Source: Hypericum androsaemum (taxonomy: Eukaryota; Streptophyta; Magnoliopsida; Malpighiales; Hypericaceae). From it: a DNA stretch of 64,000 bases. The stretch spans positions 16,180,228 through 16,244,227 of the forward strand of contig OZ023184.1 of NCBI GenBank assembly GCA_963995505.1, read 5' to 3'. The notes under the pieces are model-generated. The model was not told the DNA's origin, made no database searches, and saw only the letters and a program-made list of their open reading frames with translations. The position numbers and the translations under genes are program-made. Shown here piece after piece: positions 1 through 64,000 of this stretch (positions are counted from its first letter, which is position 1; the number at the start of each line of letters is the position of its first letter).

Positions 1-2640
1 GTGGACCATCGCTAGAAACCATAGGAAATTTAATTATAAACATTAAGTGGGTAACTAGGGATCCCCAAACCTAAGTCCTTAGTTATTAAGTATAATTTAA
101 TCAGGATTTTAAAGTGCTCGTTAATTATTGTCACCGATTGTCCTGGTGAACCGATGACGACTGGTTAGATTAAATTTAATTTCCAGATTCTAGAGCCCCA
201 ATCTTTCTTGACGATGATGATCAATCAGTAAACACGCCTTTAAATAAAACCTCCACTTTTTTCAAATGACATTGACTCTCAACACACCCCTTAAATAATT
301 TTTTTTGTTGTTGAAGTTTCTACGTAATTTAACTTACCCAACGTGTCATCTGAATCAATCCATTTTAATAATGTGTTAAAAATTTGATATGGAACCCAAG
401 TTAGTAAATGAGTATGCGAAACCTAGATAATGAACTCCACCTACCAAACGAAACGTCCTTTTCTGCAAATTAGATTCGTGCAACTATGCCTTATTTCTTT
501 TTTCACTCTGCATAAGTGGAGGGTTTGGAACGTGATTCAAGATCAGTGGGTTCTTGTCTTCAGTACTCCAATAAAGTATTCATAAGCAAATACTGTATTT
601 GTTTCCGTAAAGGCAAGCGAATGAATGGATTATATTGAAAGGGTTAATACCTTTAAAAAACTGACGGAATTTTGTTGACATTAACATAGTTAAGAGGTTA
701 TAAGTGCGAAAAATTTACAGTCTTAAAATTTTGGATTGATAGAGATATTTTAACATGGTATCAGAGCAGGATTAATCTTGTAGCTTATTATTGCTCGCAA
801 GATTCATGTTTCATCACACGTTGGTGAAGTAAAAACCGTTGCAAATTTGAGCCGATGGACTTCATTTGAGGGGTACAGCAAAAACAAGTTGCAACTGTGG
901 TGAATTGTTTATTAGTGGGGAAAATTTTTACCCATTGTCACGATCAAAAGATCATATGCGACTCAAATTTGAATTATTTGGCCATGTCTGTATACCATAT
1001 AGTTCAAAACGAAACTTATTTTGTACACTCTTTTCTAAATTTCACCACTTTCAACAACATTTGGATGCAAACAATATTTGGTAACACAGAGGTCAACGGC
1101 ATCGGCAAAAACTCATTTACACATTTGTTGTGATTTTCAGTTGAAATTATGGCGGAAACGAGAAAGAGTGGAAGATAATTCTTGCAGATATGCTTCCAAT
1201 AACCAAAGCCACATCAGATATTATTCTTGCATTTTGTGATTGAAAATAAAAAAAATTAGATCTCTAATATTATTCATATTTTTGGGTAAATTTTTAATTG
1301 ATAGTAAATATTTAAACATTACAATTTACAACTATTAAACGAGAGTCGGATTCCTTTGTACGTCTCTAAAATTATTTCTTTCCACGTAGCTGCCATCGAC
1401 ATCGTTTGCAGATCTACTTTATTCAATAATATAGATAAATTTTTGCTGTGAGATTTTTCACTATTAATGAAAATTTATTTTCCTCGATCGATTGTAAATC
1501 CCATTTTCTAATGGTTTAGGCGTAGATTTTGACATATATCAGAAGATCTAGCAGACATGATAAAGATTTGCTACTTGAGAATCTGTTTAGAAGTTGCTGA
1601 AGTACACCACGTTATGTAAGCACAAGAAGATTCAAAATTTTGAACCGACCTTGAGTTTATTTCTACGTTATTCACATGAAATTTTGAAATAAAATTCTCA
1701 TTGTTCAATCAACTATTATACACATCACATCGTTTATCATTAGAAAAATTGTGTCACATTACTAAGTAATGGTGTTGGACTTGAAGATTCACCTACTTTA
1801 AAATTTTGGTTAGATATAAAGATTTTAATATAATATCAAAGCGAGTTAATCACATGTTATTGTTGCGTTCGCATTACCATCATTTATCGTTCTTAAAAAA
1901 AAATCAACGTCGTGCAAATTTCGGCCCCATTCTATAAATTCACTTTGTGATGCCGTTTCTATATACAACGTAAAAGCAGCAAATTGGAGCTTTTGCCCCG
2001 CTAGTTTCGACTTGGGTCCAGTCAGATGCTACTTGGGATTCGCTTCCGCCGGAATTAAAAGATGTGTGCATCACCTACGTACTTATTGTAGGCTGTGCAT
2101 GTGTTTATATGGTACTACCAAATTAGAGATATCCCTACGTTTATCCTACGCCTAGAAATCTAAACTCGAGTACCTAAACCTAACCCTGGTAAAGGAGAAC
2201 TGGTCAGGTTTGATCTCTGGTTTGGTCACGGTTGTAAGTGTGGAATTGCTTTTTCTTGTAAATGTTGTATCATGGTTTTTTCACCTTCATTTTATCGTGG
2301 CAAAATTTTAACGACGTTCGCAACTTCAAACTAGTACCAGATATGAGAGAATTTTACTTTTTTTATATGTAACATGTACATAGCATTATTACTAATAATA
2401 AAAATTCTATCTTTAAAAAAATTTACGATCTCTAGTTACAATTTTTTTGAGGAATATCTCTAGTTACAATTCTGCGTACCAACTTTATGCATGGCTGCAC
2501 GTGAAACACGAGCTATATATTGCATGTCTAATTTTATATAATCTCCGAGTGCGAACATCCTCTCCATCCCAACGGCAAAATATTTATTTGCAAAAGTATT
2601 TTATATTCAAACATGGACAGGTAAAATATGAATATTTCTC
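1..2640. other. Gene-free AT-rich stretch with two related LTR-like fragments
   Basis: No convincing coding region is seen. Two segments resemble each other, at about 725-860 and 1797-1930: both read 'aaaattttgg', then a short AT run, then a TGGTATCAGAGC-like motif (755-770) or its decayed form (1833-1845), then a 'gttattgttgc/ttattattgctcgc' stretch. TGGTATCAGAGC is the usual primer-binding site of plant LTR retrotransposons, complementary to initiator tRNA-Met. The pair may therefore be remnants of LTR/PBS junctions. No LTR ends or coding remains were recognised, so this is a weak call. Confidence 0.35.
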
Positions 2641-2649
2641 CTAATGATA

Positions 2650-3480
2650 TTGTTGTGGTGGAAAGGTGATGAGAACGCAAGAGCGATCTCGAGACGGATC
2701 TAGAGTGGTCATCCTAAGAGCGATTCAAAGTATCGTGGGTATAAATTGAAAAATAACAAAAGTAAACGAATGGGAAAAGCGAGTAGCTTTATTAGAAAAT
2801 TGAAGGAAACTAAACGAAAGGTAAAAAATGCTAGAACAAAGGTAGAGCTAGAGAGCTAGGGTGTAAACACACGAAGTAAAAAAAAAGTAAAGCAAATAGC
2901 GGAAGCTGATAGCGGAAGCTGATAGCTTTATTACGAAAAGTAAAGGAATTGAAACAAAAGATAAAAATACAAAAATGGTGGAAATAGCTTAAGTGCTACA
3001 TTGTGTGGTTTGTGAGTGTCCTTTGTGCCTATGCCAAGTTCTCTTTATATAGGGATAGACTCCTAACCTAGCTCCGGCTTAGAGTAAGAAAAACTAGATT
3101 AATATAGGAAAATCTAACATAGAAAACTAAATACATGAAAACCTAATACAATAATACCTAATAGAGAAAAATTCAATATAGAAAAACCCTGTATAGTGCT
3201 GGTCCATTTCGTAAGCCGTACTTCCAGCTCATGGCCTCCTCTTTTCCCGAATAAGCCACAGGAATCGTCATCCGCGCTAGTACCCACACTGTCAAAAATT
3301 CAAACCCAATTTTGACCTCTTTTTATACCGAATTTGGAGAAATCACAAACTACAAAGTTGTTGATCTATGTCTTATCTTTCTGTAGCTTTTTAAATCGTA
3401 TTAATCCAATACTTGAGCAAAAAGAAGCGACTATTTTACTGAGATAACGTTGATAAATCTCAGAATTAATTTTTCACTCC
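2650..3480. repeat. Probable LTR-retrotransposon remnant
   Basis: The stretch has a purine-rich block with two similar copies of an 'agctttatta...aaggaa' motif (about 2785-2830 and 2922-2965). A perfect 14-base direct repeat (GCGGAAGCTGATAG) lies at about 2899-2927, followed by a TATA-like 'ctttatatagg' near 3049. The part at 3325-3390 resembles the 176-bp tandem unit at 24.3-25.2 kb: 'aatttggagaa', then 'cacaaactacaaagtt', then 'atctatgtc'. That block recurs in repeats of this window, so it is probably part of a transposable element. No ORF is present and the boundaries are uncertain. Confidence 0.35.
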
Positions 3481-4155
3481 AACATATATTTTATCAATTT
3501 AAACTGGAGACATTACTTAGTAGTCCAAGTGAGAACAAGTAAATATTATCCTCGTAGTTATTTTGATTTGTAAATATTTCCCACTTAATGATGACCAGAA
3601 GAGATAATATTAATTTGGTCTTAGGCAGGGACTTCGAATTATGTAATGTGCGGAGCGAGAGTGATACACGAGAGAGGATTTGTAAAATTATTTAAATTAG
3701 ATGTCTACCATCAAAGAATACTAGCTCCACCCACACTGACTTTGTGGTCCATCTAAGTACGAACTATGGCAATTACCTTATTGTTAGGGAAGGGAGTTTC
3801 TAGAATAAATGCTAAGACATATTTATTAATCAACTAAAGTATTTCTATATACATTTTGAGCAATTTTACGGTAGTTTTTTTTATAGTAACTAACAATATT
3901 ATACCATCGATCTTTCATTAAAACCGAATAGAGAAAAAGTGAACCATGTAAATTCTACCGTAAATTTATCACTTCGCAAAATTTAATATTCGCTATACAA
4001 ATTCATATTTATCAATGGACGATGTAAAATTTGCTATACCTTTATGATCAATCAGTTTCTGTTTTTGTTTTCCATTCATTAAAGCGAAAGATAAACCGAG
4101 TGTTCTAATAGATTGCAAGTTAACAAACGTTATGGAGTACAAACCAAGAGCTAAC
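3481..4155. other. Intergenic, nothing recognised
   Basis: AT-rich DNA with no convincing ORF, RNA gene or repeat structure on either strand. It ends at the poly(T) run that marks the 3' end of the LINE fragment. Confidence 0.4.
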
Positions 4156-5610
4156 TTTTTTTTTTTTGCGAAAGGAAGCTTCATTAATAAAAGAAAAAGA
4201 GTACAAAAAAAGTTCTATGACCTACCCCACGCTGGTCTCACATTCTGGACAATCAAAGGGGTGAAATCCGCTAATCAATAGACCAGAGGAGAGCCCGAAA
4301 ATTCTAGGTCCTACTCCGTTGAAACCTACAAGTTGGGCAGTCGGAGTGACGCCTCCAGCCAATAGGCCAGAATAACGTCGCCTATCAACTATCCCAGCTG
4401 AATTCACACATCGGCAATCTGGGCAGCCCACCATAAGACAATAGCTAGGTAGAGGGCCGCCTATCCCCGCTAGCCTCGAGTCATCCTAAACAAGGGATCC
4501 TCCCACCCTTCCACTCGAGGGACGCACACACACATACCCCGCACCCCTAGAGTGTACGGTTGCCGCCAGTGACCTCATCAAAAACTCCATCGGCGCCACC
4601 CAACAGGGAATAAAATACACACTGATAACACTGCACAGACCTAGGAGAGGAGCATAAACCCGCCATACATCCTAGCTTCCCAAGCCATCCTGCCAACATG
4701 ATAGATAAGTTATCATGAAGAAAAATGGTAGAAAGGCATCTGTGTCAAGTCCCGCCCGATGTGTTTCAGCAAATGAGTTAGCATATTCGGCCACCAACCC
4801 TCCTCTTGCAACTTAGATAACGCATCCGTAGCAGCATTGCCCTCTCGAAATATATGTGTTACCTGAAAGTGCATGTTCCAGAGTTTGTCCTGAACCCGCA
4901 GCCAACGATTTCTGAACTGCCACAGAACCTTCACCTGTCTAAGATGAAATAATTGAAACATGTAAGTGGAATCTGTTTCCAACCAGAACTGTCTCTAGCC
5001 ATAAAGATGGGCCGCCTCTACTGCCATCAAAGCGGCTACCAACTTGGCTTCATAGGCAAAATCCATGCCCATCTAATGAATAAAGCAACCCTGCACGAAA
5101 TCCCTATGGTTTCTAAACATTCTTGCTACCGTAGCAAAACCTGAGGATCCTAGCGTGCTTCCATCAGTATTGTATTTCATCCAACCCGGAGGAGGATAAT
5201 GCCATCGAACCTCCCCGATAACTGGGGCGCGTCCTGGTCTGCTCTGGACACGCAACCTGTGTAAGATGACTGAATCCTCATGAGTGTTATACATATGCCC
5301 TGCCTCCAAAGCACTTGTCTCTGCCACCAAAGTACGGATCATATTAATAACCGAATCAACACTATGTCGCGCACCATCATGAGCACGATTATTTCAATCA
5401 AACCAAATAGCCCACGCGCAGGTAACAACGACCACCCACCATAAAGCCTGTAACTGCGGACTGAAATAACACTGCATCACTCTAAACATTAAATCATTAA
5501 AACTCGTGTAGGCACACCAAGATACTCGAAACATGTCCGCCAATTGACTTCTGAAAAAGAACATTCCACCAGCAAATGATCTAAACTCTCAGAACCTGCA
5601 AAACAGAGAA
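4156..5610 (-). mobile_element. 5'-truncated LINE (non-LTR retrotransposon), RNase H end
   Basis: Reading on the minus strand from about 5610 to 4156, this is the 3' end of a plant LINE. The first part (5610-5350) translates in pieces to the zinc-binding RT tail, with a 'DHLLVECSF' motif. Next comes an RNase H domain whose start reads 'GWMKYNTDGS' (5200-5160, the first catalytic Asp region), followed by 'FRNHRDFVQGCF'. A later frame (4982-4713) has 'LESDST'-like METDSTY, 'FRNRW', and the C-terminal 'HIFREGNAATDALS'. Stops and frameshifts separate the pieces, so it is dead. A GC-richer 3' UTR (4700-4190) leads to 'attaatgaagcttcc' and a poly(A) tail, seen as poly(T) at 4156-4167 on the plus strand. 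The reverse transcriptase and ORF1 are missing, typical of incomplete target-primed insertion. Confidence 0.85.
4713..5342 (-). pseudogene. LINE RNase H domain, frameshifted
   Basis: Two minus-strand frames carry the domain. 5342-5073 holds the linker, the conserved 'PPPGWMKYNTDGS' entry to RNase H and the first half. 4982-4713 holds the second half with the 'TDST' acidic motif and the conserved terminal 'THIFREGNAATDAL'. The segment between (5072-4983) is in another frame with a stop just after 'QGCFIH', so no single polypeptide is possible. In intact plant LINEs this domain degrades the RNA strand of the RNA-DNA hybrid. It is part of the truncated LINE described over the same interval and has no independent host role that I can see. 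Confidence 0.8.
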
Positions 5611-6136
5611 AAATTTGGTATTGTATTTCTACTCGTGTTTAAACATTTTAAAGTTTTAATCTAAATGGTGAATATGGAACTAAATTTGTGCAGAAAATAG
5701 AATTCCATTTATAAACTAATCAAAATCAAGAATTTTTTTTAAAATGACAGAATTTTCAAAAAATTAAGAAGAAATTGAGAATAAATATCTATAAAATCCT
5801 TTCTTATTTTTTAAGACATTAAGCCCAGGGGCCTGGATATCAGCGACCCAAAACTCTATCGAATAAGGCCCACCGCATTCCAGTTCTATCCACTAACCAC
5901 GTCGTTTCAGCACCAATAAGGGCCCACCAGTTTCCCAAAAAAAAAAAATATCGGTCCACCATGTTCTACATTAGCTGGGTCAGATTTCTTCTTTACCTTT
6001 TCTTTATTGGAGAAATACCTCAGATATTTTGAGTAGGATATGGACTAAATTTACAGGACTCTTATTCTTACTTTATTTGTAAGGTTTTCTAAGAAATTGG
6101 GTATTGGTGTTATTTAAAAACATATAATTTAAAATA
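5611..6136. other. Intergenic, nothing recognised
   Basis: AT-rich sequence between the LINE fragment and the Mutator-like element. It has no ORF of note and ends with the left 9-bp target duplication TTTAAAATA at 6128-6136. Confidence 0.45.
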
Positions 6137-7123
6137 GAGTAAATCACACTTAGGAGTTAGGACTCTAAAAATTGTTATATTCGTCTCTCAGAATCCTATA
6201 TTTTTTAAATAGATTAAAAGGTGCCTATAGTTTGTTTTTATCGTATTCCGGTGTCATCGATTTTTTATGTGAATGATCTTTTTACCCTCATAAAAAATAA
6301 AATAAAAATTAATTACCCTCTCTCCCTTCTCCCCTTTTCCTTTTCCCTCTCTCCCCCTTCGTCCCCGCCGAAGCCCTTCGTCCCTATCTCCCTCCTTCCA
6401 CCTCCCCCATTAAAAATCTAAGATAGCATCCTCAAGTAACTAACCCTAGCCTCTTAGTTTCGTGTTAATTGTTTTCCTTTTTTAGTTTCGATTTAACCAT
6501 AACCTTTTTAGTAACTAATCATCAAGTAATTAGAAGTTTTAATCTCTGAGCTTTTACCTTAGTTTCGATTAACCAGCCTTCACGCCCAGTAATTAGATGT
6601 TCTTACGGGCGATTCTTCGATTTTCAGGTACAAGTCGGAGTTTGGAGATATCGTGGTTGGGCGTGTCGTTGAGGTATTGCAGATTGGATAAATCTCTTTG
6701 TTGGTTTGTTTTGACACAGGAAGAAGACGAGGATGGAGGGGCGGAGTTGGAGATTTTTTATTATTTAAATTGGGATTTTTTTTTATTGTTGGTAGCGAGA
6801 TTAGGGATCCATTATTCTAATTTAATAAAAAATTTGATTGTGGGTTGATTTGGGTCTTCGTGCAGGTTGATGTTCACCAGAGAAGATGATAAGAGTTTCG
6901 TTATGATATGAGAAAAAAAAGACAATTGTTTAATGGGTATAAAAGTTTTTTATAATAGAAAAAAAATGTAAAATAATTAATCACACCAGCGAAAGACTCG
7001 AGGCCTGGTGTAAAATAAAACTAAATTGTAAGAATATTTTAATCTATTTCGAGAATATAGAGATCTGAGAGACAAATACTAAACCCCAAAATTCAACCTA
7101 AAATAAGACTACTCTTTAAAATA
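6128..7123. mobile_element. Small non-autonomous Mutator-like element with 9-bp target duplication
   Basis: The element itself spans 6137-7114 (978 bp) and is flanked on both sides by the same 9 bases, TTTAAAATA (6128-6136 and 7115-7123). A 9-bp duplication is the hallmark of Mutator-type transposition. The termini are inverted: GAGTAAATCACACTTAGG on the left and the complement of CCTAAAATAAGACTACTC on the right. Similarity continues inward for about 90-100 bp ('gtctctcag', 'atatt', 'aatagattaaaa' on both sides). There is no transposase. The interior is pyrimidine-rich (6320-6415), then holds roughly 450 bp of moderately GC-rich sequence including a 'ttttcag' splice-acceptor-like site at 6620. 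This could be a captured gene fragment, but I do not recognise one. Confidence 0.85.
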
Positions 7124-10100
7124 AAATTAGTTTTTTAAGTGGACCAGTTCAACTTATACATTAGAATCAATCATTCATTATTTTCTATGTAGTGTTTTCC
7201 AACACTGTTTCTCAAACGAATTATAGATTCACATTGTTCTTAAGTTTGCACATGTGGTATTTTTACCTTTCCACCAAACTGAGCTCGTGAATTCGTTTTG
7301 GTAATATGTTGAAATATTTAAATTTTATAAAAAAGTATATATCGGTTTATTTATTTCGAATAGTCGTAATCCATACAAAGGTTTATACATTTATGTTCGA
7401 TGATTCCTATGGGGACCATCCTGAAAAAACCTGTTAGAAAAATATCAACCTTGAAAAGGAAAGAAAAAAGTTAGTAAAGGTGCACTGAACTATACACTTC
7501 ATGCACAAAGCCCATAGTACAAATAGAAGAATATCTTATTTTCTTGTAACTTGTAAGAGTAAAAGTCTTTTTTTATTGATAATTTGAAATCATATACGTG
7601 CGTACATTGACTTCAAATTGATCAAGATTATAAATAAAAAGAAGACAAGTTTAGTTTAATACCACTTGGTTTAACACTTTTTGACCAAAAAACCCATTTA
7701 ATTTCGTTGTTTACAACAAATTTTCAAATTGATATTATTATTTTTCTAAATTTGTACATGATTAAACACTCAAAAAATAAAATATAAATATAAATATCAA
7801 TGCTCGGTGGGTAGGTGACAACATACTTACCACATTTCCTAGAGGTCGGTGATCGACTTTCACCCCTTTCGAAAAATGAAAATTTTTTAATTGGGTGGAG
7901 AACAAAACCCATTATTGTCTAAAGTCAGGGAGTTTAGACCAATCCGTCAAAATTTTACCGGAAAAAAAAAAGTTTAATGTATACAGGTTCAGTAGTTAAT
8001 GTGTTATTTTTTGTTCACTGATTTTCTAATTATTCATGTTTTATTTCAAAAAAGAAGTCAATGTTATATTTTATTGTTGCTGTGTATTCCTAAACGTAAT
8101 GCGAGTATGGGCAGACTCTGAGAAGGCAAAATATGAGAAATCTTCTTTTTATGATCCGCTGTGATGTTTATACTATATTGATACATCGTTCCTTAAAAAC
8201 AAAATACTATATTGATACATGTACACTTCTGAAAATTATCTTCAATAAATAAAAAATAGATAACCTCAAAGGCAATTTTTTTTCTTGAATCCATAATGTT
8301 ACAAGTAATTTCTCTAGCCAATCTAATCCAATTAGAAGTACTTCCACCTCAAGTGTGGTCGGTAAAATTGTCCAGGACTTTATTGGAAGAATCACCGGCT
8401 CGGAAAGATGTTAAAATAATGTTATGTAGAATATGCTCATAGTTCAATCTACTACATTAATTTGGATTCATACGTTTCACTTTTAGATTTTATTAATCCT
8501 AGCTAATATCATTAGCATCGATTTCGTCCAGTCTATTATTATAATTGGAAACATATCGTCCCCGTTGAAATAATAATAAATATTTGACACAAAAGCCCAT
8601 TAGTAACGGCACTTATGCTATAATGTATTTGGTTAAAGGTAAACTTTATCAGTATTCATAACCGATAGAATCTTAGCTTGAGGATCTAAGCATTAAAAAT
8701 AGTTCCAAAGGGTATGTTTTGGATTAAAGTGAAGAATGGTCCGGCGTCAATTAATTGTACAATAACTCGAAAGACCTAATGAACCAGTACTAATTGTAGA
8801 ATACTTTATACACTCAAATGACCAAGCACACAAAACGATAAAAATGCTGTGATTCGCCAGAATTAGGAGTCTTAAAGAAGGATCGACGAATTAAGTATTC
8901 CTATTATTTAGAATTTCCCTACTCAACTCCAAAAGTTTTCATACACTTTCCGTACTTTGAAGGATATATAAAAGCATGCATTTACACCACAAGATGGTAA
9001 CTGCCTAATTTTTTAAAAATGAAAAGTCTATTTTAGTAACTTTTAATTTGATCAACTTGTATACCATGTGAGATTGAGTAAAAATATTTTCTCTAATTTG
9101 CACTCAACTATTTGAATAATTTTTTGGATAAAAACACCCCTAATTATAATTAGAAAAAAATGAATTTATTGTTCTGGAAAAAATCTGAAAAATATGAAAA
9201 AACTTCAATCTCTCATTGTATTTTTCATACGAATTTTTTCTTTTTTAGATTGTATTTTAAGTTTTAATTTTATGTTACTTAGGGTATTTTTTTCAAATAA
9301 ATTGTTCAAATAGTGTGGTGTCAACCTTGAAAATACTCTGCTACCCAGTCAAACATTTTTAAACCATGGAATTGTTGTGTACAAGACGGACAAACCACAA
9401 GTTACAAACAAATGTTATTGGAATAAACATGCACTATTTTTAAAGAGGAGAGAATTTCAGTTACAGAAAATTGTTCTCGTATATTAGACCCAAATTCGAC
9501 ATAAAGAGACATTTTTTTTGTCAGAATTATTTATTTTAAAAAATTAATTTAATTAAATGAAATTGACAGTATTTGACATTTTGACATCATTTTATACAAA
9601 CTTAAAAAAATAATTGTTTTGTACAATATAATTCCACAATCCGATGTCACAATTTGTTTTAGATCACCGCGGAGCCTAGCAGCGTAGATCTTATCCCGTA
9701 ATTTTTTCGTTTATCTTTTTGAGGTTGTCATTTATAAAGATAATTGACATTTTTATTTGAACTGGTCAAAATCAGAATTACAATGTGGTATCAAACCAGG
9801 GGCTGTTAAAGTAATTTTTCTAAAAAAAAATTATTGCTTCTGTATTGCAGTCAAATTAAAGTTAACCCAGTCAATTTCGTTTGATTTGATAAAATGGAAG
9901 GTAACCGCCGTTTTGAGTTTTAGAGGATATACCAGAAACGATGAGCGCAAAATTATTCTTGTGCAGAGATCATAAACGATATTTTTCCCTAAAAGAGACA
10001 TATTTTAGCTATCCCAATCAAATAATTTTCCATTTTTTTGTCCGGACAACATTACCTTTTCTCTAAAGAAAAGTGTCGTAACCCCGGAAAGAAAAACAAG

Positions 10101-10900
10101 AGGTCGAAAGGCTCTTTGCCAGTCTTTGGGAGTAGAGTAACATTGGAAGTGCATACGCTCCCTTTTTTGTTCTTAATCCACGGTCATATTGAATTAACAA
10201 AGAATGTACATACAGGAAAATTAAATTAATGCAAGACCTTATGTTCGAGAGAAATCATATCGACGACTAATGAAAGATTCAGAGGTTTATATTTTTTTTT
10301 CTAGATTCATTGAGTAAAACTAGAAGAAATGGAATTTCTTAAATTATTACGGTAAATAATATTAATAACTCAAAGATATTTGTAATAGAGTTACACCATT
10401 TTTATAAGAAAGTAAAATTTTGCTCTTCCAGAATTTGAATATGGTCTCATTCTCCAATCCCAAATCACCACCCACATTTTTTCACTCGTCTTGAAATTAC
10501 CAGTGTTAATATTACTTATAAGTGCTGAAAATTTATCAACACATTACCTTGAAATTTTTGTTCTGAGATAATTCTAATTTGGTATTAAAATAAGTTAACT
10601 TCTTATTCCATTATTACTTGCACGACTCTCATGTTATGTGATTCCATGTTAATGAAATCAAATCTAGTGGTGATTTGACCATAGAAACTTCCGTTATGGG
10701 ATGTGTCAAATTACTACATTGATTAAAAAATTCTCTCTCATTTCTTTAGCTCAAAATTATGATTCCGGAAGATTTTTTATACATATATAATAGCTTAGTT
10801 CAAGAATATTGAGAATCCTTACATATATTCATTTGTGCGTCTTACATAAATTGAATTCAATTAGAACAAGCACTCAAAAGAACATTAATCAACCAAAAGA
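7124..10900. other. Long AT-rich intergenic stretch
   Basis: No convincing gene, RNA gene or complete mobile element was found on either strand. The ORFs are short, uninterrupted only by chance, and match nothing I recognise. A few poly-A/T runs and 'tttattgataa'-type motifs hint at old retrotransposon debris. The last kilobase (9.9-10.9 kb) is 3' flank of the ERF gene that follows. Confidence 0.4.
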
Positions 10901-11020
10901 CTACAATTAAGATCATTGTAGCAAAATATACGCGCATATAATTAAACAAAACAAGACCTAGCTTCAAGGATACAAATATCATCGATTCTTCCCAACACAA
11001 TATCGATCGAAATAGTCCAA

Positions 11021-12268
11021 TTACTGAATATTATCCTCCAAAATGTAATTGGGATATTCTTGGATATCCATCGGAAGAACTCCATCATGGAACGTAAACA
11101 ACGGTACTTGTGAATCTGAGTCAAACCCAATAATATTATTGAAGCTCCCCAGCTCTCCAGATGATCCGCCACCTTGGCACTCAAAATAAGCCTCCGGGTT
11201 AATGTTCTTCCCCTTGTTCAACATCATCAGGTCCCTCCTCCATGCGTCGAGCAACGACTGGTCGTCGAGGGACGAACCAGTACCCGAATACTCGCAGCTG
11301 GTAGAGCAAATGTTGGGGAAAGGATTGTTACCATTTAGCACCAGTTCGGGTTTGTAAACATTGGAGGGGTTGTTGGGAAGCAGCCCTTGGGTGATCTCTT
11401 GCAACAACCCGGAATCTACGTACTCGTGTTCTTGATGAGGGAGGTGGAAGTCCATGGACCCAGTAGCAGCCGCACCGGGCCCTCTTCCATTGGATATGGG
11501 AGGAATTGGGAGAGGTGGGTCCAAGACGATAATATTGTTGGAGGGGTCGTTAATGGGGTTAACAGGCGAGGGACCCGAAAGATCATTAACCGGAGAGGAG
11601 ACATTAGAGTACATAGGAGAAGATGAGGGAGTTGGTATTGGGTGGCCATTGACGTAAGGAAGGTGCTGGTCAAGAAGGAAGGGATATTGGTACAAGGAGG
11701 AAGCAGCAGCAAGTTCTCGAAGAAGAAGCATATTATAGAGAGACTCAGGGGAGACGAGGTTCCATTGGGGTACAATGGGAGAAGAACCAAAATTAGGGTT
11801 TCCGTGAGGAGGCAAGAGAGTGTTGCCGGTGGTGTTTCTAGAGAAGCGTTGGAGTATTTTGTTGTATGGGTAAGGGTTGAAGAAGAGGTCGGTGGCTGCG
11901 GAGTTTGGGTCGAGAATGGGAGGATAGACGAAGTTGGTCTGCGCCTTCAGCCCGCGCAATGCGCGGGCTGCAGCGTCGTAGGCGCAGGCTGCTTCCTCAG
12001 CGGTGTCGAAGGTGCCCAACCACCGCCTCTCCTTCGAATGTGGGTCCCTTATCTCCGCCGCGTATCGGCCCCACGGCCTCCTCCTCACCCCTCGGTACCT
12101 GATGGTGTTGGTGTTACCGGTGGCCGGGGCGACACCGTTTTGTTTCTGTGTCCTCTTAGTATTTGCGGTGGTTGTTGTCGTGGTAGTTGCTGGGGTTGGG
12201 GTGGTGGTTATGGGTGATTCTTGGTTGATTTTCTTTGGGACATTTGGGTTTCTAATGGGTTCTTCCAT
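11021..12268 (-). CDS. ERF transcription factor, ESR2/DORNROESCHEN-LIKE-type
   Basis: A 415-residue, single-exon AP2/ERF protein. One AP2 domain lies at about residues 57-116: it opens [19 protein letters not shown], contains WLGTF, and closes with TNFVYP. The Ala and Asp of AAEIRD are the two residues that mark ERF-type (GCC-box-binding) rather than DREB-type domains. Outside the domain are two features I associate with Arabidopsis ESR1/ESR2 (DRN/DRNL): a leucine-rich 'MLLLREL' block at 180-186 and the ESR motif '[13 protein letters not shown]' at 286-298. The N-terminal 'MEEPIR' also resembles ESR2. A Thr/Pro/Asn-rich linker and acidic C-terminus suggest an activation region. By family it should act in the nucleus to promote shoot and lateral-organ initiation and the cytokinin response. 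The start at 12268 is the first ATG after the TATA box and sits 56 residues before the domain. The gene looks intact. Group VIIIb assignment is firm; one-to-one orthology to ESR2 is inferred. Confidence 0.93.
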
Positions 12269-12355
12269 GGAGCTTGTTTGCGGTTAATGGAGATGGGAGA
12301 AAAGAAAAGAAAAGTGGATGTGAGAATTTAATTGAAGCCCTAGGAGAAGCCTTAG

Positions 12356-12364
12356 TATATATAG
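12356..12364 (-). promoter_or_regulatory. TATA box of the ERF gene at 12.3 kb
   Basis: Read on the minus strand this is CTATATATA, about 90 bases upstream of the ATG at 12268. Transcription would begin roughly 30 bases downstream, giving a short leader of about 60 bases. It is the only well-placed TATA motif upstream of this gene. Confidence 0.6.
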
Positions 12365-12369
12365 AGGTG

Positions 12370-12840
12370 GCACTTCAGTCCAAGTTGGAAGTAATGATCA
12401 AGGAAATAGCAAAAAATAGCTTGGGGATTAGCTTAATATAACGTGGCGAGCTTAGGAACAGCCTAAGTAAGTAGGGATGATGTGTTCTTTTTGGTGAATA
12501 TGATGCGTTGTTTTTAATATAAGTTTTTTTATACCACCTGATTAGAATTTTTGAAAGGTGTAGAAATTCTCCCAACACGTATTTATCCGATTAAGTTAAA
12601 ATAACTCTCACATTCGTTGATATATTTATTAGTTTTTTTTATATAAGTAGAGATGACGTGTAACTATATGTCGTGCATGACATTCCGGGAAATAATAAAT
12701 TGTTATAGGGTTACATGATATAGGCATAGTTTAGGGGCTGGGGACGGAGAAAAATAATTCAGTCTCTCCACATGGGTGTGACCTAATCCTGTCTTTGAGA
12801 TTTGAACATTTAAATTTAATCATGCTTAAAAGTAAAGGTG
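12370..12840. other. Upstream region of the first ERF gene
   Basis: Non-coding, AT-rich. It contains the proximal promoter of the minus-strand ERF gene. No mobile-element ends were recognised and there is no other gene. Confidence 0.4.
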
Positions 12841-12874
12841 TTGTCTCTCTCATCTTTTAGAGAGAGAAAGTCTC

Positions 12875-13390
12875 TCGTTTTTGGGAACAAAACACCCTTT
12901 TAGGATTTTTCCCTCTTCACAGCCACTCACCTCAGCCGCTCGGTCCGTCGCCCTCAGCCTCAACTCAGGCCGCAGTCACCATTCCAGGCAGTCGATCGAA
13001 GCTTCGGCCTTCGTCTCCTCTCTTCTCAGCTCGCTTCCAGCTCCTCGTCTTGGACCGCTCCCCAGCTCCTCCTTGGCCTCGCAGCCCGGGACTGGCTCCA
13101 CTTCAGGCCAACCAGCGAGGGTCGCATGTGGTATGCGGAGGAGTTGGTTACTGTCGACCTCCCGTCCAGATGACTATTTAATTTTGTTATTTTGCTTAAT
13201 GTTTTTGTCTTGTTTATTCTTTGTCTGTATTTTTATGTTATGTTATGTGTGTTGCTAGTTTGTCTTGGTCGGATTCGGCCGAGCTTGGTTCTCACTCGTG
13301 TGCACCTCGTGTATTTCAGAATTCTCGTTTACGTAGAGTTATATCCTCGGTGTAGCTATGTGTTCATCAACTGCCATTTTGGCTAGCATG
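12875..13390 (+). repeat. GC-rich repeat copy A, possible LINE 5' region
   Basis: A sharply GC-rich block (12895-13165), unlike its surroundings, is followed by a T-rich tail. The transition 'ggagttggttactgtcgacctccc...agatgac' (13138-13172) and the following T-rich 'tttttgtcttg...atgttatgtgtgttgctag' recur in diverged form at 38.2-38.33 kb ('gggttggtctccgtcgacctcccc...gatgatc', then a similar T-rich tail). Two copies with the same GC-rich-to-T-rich layout suggest a dispersed element. The 5' untranslated region of a LINE is one possibility. No protein domain is visible, and the open frame at 12881-13258 is probably fortuitous. Confidence 0.4.
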
Positions 13391-14600
13391 CATTCAATTA
13401 GTGAACCCATAAAGAAAAGAATTGAGTTTACTTTTGTATCAAGACTTTTCAAATTAACGAATGAAATGTAATTATTTTAATTGGACAAAAAATAAAAAGC
13501 GTCTAACGGCTCTAATATCATGATAAAAAATATGTATCAAACAAAAAGCATAACAAAATACAAACCATTCATGTAAGAATCTCGACGAGTCCCTCAAAAG
13601 AAAGTCTAAATCATTCTAACATCTAATATCTCGCTAAAAACAGTACCGGGTAGAGAAGAATTGACGACTATTTATATATTTTCATATTTTTCAACATGGT
13701 TGAATAAGACATCACGATCCATAAGTGAATCTCAGTAGATTTAAGGTGGGTTTAACGTTTTCTAATTTGGATGATAAAAGTACAAGAACCCTATCCAAAA
13801 GAAAAGAAAAAATAAAAGTACAAGAACCCTATCCATCTATCCACATCTTTTTGGTACATAAAATGTTATTGTCTAAAAAATCTTCCAATTGTAAACAAGT
13901 GTACTAGACCATGGAAATATGTAAATACATAATTAAAGGCACTATACGCTCTAAGTTAGATAAAATATAGGTCCTTGTCACCTAGTATTCTCTAAGTTCC
14001 ATCCATACACATACTAACGTATAAATTGAGTAGTCAAGAGAAACTTACATCTAACCAAAAATTAGCCTACATGTGGGTAGTCAAGAGGAGAGTCATACAG
14101 CCCCACGCTAGCCTACAGGCAGGGTAATTATGAGGAATGCAAGCAACCACTAACCTGTATACAGACGTGTATGGGATCGCAATCACAACCTTGTTGGTTA
14201 AGCTCAACGACAATCCTTAATTTTCAATAATTGAAAAGTATCCGCATACACTCACACCCACCTCTTCCTTTATTTAATTACTGTTTTAAAGTTTGTTTTA
14301 ATAGCAGCTGTTTTTTAATGGTTAATTTTTTACACGTATAATTACACCACCTAAAAACGGAACACTAATCCTCTATCAAATCGAGCTACACCAATGAAAA
14401 AAAACAACATTAAAAAAGTAATCTTATATTGTCAATTCCAACAAATATAACCTGACCCGATAACGATTGACCATAAATGACAAATCTCAAATTGATTGAT
14501 GCGGGAATACATGCATGTGTAAATTCGGCTGGATAGTCTTTTTTTAGGGAAAGAATTCGGCTGGATCTATTTCATATGGTCCATGTAGGGTTTCCATATG
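13391..14600. other. Intergenic, nothing recognised
   Basis: AT-rich sequence with no supported gene. One small direct repeat is present: 'aagtacaagaaccctatcca' occurs twice around 13778-13835. Confidence 0.4.
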
Positions 14601-14604
14601 CGGT

Positions 14605-15060
14605 TTGGATTGGGTACGGAGTGAATAAATTGATTCCGGACGGTTTGGATTGAAAGGGGACCGCAGCGGCAAGCGCAAGTATGTGATAATGGCAAGCGTA
14701 GTTATGTGATAATGACAAGTACAGTTATGTGATAATGGCATTTATTTTTGTGAAAACGGCAAGTCCCCGTTGATGATAATGGCACACATAGTTTTTTCAT
14801 TTTGGTCCCCCGTGTTTTAGCATTTTTGTAAAAAGGTCACACTGGCATGCACAGTTATGTGATACTGGCATGTACAGTTATGTGATACTGGCATGCGCAG
14901 TTATGTGATAATGGCATTTGTATCCGGCCTGTGTTTGTGCGTAGTTTTTTTCATTTTGGTCCCCGTATTTTAGCACGTTTACAAAAAAGTCTCCGCGTGT
15001 CTTCATTCCAAACGGTTCGGAATAGTAGCATTCCGTACCCAATCCATACCCTTCGATATG
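14605..15060. mobile_element. Short inverted-repeat element containing a minisatellite
   Basis: The left arm near 14607-14650 ('gtttggattgggtacggag') is matched in inverse at 15030-15053 ('cattccgtacccaatccat'). A second inverted match pairs 'ccggacggtttgga' with 'ccaaacggttcgga'. Between the arms lies a short tandem array (about 14676-14925) of a GTTATGTGATAATGGCA-like unit in roughly seven degenerate copies, interleaved with a twice-repeated 'tttttcattttggtcccc' segment (about 14792 and 14948). There is no ORF. It looks like a MITE-sized non-autonomous DNA element; I found no clear target duplication. Confidence 0.5.
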
Positions 15061-15229
15061 AACGCAGAGTCCAAAATATAATATTAACCGATCGAGTTTA
15101 AGTACTATTATAATGTTAAGCGAACAAGGATAGGTACTAATTATAATATTAGCCGATTAAGGATATGTACTAAATGTAACGTTAACCGGTGTTGGTCTTG
15201 ATCCTACACAGTGAGAATGGCTAGCTCCA

Positions 15230-15562
15230 CTTTGAAAACCCGACATACAATATTTTCCTTTTTAAAAGGTTTCACACACATACAATGACACAAATTGGTG
15301 GGGAAGTATGAAGAAATATTTAGATTAACTAGTGAGGATATTATTCTATGCGAACATAACAGTATTAAATATTTCTTAGTAGAATTTTGTGATTCCATTT
15401 TGAAAACCCGACATACAATATTTTTCTTTTTAAAAGGTTTCACACACATACAATGACACAAATTGGTGGGGAAGTATGAAGAAATATTTAGATTAACTAG
15501 TGAGAATATTATTCTACATCAACATAACAGTATTACATATTTATTAGTAGAATTTTGTGAGC
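15230..15562. repeat. Tandem duplication of a 168-bp unit
   Basis: Two nearly identical copies sit head to tail, offset by 168 bp. The start motif TTTTGAAAACCCGACATACA occurs at about 15231 and 15399, and both copies run through 'aattggtggggaagtatgaagaaatatttagat' to 'tagtagaattttgtga'. Only a few substitutions separate them, so the duplication is recent relative to the surrounding repeats. No coding role is seen. Confidence 0.9.
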
Positions 15563-18480
15563 TTTTAAAAATTATGATCGGCTCTATTTTGAATTAGTCA
15601 ACCAAGTAGGTCCTTATCTTGACCCACCTTAAATTTGATCTTGAACTCCGAATTTTTTTTATAATTAATTTTTTAATAATCCGAAATTATTTCGGGATAT
15701 TTTTCAAAACTGAATGGAGAATTCCCAAATTCGCTTTAATACAACAACGGGGAAGCTCGAGTTCCATGGAAAACTAGGGCAACCATATTCACCTTCTTCT
15801 TCCTCCTTTTGGGACTTCCATATTCCCTCGAACAAACTCTTTTGTCCCCTCAAGGACTTTCATAGGGTTGGTTCAAAACTCGTCCTCCTCTTCCAACTAT
15901 CGGGGGCACCTGAAATTGTTGGCTCCTAATTGAGCAAACAAACCACCGTAACCGTTGTTAAAGGTTTCTCTACCAAAGTTTAAAAACTTTCGCGTTGTCT
16001 AGGCTTGAACTTGATGTTTCTGATTAAATTCGAATAATTTCTAGACATTTGATCTAAGTTTAGAGGTTGCAACTTAGAATGCTTTGGCAGAATTGCACTC
16101 GTGAAATACAGTCTAACAGTGCTCGACACTTAATATTAAGTTAAAAAATCCAAAATGTGTGGTGTAAATTAGACGTGGGATGAAAACATTATTTTCAAAT
16201 ATGGCCAAATTAGGCAATACAACCAATGCGTACTGGCCAGAAAAATAATTCAAAAGAAGATCTGGTGAATCTTATGTTGGGATGACCCTACGCAGTATGA
16301 ATTGTTTCTGCCTTCTTTTTGTCTTGATAAAGCAAATCAACACACTAACTGAACAGATTGAATTTGCCATCATTATTATGAATACTTTAGCACTATAAAA
16401 ATAACAATAGTAACCAAATCTTACAAGAACAAACACATGAAGAGCCGAAAAAAAAGAGCATAAATTCCCTCCCCCAACCCTACTTCAAAATGAAATTCCA
16501 ATAATATTATCACTATCACTTAAGCAATTGTTTATCCAAGTTATAACACAACTCCTCCACTAAGTGCTAATAGAAAATAAATGGGTTTTAGAGCTGGTTC
16601 AATAATAAAGAAAGGAGAAAAATACGTATAAACCCACTAAATCAAAGTTCGAGATAAATGCAGATAATATTAGAATTTTTATATACAACCAAAAATATAA
16701 ATGCAATGAGTAGTGTAATTTTTCAATTTTTATAAATAAGTCGAGGACTTTTTTTGAGAAGTTAAAATTTATTGATAATAATATGTGTGTCGGAAGATGG
16801 TCCCCTGATTTCGCAGACGCTAATCTTTTTAAAACCCTGATACGATAAAATTTATTGAAAAATAGTATGTTTAATTATCTTCAAAATTCTCATACGGTAA
16901 AATTCTTATTCAAATCGAGAATTATGAGATAATCTCTATCAAATTAGTTCTTTTTTAAATATGTTATTATCTTTTGCTTATTTAGTTGATATGTGCTCAC
17001 AGTTACTAACTATAGCTACAAATAATATATTTAGTTACTTGCTATTTTAACGATTATGTTTTGGATAAATATAATTTTACTTGTTAAAAAAAAAAGTCAA
17101 GAACTCTTGCAACTATCGATTGTGATGATTTCAAAATATCACTCAAACGAAGTCTATAAAAATTTGTGCGATTACAATAATGATCCAAAATTGACTCGCT
17201 CTCTTACCAAAAAGAATTTTAATAAATCTCAATAAATAAGATTCTTTCATATATAAATGAGGACCCGAGCTACCTGCACAAGGTTACACTTTTACGGGCC
17301 ATTTGTACCACATGGTCTAGCCCTCTTTAGTTTAATAGTTACTGATGGTGGAGCCAATGTGCATAATAATGATAATTTGTCCCTGTTCAGTCCCGTCACC
17401 ATCAACGTCCTTCTTTTTGCCGCTGGCTGTCAAAGATTTCGTCGCTTTATTGAAATAATACACTGGCAATTACACCCTCCCTCCATTACTTTTTCAACTT
17501 TTTTTTCTTCAGTTTATTTTAAGGGCCCTCTCTGTCCTTAGATATTAGTTTATACCCAACAGTCTCTCCCAAAGGTTATCTTTCCCGCAAAAGGATCGTT
17601 TTCCCAATGGAGCTGAGCATGCTTCCCCATATACATCCGGACTCTTAACTTTTTGTGACTTGCGTCTAATTAACATAACGGTATTGAATATTTATTAAAT
17701 TTTTTCAGAATCATTCAAAAAATTTATGTGTTTCAAATTATTATTAAGTAATTTAACGGGTGTATCGATATTAGGTGATATAAAAAATTAACTGATTTAT
17801 GATCACACTCATTCTCCCATGCACCGCGGATTAATTTTTGACCAAAAATAGTATTTTTTTTGTTATATTCTTAAACATATTTTATCTAGTAATTATGAAT
17901 GCACAGCATAGATTTATTTTTTTAAAAAATTTATCCTGATATTTTTCGGTTCGTGTAAGTGATTTTAGTGGTTTTAAGGTTTTTTTATAGTCTAGTACTT
18001 CCAAAATTTATTTAGTATCGAATTAAAATTGATATTAAAAATTCAAAATTTTTACTACTTGATTTCGATTTAGCTTTTAATTTATTTTCCGATCTATATG
18101 CACGAAGAAAAATGGGCTCCATAGTCCATACAAAATTAGGGTTGTAAATGACGGATCGTCGTTTCCGTCGACGAAACCTCATAAAAAAGTGAGTTTTAAC
18201 TCGGAATGCCATATTAAGTAAAGATGAAGCTAATTTTTTTTGATAACTATATAACGATCGTGTTATATAAAAAAAATAGATCTTTGTTTGGATATACCAA
18301 TGAATATGAGCCTAAATAAATTATTAAAAAAATTGTTGGAAAAATATTTTATTTACCGTCAGTAAATTTGTTCCCAAACGTTTATAAATTTGGAGCTTCA
18401 AATGTTACGTAACGACATTGTTTGTCGCTAATACCTAGGCGATGGGATCGAGCCTGCCACTACAATATCGACAAAAGGTG
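15563..18480. other. Intergenic, nothing recognised
   Basis: AT-rich, with no supported gene or RNA. A short proline/serine-rich open frame near 15.71-15.93 kb and others are isolated and have no recognisable domain. An isolated 'ttaaaatttattgataataatatgtgtg' segment near 16.76 kb resembles 30.0 kb and 30.7 kb, suggesting a dispersed repeat. Confidence 0.4.
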
Positions 18481-18485
18481 AATTT

Positions 18486-18780
18486 GCAGCTGTAATTTAA
18501 AAAATTGTTTGACCACTGGGAAAGTTACGACGGCACTGGAAAACTCGAATATTCCCGGCTTTCAGAAAAAAAAGCAAAAGGCAAATTTTGCAGCAGTAAG
18601 AATAAAAAAATTGTATTTTTTTCTGAAGTAGAGAAGAAAAATTGTTTAACCATTGGGAAAGCAATTACGAAACTAGATAACCGGAATATTCCTAACTTTC
18701 ATGAAAAAATAGAAAAGGTAACTGGCATTTCTGATGCAATTTCGGAATTTCAAAATTTTACACATGTTCTTTGTTAATCT
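18486..18780. repeat. Diverged tandem duplication of about 145 bp
   Basis: The motif 'aaaaattgttt(g/a)acca(c/t)tgggaaag' occurs near 18501 and 18638. In both places it is followed by 'ggaatattcc' or 'cgaatattcc', a 'ctttca' segment and an A-rich run. This gives two imperfect head-to-tail copies. An open frame runs through but has no recognisable domain, and I regard it as fortuitous. Confidence 0.55.
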
Positions 18781-18917
18781 TGGCACATGAAGATCCATGT
18801 GTAAATTTTTGTTTATTAATTGTCTCAAGTCTATAATTCTATGCTAAAATCTCTAGTCCAATGCAAAATCTTTTTTTATAGGTAAAATTGATTACTCCTT
18901 AAAAAAATATGAGGGTA

Positions 18918-20524
18918 GTTACCAGGGGCTTAGGGACGTTTAATTAAGTGGGAGCAATATTTTTTATTTGATAACTATGTATATTTTTTAATGTATGTCC
19001 CCACTAAAATTAAAAATTGACCCTAATAAAAAATTAATTAATCTAAAAATTAAAATCAAACCTTAAAAAAATTTAGGCATTCCTTAATCTTTTAATATAT
19101 ATTATAAGATATTAATTAGTTTAACTATACTACCATAAATAATAAAGCAATCAACTAAAAAAATTAAAAAGATAGTACCTACCTACCCAGCCCAGTAGCC
19201 CACGCAAGGAAACACATAATAGAAAAATAAAAAGTAAACGCATGCACCCTCACGCAAGCAAATAGAAAAGAAAAAAACCAAACTCACCCTAAAAAGAAAA
19301 GAAAAATCAAAGGGTTTCACTAAAAAGAAAAAAGAAAAGGAGGGTTAGGGAATGCGAAGAAGAACTAGAAAAGGGGAAAAGACTTACAGTACTGAGTACC
19401 ATAAAAAAAAGTATTACAGAATGGTAATGCTCTCATTTTTTAATTAAATTTTAATTTCTTCATTTAATTGTACCAAACTTACCCTTGCAATAGCCTATTG
19501 AACAAGTTGCTATCTTTTTGAATAAGTGACTTTGTCTTCCTTATTGCAGTTTTGATTTATATTAATCTGTTTGATTTTGTATCACTTCAATCATTTGACT
19601 TTATATTTATTTTTTATCTTATGAAGAGCATATTAGGAATCACCAATGAATTATCACAGACTTTACAACGAAATGATCAAAATATTACTGGAGCCATGAT
19701 ACCAGTAAAAGTGTCAAAACAAAGGTTGCAAGATTTAAGAGATACATGGTGGACTTCTTTGCTATTAGAAGCTTCAGCATTTTGCACAGAACGTGAGATT
19801 ATTGTTCCACATATGGAACATATGTTTCTGCCAAGTGGAAGATCTCGGTGCAAAAATTTTCAGGTTACTAATCTGCACCATTATCGAGTTGATATTTTCT
19901 ATGCAATTATAGATACGCAACTTCAGAAATTAAATAGTCAGTTTACTGAGATCAACACTGAATTGCTTCTTAGTGTGGCATGTTTGAGTCCGGATGAATC
20001 ATTTGTGGTTTTTGATTAGAAAAAAATGCTTGGTCTGACTAAGTTTTATCCACATGACTTTTCGTCATTGGATATCTTGACACTGGATAGTCAGTTGGAT
20101 AATTATATTGCTGACATGAGATCTAATAATGAATTTTATGATATAAAGACGTTCGATATTTTGGCTCAGAAGTTGGTGCAAATACAGAGAGATCTCATTT
20201 ATTCTACGGTATTTCTGCTCATAAAATTAGATTTGATATTTTCGGTTGCGACTGCAAGTGTTGAGGGAGTCTTTTCTGCCATGAATATTTTGAAGAATCG
20301 TCTTCGCAACAAGATAGGAGATCAATTGCTAGCTGATTGTTTAATTACATATATCGAGAAAGACGTATTTGATTGTATTGACAATATAGCTATTATGGAG
20401 CAATTTCAATGCATGAGTAATCGTAGAGGACAATTATAAATGTTGTAATTACATACTTTAGAACTTTTTGAAAAAAATTATATTGCCCCCACTCCCCAAA
20501 TTTTTTGGCTCCGCCCCTGGTTAC
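18918..20524 (+). mobile_element. Decayed hAT-family DNA transposon
   Basis: Terminal inverted repeats CAGGGGC...GCCCCTG lie at 18923 and 20519. Subterminal similarity follows: 'gtgggagcaatattttt' on the left matches the complement of 'tatattgcccccac' on the right. Both ends are abutted by GTTAC (18918-18922 and 20520-20524), a partial target duplication; hAT elements normally make 8 bp. The interior carries the C-terminal part of a hAT transposase-like protein of the TTF-type/zinc-finger MYM class, ending about 80 bp before the right end. The N-terminal zinc finger and most of the catalytic region are absent, and the AT-rich first 600 bp is non-coding. It is a non-autonomous deletion derivative. 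Confidence 0.85.
19552..20439 (+). pseudogene. hAT transposase C-terminal fragment (TTF/ZMYM type)
   Basis: The fragment runs as one reading register broken by an in-frame TAG at 20017-20019. The first part (about 19590-20016) contains a motif-rich stretch 'RLQDLRDTWWTSLL', an 'AFCTEREI' block and 'HHYRVDIFYAIIDTQL'. The second part (20026-20439) has 'LGLTKFYPHDFSS' and then the hAT C-terminal dimerisation region, around 'SVATASVEGVFSAM', 'KNRLRNKIGDQLLADCL' and 'YIEKDVF', ending 'RRGQL'. These blocks are characteristic of plant hAT-derived zinc finger MYM-type-1-like proteins. With the stop, no N-terminal half and no intact DDE region, it cannot make an active transposase. It lies inside the terminal-repeat-bounded element. 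Confidence 0.88.
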
Positions 20525-23500
20525 ACTGCGATAATTACATCTCATTTAGTGCAATATAGAACATATCAAAGTAGCTAACTACAAGATAAATACTATCTAC
20601 CAACCAAATCCAAAATAAGAAGGAAGATAACCAACCCCAAAAGTGCACAAGCTTCCTCGTAACAAAGCAGCACGCAAGCCGCCAACTGAACTCCCAAGCT
20701 TCCTTGCTTGAAGCCAAATCCAAAATCAATGAGGGTCGAGAGACCAATTTAGCACCGACCCACAAGCCGTATCCTTAATTGCTTGAAGAATTAAGGAGGC
20801 ATCTTCAACCACATCCAATGCAAAATCTTAAGGTATCGAATAAGTAAATTTTTCACATTTATAAACAAGCATACCACTCTTACACTTAGCAATGTAGTTG
20901 TCTCAACACGCTTCCTCAAGCGAAACACGATTACTTCGCCAACGTACGATGAAACTAGGTTGTGTGATGATACAATGAGATCAACTCGCTTTGATATCAT
21001 GTTTCAAATCAAGATCTCAAGGCAATGTGCAAGTGTATTTTTTTATTAGCAAAATTTTCTTACTCCTCGAAAAAACTACCAAAAAGTAATTACAATGTAT
21101 TTACACCATATGTACATTGAATACATCACCTAGATAATCATGTATCAGAGCAATACTATGATAAGTGTGTATATTATCCAAAGTATCCCCACCAAAAGCA
21201 CCACAATGTCATCTCGACCAAAGACTAACTTCTAATTACAACTAAATCATCCCTAATTCCTACCATTTGTGGTACATCTTAGTTATGGAGGTTCATGAAT
21301 TTTTGTTTGATCATCCCCCTGCCGCATCCCTAATCTTTTGGAAAATAGTTGGAACTTCTTTCTCCCATTGAATGCCCATTCTTACGACCAATCTCCATGC
21401 CTCAATCCAAAACTTTAATGTGTAGAAGTATTTTCCACACTTGTGAATAATTTTACCACTTTTGTAATTAGCAATGTGACAATATCAATACCCTCTATTG
21501 AATAGTGGGACACAACAACAAAATTCAGAATTAAGTACACGAAGTATACTCATTCTACAATTTTTATTTTATTTATTATTTTAGAATTCGAAACTTTATT
21601 CAATTTTTTAGATTAATATTTCTCAATTGTCAGGTATTCACAGGTATTGCCAATGGTAACTACTAGCTAGGTCGTAGACCATACAAGGACTGAAAAATGC
21701 ATCGAATTTATCTGACACGTGGCCATCCACGACAAGTTAGTACACTTTTTTGATTTGCTGTTTATTATAGTTTGGTCTTGGGTATTAATAGTGATATGAT
21801 TGCATTGGATAATTTTTCCTTTTTCCGTTACCAAGACGAATAATTCGATGAAATTAAAGAATGGACCCAGGGTTTGTCGGTTTTCTTGCTTTTTCAAAGA
21901 ATTGTGTGTTTCATGTGCATTAACCAGAATCATTCATTGCCATGTATAATTTATTCATCAACATTACTAGTCAAAAACTACGTACACATGTACAACTAAT
22001 TGCAGTGGAATCAACAAATACTTAAAACCCGTAAAAAAATATTTTTTACTTAAATTAATATGTCTTGAGTTCGAACTATAAAAGATGTAAAAATATTAAA
22101 TACTCATTAAAACAAATGTGCTACGAGTCTCGTTTGGCTCGAACATCTAACACTGATACCACGATTTTTTAAATAAATATAATTACATTCTGGAGGTTAT
22201 TGTGTCAGTTGCTAAAGCAACGAGTTGGAGCAATGGTGTCATTTTTAGATTCAGATCCCATATTATTAATTAACTAATAGATGTCTGTCATGGGACTATT
22301 AAATTCCATTTTGCCACCTATCTAAATTTTTGGGTTGGATAACCAACATCTTAACGTCTAGTTTAGGTATCATAAACTTCAGGTAACAAATTGTTAATTT
22401 TTTTAATTTAATACACATAAAAGGTACAATTAATAGAGTTTTTCATGGAAAGTAGATATTTATTAACTCTAAGAAAACAACAAGTCTAAATACAACGAAG
22501 TTGCTTGAGAAAAGCAACTAGATAGAGCAAATTACATACAGAGAATCAAGAAGGTACATCGTGAAGATAACAAAACTTCCAAACAATTTACTTATACCGG
22601 ACCAATGCAACTACTCAGACAAAATAGGAGTAATATGGTAATGAAGTTTTGAAAGATCAACCGGCTCGTGGCGGAAAATAACGCCATTGTGGTCCATTAA
22701 GAAAGTTATCTTTAAAATATGGTTCGATAGTATTCAAAAATTAATATCTTTTGGAAAAACAAACGCATGGATAAGCGATCTCCGGGTAAGATTTGGTAAT
22801 GCAGCTACAGCTAGGCACTGCCGAGCTTGCTTACAGCTAAACTAATGATCTTATTTAACATTACGTCATCATTTAACTATACTAACACTATAATTACTTT
22901 CACATAGGAGCCATTATTCAAATTGTCAGTGCCTTGTTTTGTTTTCCTGTCGATTTATTTCGGCTCAAACCCAAGTACTTTACGGTCACAATTGTGCCAT
23001 TATATATAAGAAATAAGAGCTTTCCCTTTGGAGCAAACTGGCGGCTCTCTCTACCACCTACGGCTATATTGTTCAATTATTTTAATGACTACAGCGGCGG
23101 CGCCCTAGAAGTTATGTCTCCCAGTGAAACTTTGAAACTTGGTTTACTTTTTTCTTATGTTGCTTTTTCGAGTTCCAAATTGGTGATATTATAATTTTTG
23201 TTGAAATATTTTATTCCAATTCGAATATTGTCGAGTCGTATTTAGTAACTCTCTCATTGGTATTTTTTATATTGTGAGGCGTAAATCCTAGATTTTTTTA
23301 ACTAAATTTAAGTCGTTTACCACTTGTACCAACACGTCATAAGAGAATCCGAACATGTCTTTACTAGGACAACCGGACGATTGGTTGTGATCTTCCGAGG
23401 AAGGTGGGGTTTCTGGACTTTGCACCGAGGCATTGTCTTATCGTGTTTCTATCCAGAGTTAGAATTGACAGATACATTTAGAGGACATCTTTTTCGATAC

Positions 23501-23640
23501 TATTTTTTTTTACATTCGCTAAACTTCAAACCAAAACCATCTTAAATAAATACTAGTATCTTATCGATCACCACTTGAACTAACTCGTCGTGCCCCTAGT
23601 ATCTCAACATATTGATGTGATAGTTGCTTAAGTTCTGTGA
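20525..23640. other. Repeat-derived intergenic DNA
   Basis: No gene recognised. Two segments resemble each other: 20845-20905 ('aaatttttcacatttataaacaa...accactcttacacttagcaatgtagttgtctcaa') and 21425-21490 ('tattttccacacttgtgaataattttaccacttttgtaattagcaatgtgacaatatcaa'). They look like parts of diverged LTRs of one family. Near 22445-22560 a 'tatttattaactctaag...acaacaagtctaaata' segment resembles the 3' ends of small retroposons. None of these has defined ends. Confidence 0.35.
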
Positions 23641-23870
23641 ATACCGGTGTTATTGTGGAGGGTTCGTTGTGGTTGTCTCTTGGCTTTTGTGTGCAATTTT
23701 TAACGGTTCGCCGCCCCATGACACTGCGTCAAGTTTGGGCTTTTCCTTCTATGTTTGTGACTTCGTCTCCATGTGGTTCAGTTGAGTACGGATCATCAGT
23801 CAGTACTTGTCTGTCCTACTTTGTTTCAAAGGTTCCTGCACCGTTTGGCGGGATTTTTTGTGGTATAATA

Positions 23871-25567
23871 TTAATAGGTCTTGTTTTTTTTTTGATAAAT
23901 AATTCTACTTTATTAAAACATTTATTGTAAATATAAGTAGCCCACCACTTACTTAGCCCATAAGACTACCCGCATCAGCGAGCATTTGCTCGCCCGGGTA
24001 GTTTTTATATTATATATATATATATATATTAGCTAAGAAAATGGGAGGATTGGCCGCGCGAGTGCGGTCAGCCGATCGCAGCTCGCGCGCGCCAATTTTT
24101 GCGACGTCAATTTTTTAACTTCTTTTATTTAGTTCCACTTGACATAATATTATTCGTAAAAAATAGATTTTTTTGGATAGTATTTGTGTAGTTATAAAAA
24201 TTGAAATTATCTTTAACAAAATTAAAATTCTTTTTTTTAATATCTATAAAAAATAGAGCCCAATATTGACATATTTTGATACACAATTTGTATTCTAATT
24301 TTTGACATAACTAAATCGTTCGAATATTAATTTCAAACATATTTTTGACATTCTTACACTTCGAATTTGGAGAAGTCATAAACTAAAAAATTATAGATAT
24401 ATGTCCCACCTTCACAAAGCAACTTGAATCAACTCAATTGGACTCCGGAATAAGAAGTTGTGGCTCCCAAATCAAAACTCGTAATCGTAACTTGCTCGAC
24501 TATTGACTTCAAATATATTTTTGACATTCTTATACTTCGAATTTGGAGAAGTTATAAACTAAAAAGTTATAGACATATGTCCCACCTTCACAAAACAACT
24601 TGAATCAACTCAATTGGACTCCGAAATAAGAAGTTGTGGCTCCCAAATCAAAATTTATACTCATAATTCGCTCGACTATTGACTTCAAATATATTTTTGA
24701 CATTCTTATACTTCGAATTTGGAGAAGTCATGAACTAAAAAGTTATAGATATATGTCCCACCTTCATAAAACAACTTGAATCAACTCAATTGAACTCCGA
24801 AATAAGAAGTTGTGGGTCCCAAATCAAAATTTGTACTCGTAACTCGTTCGACTATTGACTTCAAATATATTTTTGATATTCTTATACTTTGAATTTGGAG
24901 AAGTCATGAACTAAAAAGTTATAGATATATGTCCCACCTTCGCAAAGCAACTTGAATTAACTCAATTGGACTCCGAAATAAGAAGTTGTGGGTCCCAAAT
25001 CAAAACTCGTACTCGTAACTCACTCGACTATTGACTTCAAATATATTTTTGATATTCTCATACTTTGAATTTGGAGAAGTCATAAACTAAAAAGTTATAG
25101 ATATATGTCCCACTTTCGCAAAAAAACTTGAATCAACTCAATCAGACTCTTGAATAAGAAGTTGTGGTTCCCAAACCAAAACTCATACTCGTAATTTATA
25201 TATAAATAAAAATGATAGTAGATAATATATGAATGAAGTGGAACAATCTTAATTTCTATCTAATTTTGTAATTATTTTGTAATCATAATTTAATTACTTT
25301 ATTGTAATTTTTTTCCTTGTTGTATTTATGGAATAATCATTATCGTATTTTATTATAATTTATATATAAACAAAAAATTATAGTAGATAATATGTGAATG
25401 AGAGAGAAATTAATTATTTATTTTATGAACTGGGTTGCTGCTGTGGGTAGAAAAATATGTAATTAGATTAGATTGGATTGGATTGGGTATAGATGAGAGA
25501 GAAATTAAATTATTTATTCTGTGAACTGGATTGGGTGGATTGCTGTTGTGGGTAGTTTAATAGGTCT
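23871..25567 (-). mobile_element. Retroposon-like insertion with 11-bp target duplication and internal satellite
   Basis: The inserted DNA is 23882-25556. It is flanked by the same 11 bases, TTAATAGGTCT, at 23871-23881 and 25557-25567. Just inside the left end is a run of T, then 'gataaataattctactttattaaaac'. Read on the minus strand this is an A-tailed 3' end like that of LINE/SINE retroposons. The 5' edge (minus strand) begins at ACTACCCACAACAGC, and a similar ACTACCCGCATCAGC sits near the other end at 23965-23979. This could instead reflect the inverted termini of a small DNA element nested in the insertion. There is no ORF. The middle holds a (TA)n run (24012-24029), a GC-rich 'ccgcgcgagtgcggtcagccg' block and five 176-bp tandem units. 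Confidence 0.7.
24300..25195. repeat. 176-bp tandem repeat array, about five units
   Basis: The marker 'cgaatttggagaagt' (or 'tgaatttggagaagt') occurs at about 24361, 24537, 24713, 24889 and 25065, giving an exact period of 176 bp. Each unit contains 'cttcaaatatatttttga(c/t)attct', 'cataaactaaaaagttatagatatatgtcccacctt', 'aacttgaatcaactcaatt' and 'ataagaagttgtgg'. The first unit is the most diverged at its left edge and the last decays into AT-rich sequence near 25195. A related single block occurs near 3325-3390, so the unit is built from dispersed repeat sequence. The period is in the nucleosome-length range typical of plant satellites, but five copies inside an insertion is far from a centromeric array. 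Confidence 0.9.
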
Positions 25568-26099
25568 GGTTGTTTGGTGCCTTCTGGCGTCACTGCCATT
25601 CTAGGTAGGTGTGCGTAATTATGCGAAACGTTAAGGTCAGATTCAAGTGGTAAAAGAAGAGTTAAGAATTTCGAAACTAAATATTTTTTTTTCTAATCTC
25701 TAATATTCAGAGTCGAACACTGTTATACCATATTTAAGGGATGATTTATTTTATCCGTAAACCTTAAACCCAACATCTTTTTAATTAAATCAAAATTCTT
25801 TACCATTTACTAAATCTATGTTTGTGTCTTCGTCTCCTTGTGGTTCAGTTGAGTACGGATCATAAATCTATCTCTGTCTTTTTTATTTGATAAGTAAAGT
25901 TGTATATTCATCGGTTGTTTGTTTCTGCCATTGTTTGTTTCAAAGGTTCCTGCATCGTTTGGCGCGATTTTTGTTGTAGAATAGTTCTGATTGTATGGTG
26001 CCTGTGGCATCATTGCCATTCTAGGTAGGTGTGTAACCGGACGTTATATTCTGGTTCAAGTCGTAAAAGATGAGTCAAAAATCTCAAAACTAAATCCAC

Positions 26100-27430
26100 A
26101 TTTCAGTAATCTTTACAAAAAGAATGAGTTTAGGAAGTTTTATATCCTTATTAGCCTGATGGAACTTTAAATTACTTCTATAGAACAATAGAGCTTGAAA
26201 AAAAAATCAAATTAAAGGAAATGGATAGAATTCCGGGTTTTCTTAATAATATTTTGTCCTCGTCTCAATTGCGCAAACTAAAACCCATCGATGGCCCAAA
26301 ACAAGAAAACTTGGGCCACCAGAATATTAACTGGATCCATTAGCTCGTAAGGCCGACCCGCGTACCAACATCATATGCAGAATTACTAGACCCTTTTCCG
26401 GAATTCAAATTTTAGTGCGGCGTTTTCTAATTCCTATATTCTTGTACAACAAAACTATTATCATAATGATTATTTGAAAATAATTCAAAAGTTGATTGAT
26501 AATATAAATTTTATTAAATAAGTAAGTCTAATACAAACTAGTAACTTAAAATATTTTTTAAATTCGTAAATATGTAAAAAAAAGTATTAATAAAAAATAT
26601 TATTTTATGCGACACTTGTGACCGAAATTTAACATTAATATTTTTTAAAAAGTATTAGTTATTACAATATATGAATCATTAAATTATAACAATGATCCTG
26701 ATTTGGGATTAGGACTAAATTTTTTTTATCAATTTAGAGAAATTATCACTTTACAAATGCTGAAATACGAATTTTACTTGTGTGACTTAGACTGTATTGT
26801 GTGATAAGTATGATATCGGCTGAAACCCAACATATCACAAAGACTAAAAAGTAGATTATCATATATTAGGTTATTATAGTTTTAACTTTAAATTTTAAAT
26901 TCAAACCTAGAGAATGAAACCGTTAGAATTTATTTAGCGTTTTAAATGTAACTTCACATTTCGGGTTTGTTATAAAGTTTAATTTTCAACTTTTGAAGAA
27001 TATCAAAAGGTGATTCAGTTGTTCCAAAATAATATTATGCCGGTCTTGATTTTGCTTGAAAAAAATCACAAAATACGCGATATACACAGTTTTATCCATA
27101 ACCTCTTTAATGAAAAAAGAAATTCAAATTCAACTCTTCAAGCTGATGTTGAAGTGTAGTCTGCCATTTTCTATTTTTTTTACAGAAAAGTGACCACGTT
27201 TACTGATAATGTTCCAACTTACCATTTGCCTACGGTAACACTTTTACCTTTGTGTAAAAGAAGAAATTGGACAGAGCAGCAGCTCAGCCTCAGAAAAAGG
27301 TCTCCCCACTTTCGAAACATTACCCTATTATAATGAATAATAGGGAACACAATAATGTTAAATTTGATAAGGAGAATTTTTTCTACCAAAATCAATGATA
27401 CTCAATTTGAATTAAAAATAATTTTTTAAT
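26100..27430. other. Intergenic, nothing recognised
   Basis: AT-rich and non-coding. No motif, RNA gene or element end was recognised. Confidence 0.4.
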
Positions 27431-28076
27431 AACTCCACCTTTATTAATACCAAAGTAAAAGAAAAAAAAAATTACATAAAAATTAACCTGTAAAAAAATC
27501 CTCCGCTAACCCTCATACGAAAAGCTATAAAACTTAAAAGGCACTAAGCCGCTCCCCCACTAATATTCAAATAGTATTCAAATATCACGTAGTTTCGAGA
27601 AAGAAAAAAGACGAGAAGACCCGTGCTGGCCCTCTCTAGGGTTCTCCTTAGAAAGTAGAATCTGATCACCTGGACTAAATCCATAAATGGATCGTAGGAT
27701 AAAACAAAATGCTGCCCCAAGGTATCAGATGAAACGGACGTCACTGATGGGGAAGTGAATTGGCGGATACTTGCAAGAGAAACACAAAACAACAACCACT
27801 TATGCACATAACTCATTGATAGCCAAAGGGAAACAAAAAAAAAGAGAGAATAATTAGTGTACATCTCGTTACACCAACCAAAGAAAAATCATTTAAATCT
27901 TTGTTTGGCAGGGTGCAAAGGAGGAACAAGAGAATACAAAGTGGGTTCCTTGATTTCCCCCCCTACCAAACAAAGCACGAAAGTTTACCTAATTAACCAA
28001 ATCACAAAGAAACCAGAATCAACTCACTCACTAGGACTTGCTACGCTCCCATGCCCTTCAAGATTTCTCGAGCAAA

Positions 28077-29174
28077 TTAAGTTAGGAAATCGTTTACTAG
28101 ATCTGGAAGTGGGAACTGAAAGATTAAATCATCGTAAATCGAGTTCGGATCTTCTTCAACATGGACCGGAAACACCTGTGAGCTCGTCGCACTCCCATTC
28201 GGGTAATTCTCCAATAAATCAGCAGCCACGTTGTTGATCTCCTTCTCCTTGCTAATCATATTGCACCCATCCAACCGGACGGCCAGGTCGGGATAATAAC
28301 TCCGATGAGAAACGGCTACTCCCGCCATAGAACTTGTAGTGGTAGTAGAAGCAAAGGAAAGATTCGAAGGCGTGGAAGAAGCCTGGAACGAGTTGCTCGG
28401 GAACAAGTTGACGCCGGACGAGGGCTTATTAGTTGCCCCAGCAGGAGCACTAAAGAGAGGAGCCAGGAGAGGTAGTGATGAAGCAAGGCCAGAGACAGAA
28501 CTGGTAAACATCGAGGACGATTCGGGTAACAGTGGCCCGTGGATGTTATGGTTGTGGAGCGAGGAAGCAAGGGAAGAGCTCAACAATTCACGGAGGAGAA
28601 GCAAGTCGTTGTAGAGGGAAGCGGAGGAAGGATGAGGAGAATAGGATGAAACGGTGCAGGGGGGAGGAGATGAATTGATCATGAAGGTGTCAATGGGAGA
28701 GCAGGAAGAGGGAGGAGGGTTTACGAAAGGCGACCAGTTGATGTTGTGGTTGTTATTGTCATGCGTTCTAGTGAGGCGTTGGAGTGTTTTAGGGAAGTTG
28801 ATGTAAGGGTGGGATCGGAGGAAGTGGGAGTTGGCGAATCCATTGGGGTCAACGATGCAAGTGGCGTTTGAGTATATGAAGTTGGTTCGAGCCTTGAGCC
28901 CGTGCATGGCTCGGGCCGCGTAGTCATAGGCGTAGGCGGCTTCCTCGGCAGTATCAAAGGTTCCCAGCCACTTCCTTTCCTTGGAGCGCGGGTTCCTTAT
29001 TTCCGCCGCGAACCGGCCCCACGGCCGCCTCCTTACCCCTCTGTACTTGGGAGCAGTGGCACTCTCTTCCTTTGGCGGCTTCTTGTTTATCGGGCTGGCT
29101 GCGGCCGCGGTGGTGAAGCTATTTTGCTGGCGGTTGGTATCGCTGGGATGTTGCACCTTGTTGAGTAGCGTCAT
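28077..29174 (-). CDS. ERF transcription factor, ESR-like paralog 1
   Basis: A 365-residue, single-exon AP2/ERF protein. The AP2 domain covers about residues 44-101: [19 protein letters not shown] at the start, WLGTF in the middle, ARTNFIY at the end, with the ERF-type Ala and a conserved Asn in place of the usual Asp after AAEIR. A leucine-rich block '[20 protein letters not shown]' at 187-206 matches the '[10 protein letters not shown]' block of the ERF protein at 11-12.3 kb and is typical of ESR/DRN relatives. The C-terminus ends '[18 protein letters not shown]', an acidic-aromatic tail that may activate transcription. I do not see the canonical SGLLQEI motif. Its closest relative in the window is the gene at 62.6 kb, with the same MTLLN start, 'KKPPKEES' linker and tail. 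It should be a nuclear DNA-binding regulator; the Asp-to-Asn change may alter binding. The start is supported by conservation of the ATG context in the paralog. Confidence 0.92.
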
Positions 29175-29283
29175 TGAGCTTTAATTGGAAAGTGAGAAAG
29201 GGAATGATGTTAAAAATATGAGAAAACACCTAGCTAGGGCTAGCTTTAGTTGAGTTGATAATATGATATTGGGTTTTAGCGTG

Positions 29284-29292
29284 TATTTATAG
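29284..29292 (-). promoter_or_regulatory. TATA box of ESR-like paralog 1
   Basis: On the minus strand this reads CTATAAATA, about 110 bases before the ATG at 29174. The same CTATAAATA occurs at the matching place upstream of the inverted paralog (62475-62483), so it is conserved between the two promoters. Confidence 0.75.
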
Positions 29293-29754
29293 ACGCGCAA
29301 ACCAAATAATAACGTAGCCGGAGGAAATATTTTTTGGGTAAAAAGTAAGAACTAAGGATTTTTGCTCGTCTTAAATTGGATAGGGTTACCAATTTACCCA
29401 CTTTATTTTTAGCTAGCTAGGGTTGGAGGATCACGAGTGTATATGCAGTAATTATTACGAAATTGGGTTTGCTACTTTATGATTCCGTAGCTAGTTAGGT
29501 TTTGATTTATTTTGTTAGCCTTTTCGTATATTATTCTAGAGTACTTATAAAAAATTTATTATTCTAGAGTGTAATATTATAATGGTTACATCGAGAAATT
29601 ACCCTTCGTATATGCTTCACATGGGAAGCATATGCAATGGAAAGATAACACCAAGAAAAATGTCAGAAAAAACTTTTGCAATAAGTATATTTACACTGAT
29701 AAATTAACCTTAGTATAAGCGATTTTCAGTTAGGTCATCTATATTTAGCGCCGA

Positions 29755-31187
29755 CTAGTGTAAGTTTCAACCGAGTGAGATCTATAAATGTTGACAAAGT
29801 TTTTGCAATAAATATTTAACACTCATGTATTTTTAAATTTTAAATTCGAGATTTTTTGATTAAAATAGAACAACATTTTCACTGGTCGAAGAATTTTGAT
29901 AAATACAATGAGAGTAAGAATTTTGACATTTTGAAAATTTATGGTTTGTTTTTTAAGGTCGTTGTCTCTATTTTAGGATTTACCGAATTCTTTCTTAAAA
30001 TTTAAAAACTTTATTGATAATTATTAATAATATAAGTCGAGAACACACATTTGCGTAGGCAACAGAGTTCAAAAGATGAGGAATGCAGCAGGCTTTGAGG
30101 TGGAGATTTGAAATTGTTGTTAAAAATAAAATTTAGAATAAAATATCTTCCGATAAAATAACAGCTAGCTTTTCGCTTTTTATATAAAGGAGTTGGTAGG
30201 AATTCAGCAACTTAGAGAAAAAAATGCGTAAAATAATACGACACAAGAGATTATGTGGTTCGGCCTAATGCCTACGTCCAAGGGGAGAAATGTGAACTTT
30301 TATTGATGGATCCGAGTCACAAAGTCATACAAAATCCTTGGGTAACATGTCTTTACATAGAGACAGACCATTGTACATCAAGTAAGCTATTGAGGTCGAA
30401 TTAAGAGTTCGAAACAAAACAGAAAAATAATTCCTCGTTTGCTTATTTTCTCGCAAAACTCAACAATCTCTAGTGTAAGTACCAACGACCTATAAATGTT
30501 AACAAAGCTCTTGTAATAAATATTTAACACTCATGTATTTCTAAAACTTAAATTCAAGACTTTTTGATTAAGTTAGAATAACATTTTTACTAGTCGAAGA
30601 GTTTTGATAAATACAATGAGAGTAAGAATTTTGACATTTTGAAAATTTATGGTTTGTTTTTTAAGGTCGTCGTCTCTATTTTAGGATTTATAAAATTCTT
30701 TCTTAAAATTTAAAAACTTTATTGATAATTATTAATAATATAAGTCGAGAACACACATTTGCGTAGGCAACAGAGTTCAAAAGATGAGGAATGCAGCAGG
30801 CTTTGAGGTGGAGATTTGAAATTGTTGTTAAAAATAAAAATTAAAATTTAGAATAAAATATCTTCTGATAAAATAACAGCTAGTTTTTCGCTTTCTATAT
30901 AAAGAAGTTGTTAGGAATTCAGCAATTTAGAGAAAAAAATGTATAAAAAAATATGACACAAGAGATTACGTAGTTCGGCCTAATACCTACGTTCACAGGG
31001 AAAAAAGAAAATTTTTATTGATGGATCCGAGTCACAAAGCCATACAAAACTTTTGGGTAACATGTCTTTATATAGAGGCAAACTCTTGTACATCAAGAAA
31101 ACTATTTAGGTCGAATTAGGAGTCCGAAACAAAACAGAAAAATAATTTCTCTTTTGCTTATTTCCTCGCCAAACTCAACAATCTCCA
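29755..31187. repeat. 715-bp direct tandem duplication including an LTR
   Basis: Unit 1 is 29755-30469 and unit 2 is 30470-31187. Both contain, in order, 'ctagtgtaagt', 'tttttgattaa', 'tttttaaggtcgt', 'aacacacatttgcgtaggcaacagag', 'gaatgcagcaggctttgaggtgg', 'aataacagctag', and then a complete copia LTR copy ending 'aaactcaaca'. Identity looks very high. Because each unit is 440 bp of flank plus one LTR, and unit 2's LTR is also the 3' LTR of the copia element, an unequal exchange that duplicated flank plus LTR is a likely origin. Confidence 0.9.
30194..30465 (-). repeat. Extra (solo-like) copia LTR copy
   Basis: A 272-bp LTR in the minus orientation, beginning at 30465 (TGTTGAGTTTTG) and ending at 30194. 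It is nearly identical to the LTR at 30909-31180. It contains 'gacacaagagattatgtggttcgg' and the TATA-like 'tctttacatagagac'. It has no internal region of its own and belongs to the first unit of the 715-bp tandem duplication. Confidence 0.8.
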
Positions 31188-33317
31188 ACTTGGAAAGAAA
31201 TTATCCCGTGGACGAACCATGAAACTCCATCCGAACTTCAACAAAACTCTACCTTGATGAAACACTGCCCAATGAAGAGATAAGATCTTGCAAGACCAAT
31301 CCGACTCCACCAATTTCACCTCGGACCATAGATAACCACCACCAATAAGATCATCTCAACTTTCTCACCTCCTTTTTTTCAATCTCTTGGAGTGAGCCCC
31401 CAAGCTTGAGCTTTCGAGCTTACTTGGCGTCTTCCCTCCAATCTTCATCGAACTCCAACTAGTAAGTCCACCTGCCGAAGCAACCCTGTGACCAGTAAAC
31501 ACGCCCTCTATTTTCAGGTCACCCCTATGCTCCGCAACCTCGAACTGTTTTTTCGCTGGACCTTCTTCCCTCAAACCAATGCTATGTGCCATAGCATACA
31601 AAGGGAAATCTTTTGTTCCACCAAGTAGAACTCTCAACATGCCTCAAATTTCACCGTTCGCCATAGCATTCAAAGACAACCTTTTGTTCCACCAAGTAGA
31701 ACCCTCAACATGCCTCGAACTTCAACGTTTGGCCTTGAAAGAGATACTGGATTCGTCAGTGGTGCTACCAACGGCTTTGTATTCTCCATACAAAATCTAC
31801 CCAACACATTTGACGTGCACGTGCCTTTAGACAACCATAGCAGGAACTTGCTAACATTGTCTCCACGAATTCCAACTCTATTTAAACCATTGATGTCAGG
31901 CCTTCGCTCCATCATACAAGAGCATTCCCATTATCCATCGGAACACAATGAGGTAACTTCACCGATAATCGTAGTCCCCACTAACCTGTAGGTGTTCCTA
32001 GCATCCCTTTCACCCTTCATCACCACCACAGCATCCTTCTCCACCTCTATTAGCCCGCCTACAACCTTATAGATGTACCCACTATAATCCAAGGTTCCTA
32101 ATGAGATCAAATTTCTCTCCAACTTCTGAACATGCCTAACTCCACATAATTTCCCCTCAACATCATCCCACATCTTGATCCGGATATGACATATGCCAAC
32201 AATTCTACAAGTAGAACTATTACCCATCGTCATTATACCTGAATCAACGAACTTGTAGGTTTCGAACCACCCTCTCTTGAGTGTCATGTGGAAAGAGCAA
32301 GCGCTATCCAAAATCCAGGAATCAGAAAGCTTTGGACCTGATAAAATAGAAATAACATCACCATCAGACTCGTCCAAATTATAGGCCATATTCACGGAAT
32401 TCGATCTTTTTTCCTCGCGATCCCTAGTTCTTCTTGGACAATCCTGCTTCACGGATATTTTTTTTCCGCATTCGAAGTAATTTTCTTTGAACCTCCTTGA
32501 CCCCGACTTGGATCCCTTCCAATCTCTTTCTTTTCTTCGACCATGGCTACCCCTCACAACCACCCCCACTGCTTGAATATCGCCAATTTTTCTCCTTTGA
32601 TAAAACTCTAGTAGAGCACTTGTGATATCTTCCAACACCAGGGACTCCTACCCCCAAGTTAGAGTTGTAACCAAAATTTTGTAGGAGTCAGGTAAGGAAT
32701 TTAGTATCAACAATGTCTTATTTTTTTCCTCGAACTTCACATTAACCTTTCTCAAGTCGCTCACAAGTTGACTGAAACTATTAATGTGTTGGCTCAAATC
32801 AGAGCCCTCCTTCATTTTGAGCAAGTACAATCTTTGCTTAAGATAAAAATTATTCGACAAAGACTCATACATATACCTTGCCTCCAATTTCTTTCATACC
32901 TCAGCTGGTGACTCCTCATCCATGACGTGATACATCACATCATCTGCCAAGCACAAGCAAATTATCACCACTGCCTTGGCCCCCATCTCCTTCCACTCTT
33001 CCTCCTCCATCTTCTCGAACTTCTTCTCTGAGAGCGCGATAACCATCCCTTGTTACACGAGGAGATCCTTGACACGCCTTTGCCTTAACCCAAAATTCGA
33101 TGAACCATCGAACTTCACAAGAAAAAACTTCGCGCCGTGATCCTCCATCCTTAGCTCTTGATACCACTTGTTAGGATTTCAGCAACTTAGAGAATAAAAT
33201 GCTCAAAAAAATAGACACAAGAGATTACGTGGTTCGGCCTAATGCCTACGTCCACGAGGAGAAAGGATAACTTTTATTGATGGATCCAAGTCACGAAGCC
33301 ATACAAAACCCTTGGGC
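30909..33317 (-). mobile_element. Deleted Ty1/copia retrotransposon, copy 1
   Basis: Minus-strand order: a truncated 5' LTR (33317-33170, ending ...CCTAACA), a primer-binding site TGGTATCAAGAGC just inside it (about 33167-33155), gag, zinc knuckle, protease, part of the gag-pre-integrase domain, the tail of reverse transcriptase, and the 3' LTR (31180-30909). Integrase and nearly all of reverse transcriptase are missing. The 5' LTR is cut at about 33317, where similarity to the other LTRs stops. Coding frames are broken by several stops. The same layout, including the same internal deletion point, is seen in the copy at 52.4-55.0 kb. Confidence 0.88.
31670..33150 (-). pseudogene. copia gag-protease remnant with RT tail (copy 1)
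   Basis: Starting near 33150 the minus strand encodes an opening 'MEDHGAKFFLVKFDG', then a gag (UBN2-type) region with 'LADDVMYHVMDEES', 'LYLLKMKEGSDLSQHI' and 'LLILNSLPDSYKILVTTLTWG'. A CCHC-like knuckle follows, degraded to 'YFECGKKISVKQDCP'. Then comes the protease active-site region 'SWILDSACSFHMT', where most plant copia proteins have Asp-Ser-Gly or Asp-Ser-Ala-Cys. Next is the gag-pre-integrase stretch with 'RNLISLGTLD' and 'NTYRLVG'. The text then jumps to 'VSKFLLWLSK...NVLGRF', the last part of reverse transcriptase. Stops at the gag/knuckle boundary and elsewhere make it non-functional. A local 67-bp duplication lies at 31612-31720. Confidence 0.85.
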
Positions 33318-34554
33318 GAGGGCGTCTATCAACTCAGTGTTAACACACCCACATCTTCTAGTCTCCTCTAGTTACAAAGTAAATTCTTTTTTTCTGAAAA
33401 ATAAATTTTTACATCATGATTATAATTGACAGAGTTTGAATTTTGGACTTCCCTTAGAGTTGAGCGAAATACTATTTGGCAAAGTAAATTCCCTTCTTCC
33501 TGCAACAACAATAAATCTATGTTGATGAAGTTAAAATCTGCTAAAATTACGCTTCTTACATTTTGGTAGGTACATTCAGAATGGTTGTAGAATATTTTTT
33601 TAAGTAGATTTTATTTCACTAAAATATAAATGTACCTACAACCTCTGGTGTTGAATTTTCTAGTACGAATACAGAGTTACAGCATTAGACCTCGTTAAAA
33701 TCTGTCGCAGAAAAACCAATCGGAAACCCACGGCAATAAAATAGAGTGCCCAAGCATTAAACGAATCACAATTCAAACACCCCAAATACAAATCCCAAAT
33801 ACAAACTGGCTCAGTACTCGTAGTTCAATCGCTTGTTACTCTTAACCTATTGCAATTTTTTCCTACAAGATTATGGTGCGATAAAATTTTGACGAGGCCA
33901 AGCGGCTGCAATCTCGTTCTCGGTGGAAACCTACTACTATCTGTACATGTAAAATGTATATGATGATCAATAAAATCCTACTTTTTTCAAAAAAAAATCA
34001 GCTTCAGACTCTTTTACGATCCCCTAAAAACCATCATACCATAACAGAATCCCAACAAAATTAATTGAAAGAATCTATATACAATAGAAGATCTTGATGA
34101 TAGAGTTCTTTTTATTTAGTTAGACCATCTAAGATATTCTTGAGTTCGATAAAGAATGTACGATTAAAAAATTTCGGGTTACAATTCTCTCCTTGAAATA
34201 TCATCAGAGTAACCAAATTCCCCACATGCTTGCAGCATAAATTGCAAATCAAAATTTTTTTATGATGCCTCCTCTTTTCATGATTGTAGCAGATTTATTG
34301 AACTTAATTTATAAGTGCATAAAATATGTCAATCTGTTGGAAATTGATATTGCAAAAAATATCATTTTAACCATACTAATTTTCATAATTTACCCCTTTT
34401 TGTGAATAAGTCATTAAATGGTCCCCATAACATTAATTGGACTGCAATTCACACCACATAAATAATAGTTGCGTGAGTAACTTTTATGTATATAATGGGT
34501 TCCACTTTATAGGAGCAAAATCATAATTCGTTTTTTTTTCAGATGCCTTTAACC
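33318..34554. other. Intergenic with a possible SINE-like fragment
   Basis: No gene. Around 33870-33995 'attttgacgaggccaagcggctgcaatctcg...ggtggaaa', followed by 'ataaaatcctacttttttcaaaaaaa', resembles 59245-59345 ('attttaacgagaccggcggtcgcaactttatcgag', then an A/T-rich tail). The two could be copies of an A-tailed retroposon. The segment 34430-34510 ('cataaataa...gtaacttttatgta.ataatgggttccactttat') matches 55165-55210 in inverse. Confidence 0.35.
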
Positions 34555-35757
34555 TGTCTTAGAGAATTTTTCTCAAAATAGTACTACAGTATAAATTTAT
34601 TACTAATATGGTATTATCGCTAAAAATATTCTAAAAATAGTGTCTATTTTCTAGATCGAAAAAAGATTTCAACCTGGGGTACTCAGATCGAAAAAATTAT
34701 TCGACCTGGGATCAAAATCAAAAAAAATTTTGACTTTGATTGACGAACAAATTTTTTCGACCTGGACCCAGGTTGAAAATTTTTTTTAACAGAGAAATAC
34801 ACGGATCGAAATTATTTTTCGATGTGGGGCGATCCTGACACTACCACTGTTCAAGCACTCACACTGTTACCATTTCAGATTCTGAAAACATTTAAGCACT
34901 CCCACAGTTCCCACCGTTCTTGATTTTTAAATCCAATTCTTACAAATAAAAAATTATCTAAAACGTTGCTAATAAATAATCTGACAATATTTTACTTTTC
35001 AATACAACATTAAAAAAAACTCGTCCAACCACAACTTATGTATAGACTTATGTCAAGCCTTGTTCTATTTGGTCGAGCCCCAAAATTTTGGGTTTTGCTC
35101 ATTCAGTTGGAAGAATAATGTAAATAGTCAACCTCTTACATAATCTAAGAACCATGATCAATTGCACTTGTATTGTATATAATTTCTAGTTCAAAATTCA
35201 TAAGTGTAAGCTGAAGTTATAAAACCTTTCGATTTGTTGCCTTAAAGTTACAAATCTTATATTTGTGGCTTTGTCAAATAAGTGATGATATCGAAATGAT
35301 TATGTTTAATCAATATTATTAAATAAAATGAAGTAAATCGCAAGATGATATCTTTTGGAAAAAACAAAATATAGACAATAGCCACTATTGTCTTCAATAA
35401 ATCAATTATGAAGAGATGTCTCGATGAATTCCGGAAGCACGTATCAAATAGGACTCTATATTCGAGAGAGTGCTTAATTCTAAAAAATACAGTGGGAGTG
35501 CTTGAACAGTGGTAGGACCGCCCCACATCGAAAAATTATTTCGATCTGTGTCTTTCTCTCTTTCGACCTGAGTCCAGGTCGAAAAAATTAGTTCGTCAAT
35601 CAAAGTCGAATAATTTTTTCAATCTGAGTATCCCAGGTCAAAAAAAATTTTCGATCCGAGAAACGAACACCATTCTTGAAATATTTTCAACAGTAATATC
35701 ATACTAGTAATAAACTTGTAGTGTAGTACCATATTGGACAAAAACTCGTCTCAGACA
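34555..35757. mobile_element. Foldback element 1 (long inverted repeat with nested palindromes)
   Basis: The left arm (34555-about 34910) and right arm (about 35470-35757) are inverted copies. Shared blocks, as read on the plus strand from the left and complemented from the right, include TGTCT.AGA at the tips, 'tattactaatatg', 'ctcagatcgaaaaaattattcga', 'tttgattgacgaac', 'tttttcgacctgga' and 'tttttcgatgtggggcg.tcct', then 'ccactgttcaagcactc.cactgt'. Inside each arm are small perfect or near-perfect hairpins such as TCGACCTGGACCCAGGTTGA (34758-34777). The 550-bp centre is AT-rich and non-coding. No clear target duplication was found. The design matches the element at 38.34-39.20 kb. Confidence 0.8.
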
Positions 35758-36030
35758 ATACACCGCTAGATGACGTTAAAACCCTAATAAGACCGAGTGT
35801 TGTACACTCCCGTCACTATCACAGCCTCTTTGTACGAGGCCTCCTCGTATATTTCGTTTCCTTCTGAAAAGAAATCGGCAGGGGTGAAAATTTATAATTT
35901 CTCTATGTATTTGTGGTGAATGCTGCTGCGAGGAGGCCTCGCAGTTATTCTCTGAGTTAAAGGCCAGAGAGACCCCCAAGTGCAAAAAAAAAAATGCATA
36001 TCTATTATACGATAAATAATTATGCATATC
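35758..36030. repeat. Distal anchor of the inverted duplication, left copy
   Basis: Two blocks match the region upstream of the 62.6-kb ERF gene in inverse. 'agatgacgtt...aagaccgagtgttgtacactcccgtcactatcac.gcctcttt' (35768-35830) matches the complement of 61466-61535. 'ggggtgaaaa...tttgtggtgaatgctgctgcgaggaggcctcgcag...aaggccagagagaccc' (35881-35976) matches the complement of 60933-61018. Order and orientation are as expected if the ERF duplication extends this far and the left copy was interrupted by the copia and foldback insertions. Confidence 0.75.
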
Positions 36031-37760
36031 AAGATTAGAAAACCAAGTAACTGATTGAATTTGTAAATAACATAGACACGGTATTCTTCCAAGAAATTGG
36101 ATCAACCTCCATCCATTAGAACTAGATATTTTTTGAATATGTATAATTTTATTTATAGTAATAGTCGAAAGAAGAACTCGAGATATTGTAGCCGCCGATC
36201 TCTTCAAAATCTTGATGCGGTAAAATTTATTGGAAAAAATTACACCGAACAAAGAGTATCGTCGATAACTCTACAAAGACAGTTTTTTTCAACCCACAGT
36301 TGTATAACAATTTCCGCACCTGATATATATATGATCATTTCTTTTTTTTAGAGAATTATACGATCATTTCTTGTCGCAAAAACAAAAAATGTCTTTTCCC
36401 ACTTGGAAAAGGTAACAAATTTTTTTTATTTTAAAAAAGGTAAGAAATTTGACGGTAAAGGTTTTACTAGTTTTCAAGGCCAGCAAAGTCAAGATGCAGA
36501 CCAACAAATTCAACAGGGTGAGTCGGACTCCGGAGAGTGTTTAGAGGGAAGCCTAGACTTTTTGGCATAAGGAGAAACATGATGAACCAGAGAATTCCCT
36601 TATGAAGGCAAGGACTATAGCGGAAAATTATTTTTATTATAAGATGAGGAGGCCTCGAATTTTCTAAAGGTCAATTGGTGCAAGATAATAGAAGAAAATA
36701 ATTTTAGGCTTAAGCGATAACCAACAAAACAAATGTAAAAAATGTTACCTATCTAGTAACCTTTGTTATTTAGATAGTTAAATATTTTTGGGACATTTGT
36801 AAATTTATTTTGATGCATAACGACACTACTGATGATGTAGTACACATTTGGTGTAGCGGGTTGAGGGATTATTACAATTTACGTATAAAAAAGACGACGC
36901 ACGACGACAAACGTTGAAAGCCCGTCGTTGAAAGGCAAGGGCATTAGGAAACTATAATTTACCATTTTCCTGACGGGGGTCGTTGAGAAAGCCCCAAACT
37001 GATAATGCATTTTTATTTTTTTGATATTTTCCGATGGACGCTGGAAGAAATTTTCTAAGATCAACTCAGATTGATACTTTATTATTCTGAAGTTTAAGTA
37101 CTACTCTTGATAACGGAAGAGGCAGGGAAAGATGCATGTTTTTCCAATGTCTAATTCTGCGGAAGTCAGTAAAGTTCAAGTGTTGTAGTGAGTTACCAAT
37201 CCAAGTACTAACAGAGACTTACCGACAGAAAAATACCAATGAATAGTTGGACTTCAGTTTAATAAGTTTGACACTTCAAAATATACAAATTAAAAATTCT
37301 GTTGAAATTGATTACCATCAATTCTGTTTAACTCAAATTTTAATTGACTTGACAGATATTACGATATAATAAAACTAAAATGGCGAGAATTTCATTGGGA
37401 AGTACCAACTTTTGGAAAAATCGATAGGTGCGTAACGTGCGTTGCCCAATTAAAAAAGGTAAACCACCTTTTATGGAGATGCACACAAAAAAAAATTTCA
37501 ACAGCGAATTGATTAGTCAGCTAGGATATAGATCAGATAATCATTAGATTTTAGATTTTTGGGAATAGTTGGCTAGAATTAGGTCTGAATTTTTGGAACA
37601 ACATGCTAGCGCACTTTATTCCTTATTCGGGTTTGTGTGTTGGCAGATTGGAAAATCAGAAATAAGAGTCTTTCAAGGAATCCAACATGAGCCAGCAACA
37701 ACAATGATCAAAGCAACAAGGTATTGAAAAAAATGGATAGAACGAAAGAGTTACACCAGC
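36031..37760. other. Intergenic, nothing recognised
   Basis: AT-rich, without a supported gene. Isolated short open frames have no recognisable domains. Confidence 0.4.
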
Positions 37761-37849
37761 TCATCCTATGCAAGGTTGCAAACACCTCGATTTTTCCGAG
37801 GTGATAGTAAATTGTGATGCATTTTGGCATGTTAAAGATAAAAGTGTGG

Positions 37850-38335
37850 GATTAACAGGAGCTGGTCACCGCCTTCTGGTCCAGCTCGCCGCTCTCGTCG
37901 TCGATCTCGCTTCTGTCGGCTATTCGGTTCCGAGGCACCAGCCATCCAACTTCGTCGACAAATAGCCGTAGCCCATAGCAACCCTCGTCCCGACCTCAGT
38001 CTCGCCATCCGCAGCTTCCCTCGACCCGACCTCGATCTCGCCGTCCGCAGCTTCCCTCGACCCTAGACCCGACTCAGCCGTAGCCGCGTCCTCCCCTTCT
38101 GGCGCTCTAGTCGTCTCCACCTTCAAGCCCGAGTAGCGGCCTTCCCTCCTCTCCCTCCGGTCGCCTCCGTCGTCCTAGGCCTGGCTTATTTTACGGCGCG
38201 CGTCTCAGGTGGTTCCCGGGGGTTGGTCTCCGTCGACCTCCCCCCGGATGATCTTTACTATTTTTGTCCTTTTTAGTTTTCTATCTCTTTGTTGTCATGT
38301 AATGTTTGTTGTTCTACCTACCGTTGCTAGGTGTG
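37850..38335 (+). repeat. GC-rich repeat copy B
   Basis: A GC-rich block (37860-38235) with repeated 'cgcagcttccctcgaccc' motifs (about 38007-38024 and 38046-38063), then 'gttggtctccgtcgacctcccc' and a T-rich tail resembling the copy at 12.9-13.3 kb. Local internal repetition and dispersed copies argue for a transposable-element leader rather than a gene. The foldback element begins right after its T-rich tail. Confidence 0.4.
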
Positions 38336-39202
38336 TGTTTAAGAGATTTTTTTCAAAATAGGCAGAAAACATAGATATATTTTCTAAATAGGTAAAAACT
38401 TAATATATTCTCAAAATAGACAAAAATTAAATTGGAAATTAAAAAAATAGAGGTGACGACCCAAGAGTGGGTCGTCTCTTTCTCTTTGAAGAACACATCA
38501 ACTTTACAAAAAAAATATAATAATGGAGGCGACCCAAGTGTAGGTCGCCTCTCTGACAATTCAAAAAAATTCTAATTAATGAGACTCTTTTTTTATTTAT
38601 TTTATAAGTGGCATAAGTTAGTGTTAGATTGTCCGAATGAGTTAAATTTTGATTTAATTTCACTTAATTTATCGAGACCTATGCGTAGAACTCAAAAAAT
38701 CAAAAAAAATTTAACTCGTTCGGACAAACGATAAAAGAAAAAATTTAAAAAAAGTAGATTAAGGAGGTGACGTGCAACTAGGTCGCCTCTCCTTTTTGAA
38801 TTTTTTCTAGTTTTTTTAAGCGTGTTAAGTGGACAATTCGTTGCTCGGGTATTCGAACGAGTTAATTTTTTTTTATTTTGCGTAATTTTTTGAGCTCTAC
38901 GCATAGGTCTCGATAAATTAAACAAAATTAAATCAAAATTTAACTTATTCGGACAATACACTAAATTATGCCACTTATAAAATAAATAAATAAATAAAGA
39001 GTCGCAAATCTTTTGAATTGTCAAGGAGGCGACCTACACTTGGGTCGCCTCCTTTATTATATTTTTTTGTAAAGTTGATGTGTCCTTCAAAGAGAAAAAG
39101 ACGACCCACTATTTAATTTTTACCTAGAATATATTAAATTTTTGCCTATTTAGAGAATATATCTATATTTTCTACCTTTTTTAGAAAAAATTTCTGTGTT
39201 TT
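38336..39202. mobile_element. Foldback element 2 (about 0.87-kb palindrome)
   Basis: An almost complete palindrome centred near 38780: each arm is about 430 bp with no long spacer. Inverted matches include 'gggtcgtctcttt' with 'aaaaagacgaccca', 'tgaagaacacatcaactttacaaaaaaa' with its complement near 39060-39090, 'ggaggcgacccaagtgtaggtcgcct' with the same at 39024-39051, and 'atcgagacctatgcgtaga' with 'tctacgcataggtctcgat'. Each arm also contains its own GC-rich hairpin (GGCGACCCAAGTGTAGGTCGCC), and the centre is another (38765-38790). Transcripts would fold into one long double strand. No ORF of note and no clear target duplication. Confidence 0.88.
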
Positions 39203-39655
39203 CTAACTCTACGCCTGAACCACTTCTGGTTCGTGGCCTCTCCGGAATTAGTATTTTGTATGTCGTTTGCTTGGATCGATGTTTGTTTGATCGATGTTTG
39301 TTTGATCTCAGATCCGAATAGATCTCATATCTTTTTTGTTAACTCAGGTGGTTAAACTTGTCAATCAGGAACAAAGACTGTACGTGATTGACAGTAGTAT
39401 ATTTGTTTTCCGAAAAGACAATTGCCTCGTACATATGATTCCATATCTTTTGGTCCGTTACAATTTCCAATCAAACAAATATACTACTGTCAATCACGTA
39501 CAGTCCCTGTTTTTTCTTTTGCTAAAAGATTCGAACCCAACAAAATTTTCCAACTTCTTTTGTTTTCTTGTCAGACACTTGACAAAACATTTCTGACTTG
39601 GGCTTCCCTATTTCAGGTTTGGAGAAATGTCAAGGCACAAAGGCGTCTGTCATAA
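39203..39655. other. Intergenic, holds a perfect hairpin
   Basis: Between foldback element 2 and the large Mutator-like element. There is no protein gene. A 33-bp perfect inverted repeat is listed separately. A 'gatcgatgtttgttt' motif is directly repeated near 39275-39306. Confidence 0.45.
39376..39505. ncRNA. Candidate small-RNA precursor hairpin
   Basis: The arm 39376-39408 (starting GACTGTACGTGATTGACAGT) and the arm 39473-39505 are perfect reverse complements over 33 bases, separated by 64 bases. The fold would be a clean stem-loop of about 130 nt, the size of a plant miRNA precursor or a tiny MITE. Perfect pairing suggests either a very young MIRNA-like locus or a mobile-element hairpin. 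Strand and transcription are unknown. I do not recognise the arm as a known miRNA. Confidence 0.4.
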
Positions 39656-39664
39656 TTTATTTAT

Positions 39665-40013
39665 GGGCAAATTGTCCTCGGATCTTTTGAATTTGTTTAA
39701 ATTATTATTTTAGTCCCATCATTTCAAAATAAAAAATTTGGTCTCCTAGTTTAATTTTATTGTACTCTTAGGTCCCTCCATCGGAATCAAAAAATTTCTC
39801 TGGCGAGGAGGGACCTGAAATGACTCAACTGCCCTTAGTGAAAAAATAATTTTAAAATAATTTTCCTCCTTCCCCTCTTCTCTCCTCTCTCATCTTCAAC
39901 CCCATTTTCATCTTCGACCTCCCCATTCCTAGGAAAACTAATTAAACACCCAAAATAATCCAATCAAACAACCAAAAATATTGAATTAATTTTTGAAGTC
40001 TGATCAACTCCCC
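39665..40013 (+). repeat. Left terminal inverted repeat of the plastid-carrying element
   Basis: Begins GGGCAAATTGTCCTCGG and ends 'aatattgaattaatttttgaagtc'. It includes a pyrimidine-rich block (39864-39925) of 'cctcc/ctctc' type that is also present, complemented, on the right. By eye the two arms look about 80 percent identical with small indels. Confidence 0.9.
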
Positions 40014-41100
40014 ATCCTACCTCCTCTACTCAGACTGGGCCAATACTTCGCACGCCAATTTAAAATTTAAGCCTTCTTTTTGTTGGTTTAATAAATTTTC
40101 TTTTTGAAATCAGTCCGAATGTGTCTCGGGCCCTTGTAACAGTATCACATAAAAATAAATATTCTGTAAAAAAATTGATTTGTAGAAGAACCCAGCGATC
40201 ATGAATATTTTTGAACAAATCAATTAACCCATCAACAAATCTATTACGTCATATTTTTTCATGCCAGTCCTCCAAGAGGTCATTACTAAGCCGGGCTAGG
40301 ACGAAAAATAATATATCATTGAGCGTAATGTTTATGACGCAATAGCCAATGGGTACTGGAAGAAAGAATGGTATGATGTAAGAGGAGGACTTAGGAAAGG
40401 TGCCCTTGTGATTGTGATTTGGCCATTTTGGGCCCCACCTTCCTCAGAATTCTTAGATTCCTCTTTCAACGTGTTAACTATTACAACTGGCGACGATTGA
40501 ACATTGTACCTCGAATCCCTTAACTTAAAGGAAACTAGTACAAAATTAAAGAACGCGCTCGTAACTCTGAGGTTTTGAAGAATGGCAAGGATGAACTCCC
40601 AACCGGGATTCCGACCCCGGCCATTATCACTATTAGTATTAGTATTAGGTCCCATCAACTCAATCCCCCCTATCGATATATATATAAAGATATAAAAAAA
40701 TAGGTGCTACAATCGACGACCTATTGTTTGCAGCTGTTTACTTTACGAATTTATTAATTGAAAGCTGCCCAAGCCTAGCATGACTTTTTTCATTCCATAA
40801 GGCTAGAAGGATGAACTACCCAAAAGCTTTAATCAACCTCACTTTTCTTTCTTTCTAAGAGATTCAATAGAATAACTCGGCTCAAGCTTTATTGTTGTCT
40901 TTGTTATATTCTATCTATTATAACTTTTTTTGGAAAAAAGTCAATTCGTTTGGCTTTTAAATTTTGATTGAAATATAGAAATCCAAGAATCCTACAATAA
41001 ATAACGCATTTATTATGATATTCTTATTGGATTAGAACAGTATGCACACAAGGACTCAATATTAAAAAAAATCCAACTGTGCTTGCCTTTTTCATCATGG
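40014..41100. other. Unidentified interior segment of the large element
   Basis: Not recognised. It contains an open minus-strand frame of 108 codons (40658-40332), with 'GRGRNPGWEFILAILQNL' near its start and no domain I know. A short motif 'ccaatacttcgcacgcc' at 40032-40048 recurs as 'ccaatactttgcacgcc' at 45659-45675, next to the other end of the cargo. Whether this part is plastid spacer or nuclear filler cannot be told by eye. Confidence 0.4.
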
Positions 41101-41354
41101 GACACGGCTTTTCTTGAATATCCATCTAAAGCTGGGGTCCCTCACTAGATGAAAGCACTAAGGAAGTGGAATACTCAATCTCAACCCACCTTTTTTTTAT
41201 CGCATTTCAATTTTTAGGAAATGTAATATAAATTTGAACAGTAAAATCTATGAAAAATGGATAAGTAGAAATGACAGTCAAAGTGGAATAGAATAGAATA
41301 ACATAGATCAAGTCTAATTAAAATCTATTCTATGAGATATAATCGTGCCATTAT

Positions 41355-41426
41355 TGCCCAGTAGCTCAGTGGCAGAGCGATCGGCTGTTAACCGATTGGT
41401 CGTATGTTTGAATCCTATTTCGGGAG
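41355..41426 (+). pseudogene. trnN-GUU: Plastid-derived tRNA-Asn(GUU) pseudogene
   Basis: A 72-base match to plastid trnN. The D-arm 'agctcagtggcagagc', the anticodon loop 'ctgttaac' with GTT, and the variable/T arms are recognisable. The T-loop reads GTTTGAATC instead of GTTCGAATC, and the acceptor stem has at least two mismatches, so folding is compromised. It is on the strand opposite to the rRNA genes, as in plastids. Confidence 0.88.
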
Positions 41427-41551
41427 ATTTAACTGATTCTGCATTAGATACTTCATTCTGAATTGAATAATTCCTTCAGGCTGAAGGATCTAGGAGGACC
41501 TCCCCATTATGATTTTTGAGGGTACCTTACTTTTTTCCATATTGTGGGCAA

Positions 41552-41628
41552 GGGCCTGGAGGGATTTGAACGCCCAACACTGCAGTTCGTAGCTATGTGC
41601 TCGGATCCCCTGAGTTACATACAGGCCC
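41552..41628 (-). pseudogene. trnR-ACG: Plastid-derived tRNA-Arg(ACG) pseudogene
   Basis: On the minus strand it begins GGGCCTGTATGTAACTC and contains the anticodon arm around 'gctacgaactgc' (ACG), ending with a 'ttcaaatccctcc' T-arm. Relative to the plastid gene it has a 2-base insertion in the early D-arm region and several substitutions. It lies between trnN and rrn5, the plastid order. Confidence 0.85.
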
Positions 41629-41695
41629 ACCTTGCCTCTACTCCTTTTTTCATATTGAAAAAGTAATAAGAATGAGGGGTGTTAAGCTTTTTAAC

Positions 41696-41816
41696 ATCCT
41701 GGCATCAAGCTATTTTTTCGCAAGGCCTCCCCTAAAGTACTTTTGCCGCAGTCAAGGTTAACCACCAAGTTCGGTATGAGTTTGTGTGATTCTTCTATGC
41801 TGAGGACACCAGAATA
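41696..41816 (-). pseudogene. rrn5: Plastid-derived 5S rRNA pseudogene
   Basis: About 120 bases. On the minus strand it begins TATTCTGGTGTCCTCAGC and ends near 'gcttgatgccagga', with the conserved 'ccgaacttggtggttaac' centre. Scattered substitutions relative to plastid 5S rRNA mark it as a nuclear relic. Confidence 0.9.
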
Positions 41817-42057
41817 TCGACCGATGATCAAAGAAATGCATACGAGAAAAACCTATTGGCTAGTGATTCTGGGATTATGGGGCCCCCATTCGAAGGGGAC
41901 ATCAAAAGATCTGTCCTCCTTCTTTATCGATCCAAGGGATGGAAGGATGAAAGGGCGGGCAGAGCTTTGGCTTTTTTCATGTTGTCAAAGAGTGGAACAA
42001 TAAAAATAGATGGCGAGTACCTGATCAAATTTATCGGGTCATGTAATGTAGGAACAA

Positions 42058-42162
42058 GGTTCAAGTCTACCAGACTATTAGGATGCCTCAACTGCATACA
42101 ACACTACACTTCCACTTGACACCTATCGTAATGATAAATGGCTCGTCTCAGCTTGACCATCC
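42058..42162 (-). pseudogene. rrn4.5: Plastid-derived 4.5S rRNA pseudogene
   Basis: The span of 105 bases matches the usual 103. On the minus strand it carries 'gacgagccatttatcatt', 'gataggtgtcaagtggaagtg' and a terminal 'gtagacttgaacc'. 4.5S rRNA is unique to plastid ribosomes of land plants, so this feature alone shows the plastid origin of the tract. Confidence 0.92.
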
Positions 42163-42260
42163 TTGAATTCTCAAAACTTATGTCGCTCCATCCCCAAAGG
42201 GGTAGAGAACCCATCACTGTCTCAGTTGTGCTACCAGAGGCTTTGTCTAAGTCAGAATAT

Positions 42261-44807
42261 GAGAGCACTCATCTTGGGGAAGGCTTTTTACTTAGATGCT
42301 TTAAGCAATTATCCACTCCACACTTGGCAACTAGCGTTTACTGTAGGTACGATAATTGCTACACCAGAGGTGCATCCTTCCCAGTCCTCTCTTACTAGGG
42401 AAAGGTCCTCTCAATGCTCTAATGCCCGCACCAGATATGGACCAAAATGTCTCACAATGTTCTGAACCCAGCTCACGTACCACTTTAATGGGAGAACAAC
42501 CCAACCCTTAGAACATCCTACAGCCCCAGATGGCAAAGAGCTGAAATTGAGGTGCAACCTTCCCATTGATGTGATCTCTTGGGAAAGATCATCATGTTAT
42601 CCCTAGAGTAACTTTTATCCGTTGAGCGACGGTCCTTCCACTCAGTGCCATCGGATCACTAAGGCTGACTTTTGTCCCTGCTTGACGGGTGGGTCTTGCA
42701 GTCAAGCTCCCTTCAGCCTTTGTACTTGAGGGCCGATCTCCATCTGGCCCGAGGAAACCTTTGCATGCCTCTGTTACCTTTTGAGAGGCCTATGCCCCAT
42801 AGAAATTGTCTACCTGAGACTATCCCTTAACCCGTAGGTCCTGACACAAAATTAGAATTCGAGCTTTTCCAGAGTGGTATCTCAGTGATGGCTCGAACCC
42901 CCCTCCCCCCAAAAGGGAGGCTTCTTTGCCTTTCACCTAAGCTCTGCAAGAAAGGCCCGAAGCCAATCCTAGTGAACAATAAAGCTTTATAGGGTGTTTT
43001 TGTCCAGGTGCAGATAGTCTGCATCTTCACAGACATGTCTATTTCACCAAGCCTCTCTCCGAGACAATGCCCAGATCATTACACATTTCGTGTAGGTCAG
43101 AACTTACCTGATAACGAATTTTGCTACTTAGGATTGTTATAGTTATGACAGCCATTAACCGGAACTTCGGTTATCAACTTTCCTGTAATCAGGTCACCAA
43201 CCTCCTTCACCTTCTAGCACTGGGCAGGCATCAGCCCTTATACATTGTCTTACAACTTTACTGAGACCTGTGTTTTTGGTAAACAGTCGCCCAAGCCTGG
43301 TCACTTCGACCCCCTCTATAAGTGGGCACCCTTTCTCCCGATGTTACAGAGCTATTTTGCCGAGTTCCTTAGAGAGAGTTATCTCGCACCTCTAGGTATT
43401 CTCTACCTACCCACCTCTGTCAGTTTGAGTACAGGCACCCTTTTATTGCTGGTCATATTCGAGCTTTTCCTGGGAGTATGCCATGGGTTAACTTCAGTAC
43501 CCTTTCAGCATGTATTGTTACTAGGGCGGCAGTAGGGGCTGAAGTATGAACATTGGCTCGAGGCATTTTCTCTACCCCTTCTTAACCTGATAAAGTAGGG
43601 ACACCCTGCATCCTAGAACCGACAACCATCTCATCCATCGGGTAACCTAGCCTCCTCCGTCCATCGGGACTAACAAGGGGTAGTACAAGAATATTTACTT
43701 ATTGTCCATTGAGTACGCCTTTCGGCCTGATCTTAGGCCCTGACTCACTCTCCGTGGATGAACCTTGCGAAGGAACCTTTAGGTTTTTGGGGCATTAGAT
43801 TCTCACCAATGGTTATATTACTCAAGCCAATATTCTTGCTCACGCTTTGTCCACCTGCTCGCACGGGTGCTTCCCTCTAAAGCGATATGCTCCCCTACCG
43901 ATGCATTTTTACATCCTACAGTTTCGGAAGATTGCTTAGCCCTATTAATCTTTGGTGCAAGAGCGCTCAATCAGTAAGCTATTACGCACTTTTTAAAGGG
44001 TGGCTGCTTCTAGGAACACCTCATGGATGTCTCTGCACCCCCACCTCCTTTATCACTGAGCGGTCATTTAGGGGCCTTAGTTGGTGATCTAGGCTGTTTC
44101 CCTCTCGACGATGAAGCTTATCCCCTATCAGCTCACTGGCCGACCTTGACTGACCCCTTAGATTTTGAGGTCCTATCTAGTATTCAGAGTTCATCTAAGC
44201 TTCATCCTAGTCATGGATAGATCACCCAAGTTCGGGTCCGTAAGCAGTGACAATTGCCTATGAAGACTTGCTTTCGCTATAGTTCCGGTGGGTTTCTTTA
44301 ACCAAGCCACTGCCTATGAGTCACCTGCTCATTTTTCAATAGGCACGCGGTTAGAGCCCAGGGCTCCTCCTACTGCTTGGGAGCTTATGATTTCATATTC
44401 TATTTTAATATGCCCCATGATATTCGGGTCAGAGTGTAAGCTAGTGATGCTTTCGACTACTGGAATTTTGCCATCTAGGGTGCAGCACTTCACTGCTTCG
44501 ACTATTAGCACGACGCTTGTATTGCTCTCCACAATCTCATTTTCTCATGGTTTAGGCTGATCCCATTTTGCTCGCCGCTACTACGGGAATCACTTTTGCT
44601 TTCTTTTCCTTTAGTTACTAAGATGTTTCAGTTCGCCAGGTTCTCTCTTGCTTGCCCATGGATTCAGCAGCAGTTTGAAACTTTGACCTATTTGAGAATC
44701 TCAAGATCTATGATTGTTTGCAACTCCACGAAGCATTTCATCACTTCCTACGCTCTTCCTCGTCTTTGGGTACCTCAGTATCCACCGTAAGCCTTTCAAA
44801 ATTTGAA
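42261..44807 (-). pseudogene. rrn23: Plastid-derived 23S rRNA pseudogene
   Basis: The 3' end lies at about 42261 (minus-strand 'ccccaagatgagtgctctc') and the 5' end near 44807 ('ggcttacggtggatactgaggtaccc', with the normal plastid 5' 'aaacgagg' changed). Recognisable blocks run throughout: 'ggataacaggctgatg'-type PTC surroundings near 42590 appear changed to 'tctagggataacatgatg', and 'gactgtttaccaaaaacac' appears near 43280. The span of about 2,547 bases is some 260 short of a plastid 23S gene, implying deletions. Open frames inside are fortuitous. Confidence 0.93.
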
Positions 44808-44959
44808 CCTCACCCTCAACTTGAAGGCTATGTCATCCTAAGGTTGTGCTAAATACAAGGATCTTATCAACGTCCATGAATCCAAAAGCATAAATAGAAC
44901 TGTCGAATCAGAAAAATGGGGGGCTATCGTATAACTTTTTACCAGCTAAGTTCACGAGT

Positions 44960-44991
44960 TGGAGATAAGCGAACTCAAACTGCTGACATCC
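44960..44991 (-). pseudogene. trnA-UGC: Plastid-derived trnA-UGC 3' exon
   Basis: The minus-strand 'ggatgtcagcagtttgagtt' and 'cgcttatctcca' match the 3' exon of plastid trnA-UGC with a few substitutions. It is followed (44992-45658) by recognisable trnA group II intron sequence with indels, including 'ggagttactgtaatcagtgg' and the 'ctccactaggttccctcatc' region. The intron breaks off near 45,658, so the 5' exon, trnI and rrn16 are absent. Confidence 0.85.
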
Positions 44992-45688
44992 GCCATAGGG
45001 TAGACCACCGCCTATCGGGCCCCCACTGATTACAGTAACTCCCCCTCGAACTGTGCTCTCCAAAGAGCAACACTTCTTAAAATCTCAAAAGGTGTTTACT
45101 GAGTAGGAATCCCATTCTAACTAAAGATTCTTGTGATTACGGAGGATCCAACTACAAGAAAACCAGGAATGGAGAGCCCCTCCGCCCCCCCACCCCCCCT
45201 TCGCCACACTATTTGGTTTTAAGAATGCTAATTTTTTAAGAATTTTGAACAATGAGTGATTGCCCTTCTCCGACCCTTACTGACCAACTTTAGAGCGGAC
45301 AACTAATGCCTTCCACTTATTGAATAGGGTTCTATGATTGGTTCGCGACCCCCGGATGCCGAAGATGCCGTTGGGGTGATCTCGTAGTTTCTACATGATG
45401 GAGACGATGGGGTCGGTCCATGGATTTTCCTTCTTTTGTCGCATTTTGCTAAAGGGTTGAAGGGAGATAGTGCATCAATTTATTCGCAAAGGCCAACTTG
45501 ATCCTCTTCCCCAGGGATTCCAGATGAGGGAACCTAGTGGAGCAGCCAACTCCAACTATCGTCCGTGCAGGATCCATACTAGATCTGACCAATTACCTAT
45601 GCTATCTCCTCTACGTTCTTCACAGCCCGTCTTTGTCTCAGTAGAGTCTTCCAGTGTCCAATACTTTGCACGCCCATCCACCGTAGAC

Positions 45689-46040
45689 TTAAAAATTAAT
45701 TCAATATTTTTGATAATTTGATTGGATGATTTTGGGTATTTAATTGGTTTTTCTGGGAATGGGGGAGGTTGAAGATGAAGACGGGTTTGAAGATGAGAGG
45801 AGAGATGGGAGGAGAGAGAAGAGGGGAGGAAGTAGGAGAGAGGGGATTTTTTTTATATTTTTTAACTAAGGGCAATTGGATCATTTCAGTTCCCTCCTCG
45901 CTGGATAAATTTTCCTATTTCGACGGCAGAGACCTGAGAGTATACTAAAATCAAACTAGGGGACCAAAGTTTCAATTTTGAAACAGCAAGGACTAAAATA
46001 ATAATTTAAGCAAAACTAGGAACTTGAAGATAATTTGCCC
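45689..46040 (-). repeat. Right terminal inverted repeat of the plastid-carrying element
   Basis: The inverted partner of 39665-40013. It ends 'ataatttgccc' at 46040, directly followed by the 9-bp duplication TTTATTTAT. The inner boundary lies about 30 bp from the last recognisable trnA intron sequence. Confidence 0.9.
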
Positions 46041-46049
46041 TTTATTTAT

Positions 46050-47283
46050 TTTGTGAAAGTAATTTTTACACAAAGAATTACACATGTTAAGGATTGAACT
46101 CTGCATTTATATCAATTCGTATATGTATGTCTCTGTCATAATTTATAGGGCATCGAGTAACATGAGTTAGAGGCGAGAATCGAAGCGGGAATCTTTTGTT
46201 CCTCTTCCCAAACCGTCTCCCATCTTTACCTTTCTTCAACTTCGCAAGTGTTTTCTCGAGTCTATTATAGCTCGAGCTAGGGTTTTCGTTTCTTTTCACA
46301 GGCAACTGCCCGAGTCGTCAAGTGACATAATCAAAAATTCGCATGCATTTTTTTTGATGATTTTTAAGCCACAAACTTATACGTATCAAATCCTAAAACT
46401 ACAGGGTACTAAAGTACACTTTTCCATTAATCTTTTAATATTAATGTTCCTAATAAAGCAAATACTACCTGATCTATGTAGTCAGACCAAATAGACTATT
46501 GAAAATACTAATCATATTTGATGTAATGGGAACAAGCAACATGTAACGTTGATGATGATGATTGGTAATTAACCCGTTGAGACTTAACTCCAATGAGAGA
46601 GGGGTGGGGATTAACCCTTCATAACCTAAGATTAATGTGAGATAGAGAAATTGAATTATCATCAACTAGCAGCCTGTAGTTTTTTTTAACGGCTATTTCA
46701 TGCCTTTTTATGACATACAAACGGTTGTTTCTTGCTATTTTGTGGTGCTAGATTTTTTTACCCGGTATACTTTTTCTCAAAACCTCATTTGGAAAAATAA
46801 TTTAATAGCTATGCACAAATTTTCCCAAGATAAATAAGAGACCCGGGAATTAGTTAACACTAGATTAACAAATTGATAACCGAAACATATAGCAAAGGAA
46901 TTGATTGAAGAGAGATGATCGAGGAAGGGAAAAACGCGACGAGAAGAAGATGAGCTTTAGCTCAGAGAAGAGAAGTAACCGCCAGAAGTTTCTTGAACCG
47001 AATTGTATTTTTTCCATACAATGTTTATCCCGCGTGTTCTCTATTTATACAACTATCCAACCATCAAAACGACGCCGTCTAACTAAAGAAAGAAAAGGAC
47101 TAAAATGCCCTTAAAAGGCACGCGCACATCACATGTCAAAGTCGTTACAAGCGCCGAGCTATCTTCAAAATCTGGTTGCCACCAACGTTCATCTGCAATG
47201 GATAGCAGCATCAATCAGCTCCATCTCTTGCTTCTTCATTTGAGATAGATTTTTAAGTCATCAATCTCGTTAACAACGAGTCA
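46050..47283. other. Intergenic, possible solo LTR near 46.9-47.2 kb
   Basis: No gene. The part around 46900-47120 has a purine-rich block and then 'gttctctatttatacaac' followed by GC-richer 'acgacgccgtctaac'. This is reminiscent of a retrotransposon LTR read in the minus direction, but no paired ends or target duplication were found. Confidence 0.3.
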
Positions 47284-48273
47284 GTTATTATTAGGGGTGA
47301 GCAAATGGAATCGGTATTTGGGATATCCCAAAATTATATCGGTATTCGGAGTTAATTCGGTAAGATTTTTGAGAAAATTTCGGTATTCGGGATCGGTTCG
47401 GTATATACCGGTATGATTTCGGTAATATCAAAAATTCCGAAGTATTAAAGTGTAATTTTACCCACCTATATATAATGGAAAAAAATCCCACCCCACTAAC
47501 TTCCCCACTTCCAGAAAACACGTCTCCTCTTCTCCTTTCCTCTTTGCCCCTCCACAAGTTCCGGCCACCACCATAAGCCACGGCGCCACCAGCTCACGCT
47601 CCACGGAACCACCACCTCACGGCCGCACCTCACTCTCCCAAGTTAGGTATTGTAAATAAATTAGGGTTTCCAATTGCGAAAATAAATTAGGGTTTTAAAT
47701 TTGGGAATTTTTTCCAAATTAGATGGAATTGATCTGAAAAGTTTGTTCATGACTTGAGTTCCTTCGATCATGAAGTTGAGCTGAATATCTTCACCCTAAT
47801 CTCCTCGATGGTTTATTTATTTATGCCTCCATTCTCCAGCAGAAAGTGAATCCACAAAAGCAGACACTTTCTTCTTTATGTTTGAATCTTCTGCAACTTG
47901 AATTTATTTTCTATTACATATTTAATGGTCGACCCAATTGGAGCCAAAACATGTGAGGAATTGCACATTACCACCGTTACCTTCATATTAAATTGGAATT
48001 CTCAATGTACAAGAGACAAATTTGTAAATTAAGATTCCTTGAAGCCCCATAGAGAGGAAGCATGGAAATTTCTTTACTTTATTACTCTTCATAGAAATTT
48101 TTGGGATTTTTGGGATAATCCCGAAATATTAATTCGGTATTCGGAATATCCCGAAATTATTTCGGTTCGGGATCGGTAAGAATTTTTTTCGAATTTCGAT
48201 ATTCGGAATTTTCGATATTCGGTATTCGATATTCGGGATCGGAATATCCCGAATGCTCACCCCTAGTTATTAT
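47284..48273. mobile_element. Non-autonomous hAT element with perfect 8-bp target duplication
   Basis: The element is 47292-48265 (974 bp). Its tips TAGGGGTGAGCA and TGCTCACCCCTA are perfect inverted repeats, and both sides carry GTTATTAT (47284-47291 and 48266-48273). Subterminal regions are dense in 'cggtattcggga' and 'atatcccgaaat' repeats in opposite orientations. The centre (47480-47640) is GC-richer, followed by 'aattagggttt' repeats. No transposase is encoded. Confidence 0.93.
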
Positions 48274-49113
48274 TACCCTTTTGATTGATATTATGCATTC
48301 TTAGGATTTTGTGTCAAGTTGATTAAGACTAAAGAGTACTCACGACGGCAGCGTTTTTATTTTTTTACCTATTCACGTGATCTGCATGCCGTTTGGCCAA
48401 AAATAAAAGTTCACAAAACGAAAAAATGCTTACCTTAAATACTAGTCTTAAAAAAAACAATAATATTAAATATTTATTGTGATAAGTTTGTTATTATTTA
48501 AGATTATACACTGCTTAAATTTAGATCAGTAAACTTAGTAAATATTCAAATGCTACCTATTCCACATCACTTTTCATTATTTTATTGAGGAAAATTTCTC
48601 TTCTACTTTTAAATTGGTGCTTGTAAAATGGAAGGAGCGGGAACAACTCAGATGGGGTAAATCCGAGGATGGGGAATTGGGAAAAAAGTTACGGTTATAA
48701 CAAAGGGATAGAGATATCAACTCCTGTCTTGTCCAAACTGCAGGGGGTCAAGGGGGACCAGTCAATATTGTCTGCATCTATCGACTTCCTCTAAAAACAA
48801 ATTAGTTGTGGACAGATCAGTCCAGTCCCTATCTAATACACTAATACGACATCGCAAAGGCCAACCACGTGTCCAGACCCCAAAAAAAGGCCAACCACGT
48901 GCAAAAATATGGTCCCGCGAATTTCTAAAGGACAACTTCAACACATATCGAAAATTAATAAGATGAAACTAATAAGAATAATAGAATTGAATACATATAA
49001 AATCAAGTCATACAAACATATAAAAATATTATGAGAAAATTATTTTTAAATAGAATTTGTGAATGTTTGATTGGTTCGAATGTTTGAAAAACAAATAAAG
49101 GGATAGTGAATCT
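48274..49113. other. Intergenic, nothing recognised
   Basis: No gene. A short direct repeat 'aaggccaaccacgtg' occurs twice (about 48857-48871 and 48887-48901). Confidence 0.4.
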
Positions 49114-50215
49114 AGGGGAAATTCCTTGTTGGACAAAAGTACTCAATCAATTGTTTGTTTATATTAAAATCACATAACATTGGATTTTGTTGTCTGTTCG
49201 ACGATGGAGTATGACCAAATTATGAAAGTTGCGTTGGAAATTAAAGTTCTGTGGATTTGGTATTCACGTCGATCTACATCCGAAAAAGTTGAATCTTGGA
49301 AAAAAAATTAAAAAAGTCAGATATTGGAACACAACGATTAAAAAAATCAGATTTTGGTTTAACCTCAGCTATAAGACCAAGCGACGGGATAAATTGTGGT
49401 CCACACAAAAATCCTCCAACCCTAAAATACCGCCACCCAACATCCACGTCGCAGTGCCGCCAGTGTCGACTCTCGTCGTCGCCTCACTGGGTTCGTCGTC
49501 GCCTGACCTCGTGGCTCCTCACCGGTGTCGCCGCTCTTCGCAGTTCCTCTCTCTCTTGTGCTCGCCACTCAACCCTCTTGGTCAGTTGCCTCCATCTCGT
49601 CGCCGCTCGTCGCTCCTTGGTTGCCGGTCGTTGCTGGCTGCTCGTCGGTCTCGTTGGTAGCTCCTCGGTCGCCACTCATCTCTGGCCGGTCGTTGGTCTC
49701 ATTTTGGCCCTTGTTCATTTTTATCGCTGGTCGTTACCAAACAGGTAAATTGACACTAACCCCCAACATTAATCAACCTTAGTCAACATTGGTAACGACC
49801 GGCGACGAAAATAAACCAGAGCCGAAATGAGACCGACGAGCGGCGACCGAGGAGCGACCAATGAGACTGACGAGTAGCCAAAATCTGACTGTTTTAGTCG
49901 TTGCGTACCAAGAACTGATTTTTTTAGTATTTTTTTTCCAAGATCTGACTTTTTAAAGCATTTGTTGGAAATGCGATCTAACATTTTTAGGCATTTGTTG
50001 GAAATGCCTAAAAAAGTCGGATCTTGGTCACCACGATCCGACTTTTTTGGACGTAGTCTGACGTGGACACCACATACACAAAACTTTAATTTTTATCGCC
50101 ATTTTCATAATATGGCTGTACTCTAGCACCAAACAGACAAAAAATCCTATGACATTTTGTTATTTGTTACACATCTCATCACCAAGTCTATGAGGACTTC
50201 ATCAAAAAGGCCCCT
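49114..50215. mobile_element. Inverted-repeat (foldback-type) element with GC-rich core
   Basis: The left part (49114-about 49370) and right part (about 49880-50215) are inverted copies. AGGGG tips are followed by matched 'cataacattggattttgttgtctgtt', 'aaattatgaaa', 'aaattaaagtt' and 'ccgaaaaagt' blocks, then several 'aaaaaagtcagatcttgg'-like repeats in opposite orientation. The core (49390-49870) is rich in 'cgtcgtcgcc/ctcgtcggtctc' and is itself partly inverted-repeated ('ggtctcatt' with 'aatgagacc', 'ggtcgttacc' with 'ggtaacgacc'). Open frames in the core are low-complexity Ser/Arg-rich and not convincing genes. No matching target duplication was seen. Confidence 0.7.
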
Positions 50216-50463
50216 GACATCAGTATAGGAGACCTCTTAAAAAAGTATGAGTATAGGAGTGACATTTTGTTTATATATCCTATCACTTCTATTCTAATTC
50301 TATCCGAATTCGATATCTGAAAAAAAATTGGATTTAGATTCGGATTCGGATAATTTTACATTTTCGGATTTGGATTCCGATTATCCAAAATTTTTATCTC
50401 AGATTCGGACACGGACTCGGATAATAGAATAGACCAAGCCCAAGTCGCCCAAAAAGCCCACCC
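50216..50463. repeat. Repeat of 'ggattcggataat' type
   Basis: The segment 50290-50430 is made of variants of 'ggattcggataat' and its complement. A similar degenerate array occurs at 51920-52075, ending 'cacctctaac', which resembles a hAT tip (TAGAGGTG in complement). The two may be related small hAT derivatives. No full pair of ends was established. Confidence 0.4.
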
Positions 50464-50704
50464 ACTCTAATTAGGGCTGAGCGTGAACCCGACAACCCGA
50501 TAACCCGACCATACTGCAGCACCGAACACCGAAGCACCGAACAATGTCGTGGGTTGATATTTAAATGAAACTGAAATCTTTGGTCTAACTGCGGTGTTGG
50601 TTTTTAACCAACCCGCAACACCGATTCACCGATGACAATATATATAAGTACCTACTTCCCAGTCCGTCTCCCACTCTCCCTCTCCTCATTCTCTTCTCCT
50701 CCTC

Positions 50705-50748
<44 letters not shown>

Positions 50749-51498
50749 TCTCCTTCTCCTGAGAACACATCATCCACTCCATCTCCCACTCTCCTTCTCG
50801 TCCTCCATCTCCATCCTCTTGTCCTCCGTCTCCAGTTCTCCCTCTGGTCCTCCATCTCCGTCCTCTCGTCCTCCGTCTCCCACTCTCCCTCCCGTCCTCC
50901 GTCTCCCACTTTCGCCCCAGTTAAAAGTTAAAACCCTAAAATCGTTTGGATCAATTAAATCTGTTGGTTTCAATAAGGTAGGTTTCGATAAGGTTTCAAT
51001 CTGTTGGTTTCAATTAAATCTGGGATCAATTAAACCTAGATGTGGCTTCTGACGTGGAGGAGAACAAGTTAGGTTTAAATAAGGTAGGTTTTTTCTTTTT
51101 GATTCTTTTGGATCTCGACCAAGAAATCGATTTGGGTGTATTTTAGGGTATTTAGATGTTTATGTTTAATTAAATCGGTTGTTTGTGTTCAGATATGGGT
51201 GTTTAGATATTTATGTTTAATTAAATATGTTGTTTGTGTTTAGATAATATCTTTCTTTAGTTTGGATCAATTTGTGTTAAAACTGTTAATGGGCCAACGT
51301 CAGATGGGCTTCGAATTCAACCCGTTGCACTGCCAACCCGAATTAATTTCTTGCACGCTGACTCACTGATACACCATCGGTGCCGGTGTACACCGTTACA
51401 CCGTCGGCCTCCAATAGGCCAAATTTCTCCCTTCAGTGTCGGGCCCAATTATGGGCCAAAACCCGTGACACCGAAGGATATTCAGCCCTAACTCTAAT
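50464..51498. mobile_element. Second non-autonomous hAT element with perfect 8-bp target duplication
   Basis: The element is 50472-51490 (1,019 bp). It is flanked by ACTCTAAT at 50464-50471 and 51491-51498. The tips are TAGGGCTGA and TCAGCCCTA. The interior has an (CT)n microsatellite (about 50708-50746) within a long pyrimidine-rich block (50660-50930) containing repeated 'ctcctcgtcctcc'-type units, then 'gttggtttcaat.aa' repeats (50960-51020). No transposase is present. Different tip bases from the 47.3-kb element suggest a different family. Confidence 0.92.
50705..50750. repeat. CT microsatellite
   Basis: An uninterrupted run of about 20 CT dinucleotides, preceded by CTC repeats. It lies inside the hAT element at 50.47-51.49 kb. 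Confidence 0.95.
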
Positions 51499-52393
51499 CC
51501 CTCCCTTCCCTTTCCTGTACTCCCCACTAGCAAATACTTTTAGTATACGCCAAAATCTCTAATCCCAAATCCCAACTCTGCCGCTCTCAAACAAGTATCA
51601 ACTTACCTTGTCCTCCTGCTCTCCTCATTGATTCTTTCATGGTAAATAGACTCTGAGCTTCATCTCAAAATGAACCAAACACACACAATCATTTGTCCCG
51701 AGATGAGTTTTAGAAACAACACGGAATCGTTTATCTCGAAAGGAGCTTACTTATTGCTGCTTGGTCTCTTGTTCTCTGAACTCGCTCGCTCAGTTTCTGT
51801 GCTCCCTATTTCTTTTTCTTCTTCTTTTTTTTGGAGTTCTCTTTTGTTCTTTCTCACTCAACGGAAAAAAATAGCAATCTAATCTCACGGTGAACTTTTT
51901 CATGTAACTTCAAATTAGATATTTTTATTAATAATTCGAATAGTTCAGATTATTCGTATCCGAATCTAAAATGAAATCAAATATTGAAAAGTCAGAATTC
52001 AAATTTGAATTCAGATATTTTGAATAATAACAAATTCGAATAATTCAGATTCGAATTATCTGAATCCACACCTCTAACTACTGCTACGAGGGCTCCCAAC
52101 AAATGGAGAAGAGTCAACGATCAACTTTTCACTCTAATCAATGTGTCGTCTTCTTAAGAATTTGATCCCGAAGAGCAGGAAATCGCAGACTTTGGGTGCC
52201 GATAGAATTTAATGACCTTTTTTATAAGTAGAGATTATTATTATTGTATTATTAATATTATTAAAAATAATATTTACAATTTATGGGGTGTGTAATTTCC
52301 TCTGACGAGGTTGCTAGCTCACGTCGTCAAAATTCTATTGCAAAAAAATAAAGAGAAAAGATCGCAACATGAAAAGAGTACCTCAATAAGGTA
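51499..52393. other. Intergenic, partly repeat-derived
   Basis: No gene. 51900-52080 holds the 'gaataattcagattcgaat' type array noted above. The right end (52370-52393) is the target site of the second copia element. Confidence 0.4.
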
Positions 52394-52762
52394 TGTTGGA
52401 GTTGTCGAGAAAGATGGCGGCATTGGCGCCCGCCAACCCCCTGGCGACTGTCAGGTGGGAGTTACAAAAGATGCGAGGATCGATTAACTGGCGTCTGCCA
52501 CTCCCACTCGGCAGCATCTTCCTATTTTATTTAGACTCTTGTTTTGGATTTCTAGAACGACCTATACATAATTCTTGGTGTACAAGGGGTTGTCTATTAT
52601 ATAAAGACATTTACCCTAGTTCATGTATGGCTTTGTGACTTGGATATTTATCAATAAAAGTTCTATTTTCTCCTCGTGGACGTAACCATTAAGCTGAACC
52701 ACGTAATCTCTTGTGTCCTTTATTCACATTCTAGTTCTCTTAATATCCTTAATTTTTTAACA
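52394..52762 (+). repeat. 5' LTR of copia copy 2
   Basis: 369 bp with TG...CA ends. It contains a TATA-like 'ctattatataaagac' at about 52590, then 'caataaaagttctattttctcc' and 'cgtaatctcttgtgtcctt'. The latter match, complemented, the LTRs at 30.2, 30.9 and 33.2 kb. Confidence 0.9.
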
Positions 52763-52799
52763 ATTGGTATCAAAGCTTGGTTGAGGGATGGTGGATCAC

Positions 52800-54222
52800 G
52801 GTGCGAAGTTTGCCTTTGTGAAGTTTGATAGATTATATAATTTTGGATCATGGCAAAGGCGTGTCAAGAATTTGGTGATGCAAAGGTGCTTTTGAGAAAG
52901 AAACCTGAGAACATAGAGGAGCAAGAGTGGAAAGAGATGAGGCCAATGCGGTGGCAATGATTCGCTTGTGCTTGGCGGATGATGTGATGTATTACGTCAT
53001 GAATGAGGAGTCACAAGCTAGGGTTTGGAAGAAATTGAAGCATAGGTATATGCCAAAGTATCTGTCGAACGAGCTTTATCTTAAGCAAATATTGTATGGG
53101 CTTAAGATGATTAACGGCTCATATTTGAGCCAACACATCAACACTTTCAATCAACTAGTGAGTGATTTGATAAGGGTCAATGTGAAATTCGAGGATGAAG
53201 ATACGAAATTGTTGCTGCTGAATTCCTTATCAAGTTCTTACGAAAGTTTGGTTACAACTCTAACTTGGGGGAAGAAATCCCTGGTGTTGGAGAAAATCAC
53301 GAGTGTTCTGCTAAGGTTTCATCAAATGAGAAAAATGGTCTATGAACGAATAGAAGGGCTGGTTGTGAAGGGTAGCCATGGTTATAGAGAAGGAAAAGAT
53401 GAAAGAATCCAAGACTGGGTCAAGGAGGTTCAAAGGAAATTGCTTTGAGTGCGAAGAAAAGGGTCACATGAAGAAGGATTGTCTAAGAAGGAGAACGAAG
53501 GAAAAGGTTCGGCATCCATGAATATGGCCTCATACTCGGACGAGTTGGATGGTGACTATTTTTCTGTCTTATCAAGTCTTAAGCATCCTGTTAATTTTTG
53601 AATTTTGGATAGCGCTTGCTCTTTCCATATGACGTCCTAGGGAGGATGGTTCGACACCTACAAGTTCAATGATTCAGGTATGGTGACTATGGGTGGTGGT
53701 TCTACTTGTAGAATTGCTGGCACATGTGATATCTGAATCAAGATATGGGATGGTGTTGAGAAAAAATTGTGTGGGATCAGGAATGTTCTAAAGTTGGAAA
53801 GGAATCTGATCTCATTAGGAGTCTTAAATTATAGTGGATACAACTATAAGGTTGTAGGCAAGCTAATTGAAGTGATGCTATGGTGGTGATAAAGGATAAA
53901 AGGGATACTAGGAATACCTACAGGTTAGTGGGGGCACAGTTGTAGGTGGAGTCATATCAATGGATTTCGATAGAGAGGGAAAAAACTCTTGGCATATGAG
54001 GTTAGATCGTAAGAAGGAGCAAGGCTTGACATGAATGGTTTGAGTGGAGTGGTGATTCACAGAGATAAGGTTAGCAAGGCCCGGCTATGGTTGTCTAATA
54101 AAATGTGTATGTCAAAGGTGTTGGGTAGGTTTGGCATTGGGAATGCGAAGTTGCTAGTAACACCACGGGTGAATCAGATATCTCACTCAAGGCCAAACGG
54201 TAGAGTTTATGACATGTCATAG
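52800..54222 (+). pseudogene. copia gag-protease remnant with RT tail (copy 2)
   Basis: Near 52791 the reading begins 'MVDHGAKFAFVKFDR', parallel to copy 1. The longest intact part (52927-53448) is a UBN2-type gag with 'LADDVMYYVMNEES', 'QHINTFNQLVSDL' and 'LLLLNSLSSSYESLVTTLTWG'. A frameshift precedes the CCHC zinc knuckle (about 53440-53480: FECEEKGHMKKDC). The protease region near 53600 has 'LDSACSFHMTS', then 'RNLISLG' and 'NTYRLVG' follow, then 'WHMRLD'. The sequence then joins the RT end 'VIHRDKVSKARLWLS...KVLGRFGIGNAK'. Stops and shifts make it non-coding. The junction between the gag-pre-integrase part and the RT end is at about 54010-54040. Confidence 0.87.
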
Positions 54223-54663
54223 CTTCTACTTGTTAGAACAAAAGACTGCCCATTGTATACTATGAATTGTAGCATTGGTTCAAGGCAAAAGGGTCTAGCG
54301 GAGAAGCAGTTAGAGGTTGGAGAGCATGGAGATGACCGAAAAAATAGAGGAGCGTCTATTGGTCATAAGGTTGCTTCAACAGGTGAACTTGCATATTAGG
54401 GTTCAATGGAGGTTGAAGGGAATACACCAAGCAAACTTAGGAGTTGCTCGAGTTTGGGGGATGTCTCCAAGTGATTGAACAAGGGTGGAGATAAAGTATA
54501 AATCGAGTGTATCTGTGGTTCGAGGTGGAGTCGGTAGAGTCGGTTTGGTTTCGCGGGACTCCATATTTCTTCAAGGCGGTGTTTCATCAATGTGGAGTTT
54601 GTTGAAGTTCGGATAGAGCTTCATGGTTCTTCCATGGGATGACTTCTTGCCAAAGGTGGAGAT

Positions 54664-54988
54664 TGTTGGAGTTGGCGAGAAAGATGGCCATGGGCGAGTT
54701 ACAGAAGATGTGAGGATCGGGCAACTGGCACCGCAAGTCCCACGCGGCATCAACTTCCTATTTTGCTCGGAATCTTGTTTTGGACTCCTAGGACGACCGA
54801 AATAGTGTGAAAGGGTTTGCCTATTAAATAAAGACATGATACTTTAATTCATGTATGACTTTGTGTCAGATACTCATCAATAAAAGTTCTCCTTTCTCCC
54901 CATGGACGTATACATTAGGCCGAAACATTTAATCTCCCGTATTCTTTATTCGCCTTTTTGTTCTCTTGATATCCTCGATTTCCTAACA
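54664..54988 (+). repeat. 3' LTR of copia copy 2
   Basis: 325 bp, shorter than its 5' partner by about 44 bases through internal indels, with the same TGTTGGAGTTGGCGAGAAAG start and 'cctaaca' end. Visible divergence between the two LTRs points to an insertion that is not recent. Confidence 0.9.
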
Positions 54989-54992
54989 GGTA

Positions 54993-55680
54993 AACCTTGA
55001 GAATTTAAGGAGCTGCCAATTTCTTTTCACAAGGGAACGAAATCTCTGAGACAGTGAATGTGATCTGAGTGAAGGACACTTCGAAGAATCGCAAAAAAAT
55101 CCTACGACATATGCGCGTACTTTGTTAAAGGCGATCAGAGGGTAAACGTATTATATATTTGCTCACATAAAGTGGAACCCATTATAAACATATAAGTAAC
55201 TTATTCCGCTATTATTAAAAAGAATGGGACAGGGATTGAATTTTTTACCGTTGGAACCCACCTTAATGACTTTTGCAATAAGAAGGCAATCAATGATAAT
55301 TATTTATGTCAAATAATCAGTTTTGGTGATATCACTCTTTAGTTTATAGATATATGGATGGGCTTTATATTCTTTTATTATTAAAATTTGTATTCAACAC
55401 AACAAGAATATGTACACAAGATTAACAAACATTAGTCCAAAGAAATTAGCAAGACGAACAAAAACCATGTGAGCCACATAAAACCGAATGAATTTTTTTT
55501 TCAAAAGGTTGCAAGGGGCTCTGATTCAGTGATGTTGGGCTCCTAGCAGCATGAATTGGACAAGAGGAGGCGTAAGAGATTTTAATGTCAAACTTGTAAT
55601 ATCAGACAACTCTAAAAGTATGCTAGGCAACCGTTTAAAAAGGGGTAATATCACGCAAACAATTACATGTCACGTGAGAA
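54993..55680. other. Intergenic
   Basis: No gene. 55165-55210 ('cataaagtggaacccattata.acata') matches 34430-34510 in inverse, a small dispersed repeat. The region leads into a minisatellite. Confidence 0.4.
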
Positions 55681-55689
55681 ATAAATTTC

Positions 55690-56565
55690 AAGGTCACATT
55701 AGACAAAATTTTTTAGGGTACATCAGTTTTCAAAGGAACAAACTAAATGGCACATCAGTTTTCAAAGGCAAAATCACAATGACACATTAGTTTTCAAAGA
55801 TACAAACACAACGACACATTAATTTTCAAAGGCACATCAGCTTTCAAAGGCACAAACTCAGTGACACATCAGTTTTTAAAGGCAAAATTACAACGGCATA
55901 CCAGTTTTCAAAGGCATAAATAAAATGACACATCAATGTTCAAAGGTACGTGAAATTCTATCCATTATCATTGCTTCACCCATTCAAGTAGCTTTTACTC
56001 CAATGAAGCATAATACCAAAACCAATAAAGAAGAACAACAAAAAAATTCCTAAAAAAATTTTTCGATCCTAAAAAACTAATTTTCTCCTAAAATAAAGCA
56101 TATTTTGGGTCAAAAAGTTGACAGAATGCCTACATCTGTTTGCCACAGCATAGAGCTCAAAATATTATGCGAATAAAAAAATTCTTGATTCAGACACGTG
56201 AGTACCAAGATATTGCCCTTCAAAGATTTCAAGGCAAAAATACAATATCACATCAGTTTCGAAGGCAAAAACAAAATGAGACATCAGTTTCAAAGATAAA
56301 AAAATAAAGGCACATGAGCTCCAAAGTCAAAAAATGCAATGACACATGAGCTTCAAAGACAAAAATCTAATGTGCCGTTAATCTTGCCCAATGTGCCGTT
56401 GTACCTGAAGGGCACATCAGGCAAGATTAACGACATATCAGGCAAGATCAATGGCACATCAATTTTCAAAGTAAAAACCACAAGGACATATCAGTTTTGA
56501 AAAGCAAAAATGCAACGACACATCAATTTTCAAAGACACATCAGTTTTCAAAGGCAAAAATACAA
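55690..56565. repeat. Degenerate minisatellite, 'cacatcagttttcaaaggca' unit
   Basis: Twenty or so imperfect copies of a unit close to GACACATCAGTTTTCAAAGG plus 'caaaaatacaat', spaced roughly 25-35 bp, in two clusters (55690-55955 and 56220-56565) separated by unrelated AT-rich DNA. Unit length varies and some copies have 'gagctccaaag' instead of 'cagttttcaaag'. Near 56370-56450, 'aatgtgccgttaatcttgcc' and its inverse 'ggcaagattaacg.cat' form a short hairpin. No reading frame is conserved between copies, so it is unlikely to be a protein repeat. Confidence 0.8.
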
Positions 56566-58330
56566 AGTTGCAACAATTGTCATAATTAGAACTTGAAACT
56601 TTTCCTAGAAGAAGACGAAGCGTCTTCAACTTGTAAACCTTCTTACATTAACAAGTACCTCCACCTCTTCTCCTCTTAAACAAGGTCTCAAGTTCTTAAT
56701 TTTCTTTGCATTTCTATTTCCAACACGAGTTCTCCCTCCTTACTAATGTGGATGAATCTAGGTATTGTTTGCATAGTCACTTAGTAAATCTAGATATTGT
56801 TTAATTGAGTTATTTTGTTAGAAGAAGAAGATAAGTATATATTTTGACTTTCTTGGTTATTGGATTTCGTAAGAGGTAGAAGACCAAAAGCTAGAAGATG
56901 GAGGGAAAAAATTGGAAACCATGTGAAAAAATGGGGAGTTGCACGTGTGTATTTTTATTCTTTCAGATCTTTAAATCAACACTGTAAATTTGAGCAATTT
57001 GGTACTGACAAACTTACGTTTCGAGCACCAAATCCAAATCCATTCCCAGAGTTCATTTGAGAAGTCGTCAATAATTTAACTTCATTTGTAAGAAAAAAAT
57101 CTACCATCTCACGGCTTGAAACCTTAAGATTGGATATAAGACCCAGAAATCCAATCATGAGGTTTCCCGTTAGGTGTTATATTTTTACGAAGTACATGGG
57201 TTTGTTTGATACGACAGAAAAAAAAATTGGGACGAACTTGGTAAAAAAATATGAATTTGATGTGTATTTTTTTGAATTTTTGTTCGTTATGCATGTGAAA
57301 CTATACGAGGAGACTATAAATTTTAGTGAATTGACAAGTGGAAGTTGAAACTAATATGGTTAAAATTTTCTTTGAACTTTTGTATAACCGTATATTTAGC
57401 CACACTATATGCATCTAATTAGCTACTCCATTCCATTCGTCTTCCGAATTAAATTTTATGTTATATTAACAACTTTTCTACTCAATATAATTTTTGATAT
57501 GCTTGTTTCCTAAGAAAAGGAAACTATGCCTCTACCTATTTTCATAACACTTACTGCATCGAATGATATATTAATATTTATTACAGTAGATACATTAATA
57601 TTTATTACAATATCATTCAACAAGACCATATCATTCATTAAAGTAGATACATTAATATTTATTACAATATTTAAAAGATCATCGAATGATCATTTATTCT
57701 AATTCTTACGATTACATCAAATTAATCTATTAGTATTTATATAGTAAAAGAAATAATAATTTTCAGAATGAAAAAAATCTCAACTTAAATCTAATTTAAA
57801 ATATTTATATAAAAAATCAGTTTTGAAGAAGTAGTTTAAAGGATATCTTTTAAAATTTGTTTGTTAAATTGAATCTTTAATTTTTCAAATAATTATTAAA
57901 TAAAATATATAGTAGGTCAAACAAAATCTCTTAAAATTTAAAAAATCTTTAAGTTTAATAGAAAATCTACTAAACGAAAATCTCATAAAATTTAAACGAA
58001 CCAACCTAAAAAATTTAGAAAAAAATCTCTTAAATTTTTTTAGTTAAATAGAATCTTTAAATTTTATAATAATTCATAAGCAAAATAAATAATGAGCCTT
58101 CCACGGTAATTAGCCTCTCAAATAAAATCTATATTAGTCAAAAAATTAATTAACTTAAAAAAAAGATAACCAACCAAAACTATCCTAATCTACTAGTAGA
58201 TTGCAATCTACTCAATTTATCAAACAAGTGGATTGCTAATCTACTCCTAATCTACTCCAAATCTTCCATCTACTACCTCAATCGTTTTCAACAAACAGGC
58301 TCAATTTGTTGTCTTTTTTGCCTAATGTAT
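56566..58330. other. AT-rich intergenic DNA with short repeats
   Basis: No gene supported. Open frames at 56860-57060 and 57130-57348 have no recognisable domains. At 57555-57675 a 'tagatacattaatatttattacaatat' unit is repeated about three times. 57780-58140 is rich in 'aaaatctcttaaa' variants. Confidence 0.4.
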
Positions 58331-58379
58331 TTTTTTGAACAAAAGAAGATTGTAACCTCGAGAAGCAGGTAATAATAAT

Positions 58380-59225
58380 TACCAACTAATTTCTCAATCT
58401 AATTTTAGTTGTTACATATAATATAACAACAGATACCGGAATTATTAAAAAAATAAAAAATGTTAGTCTATGTTATATTATCGTAATAACAAGTGTATAT
58501 TTCTGTTGTTTTGGTCGGATACACAAGATTAATGAAGTTAAAAATAGGACGGCATTCTGGAAATCCGTACGAGATGCTAAATCAATATTATAATAACAAC
58601 ACTCCCAAAAAGTTCTAGACATCGAGAGTATCATATTCATGTAAACTCGAGTTGGCGAATGGCAAATTATATTTGACTTAATAACACAAGGTATAAATGA
58701 ATTGACATAATTTTAAGGTACAATCTAGCACAAATATAATTATTGATATAAAAATTTACAAAAATGTAAACTCAGGTTCAAACAATATTAATAAATCAGA
58801 CAATATTTGGAGAGTTTTGTTTCTTACGATCCAACAATATCTCGAATTTGGATTTAGTTGTTAGATATGAATATATGATTATGATAACAAATATTAGAAT
58901 CATTAAAAGAAATTATCCAAAAAAAAAAGTCTATATTATAGTCTGGTATCCTAGTCTATGTTATATTAACGTTGTAGCAAGTGTATGTCTCCAATAAATG
59001 ATTTGGATGTTTCTATCGTTTAAATCATCATAAAACTAAGGAAGTTAAGAATAGGACAGTATCCTGAAAATCGATAAGAGGGGCTAAACTAACATTACAA
59101 TAACAACACTCCTAATAACGTCTAGACATTGAGAGTATTGTATTGATGTAAATTCAAGTTGGAACAATCCAAATGGATCATACAACATTTGAAGAATTTT
59201 TTAGGATCCAACAATATCTCTAAAG
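58380..59225. repeat. Diverged direct duplication, offset about 488 bp
   Basis: 'tagtctatgttatatta.cgt' occurs at 58464 and 58952. In both copies it is followed by 'caagtgtat.t.tc', 'gaagttaa.aataggac.g.at.ctg', 'ataacaacactcc.aa.a.gt.ctagacat.gagagtat' and 'aa.tc.agttgg', and finally 'gatccaacaatatctc'. Two copies, moderately diverged, non-coding. Confidence 0.75.
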
Positions 59226-59999
59226 ACTATCACTCTATAGTAGTATTTTAACGAGACCGGCGGTCGCAACTTTATCGAGAAAATTCCATGTTAAGTAGGA
59301 TGTAATAACCTTGTTTTTTAAATAAAATTTACTTACCAAAAAAAGACAACCAGTCCATAACTAAATGCGATTTTTTCGCCCACCCTTTTGGCCGACTCCA
59401 TGGCAAGAAAATTTAAGAACTCGACAGAGTTTAAAATTATAAATTTGACAAGAATATAAAATTTTCAAGTTACCCCTAATAAAAAAAAGATATTTCAAGT
59501 TAGAATCCTTAAAAAAATATCAACATTAAATATTTGTAGGAGATGAATAGTCTTATCTGACTCAAACTTAGATTACTTGACTCAATAGATGTACGGATAC
59601 TATGTGATTTAAAAAAAATTATAGATTGTTTGAATATTGTTTGCCTTAACTAGGCCAACTTGGGTCCTACAGGATCTGCGTTTCCCGGCCGGTTGTCTAA
59701 TAAATCTTCAGGGAAAAATAATTTTGAGGTCCAACACATGAACGTTCCAGAATAAAAAATGTTGCATTTTTTGCCTAGATTGGTTAACGTGTATAATGTA
59801 TATAAACGGACCTTGAATTTTATCAATATAATAATTTTACTTATATAGAAAAGAAAGCACTACAGGGGTTATGCTTTTGTTTCGTGCAGAAGAAAATGTG
59901 ACTAAAAAGTTGAGTTGCATCTTTTGTATATTAAGGTAAAATTTTGTAAAATTTTTGTTCATTTATTTAATTCATTATAAAAAAATAAATTTTGAATCA
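59226..59999. other. Intergenic, possible SINE-like end
   Basis: 59245-59345 resembles 33870-33995 ('acgag.cc.gcggtcgcaa...'), each followed by an A/T-rich tail. Nothing else recognised. Confidence 0.35.
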
Positions 60000-60602
60000 A
60001 TAATATGTAGGGGTGGCAAAAATACCCTTACCCCGTGGGTTTAGGGTGTGTTGACTTGAACTAGGTCTAGGGGATATGAGTCCACTTTTAGAGGTGAGTC
60101 TAGGGTATGGTATGAATCCTATGCATTTCTACCATACTCTTACCTTTTTGCTTTACGTTGACACTGTCCTAACTAGACCCTAATTAGTAATTATACCCCT
60201 TTATCTTTATTTTTTATTTATAAATTGTAATAGACTTCTCAAATATTATGGAATATGTTACATGATATTAACTCCAAAATTAGAGTGCATATAATTATGT
60301 TTTTTTTAATTGATATCTACACATTTCATGATTAATCTTCACATATTCATATGATTTATTTGAATTTTATATATAAAATAAAAAATTATATGCAAAAATT
60401 ATTAAAAAATGGCTTGTATTTAATTCAAAGGTCAGACCCTGCGGACCCTGTAAACCCTACGAGCTCTGAAGATAAGGGTATGGAGTCTAGTAATAAATTT
60501 TTTCGAAGATCCACGGTAAAATATGTGTCCAACTTTTCAAACTATGGTATGAGTAGGATTCTACATACACCTTACCCTACCCTAGCCATCCCTAGAAATA
60601 TG
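60000..60602. mobile_element. Small hAT-like element with imperfect target duplication
   Basis: The tips are TAGGGGTGGC (60008) and GCCATCCCTA (ending 60594), an inverted pair with one mismatch. Subterminal 'taccctta.ccc' and 'ggtatggtatga.tcctatg' have inverted partners ('taccctaccctag', 'atggtatgagtaggattctac'). The flanking octamers are ATAATATG and GAAATATG, matching at six of eight positions, as expected for an old insertion. 587 bp, non-coding. Confidence 0.65.
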
Positions 60603-62279
60603 CCATTACCTCACAATATTTGGAAAGCCGCATGAATCACACATTTTAAATCAAAGGTTAATTTAATAATTTTAAAATGTTAATGTTATTGTTCGAATTG
60701 TAAATGCGAGTAGAAGTTTCTACTCTTCCTATTTTTAGTTTTGGTCAAGAATCATATGCTAATTCGTTCAGTGCAGAACTTAAATTACAAAATTTTGGTT
60801 TTCGGTTCTAGTTCAGTTTTCCAACCTAAGAACTAAAGACAATCGACCTGAACCAGACCGTATTATGGTTGGTAACACTTTTGTTGTAGTGTCAAGAAAT
60901 GATCATATAATTGATGTGCATAATTTTTACAAATGGGTCTCACTGGCCTTCTGCGAGGCCTCCTTACAGCAGTATTCACCACAAATGGACAGACAATTAT
61001 AGTTTTTCACCCATGTCGTTTTCGTGAAAAGATTGGTCCCTAAGGACAGGAAATCGCCCCTTGAGCTACCAATTTCTTCTCAAAAGGAAAAAGCAACGAG
61101 TCAACGAATTGGAGTTGGTCAAAGTAGTAACAAATTAAAATTTATTTATAAAGGTTTTGATTTGAAAGCCTTACGAATATTAATAATATTATTAGAAAAA
61201 TCACCTCATAACTAAAATTCGATGTCGGTATTTAGCTCCGAATATTATAACTAACACAAAACATCTACCGGGCCGGATTACCTGCTAGACAATGAATAGA
61301 AGTTGGTCACATTAGTAACAAACAAGGATTGACTTAAAAATATTTTTAAGTTTAAACATGCACAATGTTATAAACAATTACATCATCTCCTAAACTAAGA
61401 ACCAATACTTAACTCTAAATATCATAACTAACACAAAAAATCTACCAAACCCAAATTAGCTGCATAAAGAGGCGGTGATAGCGACGGGAGTGTAGGCCAC
61501 TCAGTGTTAGTAGGAGCGCAACGTCATCTTTCGACATATGCGCGGCTTGGTCCCTGAGCTGCTCAACTTAACTGGGACACACAATAAAATAATACATAGA
61601 GGCACTGACCAAAATTAATTTTACATTGTGGAGGACCACCCACTGCAACCACACGTCTGAACGTCGTCGTCCTTTTTGCCTAATGCATCGTGATCCTCAC
61701 CCAGAAACAAACAAGTAATTATCGAAAATATTGTACAATAACTACTATAATGACGGATTTTTTAATGAAGTTTTGTACAAGTAATCATCGCCTATGCTAC
61801 TTTTGTGCAATCGGTTGTATCCATGGGCGCTATTGTATCCATGGTGTTAAGTCCTCAACAATTATTTTTGTTACTGTTATCTTCACAATGGGTCATTTTT
61901 CGGAGTAATATGAGAGAAAATAAAATCAATGAGATTGATTTTTCTATCGAAAATACTGTGTGAAATTTTTAGCAATGAATTTTGCTGTCAGGTTTTTAAA
62001 AAGGTTAGTGGTCACAAAATTGTGCTTCTTTTGATGTATATATTATAATAAAATTTATTTCTAAAAAAACTATGTGAATTTTTTGCTATTCCTCTTTCGC
62101 TTTTCCTTTCTCAAGGTAAGAGCGTATGAATCAATAGAAAATTTTTCTTTTATATGCATTTTTATGAACCGATGTTATTATTTTTCAATATCTCCCAAAA
62201 AAATCTTAAAATGGGTCAAAAGGATTAATGTGAACTTATCTACGCAGTATATAAAATAAATCAAAACCTGGCTAGACAT
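60603..62279. other. Far upstream region of ESR-like paralog 2
   Basis: No gene. It contains the right copies of the inverted-duplication anchors: 60933-61018 (with 'ctgcgaggcctcctt.cagcagtattcaccacaaat') and 61466-61535 ('gaggcggtgatagcgacgggagtgta...cactcagtgtta', then 'aacgtcatct'). Between them a 'aagttggtca.agtagtaacaaa' motif occurs twice (about 61109 and 61301), showing a roughly 190-bp direct duplication. Confidence 0.5.
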
Positions 62280-62474
62280 AGAATCATAAAGTAGCAAACC
62301 CAATTTCGTAATAATTACTGGATATACATTGGTGGTCCTCTAACCCTAGCTAGCTAAACATGCCCTGGGTAAATTGGTAATCCTGTCCAATTTAAGACAA
62401 ATCAACAGTCCTATGTTCTTACCTTTTACCCAAAAAAGTTACCCTCCCGCTAGGCTATTATTTGGTTTGTGTGT

Positions 62475-62483
62475 CTATAAATA
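62475..62483 (+). promoter_or_regulatory. TATA box of ESR-like paralog 2
   Basis: CTATAAATA, about 120 bases before the ATG at 62600, conserved with the promoter of the inverted paralog. The flanking 'gtgt.tata...cgta' context and the upstream 'ttatttggtttg' are also conserved. Confidence 0.75.
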
Positions 62484-62599
62484 CGTACTACAATATCTTA
62501 TTATCACATCAACTAAAGCTAACCCTAGCTATTAGGTGTTTCCTCATCTTACTCTTTACTACAACTTTGCCCTAACAATCCCTTGCCAATTAAGGCTCA

Positions 62600-63799
62600 A
62601 TGACGCTCCTCAACCAAGTACCATATCCCAACGACACCGACCACCAGCAAAATAGCTTCACCACCACCGCGAACCTGGTAGCCACAAACAAGAAGCCGCC
62701 AAAGGAAGAGAGTACCACTACTCCCAAGTACAGAGGGGTAAGGAGGCGGCCGTGGGGTCGGTTCGCGGCGGAGATAAGGGACCCACACTCCAAGCAGAGG
62801 AAGTGGCTGGGCACCTTCGACACTGCCGAGGAAGCCGCCTACGCCTACGACTTCGCAGCCCGAGCCATGCGCGGGCACAAGGCTCGAACCAACTTCATAT
62901 ACCCAAACAACACTTGCATCGTTGACCCTAGTGGATTCTCCAACTCCCACTTCGTCCGCTCCCACCCTTACATCAACTTCCCTAAACAACTCCAACGCCT
63001 CATAAGAACACACGACAACTACAACAACAACATCAACTGGTCACCTTTCGTGAACCCTCCTCCATCTTCTCCCATCAATAATATCAATTCCTCTCCTCCC
63101 CTCTGCACCGTTTCGCCATATTGGAACGGTGCGAATTGCGATAACCATTCTCCTCCTCCTCGTCCTTCGGTTGCTTCCCTCTACAACGACGTGCTTATCC
63201 TCCGTGACTTGTTGAGCTCTTCCCTTGCTTCCTCGCTCTACAACCATAACATCCACGGGCCACTGCTACCCGAATCGTCCTCGATGTTTACCAGTTCTGT
63301 CTCTGGCCTTGCTTCATCAGTACCTCACATGGCTCCTCTTCTTGGTGCAACTAATAACACCACTATACCTCTCTTTAGTGCTCCTGATGGGGCAACTAAG
63401 CCCTCGAGATTCGCCAATTCCGGCGTCAACTTGTTCCCGAGCAACTCGTTCCACGCTTCTTCCTCGCCTTCGAATCTTTCCTTTAATTCTACTACCACTA
63501 CAAGTTCCGTGGCGGCACAATCAGTTTCTCATCAGAGTTATTATCCCCATCTGGTGGGCCAGCCGCTGGATGGGTGCAATATGTTTAACAATGAGAAGGA
63601 TATTAACAACGTGGCTGCTGATTTCTTGGAGAATTACCCGAATGGGAGTGCGACAAGCTCACAGGTGTTTCCGGTCGATGACAATGAGCTCCTAATGAAG
63701 AATGTAGAGGAGGAAGAAGAAGATCCGAACTCGGTTTACGATGATTTAATCTTTCAGTTCCCACTTCCAGATCTTGTAAATGATTTCGTTTCTTTTTGA
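62600..63799 (+). CDS. ERF transcription factor, ESR-like paralog 2
   Basis: A 399-residue, single-exon AP2/ERF protein, the close paralog of the gene at 28.1-29.2 kb. The AP2 domain spans about residues 44-101: [19 protein letters not shown], with the usual ERF Asp retained where the paralog has Asn, then WLGTF and ARTNFIYP. A leucine-rich '[20 protein letters not shown]' block follows near 193-212. A Ser/Thr/Pro/Asn-rich middle contains '[19 protein letters not shown]', shared with the paralog. The C-terminus has an acidic run '[15 protein letters not shown]' and the tail '[16 protein letters not shown]', a likely activation region. It is 34 residues longer than its paralog through several in-frame insertions in the low-complexity part (for example around residues 180-190 and 245-265). 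By family it is a nuclear GCC-box-type regulator of organ or meristem development; the exact role is not determinable here. Confidence 0.93.
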
Positions 63800-64000
63800 T
63801 TTTGGTTAATTAGGTTAACTTTCGTGCTTTGTTTGGTAGGGGGAAAAACTAAGGAACCATTTTTGTATTCTCTTGTTCCTCCTTTGCACCCTGCCAAACA
63901 AAGAGTTAAATGATTTTTCTTTAGTCGGTCTAACGAGATGTACTCTAATTATTATCTTTTGTTTTTGTTTCCCTTTGGCTATCTATGAGTTATGTGCATG

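What the first reader, a model, noticed from the sequence alone, without database searches (positions are those of the whole stretch)
39656..46049. Mutator-like element that carries a plastid ribosomal RNA tract between long inverted repeats
Seen directly: perfect 9-bp flanking repeats TTTATTTAT, GGGCAAATT/AATTTGCCC tips, about 350-bp inverted repeats, and inside them a collinear plastid trnN, trnR, rrn5, rrn4.5, rrn23, trnA tract. Pack-MULEs are known to capture nuclear gene fragments. A MULE whose cargo is a 4.5-kb NUPT would link organelle-to-nucleus transfer with transposon mobility, so plastid rDNA could be moved and multiplied in the nucleus. The plastid tract stops about 30 bp from the right inverted repeat, which argues for capture or an insertion close to the edge.
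Basis: partly seen in the sequence, partly recalled or inferred. Interest (0 to 1): 0.88.

Follow-up and report, generated by a model that had tools for sequence, protein, structure and literature searches.

The report
Jumping-gene shell holding chloroplast rRNA genes
In a plant chromosome, a decayed 5.7-kb piece of chloroplast DNA (the ribosomal RNA genes) fills the inside of a Mutator-type jumping gene, which suggests that such elements can pick up organelle DNA as they pick up ordinary genes, although no second copy shows that this one moved with its load.

Summary
A perfect 9-bp duplication (39656-39664, 46041-46049) flanks GGGCAAATT tips and 337/356-bp inverted repeats. Between them (40002-45684) lies old plastid DNA: spacer, trnN, trnR, rrn5, rrn4.5, rrn23, trnA exon and intron. 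A 311-bp gap (40881-41191) inside the tract matched nothing listed. The inverted repeats belong to a large family of about 1-kb MULEs. Of 18 sampled cores 10 are unrelated to any other, and one TIR-plus-core cassette sits at two sites with different TSDs, so the family behaves like Pack-MULEs. Both arms stop at the same homologous base (within the 3-base ambiguity of one junction), no MULE core is left, and each cargo edge carries a short copy of the opposite cargo end. This favours Pack-MULE-style capture over a NUPT that landed in a resident MULE. The cargo is decayed (148 of 253 changes at conserved rRNA sites are C>T or G>A), so an assembly chimera is very unlikely. Movement of the composite is not shown: no second copy was found in capped searches, and the empty-site search did not complete. 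Arm-to-arm divergence cannot date it. A new variant (organelle cargo) of a known kind.

The parts
39656..39664 (.). left 9-bp target site duplication TTTATTTAT
   Evidence: sequence
39665..40001 (+). left terminal inverted repeat, tip GGGCAAATT, inner end AAGTCT (the last TCT is also shared with the trnA intron, so the end is uncertain by 3 bases)
40002..40029 (+). 28-nt piece of plastid trnA intron (copy of a stretch near the right end of the cargo), joined to the spacer through the shared TAC 40027-40029
   Evidence: 26 of 28 to NUPT L068 (22-25 in L065, L069, L071); best of 3000 random 28-mers 20
40027..41353 (+). plastid inverted-repeat spacer between ycf1 and trnN (old plastome version); 40881-41191 has no match in the listed hits and is assigned by position only
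   Evidence: 40027-40601 matches C29:153717-154313 and 40711-40775 matches C29:112573-112509; NUPT at C2:15021269-15022705; gap check
41354..41427 (+). plastid trnN-GUU relic
   Evidence: ARAGORN; Rfam
41555..41628 (-). plastid trnR-ACG relic (approximate, read by eye)
   Evidence: sequence reading; not called by ARAGORN
41697..41813 (-). plastid rrn5 relic
   Evidence: Rfam RF00001
42057..44808 (-). plastid rrn4.5 and rrn23 relics
   Evidence: Rfam RF02541; decay spectrum
44955..45656 (-). plastid trnA-UGC 3' exon (start approximate, by eye) and intron; collinear plastid homology ends at 45656
   Evidence: seven other matches also stop at query 157 = 45656; the three of those loci that I read continue with the plastid intron there
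45657..45676 (+). 20-nt copy of the head of the plastid spacer (the left end of the cargo)
   Evidence: 18 of 20 to C29; best of 1000 random 20-mers 17
45676..45685 (+). 10-nt ATCCACCGTA identical to the 5' end of rrn23 (44780-44789); could be chance
45685..46040 (-). right terminal inverted repeat, inner end AGACTT, tip AATTTGCCC
46041..46049 (.). right 9-bp target site duplication TTTATTTAT
   Evidence: sequence

Best explanation
This is a non-autonomous MULE of a Pack-MULE-like family whose core was replaced by a plastid rDNA tract. Shown: TSD, TIRs, family, exchangeable cores, a mobile TIR-plus-core cassette in sibling elements, a plastid interior reaching both TIRs, and edges that repeat the opposite cargo end. 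Inferred: after a MULE cut or excision, gap repair between the two TIR ends copied plastid-derived DNA (fresh organelle DNA or an existing NUPT), with template switches at 1-3 shared bases at the edges that left the short copies. Not shown: that the loaded element transposed afterwards. The 9-bp duplication shows that a TIR-bounded unit inserted here, before or after loading.
For: TSD and TIRs. The TIR family has 42 matches reported in each of two searches, from 746 and 918 first-look candidates of which 40 each were scored. Of 20 sibling stretches fetched around hits, 18 gave a paired-TIR core of 240-651 bp. In 10 of 20 a search for tips and TSD found a perfect 9-bp TSD, 9 of them at the ends of the matched arms and one (L021) at a neighbouring pair. 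Of the 18 cores, 6 form one related group, 2 another, and 10 share at most 44 bp with any other. L019 and L024 are 94% alike end to end with different TSDs and unrelated left flanks. WIN_L and WIN_R are each other's closest arms in a tree of 36 arms (17 of the 20 siblings; L014, L021 and L022 not entered; support values not read). Both arms end at the same homologous AAGTCT with no core left. The edges carry copies of the opposite end, with TAC and probably GGC shared at the joins. [quoted passage not shown] The cargo is 43% GC against 36% for the window outside the element.
Against: No second composite among scored places. At 5.7 kb the core is far larger than any of the 18 sibling cores (at most 0.65 kb). 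NUPT insertion at a break inside a MULE with loss of the core would look nearly the same. No autonomous partner with these TIRs was found: of 150 MULE-transposase places one 4-kb stretch was fetched, and it carries no family TIR, though it may not reach that element's ends. Arms of several siblings (such as L009, L025, L026) are not each other's closest in the tree. No empty site was tested. 311 bp of the cargo (40881-41191) has no match.
Confidence: 0.62

Rival explanations
1. Nested insertion: a short MULE was already here and plastid DNA was pasted into a break in its core, losing the whole core. The element never moved with plastid cargo.
For: NUPTs commonly enter at double-strand breaks by end joining (recalled knowledge). 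Microhomology junctions and filler pieces fit. No second composite was found.
Against: A core like those of the siblings (240-651 bp) would have to be lost to the same homologous base in both arms. The opposite-end copies at both edges need a further explanation, such as a circular or tandem plastid molecule.
Confidence: 0.28
2. The plastid fragment was a circle or head-to-tail tandem (trnA intron joined to spacer) before it entered, and slightly more than one unit was taken up. This is compatible with capture or nested insertion (so its odds overlap with theirs) and explains the edge copies without template switching.
For: Both edges link the same two plastid places, trnA intron to spacer head, in the same orientation.
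Against: The two links are not the same junction: the left joins at TAC, the right about 40 nt further along the intron, probably through GGC. One pre-existing junction would give identical links unless one was later changed.
Confidence: 0.2
3. Two unrelated solo TIRs flank an ordinary NUPT by chance, or the junctions are assembly errors.
For: None found beyond the low complexity of the TSD.
Against: The arms are closest to each other in the arm tree. Random 9-mer pairs matched in 4 of 200,000 draws. The cargo is decayed nuclear DNA with a C>T/G>A excess rather than modern plastome.
Confidence: 0.02

Closest known systems
Pack-MULEs (Mutator-like elements carrying host gene fragments)
   Same: 9-bp TSD, long TIRs, roughly 1-kb family with many different cores, a cassette that moved with its core, no transposase found inside
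   Different: cargo comes from the plastid genome, is rRNA/tRNA rather than a nuclear protein gene, is about 9 times larger than the largest of 18 sibling cores, and has no second copy in the searches made
NUPTs (nuclear plastid DNA)
   Same: plastid gene order kept, old, with methylation-type C>T decay; 58 other merged places in this genome matched parts of it
   Different: bounded on both sides by the two arms of one transposon
Papaya HSY rps15 NUPT amplification near Ty3 retrotransposons (reviewed in PMC7037861, passages)
   Same: plastid DNA proposed to spread through transposable elements
   Different: there the retrotransposon lies nearby (under 1.5 kb); here the plastid DNA is inside a DNA transposon

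Membership tests
MULE (Mutator superfamily) | 9-11 bp target site duplication | tested here: met
   perfect 9 bp; 10 of 20 sibling stretches also have a perfect 9 bp
MULE (Mutator superfamily) | long terminal inverted repeats, typically 100-500 bp | tested here: met
   337 and 356 bp, 263 identical of 306 aligned
MULE (Mutator superfamily) | mobilised by a MULE transposase from an element sharing the TIRs | tested here: inconclusive
   genome has many PF10551 places (150 of 736 candidates scored); the one stretch fetched carries no family TIR
Pack-MULE | non-autonomous MULE with acquired host sequence between its TIRs | tested here: met
   interior is plastid rDNA reaching both TIRs; the usual definition speaks of genes or gene fragments, so organelle DNA stretches it
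Pack-MULE | acquired sequence has transposed together with the TIRs | tested here: inconclusive
   shown for a sibling cassette (L019/L024), not for the plastid cargo (no second copy)
NUPT | homologous and collinear with plastome, in a nuclear chromosome | tested here: met
   spacer against C29; gene order trnN-trnR-rrn5-rrn4.5-rrn23-trnA (order in plastomes recalled); part of C29, probably its rDNA, is withheld, so that part was not aligned
NUPT | nuclear decay, C>T and G>A excess | tested here: met
   148 of 253 changes at 1507 conserved sites against 26 of the reverse type; the four references used as controls gave 6:3, 11:4, 18:4 and 54:62

The most novel reading that the evidence does not exclude
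MULE gap repair took up organelle DNA and then carried the plastid rDNA to this site as transposon cargo. Organelle-to-nucleus transfer and transposon capture would then be one pathway, with Pack-MULEs redistributing NUPTs.
Probability: 0.33. Interest if true: 0.75.

Novelty: new variant of a known kind. Interest (0 to 1): 0.52.

Why it matters
How Pack-MULEs acquire DNA is described as not understood (PMC3310237, 2012, passages). A cargo of known foreign origin has its own reference, so its edges can be read base by base: here they show joins at about 3 shared bases and short copies of the opposite end, which bears directly on the capture step. If the composite moved, NUPT spread would have a DNA-transposon route besides the retrotransposon one already proposed.

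Tried and rejected
Dating by TIR divergence: rejected. Arms inside one element differ by tv 3.6-6.3% in 11 siblings and 4.9% here, whereas the same arm in two copies of one sibling (L019/L024) differs by tv 1.2-1.5%, and 5' and 3' arms cluster separately in the L013/L019/L020/L024 clade.

Looking for other composites: the 41 loci include 2 that are the window and 2 that are C29. The other 37 (some overlapping) had no family TIR beyond two matches of 28 and 35 nt, and no other flanking inverted repeat within 1.5 kb (no positive control was run for that last test). Among 66 TIR and 73 NUPT places typed in, which merge to 50 and 58 loci, the nearest pair is 99.7 kb apart (the window, C29 and places already listed were not entered).

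Plastid references elsewhere: patterns in viral contigs and genome contigs found 0. 23S copies of three cyanobacteria and one Paenibacillus on plasmid records were used instead.

Shared parent NUPT: the C2:15021269 copy shares 87 of 558 differences from C29 with the cargo, but their spectrum is unbiased (18 C>T/G>A, 12 the reverse), so they look like plastome changes, not shared nuclear decay. This gives no proof of a parental NUPT. Two further rows of that alignment were not used; one (C2:17540875) was misaligned at 43%. Cargo bases 40794-41191 are missing from the C2 copy, so a deletion there or an insertion in the cargo is possible; not resolved.

Prior reports: searches of the held library listed no paper that I recognised as describing plastid DNA inside a MULE; most were seen as listing only. 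Passages were read in PMC2528002, PMC12312487, PMC7037861, PMC3310237, PMC9055812 (Pack-MULEs and NUPTs mentioned separately) and PMC4274372 (likewise). PMC3029777 was not held.

Full report
What is there. The window lies in a 385-Mb, 29-contig genome at C5:16180228-16244227. I take contig C29 (155,000 bases) for its plastome: it holds ycf1 (my reading of the ORFs) and an inverted repeat of which the 1,501 bp compared are identical. At 39656-46049 the two copies of TTTATTTAT enclose GGGCAAATT tips and inverted repeats 39665-40001 and 45685-46040. The element is 6,376 bp without the TSD and its interior is 5,683 bp.

The interior is plastid at both ends and nearly throughout. Rfam and ARAGORN find trnN, rrn5 and an LSU that spans 23S plus 4.5S. 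To the right, plastid collinearity reaches 45656. Seven other matches stop at the same query base, and the three of those loci that I read go on with the plastid trnA intron there. Matches cover 5314 of 5686 bases; 40881-41191, between spacer and trnN, is assigned by position only.

The edges are mosaics. Left: TIR ending AAGTCT, then 28 nt of trnA intron (26 of 28 to NUPT L068; the best of 3000 random 28-mers scored 20), joined at a shared TAC to the plastid spacer. Right: trnA intron to CAGTG, then 20 nt of the spacer head (18 of 20 to C29; the best of 1000 random 20-mers scored 17), then ATCCACCGTA as in the 5' end of rrn23 (a 10-mer, possibly chance), then the TIR from AGACTT. Each end therefore carries a short copy of the other end. 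The two links are different junctions (TAC, and probably GGC with one later change), so one pre-formed circle junction does not explain both without a later change. No MULE core sequence is recognisable, and both arms stop at the same homologous base, give or take the TCT that left arm and intron share.

The family. Left- and right-arm searches each reported 42 matches, with only 40 of 746 and 40 of 918 candidates scored. Of 20 fetched stretches (L009-L028), 18 gave arm pairs with 240-651 bp cores (core limits are where the BLAST match to our arms stops) and 10 have a perfect 9-bp TSD with element sizes of 836-1156 bp. Six cores form one group, two another, and ten are unrelated to all others apart from matches of 44 bp or less. 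L019 and L024 share arms and core (94%) with different TSDs and unrelated left flanks, so this family moves TIR-plus-core cassettes. The window's two arms are each other's closest relatives in the 36-arm tree.

Age. Against three cyanobacterial and one Paenibacillus 23S, 253 of 1507 conserved sites differ, 148 of them C>T or G>A and 26 the reverse. The same count for each reference against the rest gave 6:3, 11:4, 18:4 (cyanobacteria, 1.9-3.2% of sites) and 54:62 (Paenibacillus, 12.9%), so the small cyanobacterial counts lean the same way but only the cargo has a large excess. I read the cargo as long-resident nuclear DNA. Where at least one other NUPT of this genome keeps the cyanobacterial base, cargo-private changes are 138 transitions and 37 transversions in 1787 sites (tv 2.1%), with 9 ambiguous sites set aside; a further 157 differences from the cyanobacteria are shared with a NUPT. 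In the spacer, cargo-only changes are 26 of 558, 14 of them transversions (2.5%). Sibling copies differ by tv 0.6% (L014/L024), 1.2% (L019/L024), 1.6% (L010/L016), 2.6% (L013/L019) and 5.6% (L019/L020), about 0.3-2.8% per copy, which is consistent with the family moving both before and after the cargo entered the nucleus. The arm-to-arm divergence of the element (tv 4.9%) is no clock, for the reason given under Tried and rejected.

Copy number. No second composite appears. Cargo hits elsewhere are separate NUPTs (72-95% identical, the longest 1.5 kb at 83%; 40 of 564 candidates scored). In the right-junction search, where all 37 candidates were scored, no other place holds both cargo and TIR. 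Arm hits elsewhere reach at most 82%, or 84% in two pieces under 90 bp. The nearest TIR-NUPT pair elsewhere is 99.7 kb apart.

Mechanism. I think it most likely that repair of a cut or excised MULE filled the gap from plastid-derived DNA with template switches at the edges, which is the kind of event proposed for Pack-MULE acquisition (recalled; the one paper read on this calls the mechanism not understood). A NUPT pasted into a broken core remains a serious rival. The evidence does not decide whether the loaded element then moved: the TSD belongs to the TIR unit, not to the load.

Verdict. A real and clean composite: a Pack-MULE-like element with organelle cargo. I found no report of such a case in the searches listed. 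It is a new variant of a known kind, with mobility unproven.

Noticed in passing
C29:154502-154654 and 112637-112859 (L062, L059): Today's plastome spacer holds a 153-bp rrn5/rrn4.5-spacer fragment (87% to window 41906-42064) and a second partial copy of the 40426-40647 segment; the cargo has neither between 40601 and 40775. With the C2 NUPT it differs from C29 at 87 of 558 shared sites with an unbiased spectrum, so both look like fossils of an older plastome.
   Followed up: partly
39646-39660 and 46132-46146: A 15-bp exact direct repeat TCTGTCATAATTTAT lies just outside the element on both sides (the left one overlaps the TSD); with the element removed it would flank about 86 bp. Possibly the scar of another insertion or a short tandem duplication.
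   Followed up: no
38364-39204 and 39370-39511: Two palindromic (fold-back-like) stretches directly left of the element, 75% self-complementary by BLAST.
   Followed up: no
28086-29513 and 62253-63787; 11021-12268: Three AP2/ERF transcription factor genes; two of them are an inverted duplicate at 80% DNA identity that encloses the element.
   Followed up: no
G000, many contigs: PF10551 MULE transposase ORFs of about 585-590 aa occur in dozens of places with identical scores, suggesting a recently amplified autonomous MULE. One fetched stretch (L080, 4 kb) does not carry this family's TIRs.
   Followed up: partly
24312-25197: Tandem repeat of about 176 bp, five copies or so, mostly 86-92% alike.
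   Followed up: no
40881-41191: 311 bp inside the cargo that matched neither the readable plastome nor any listed NUPT; the C2 NUPT lacks 40794-41191.
   Followed up: no
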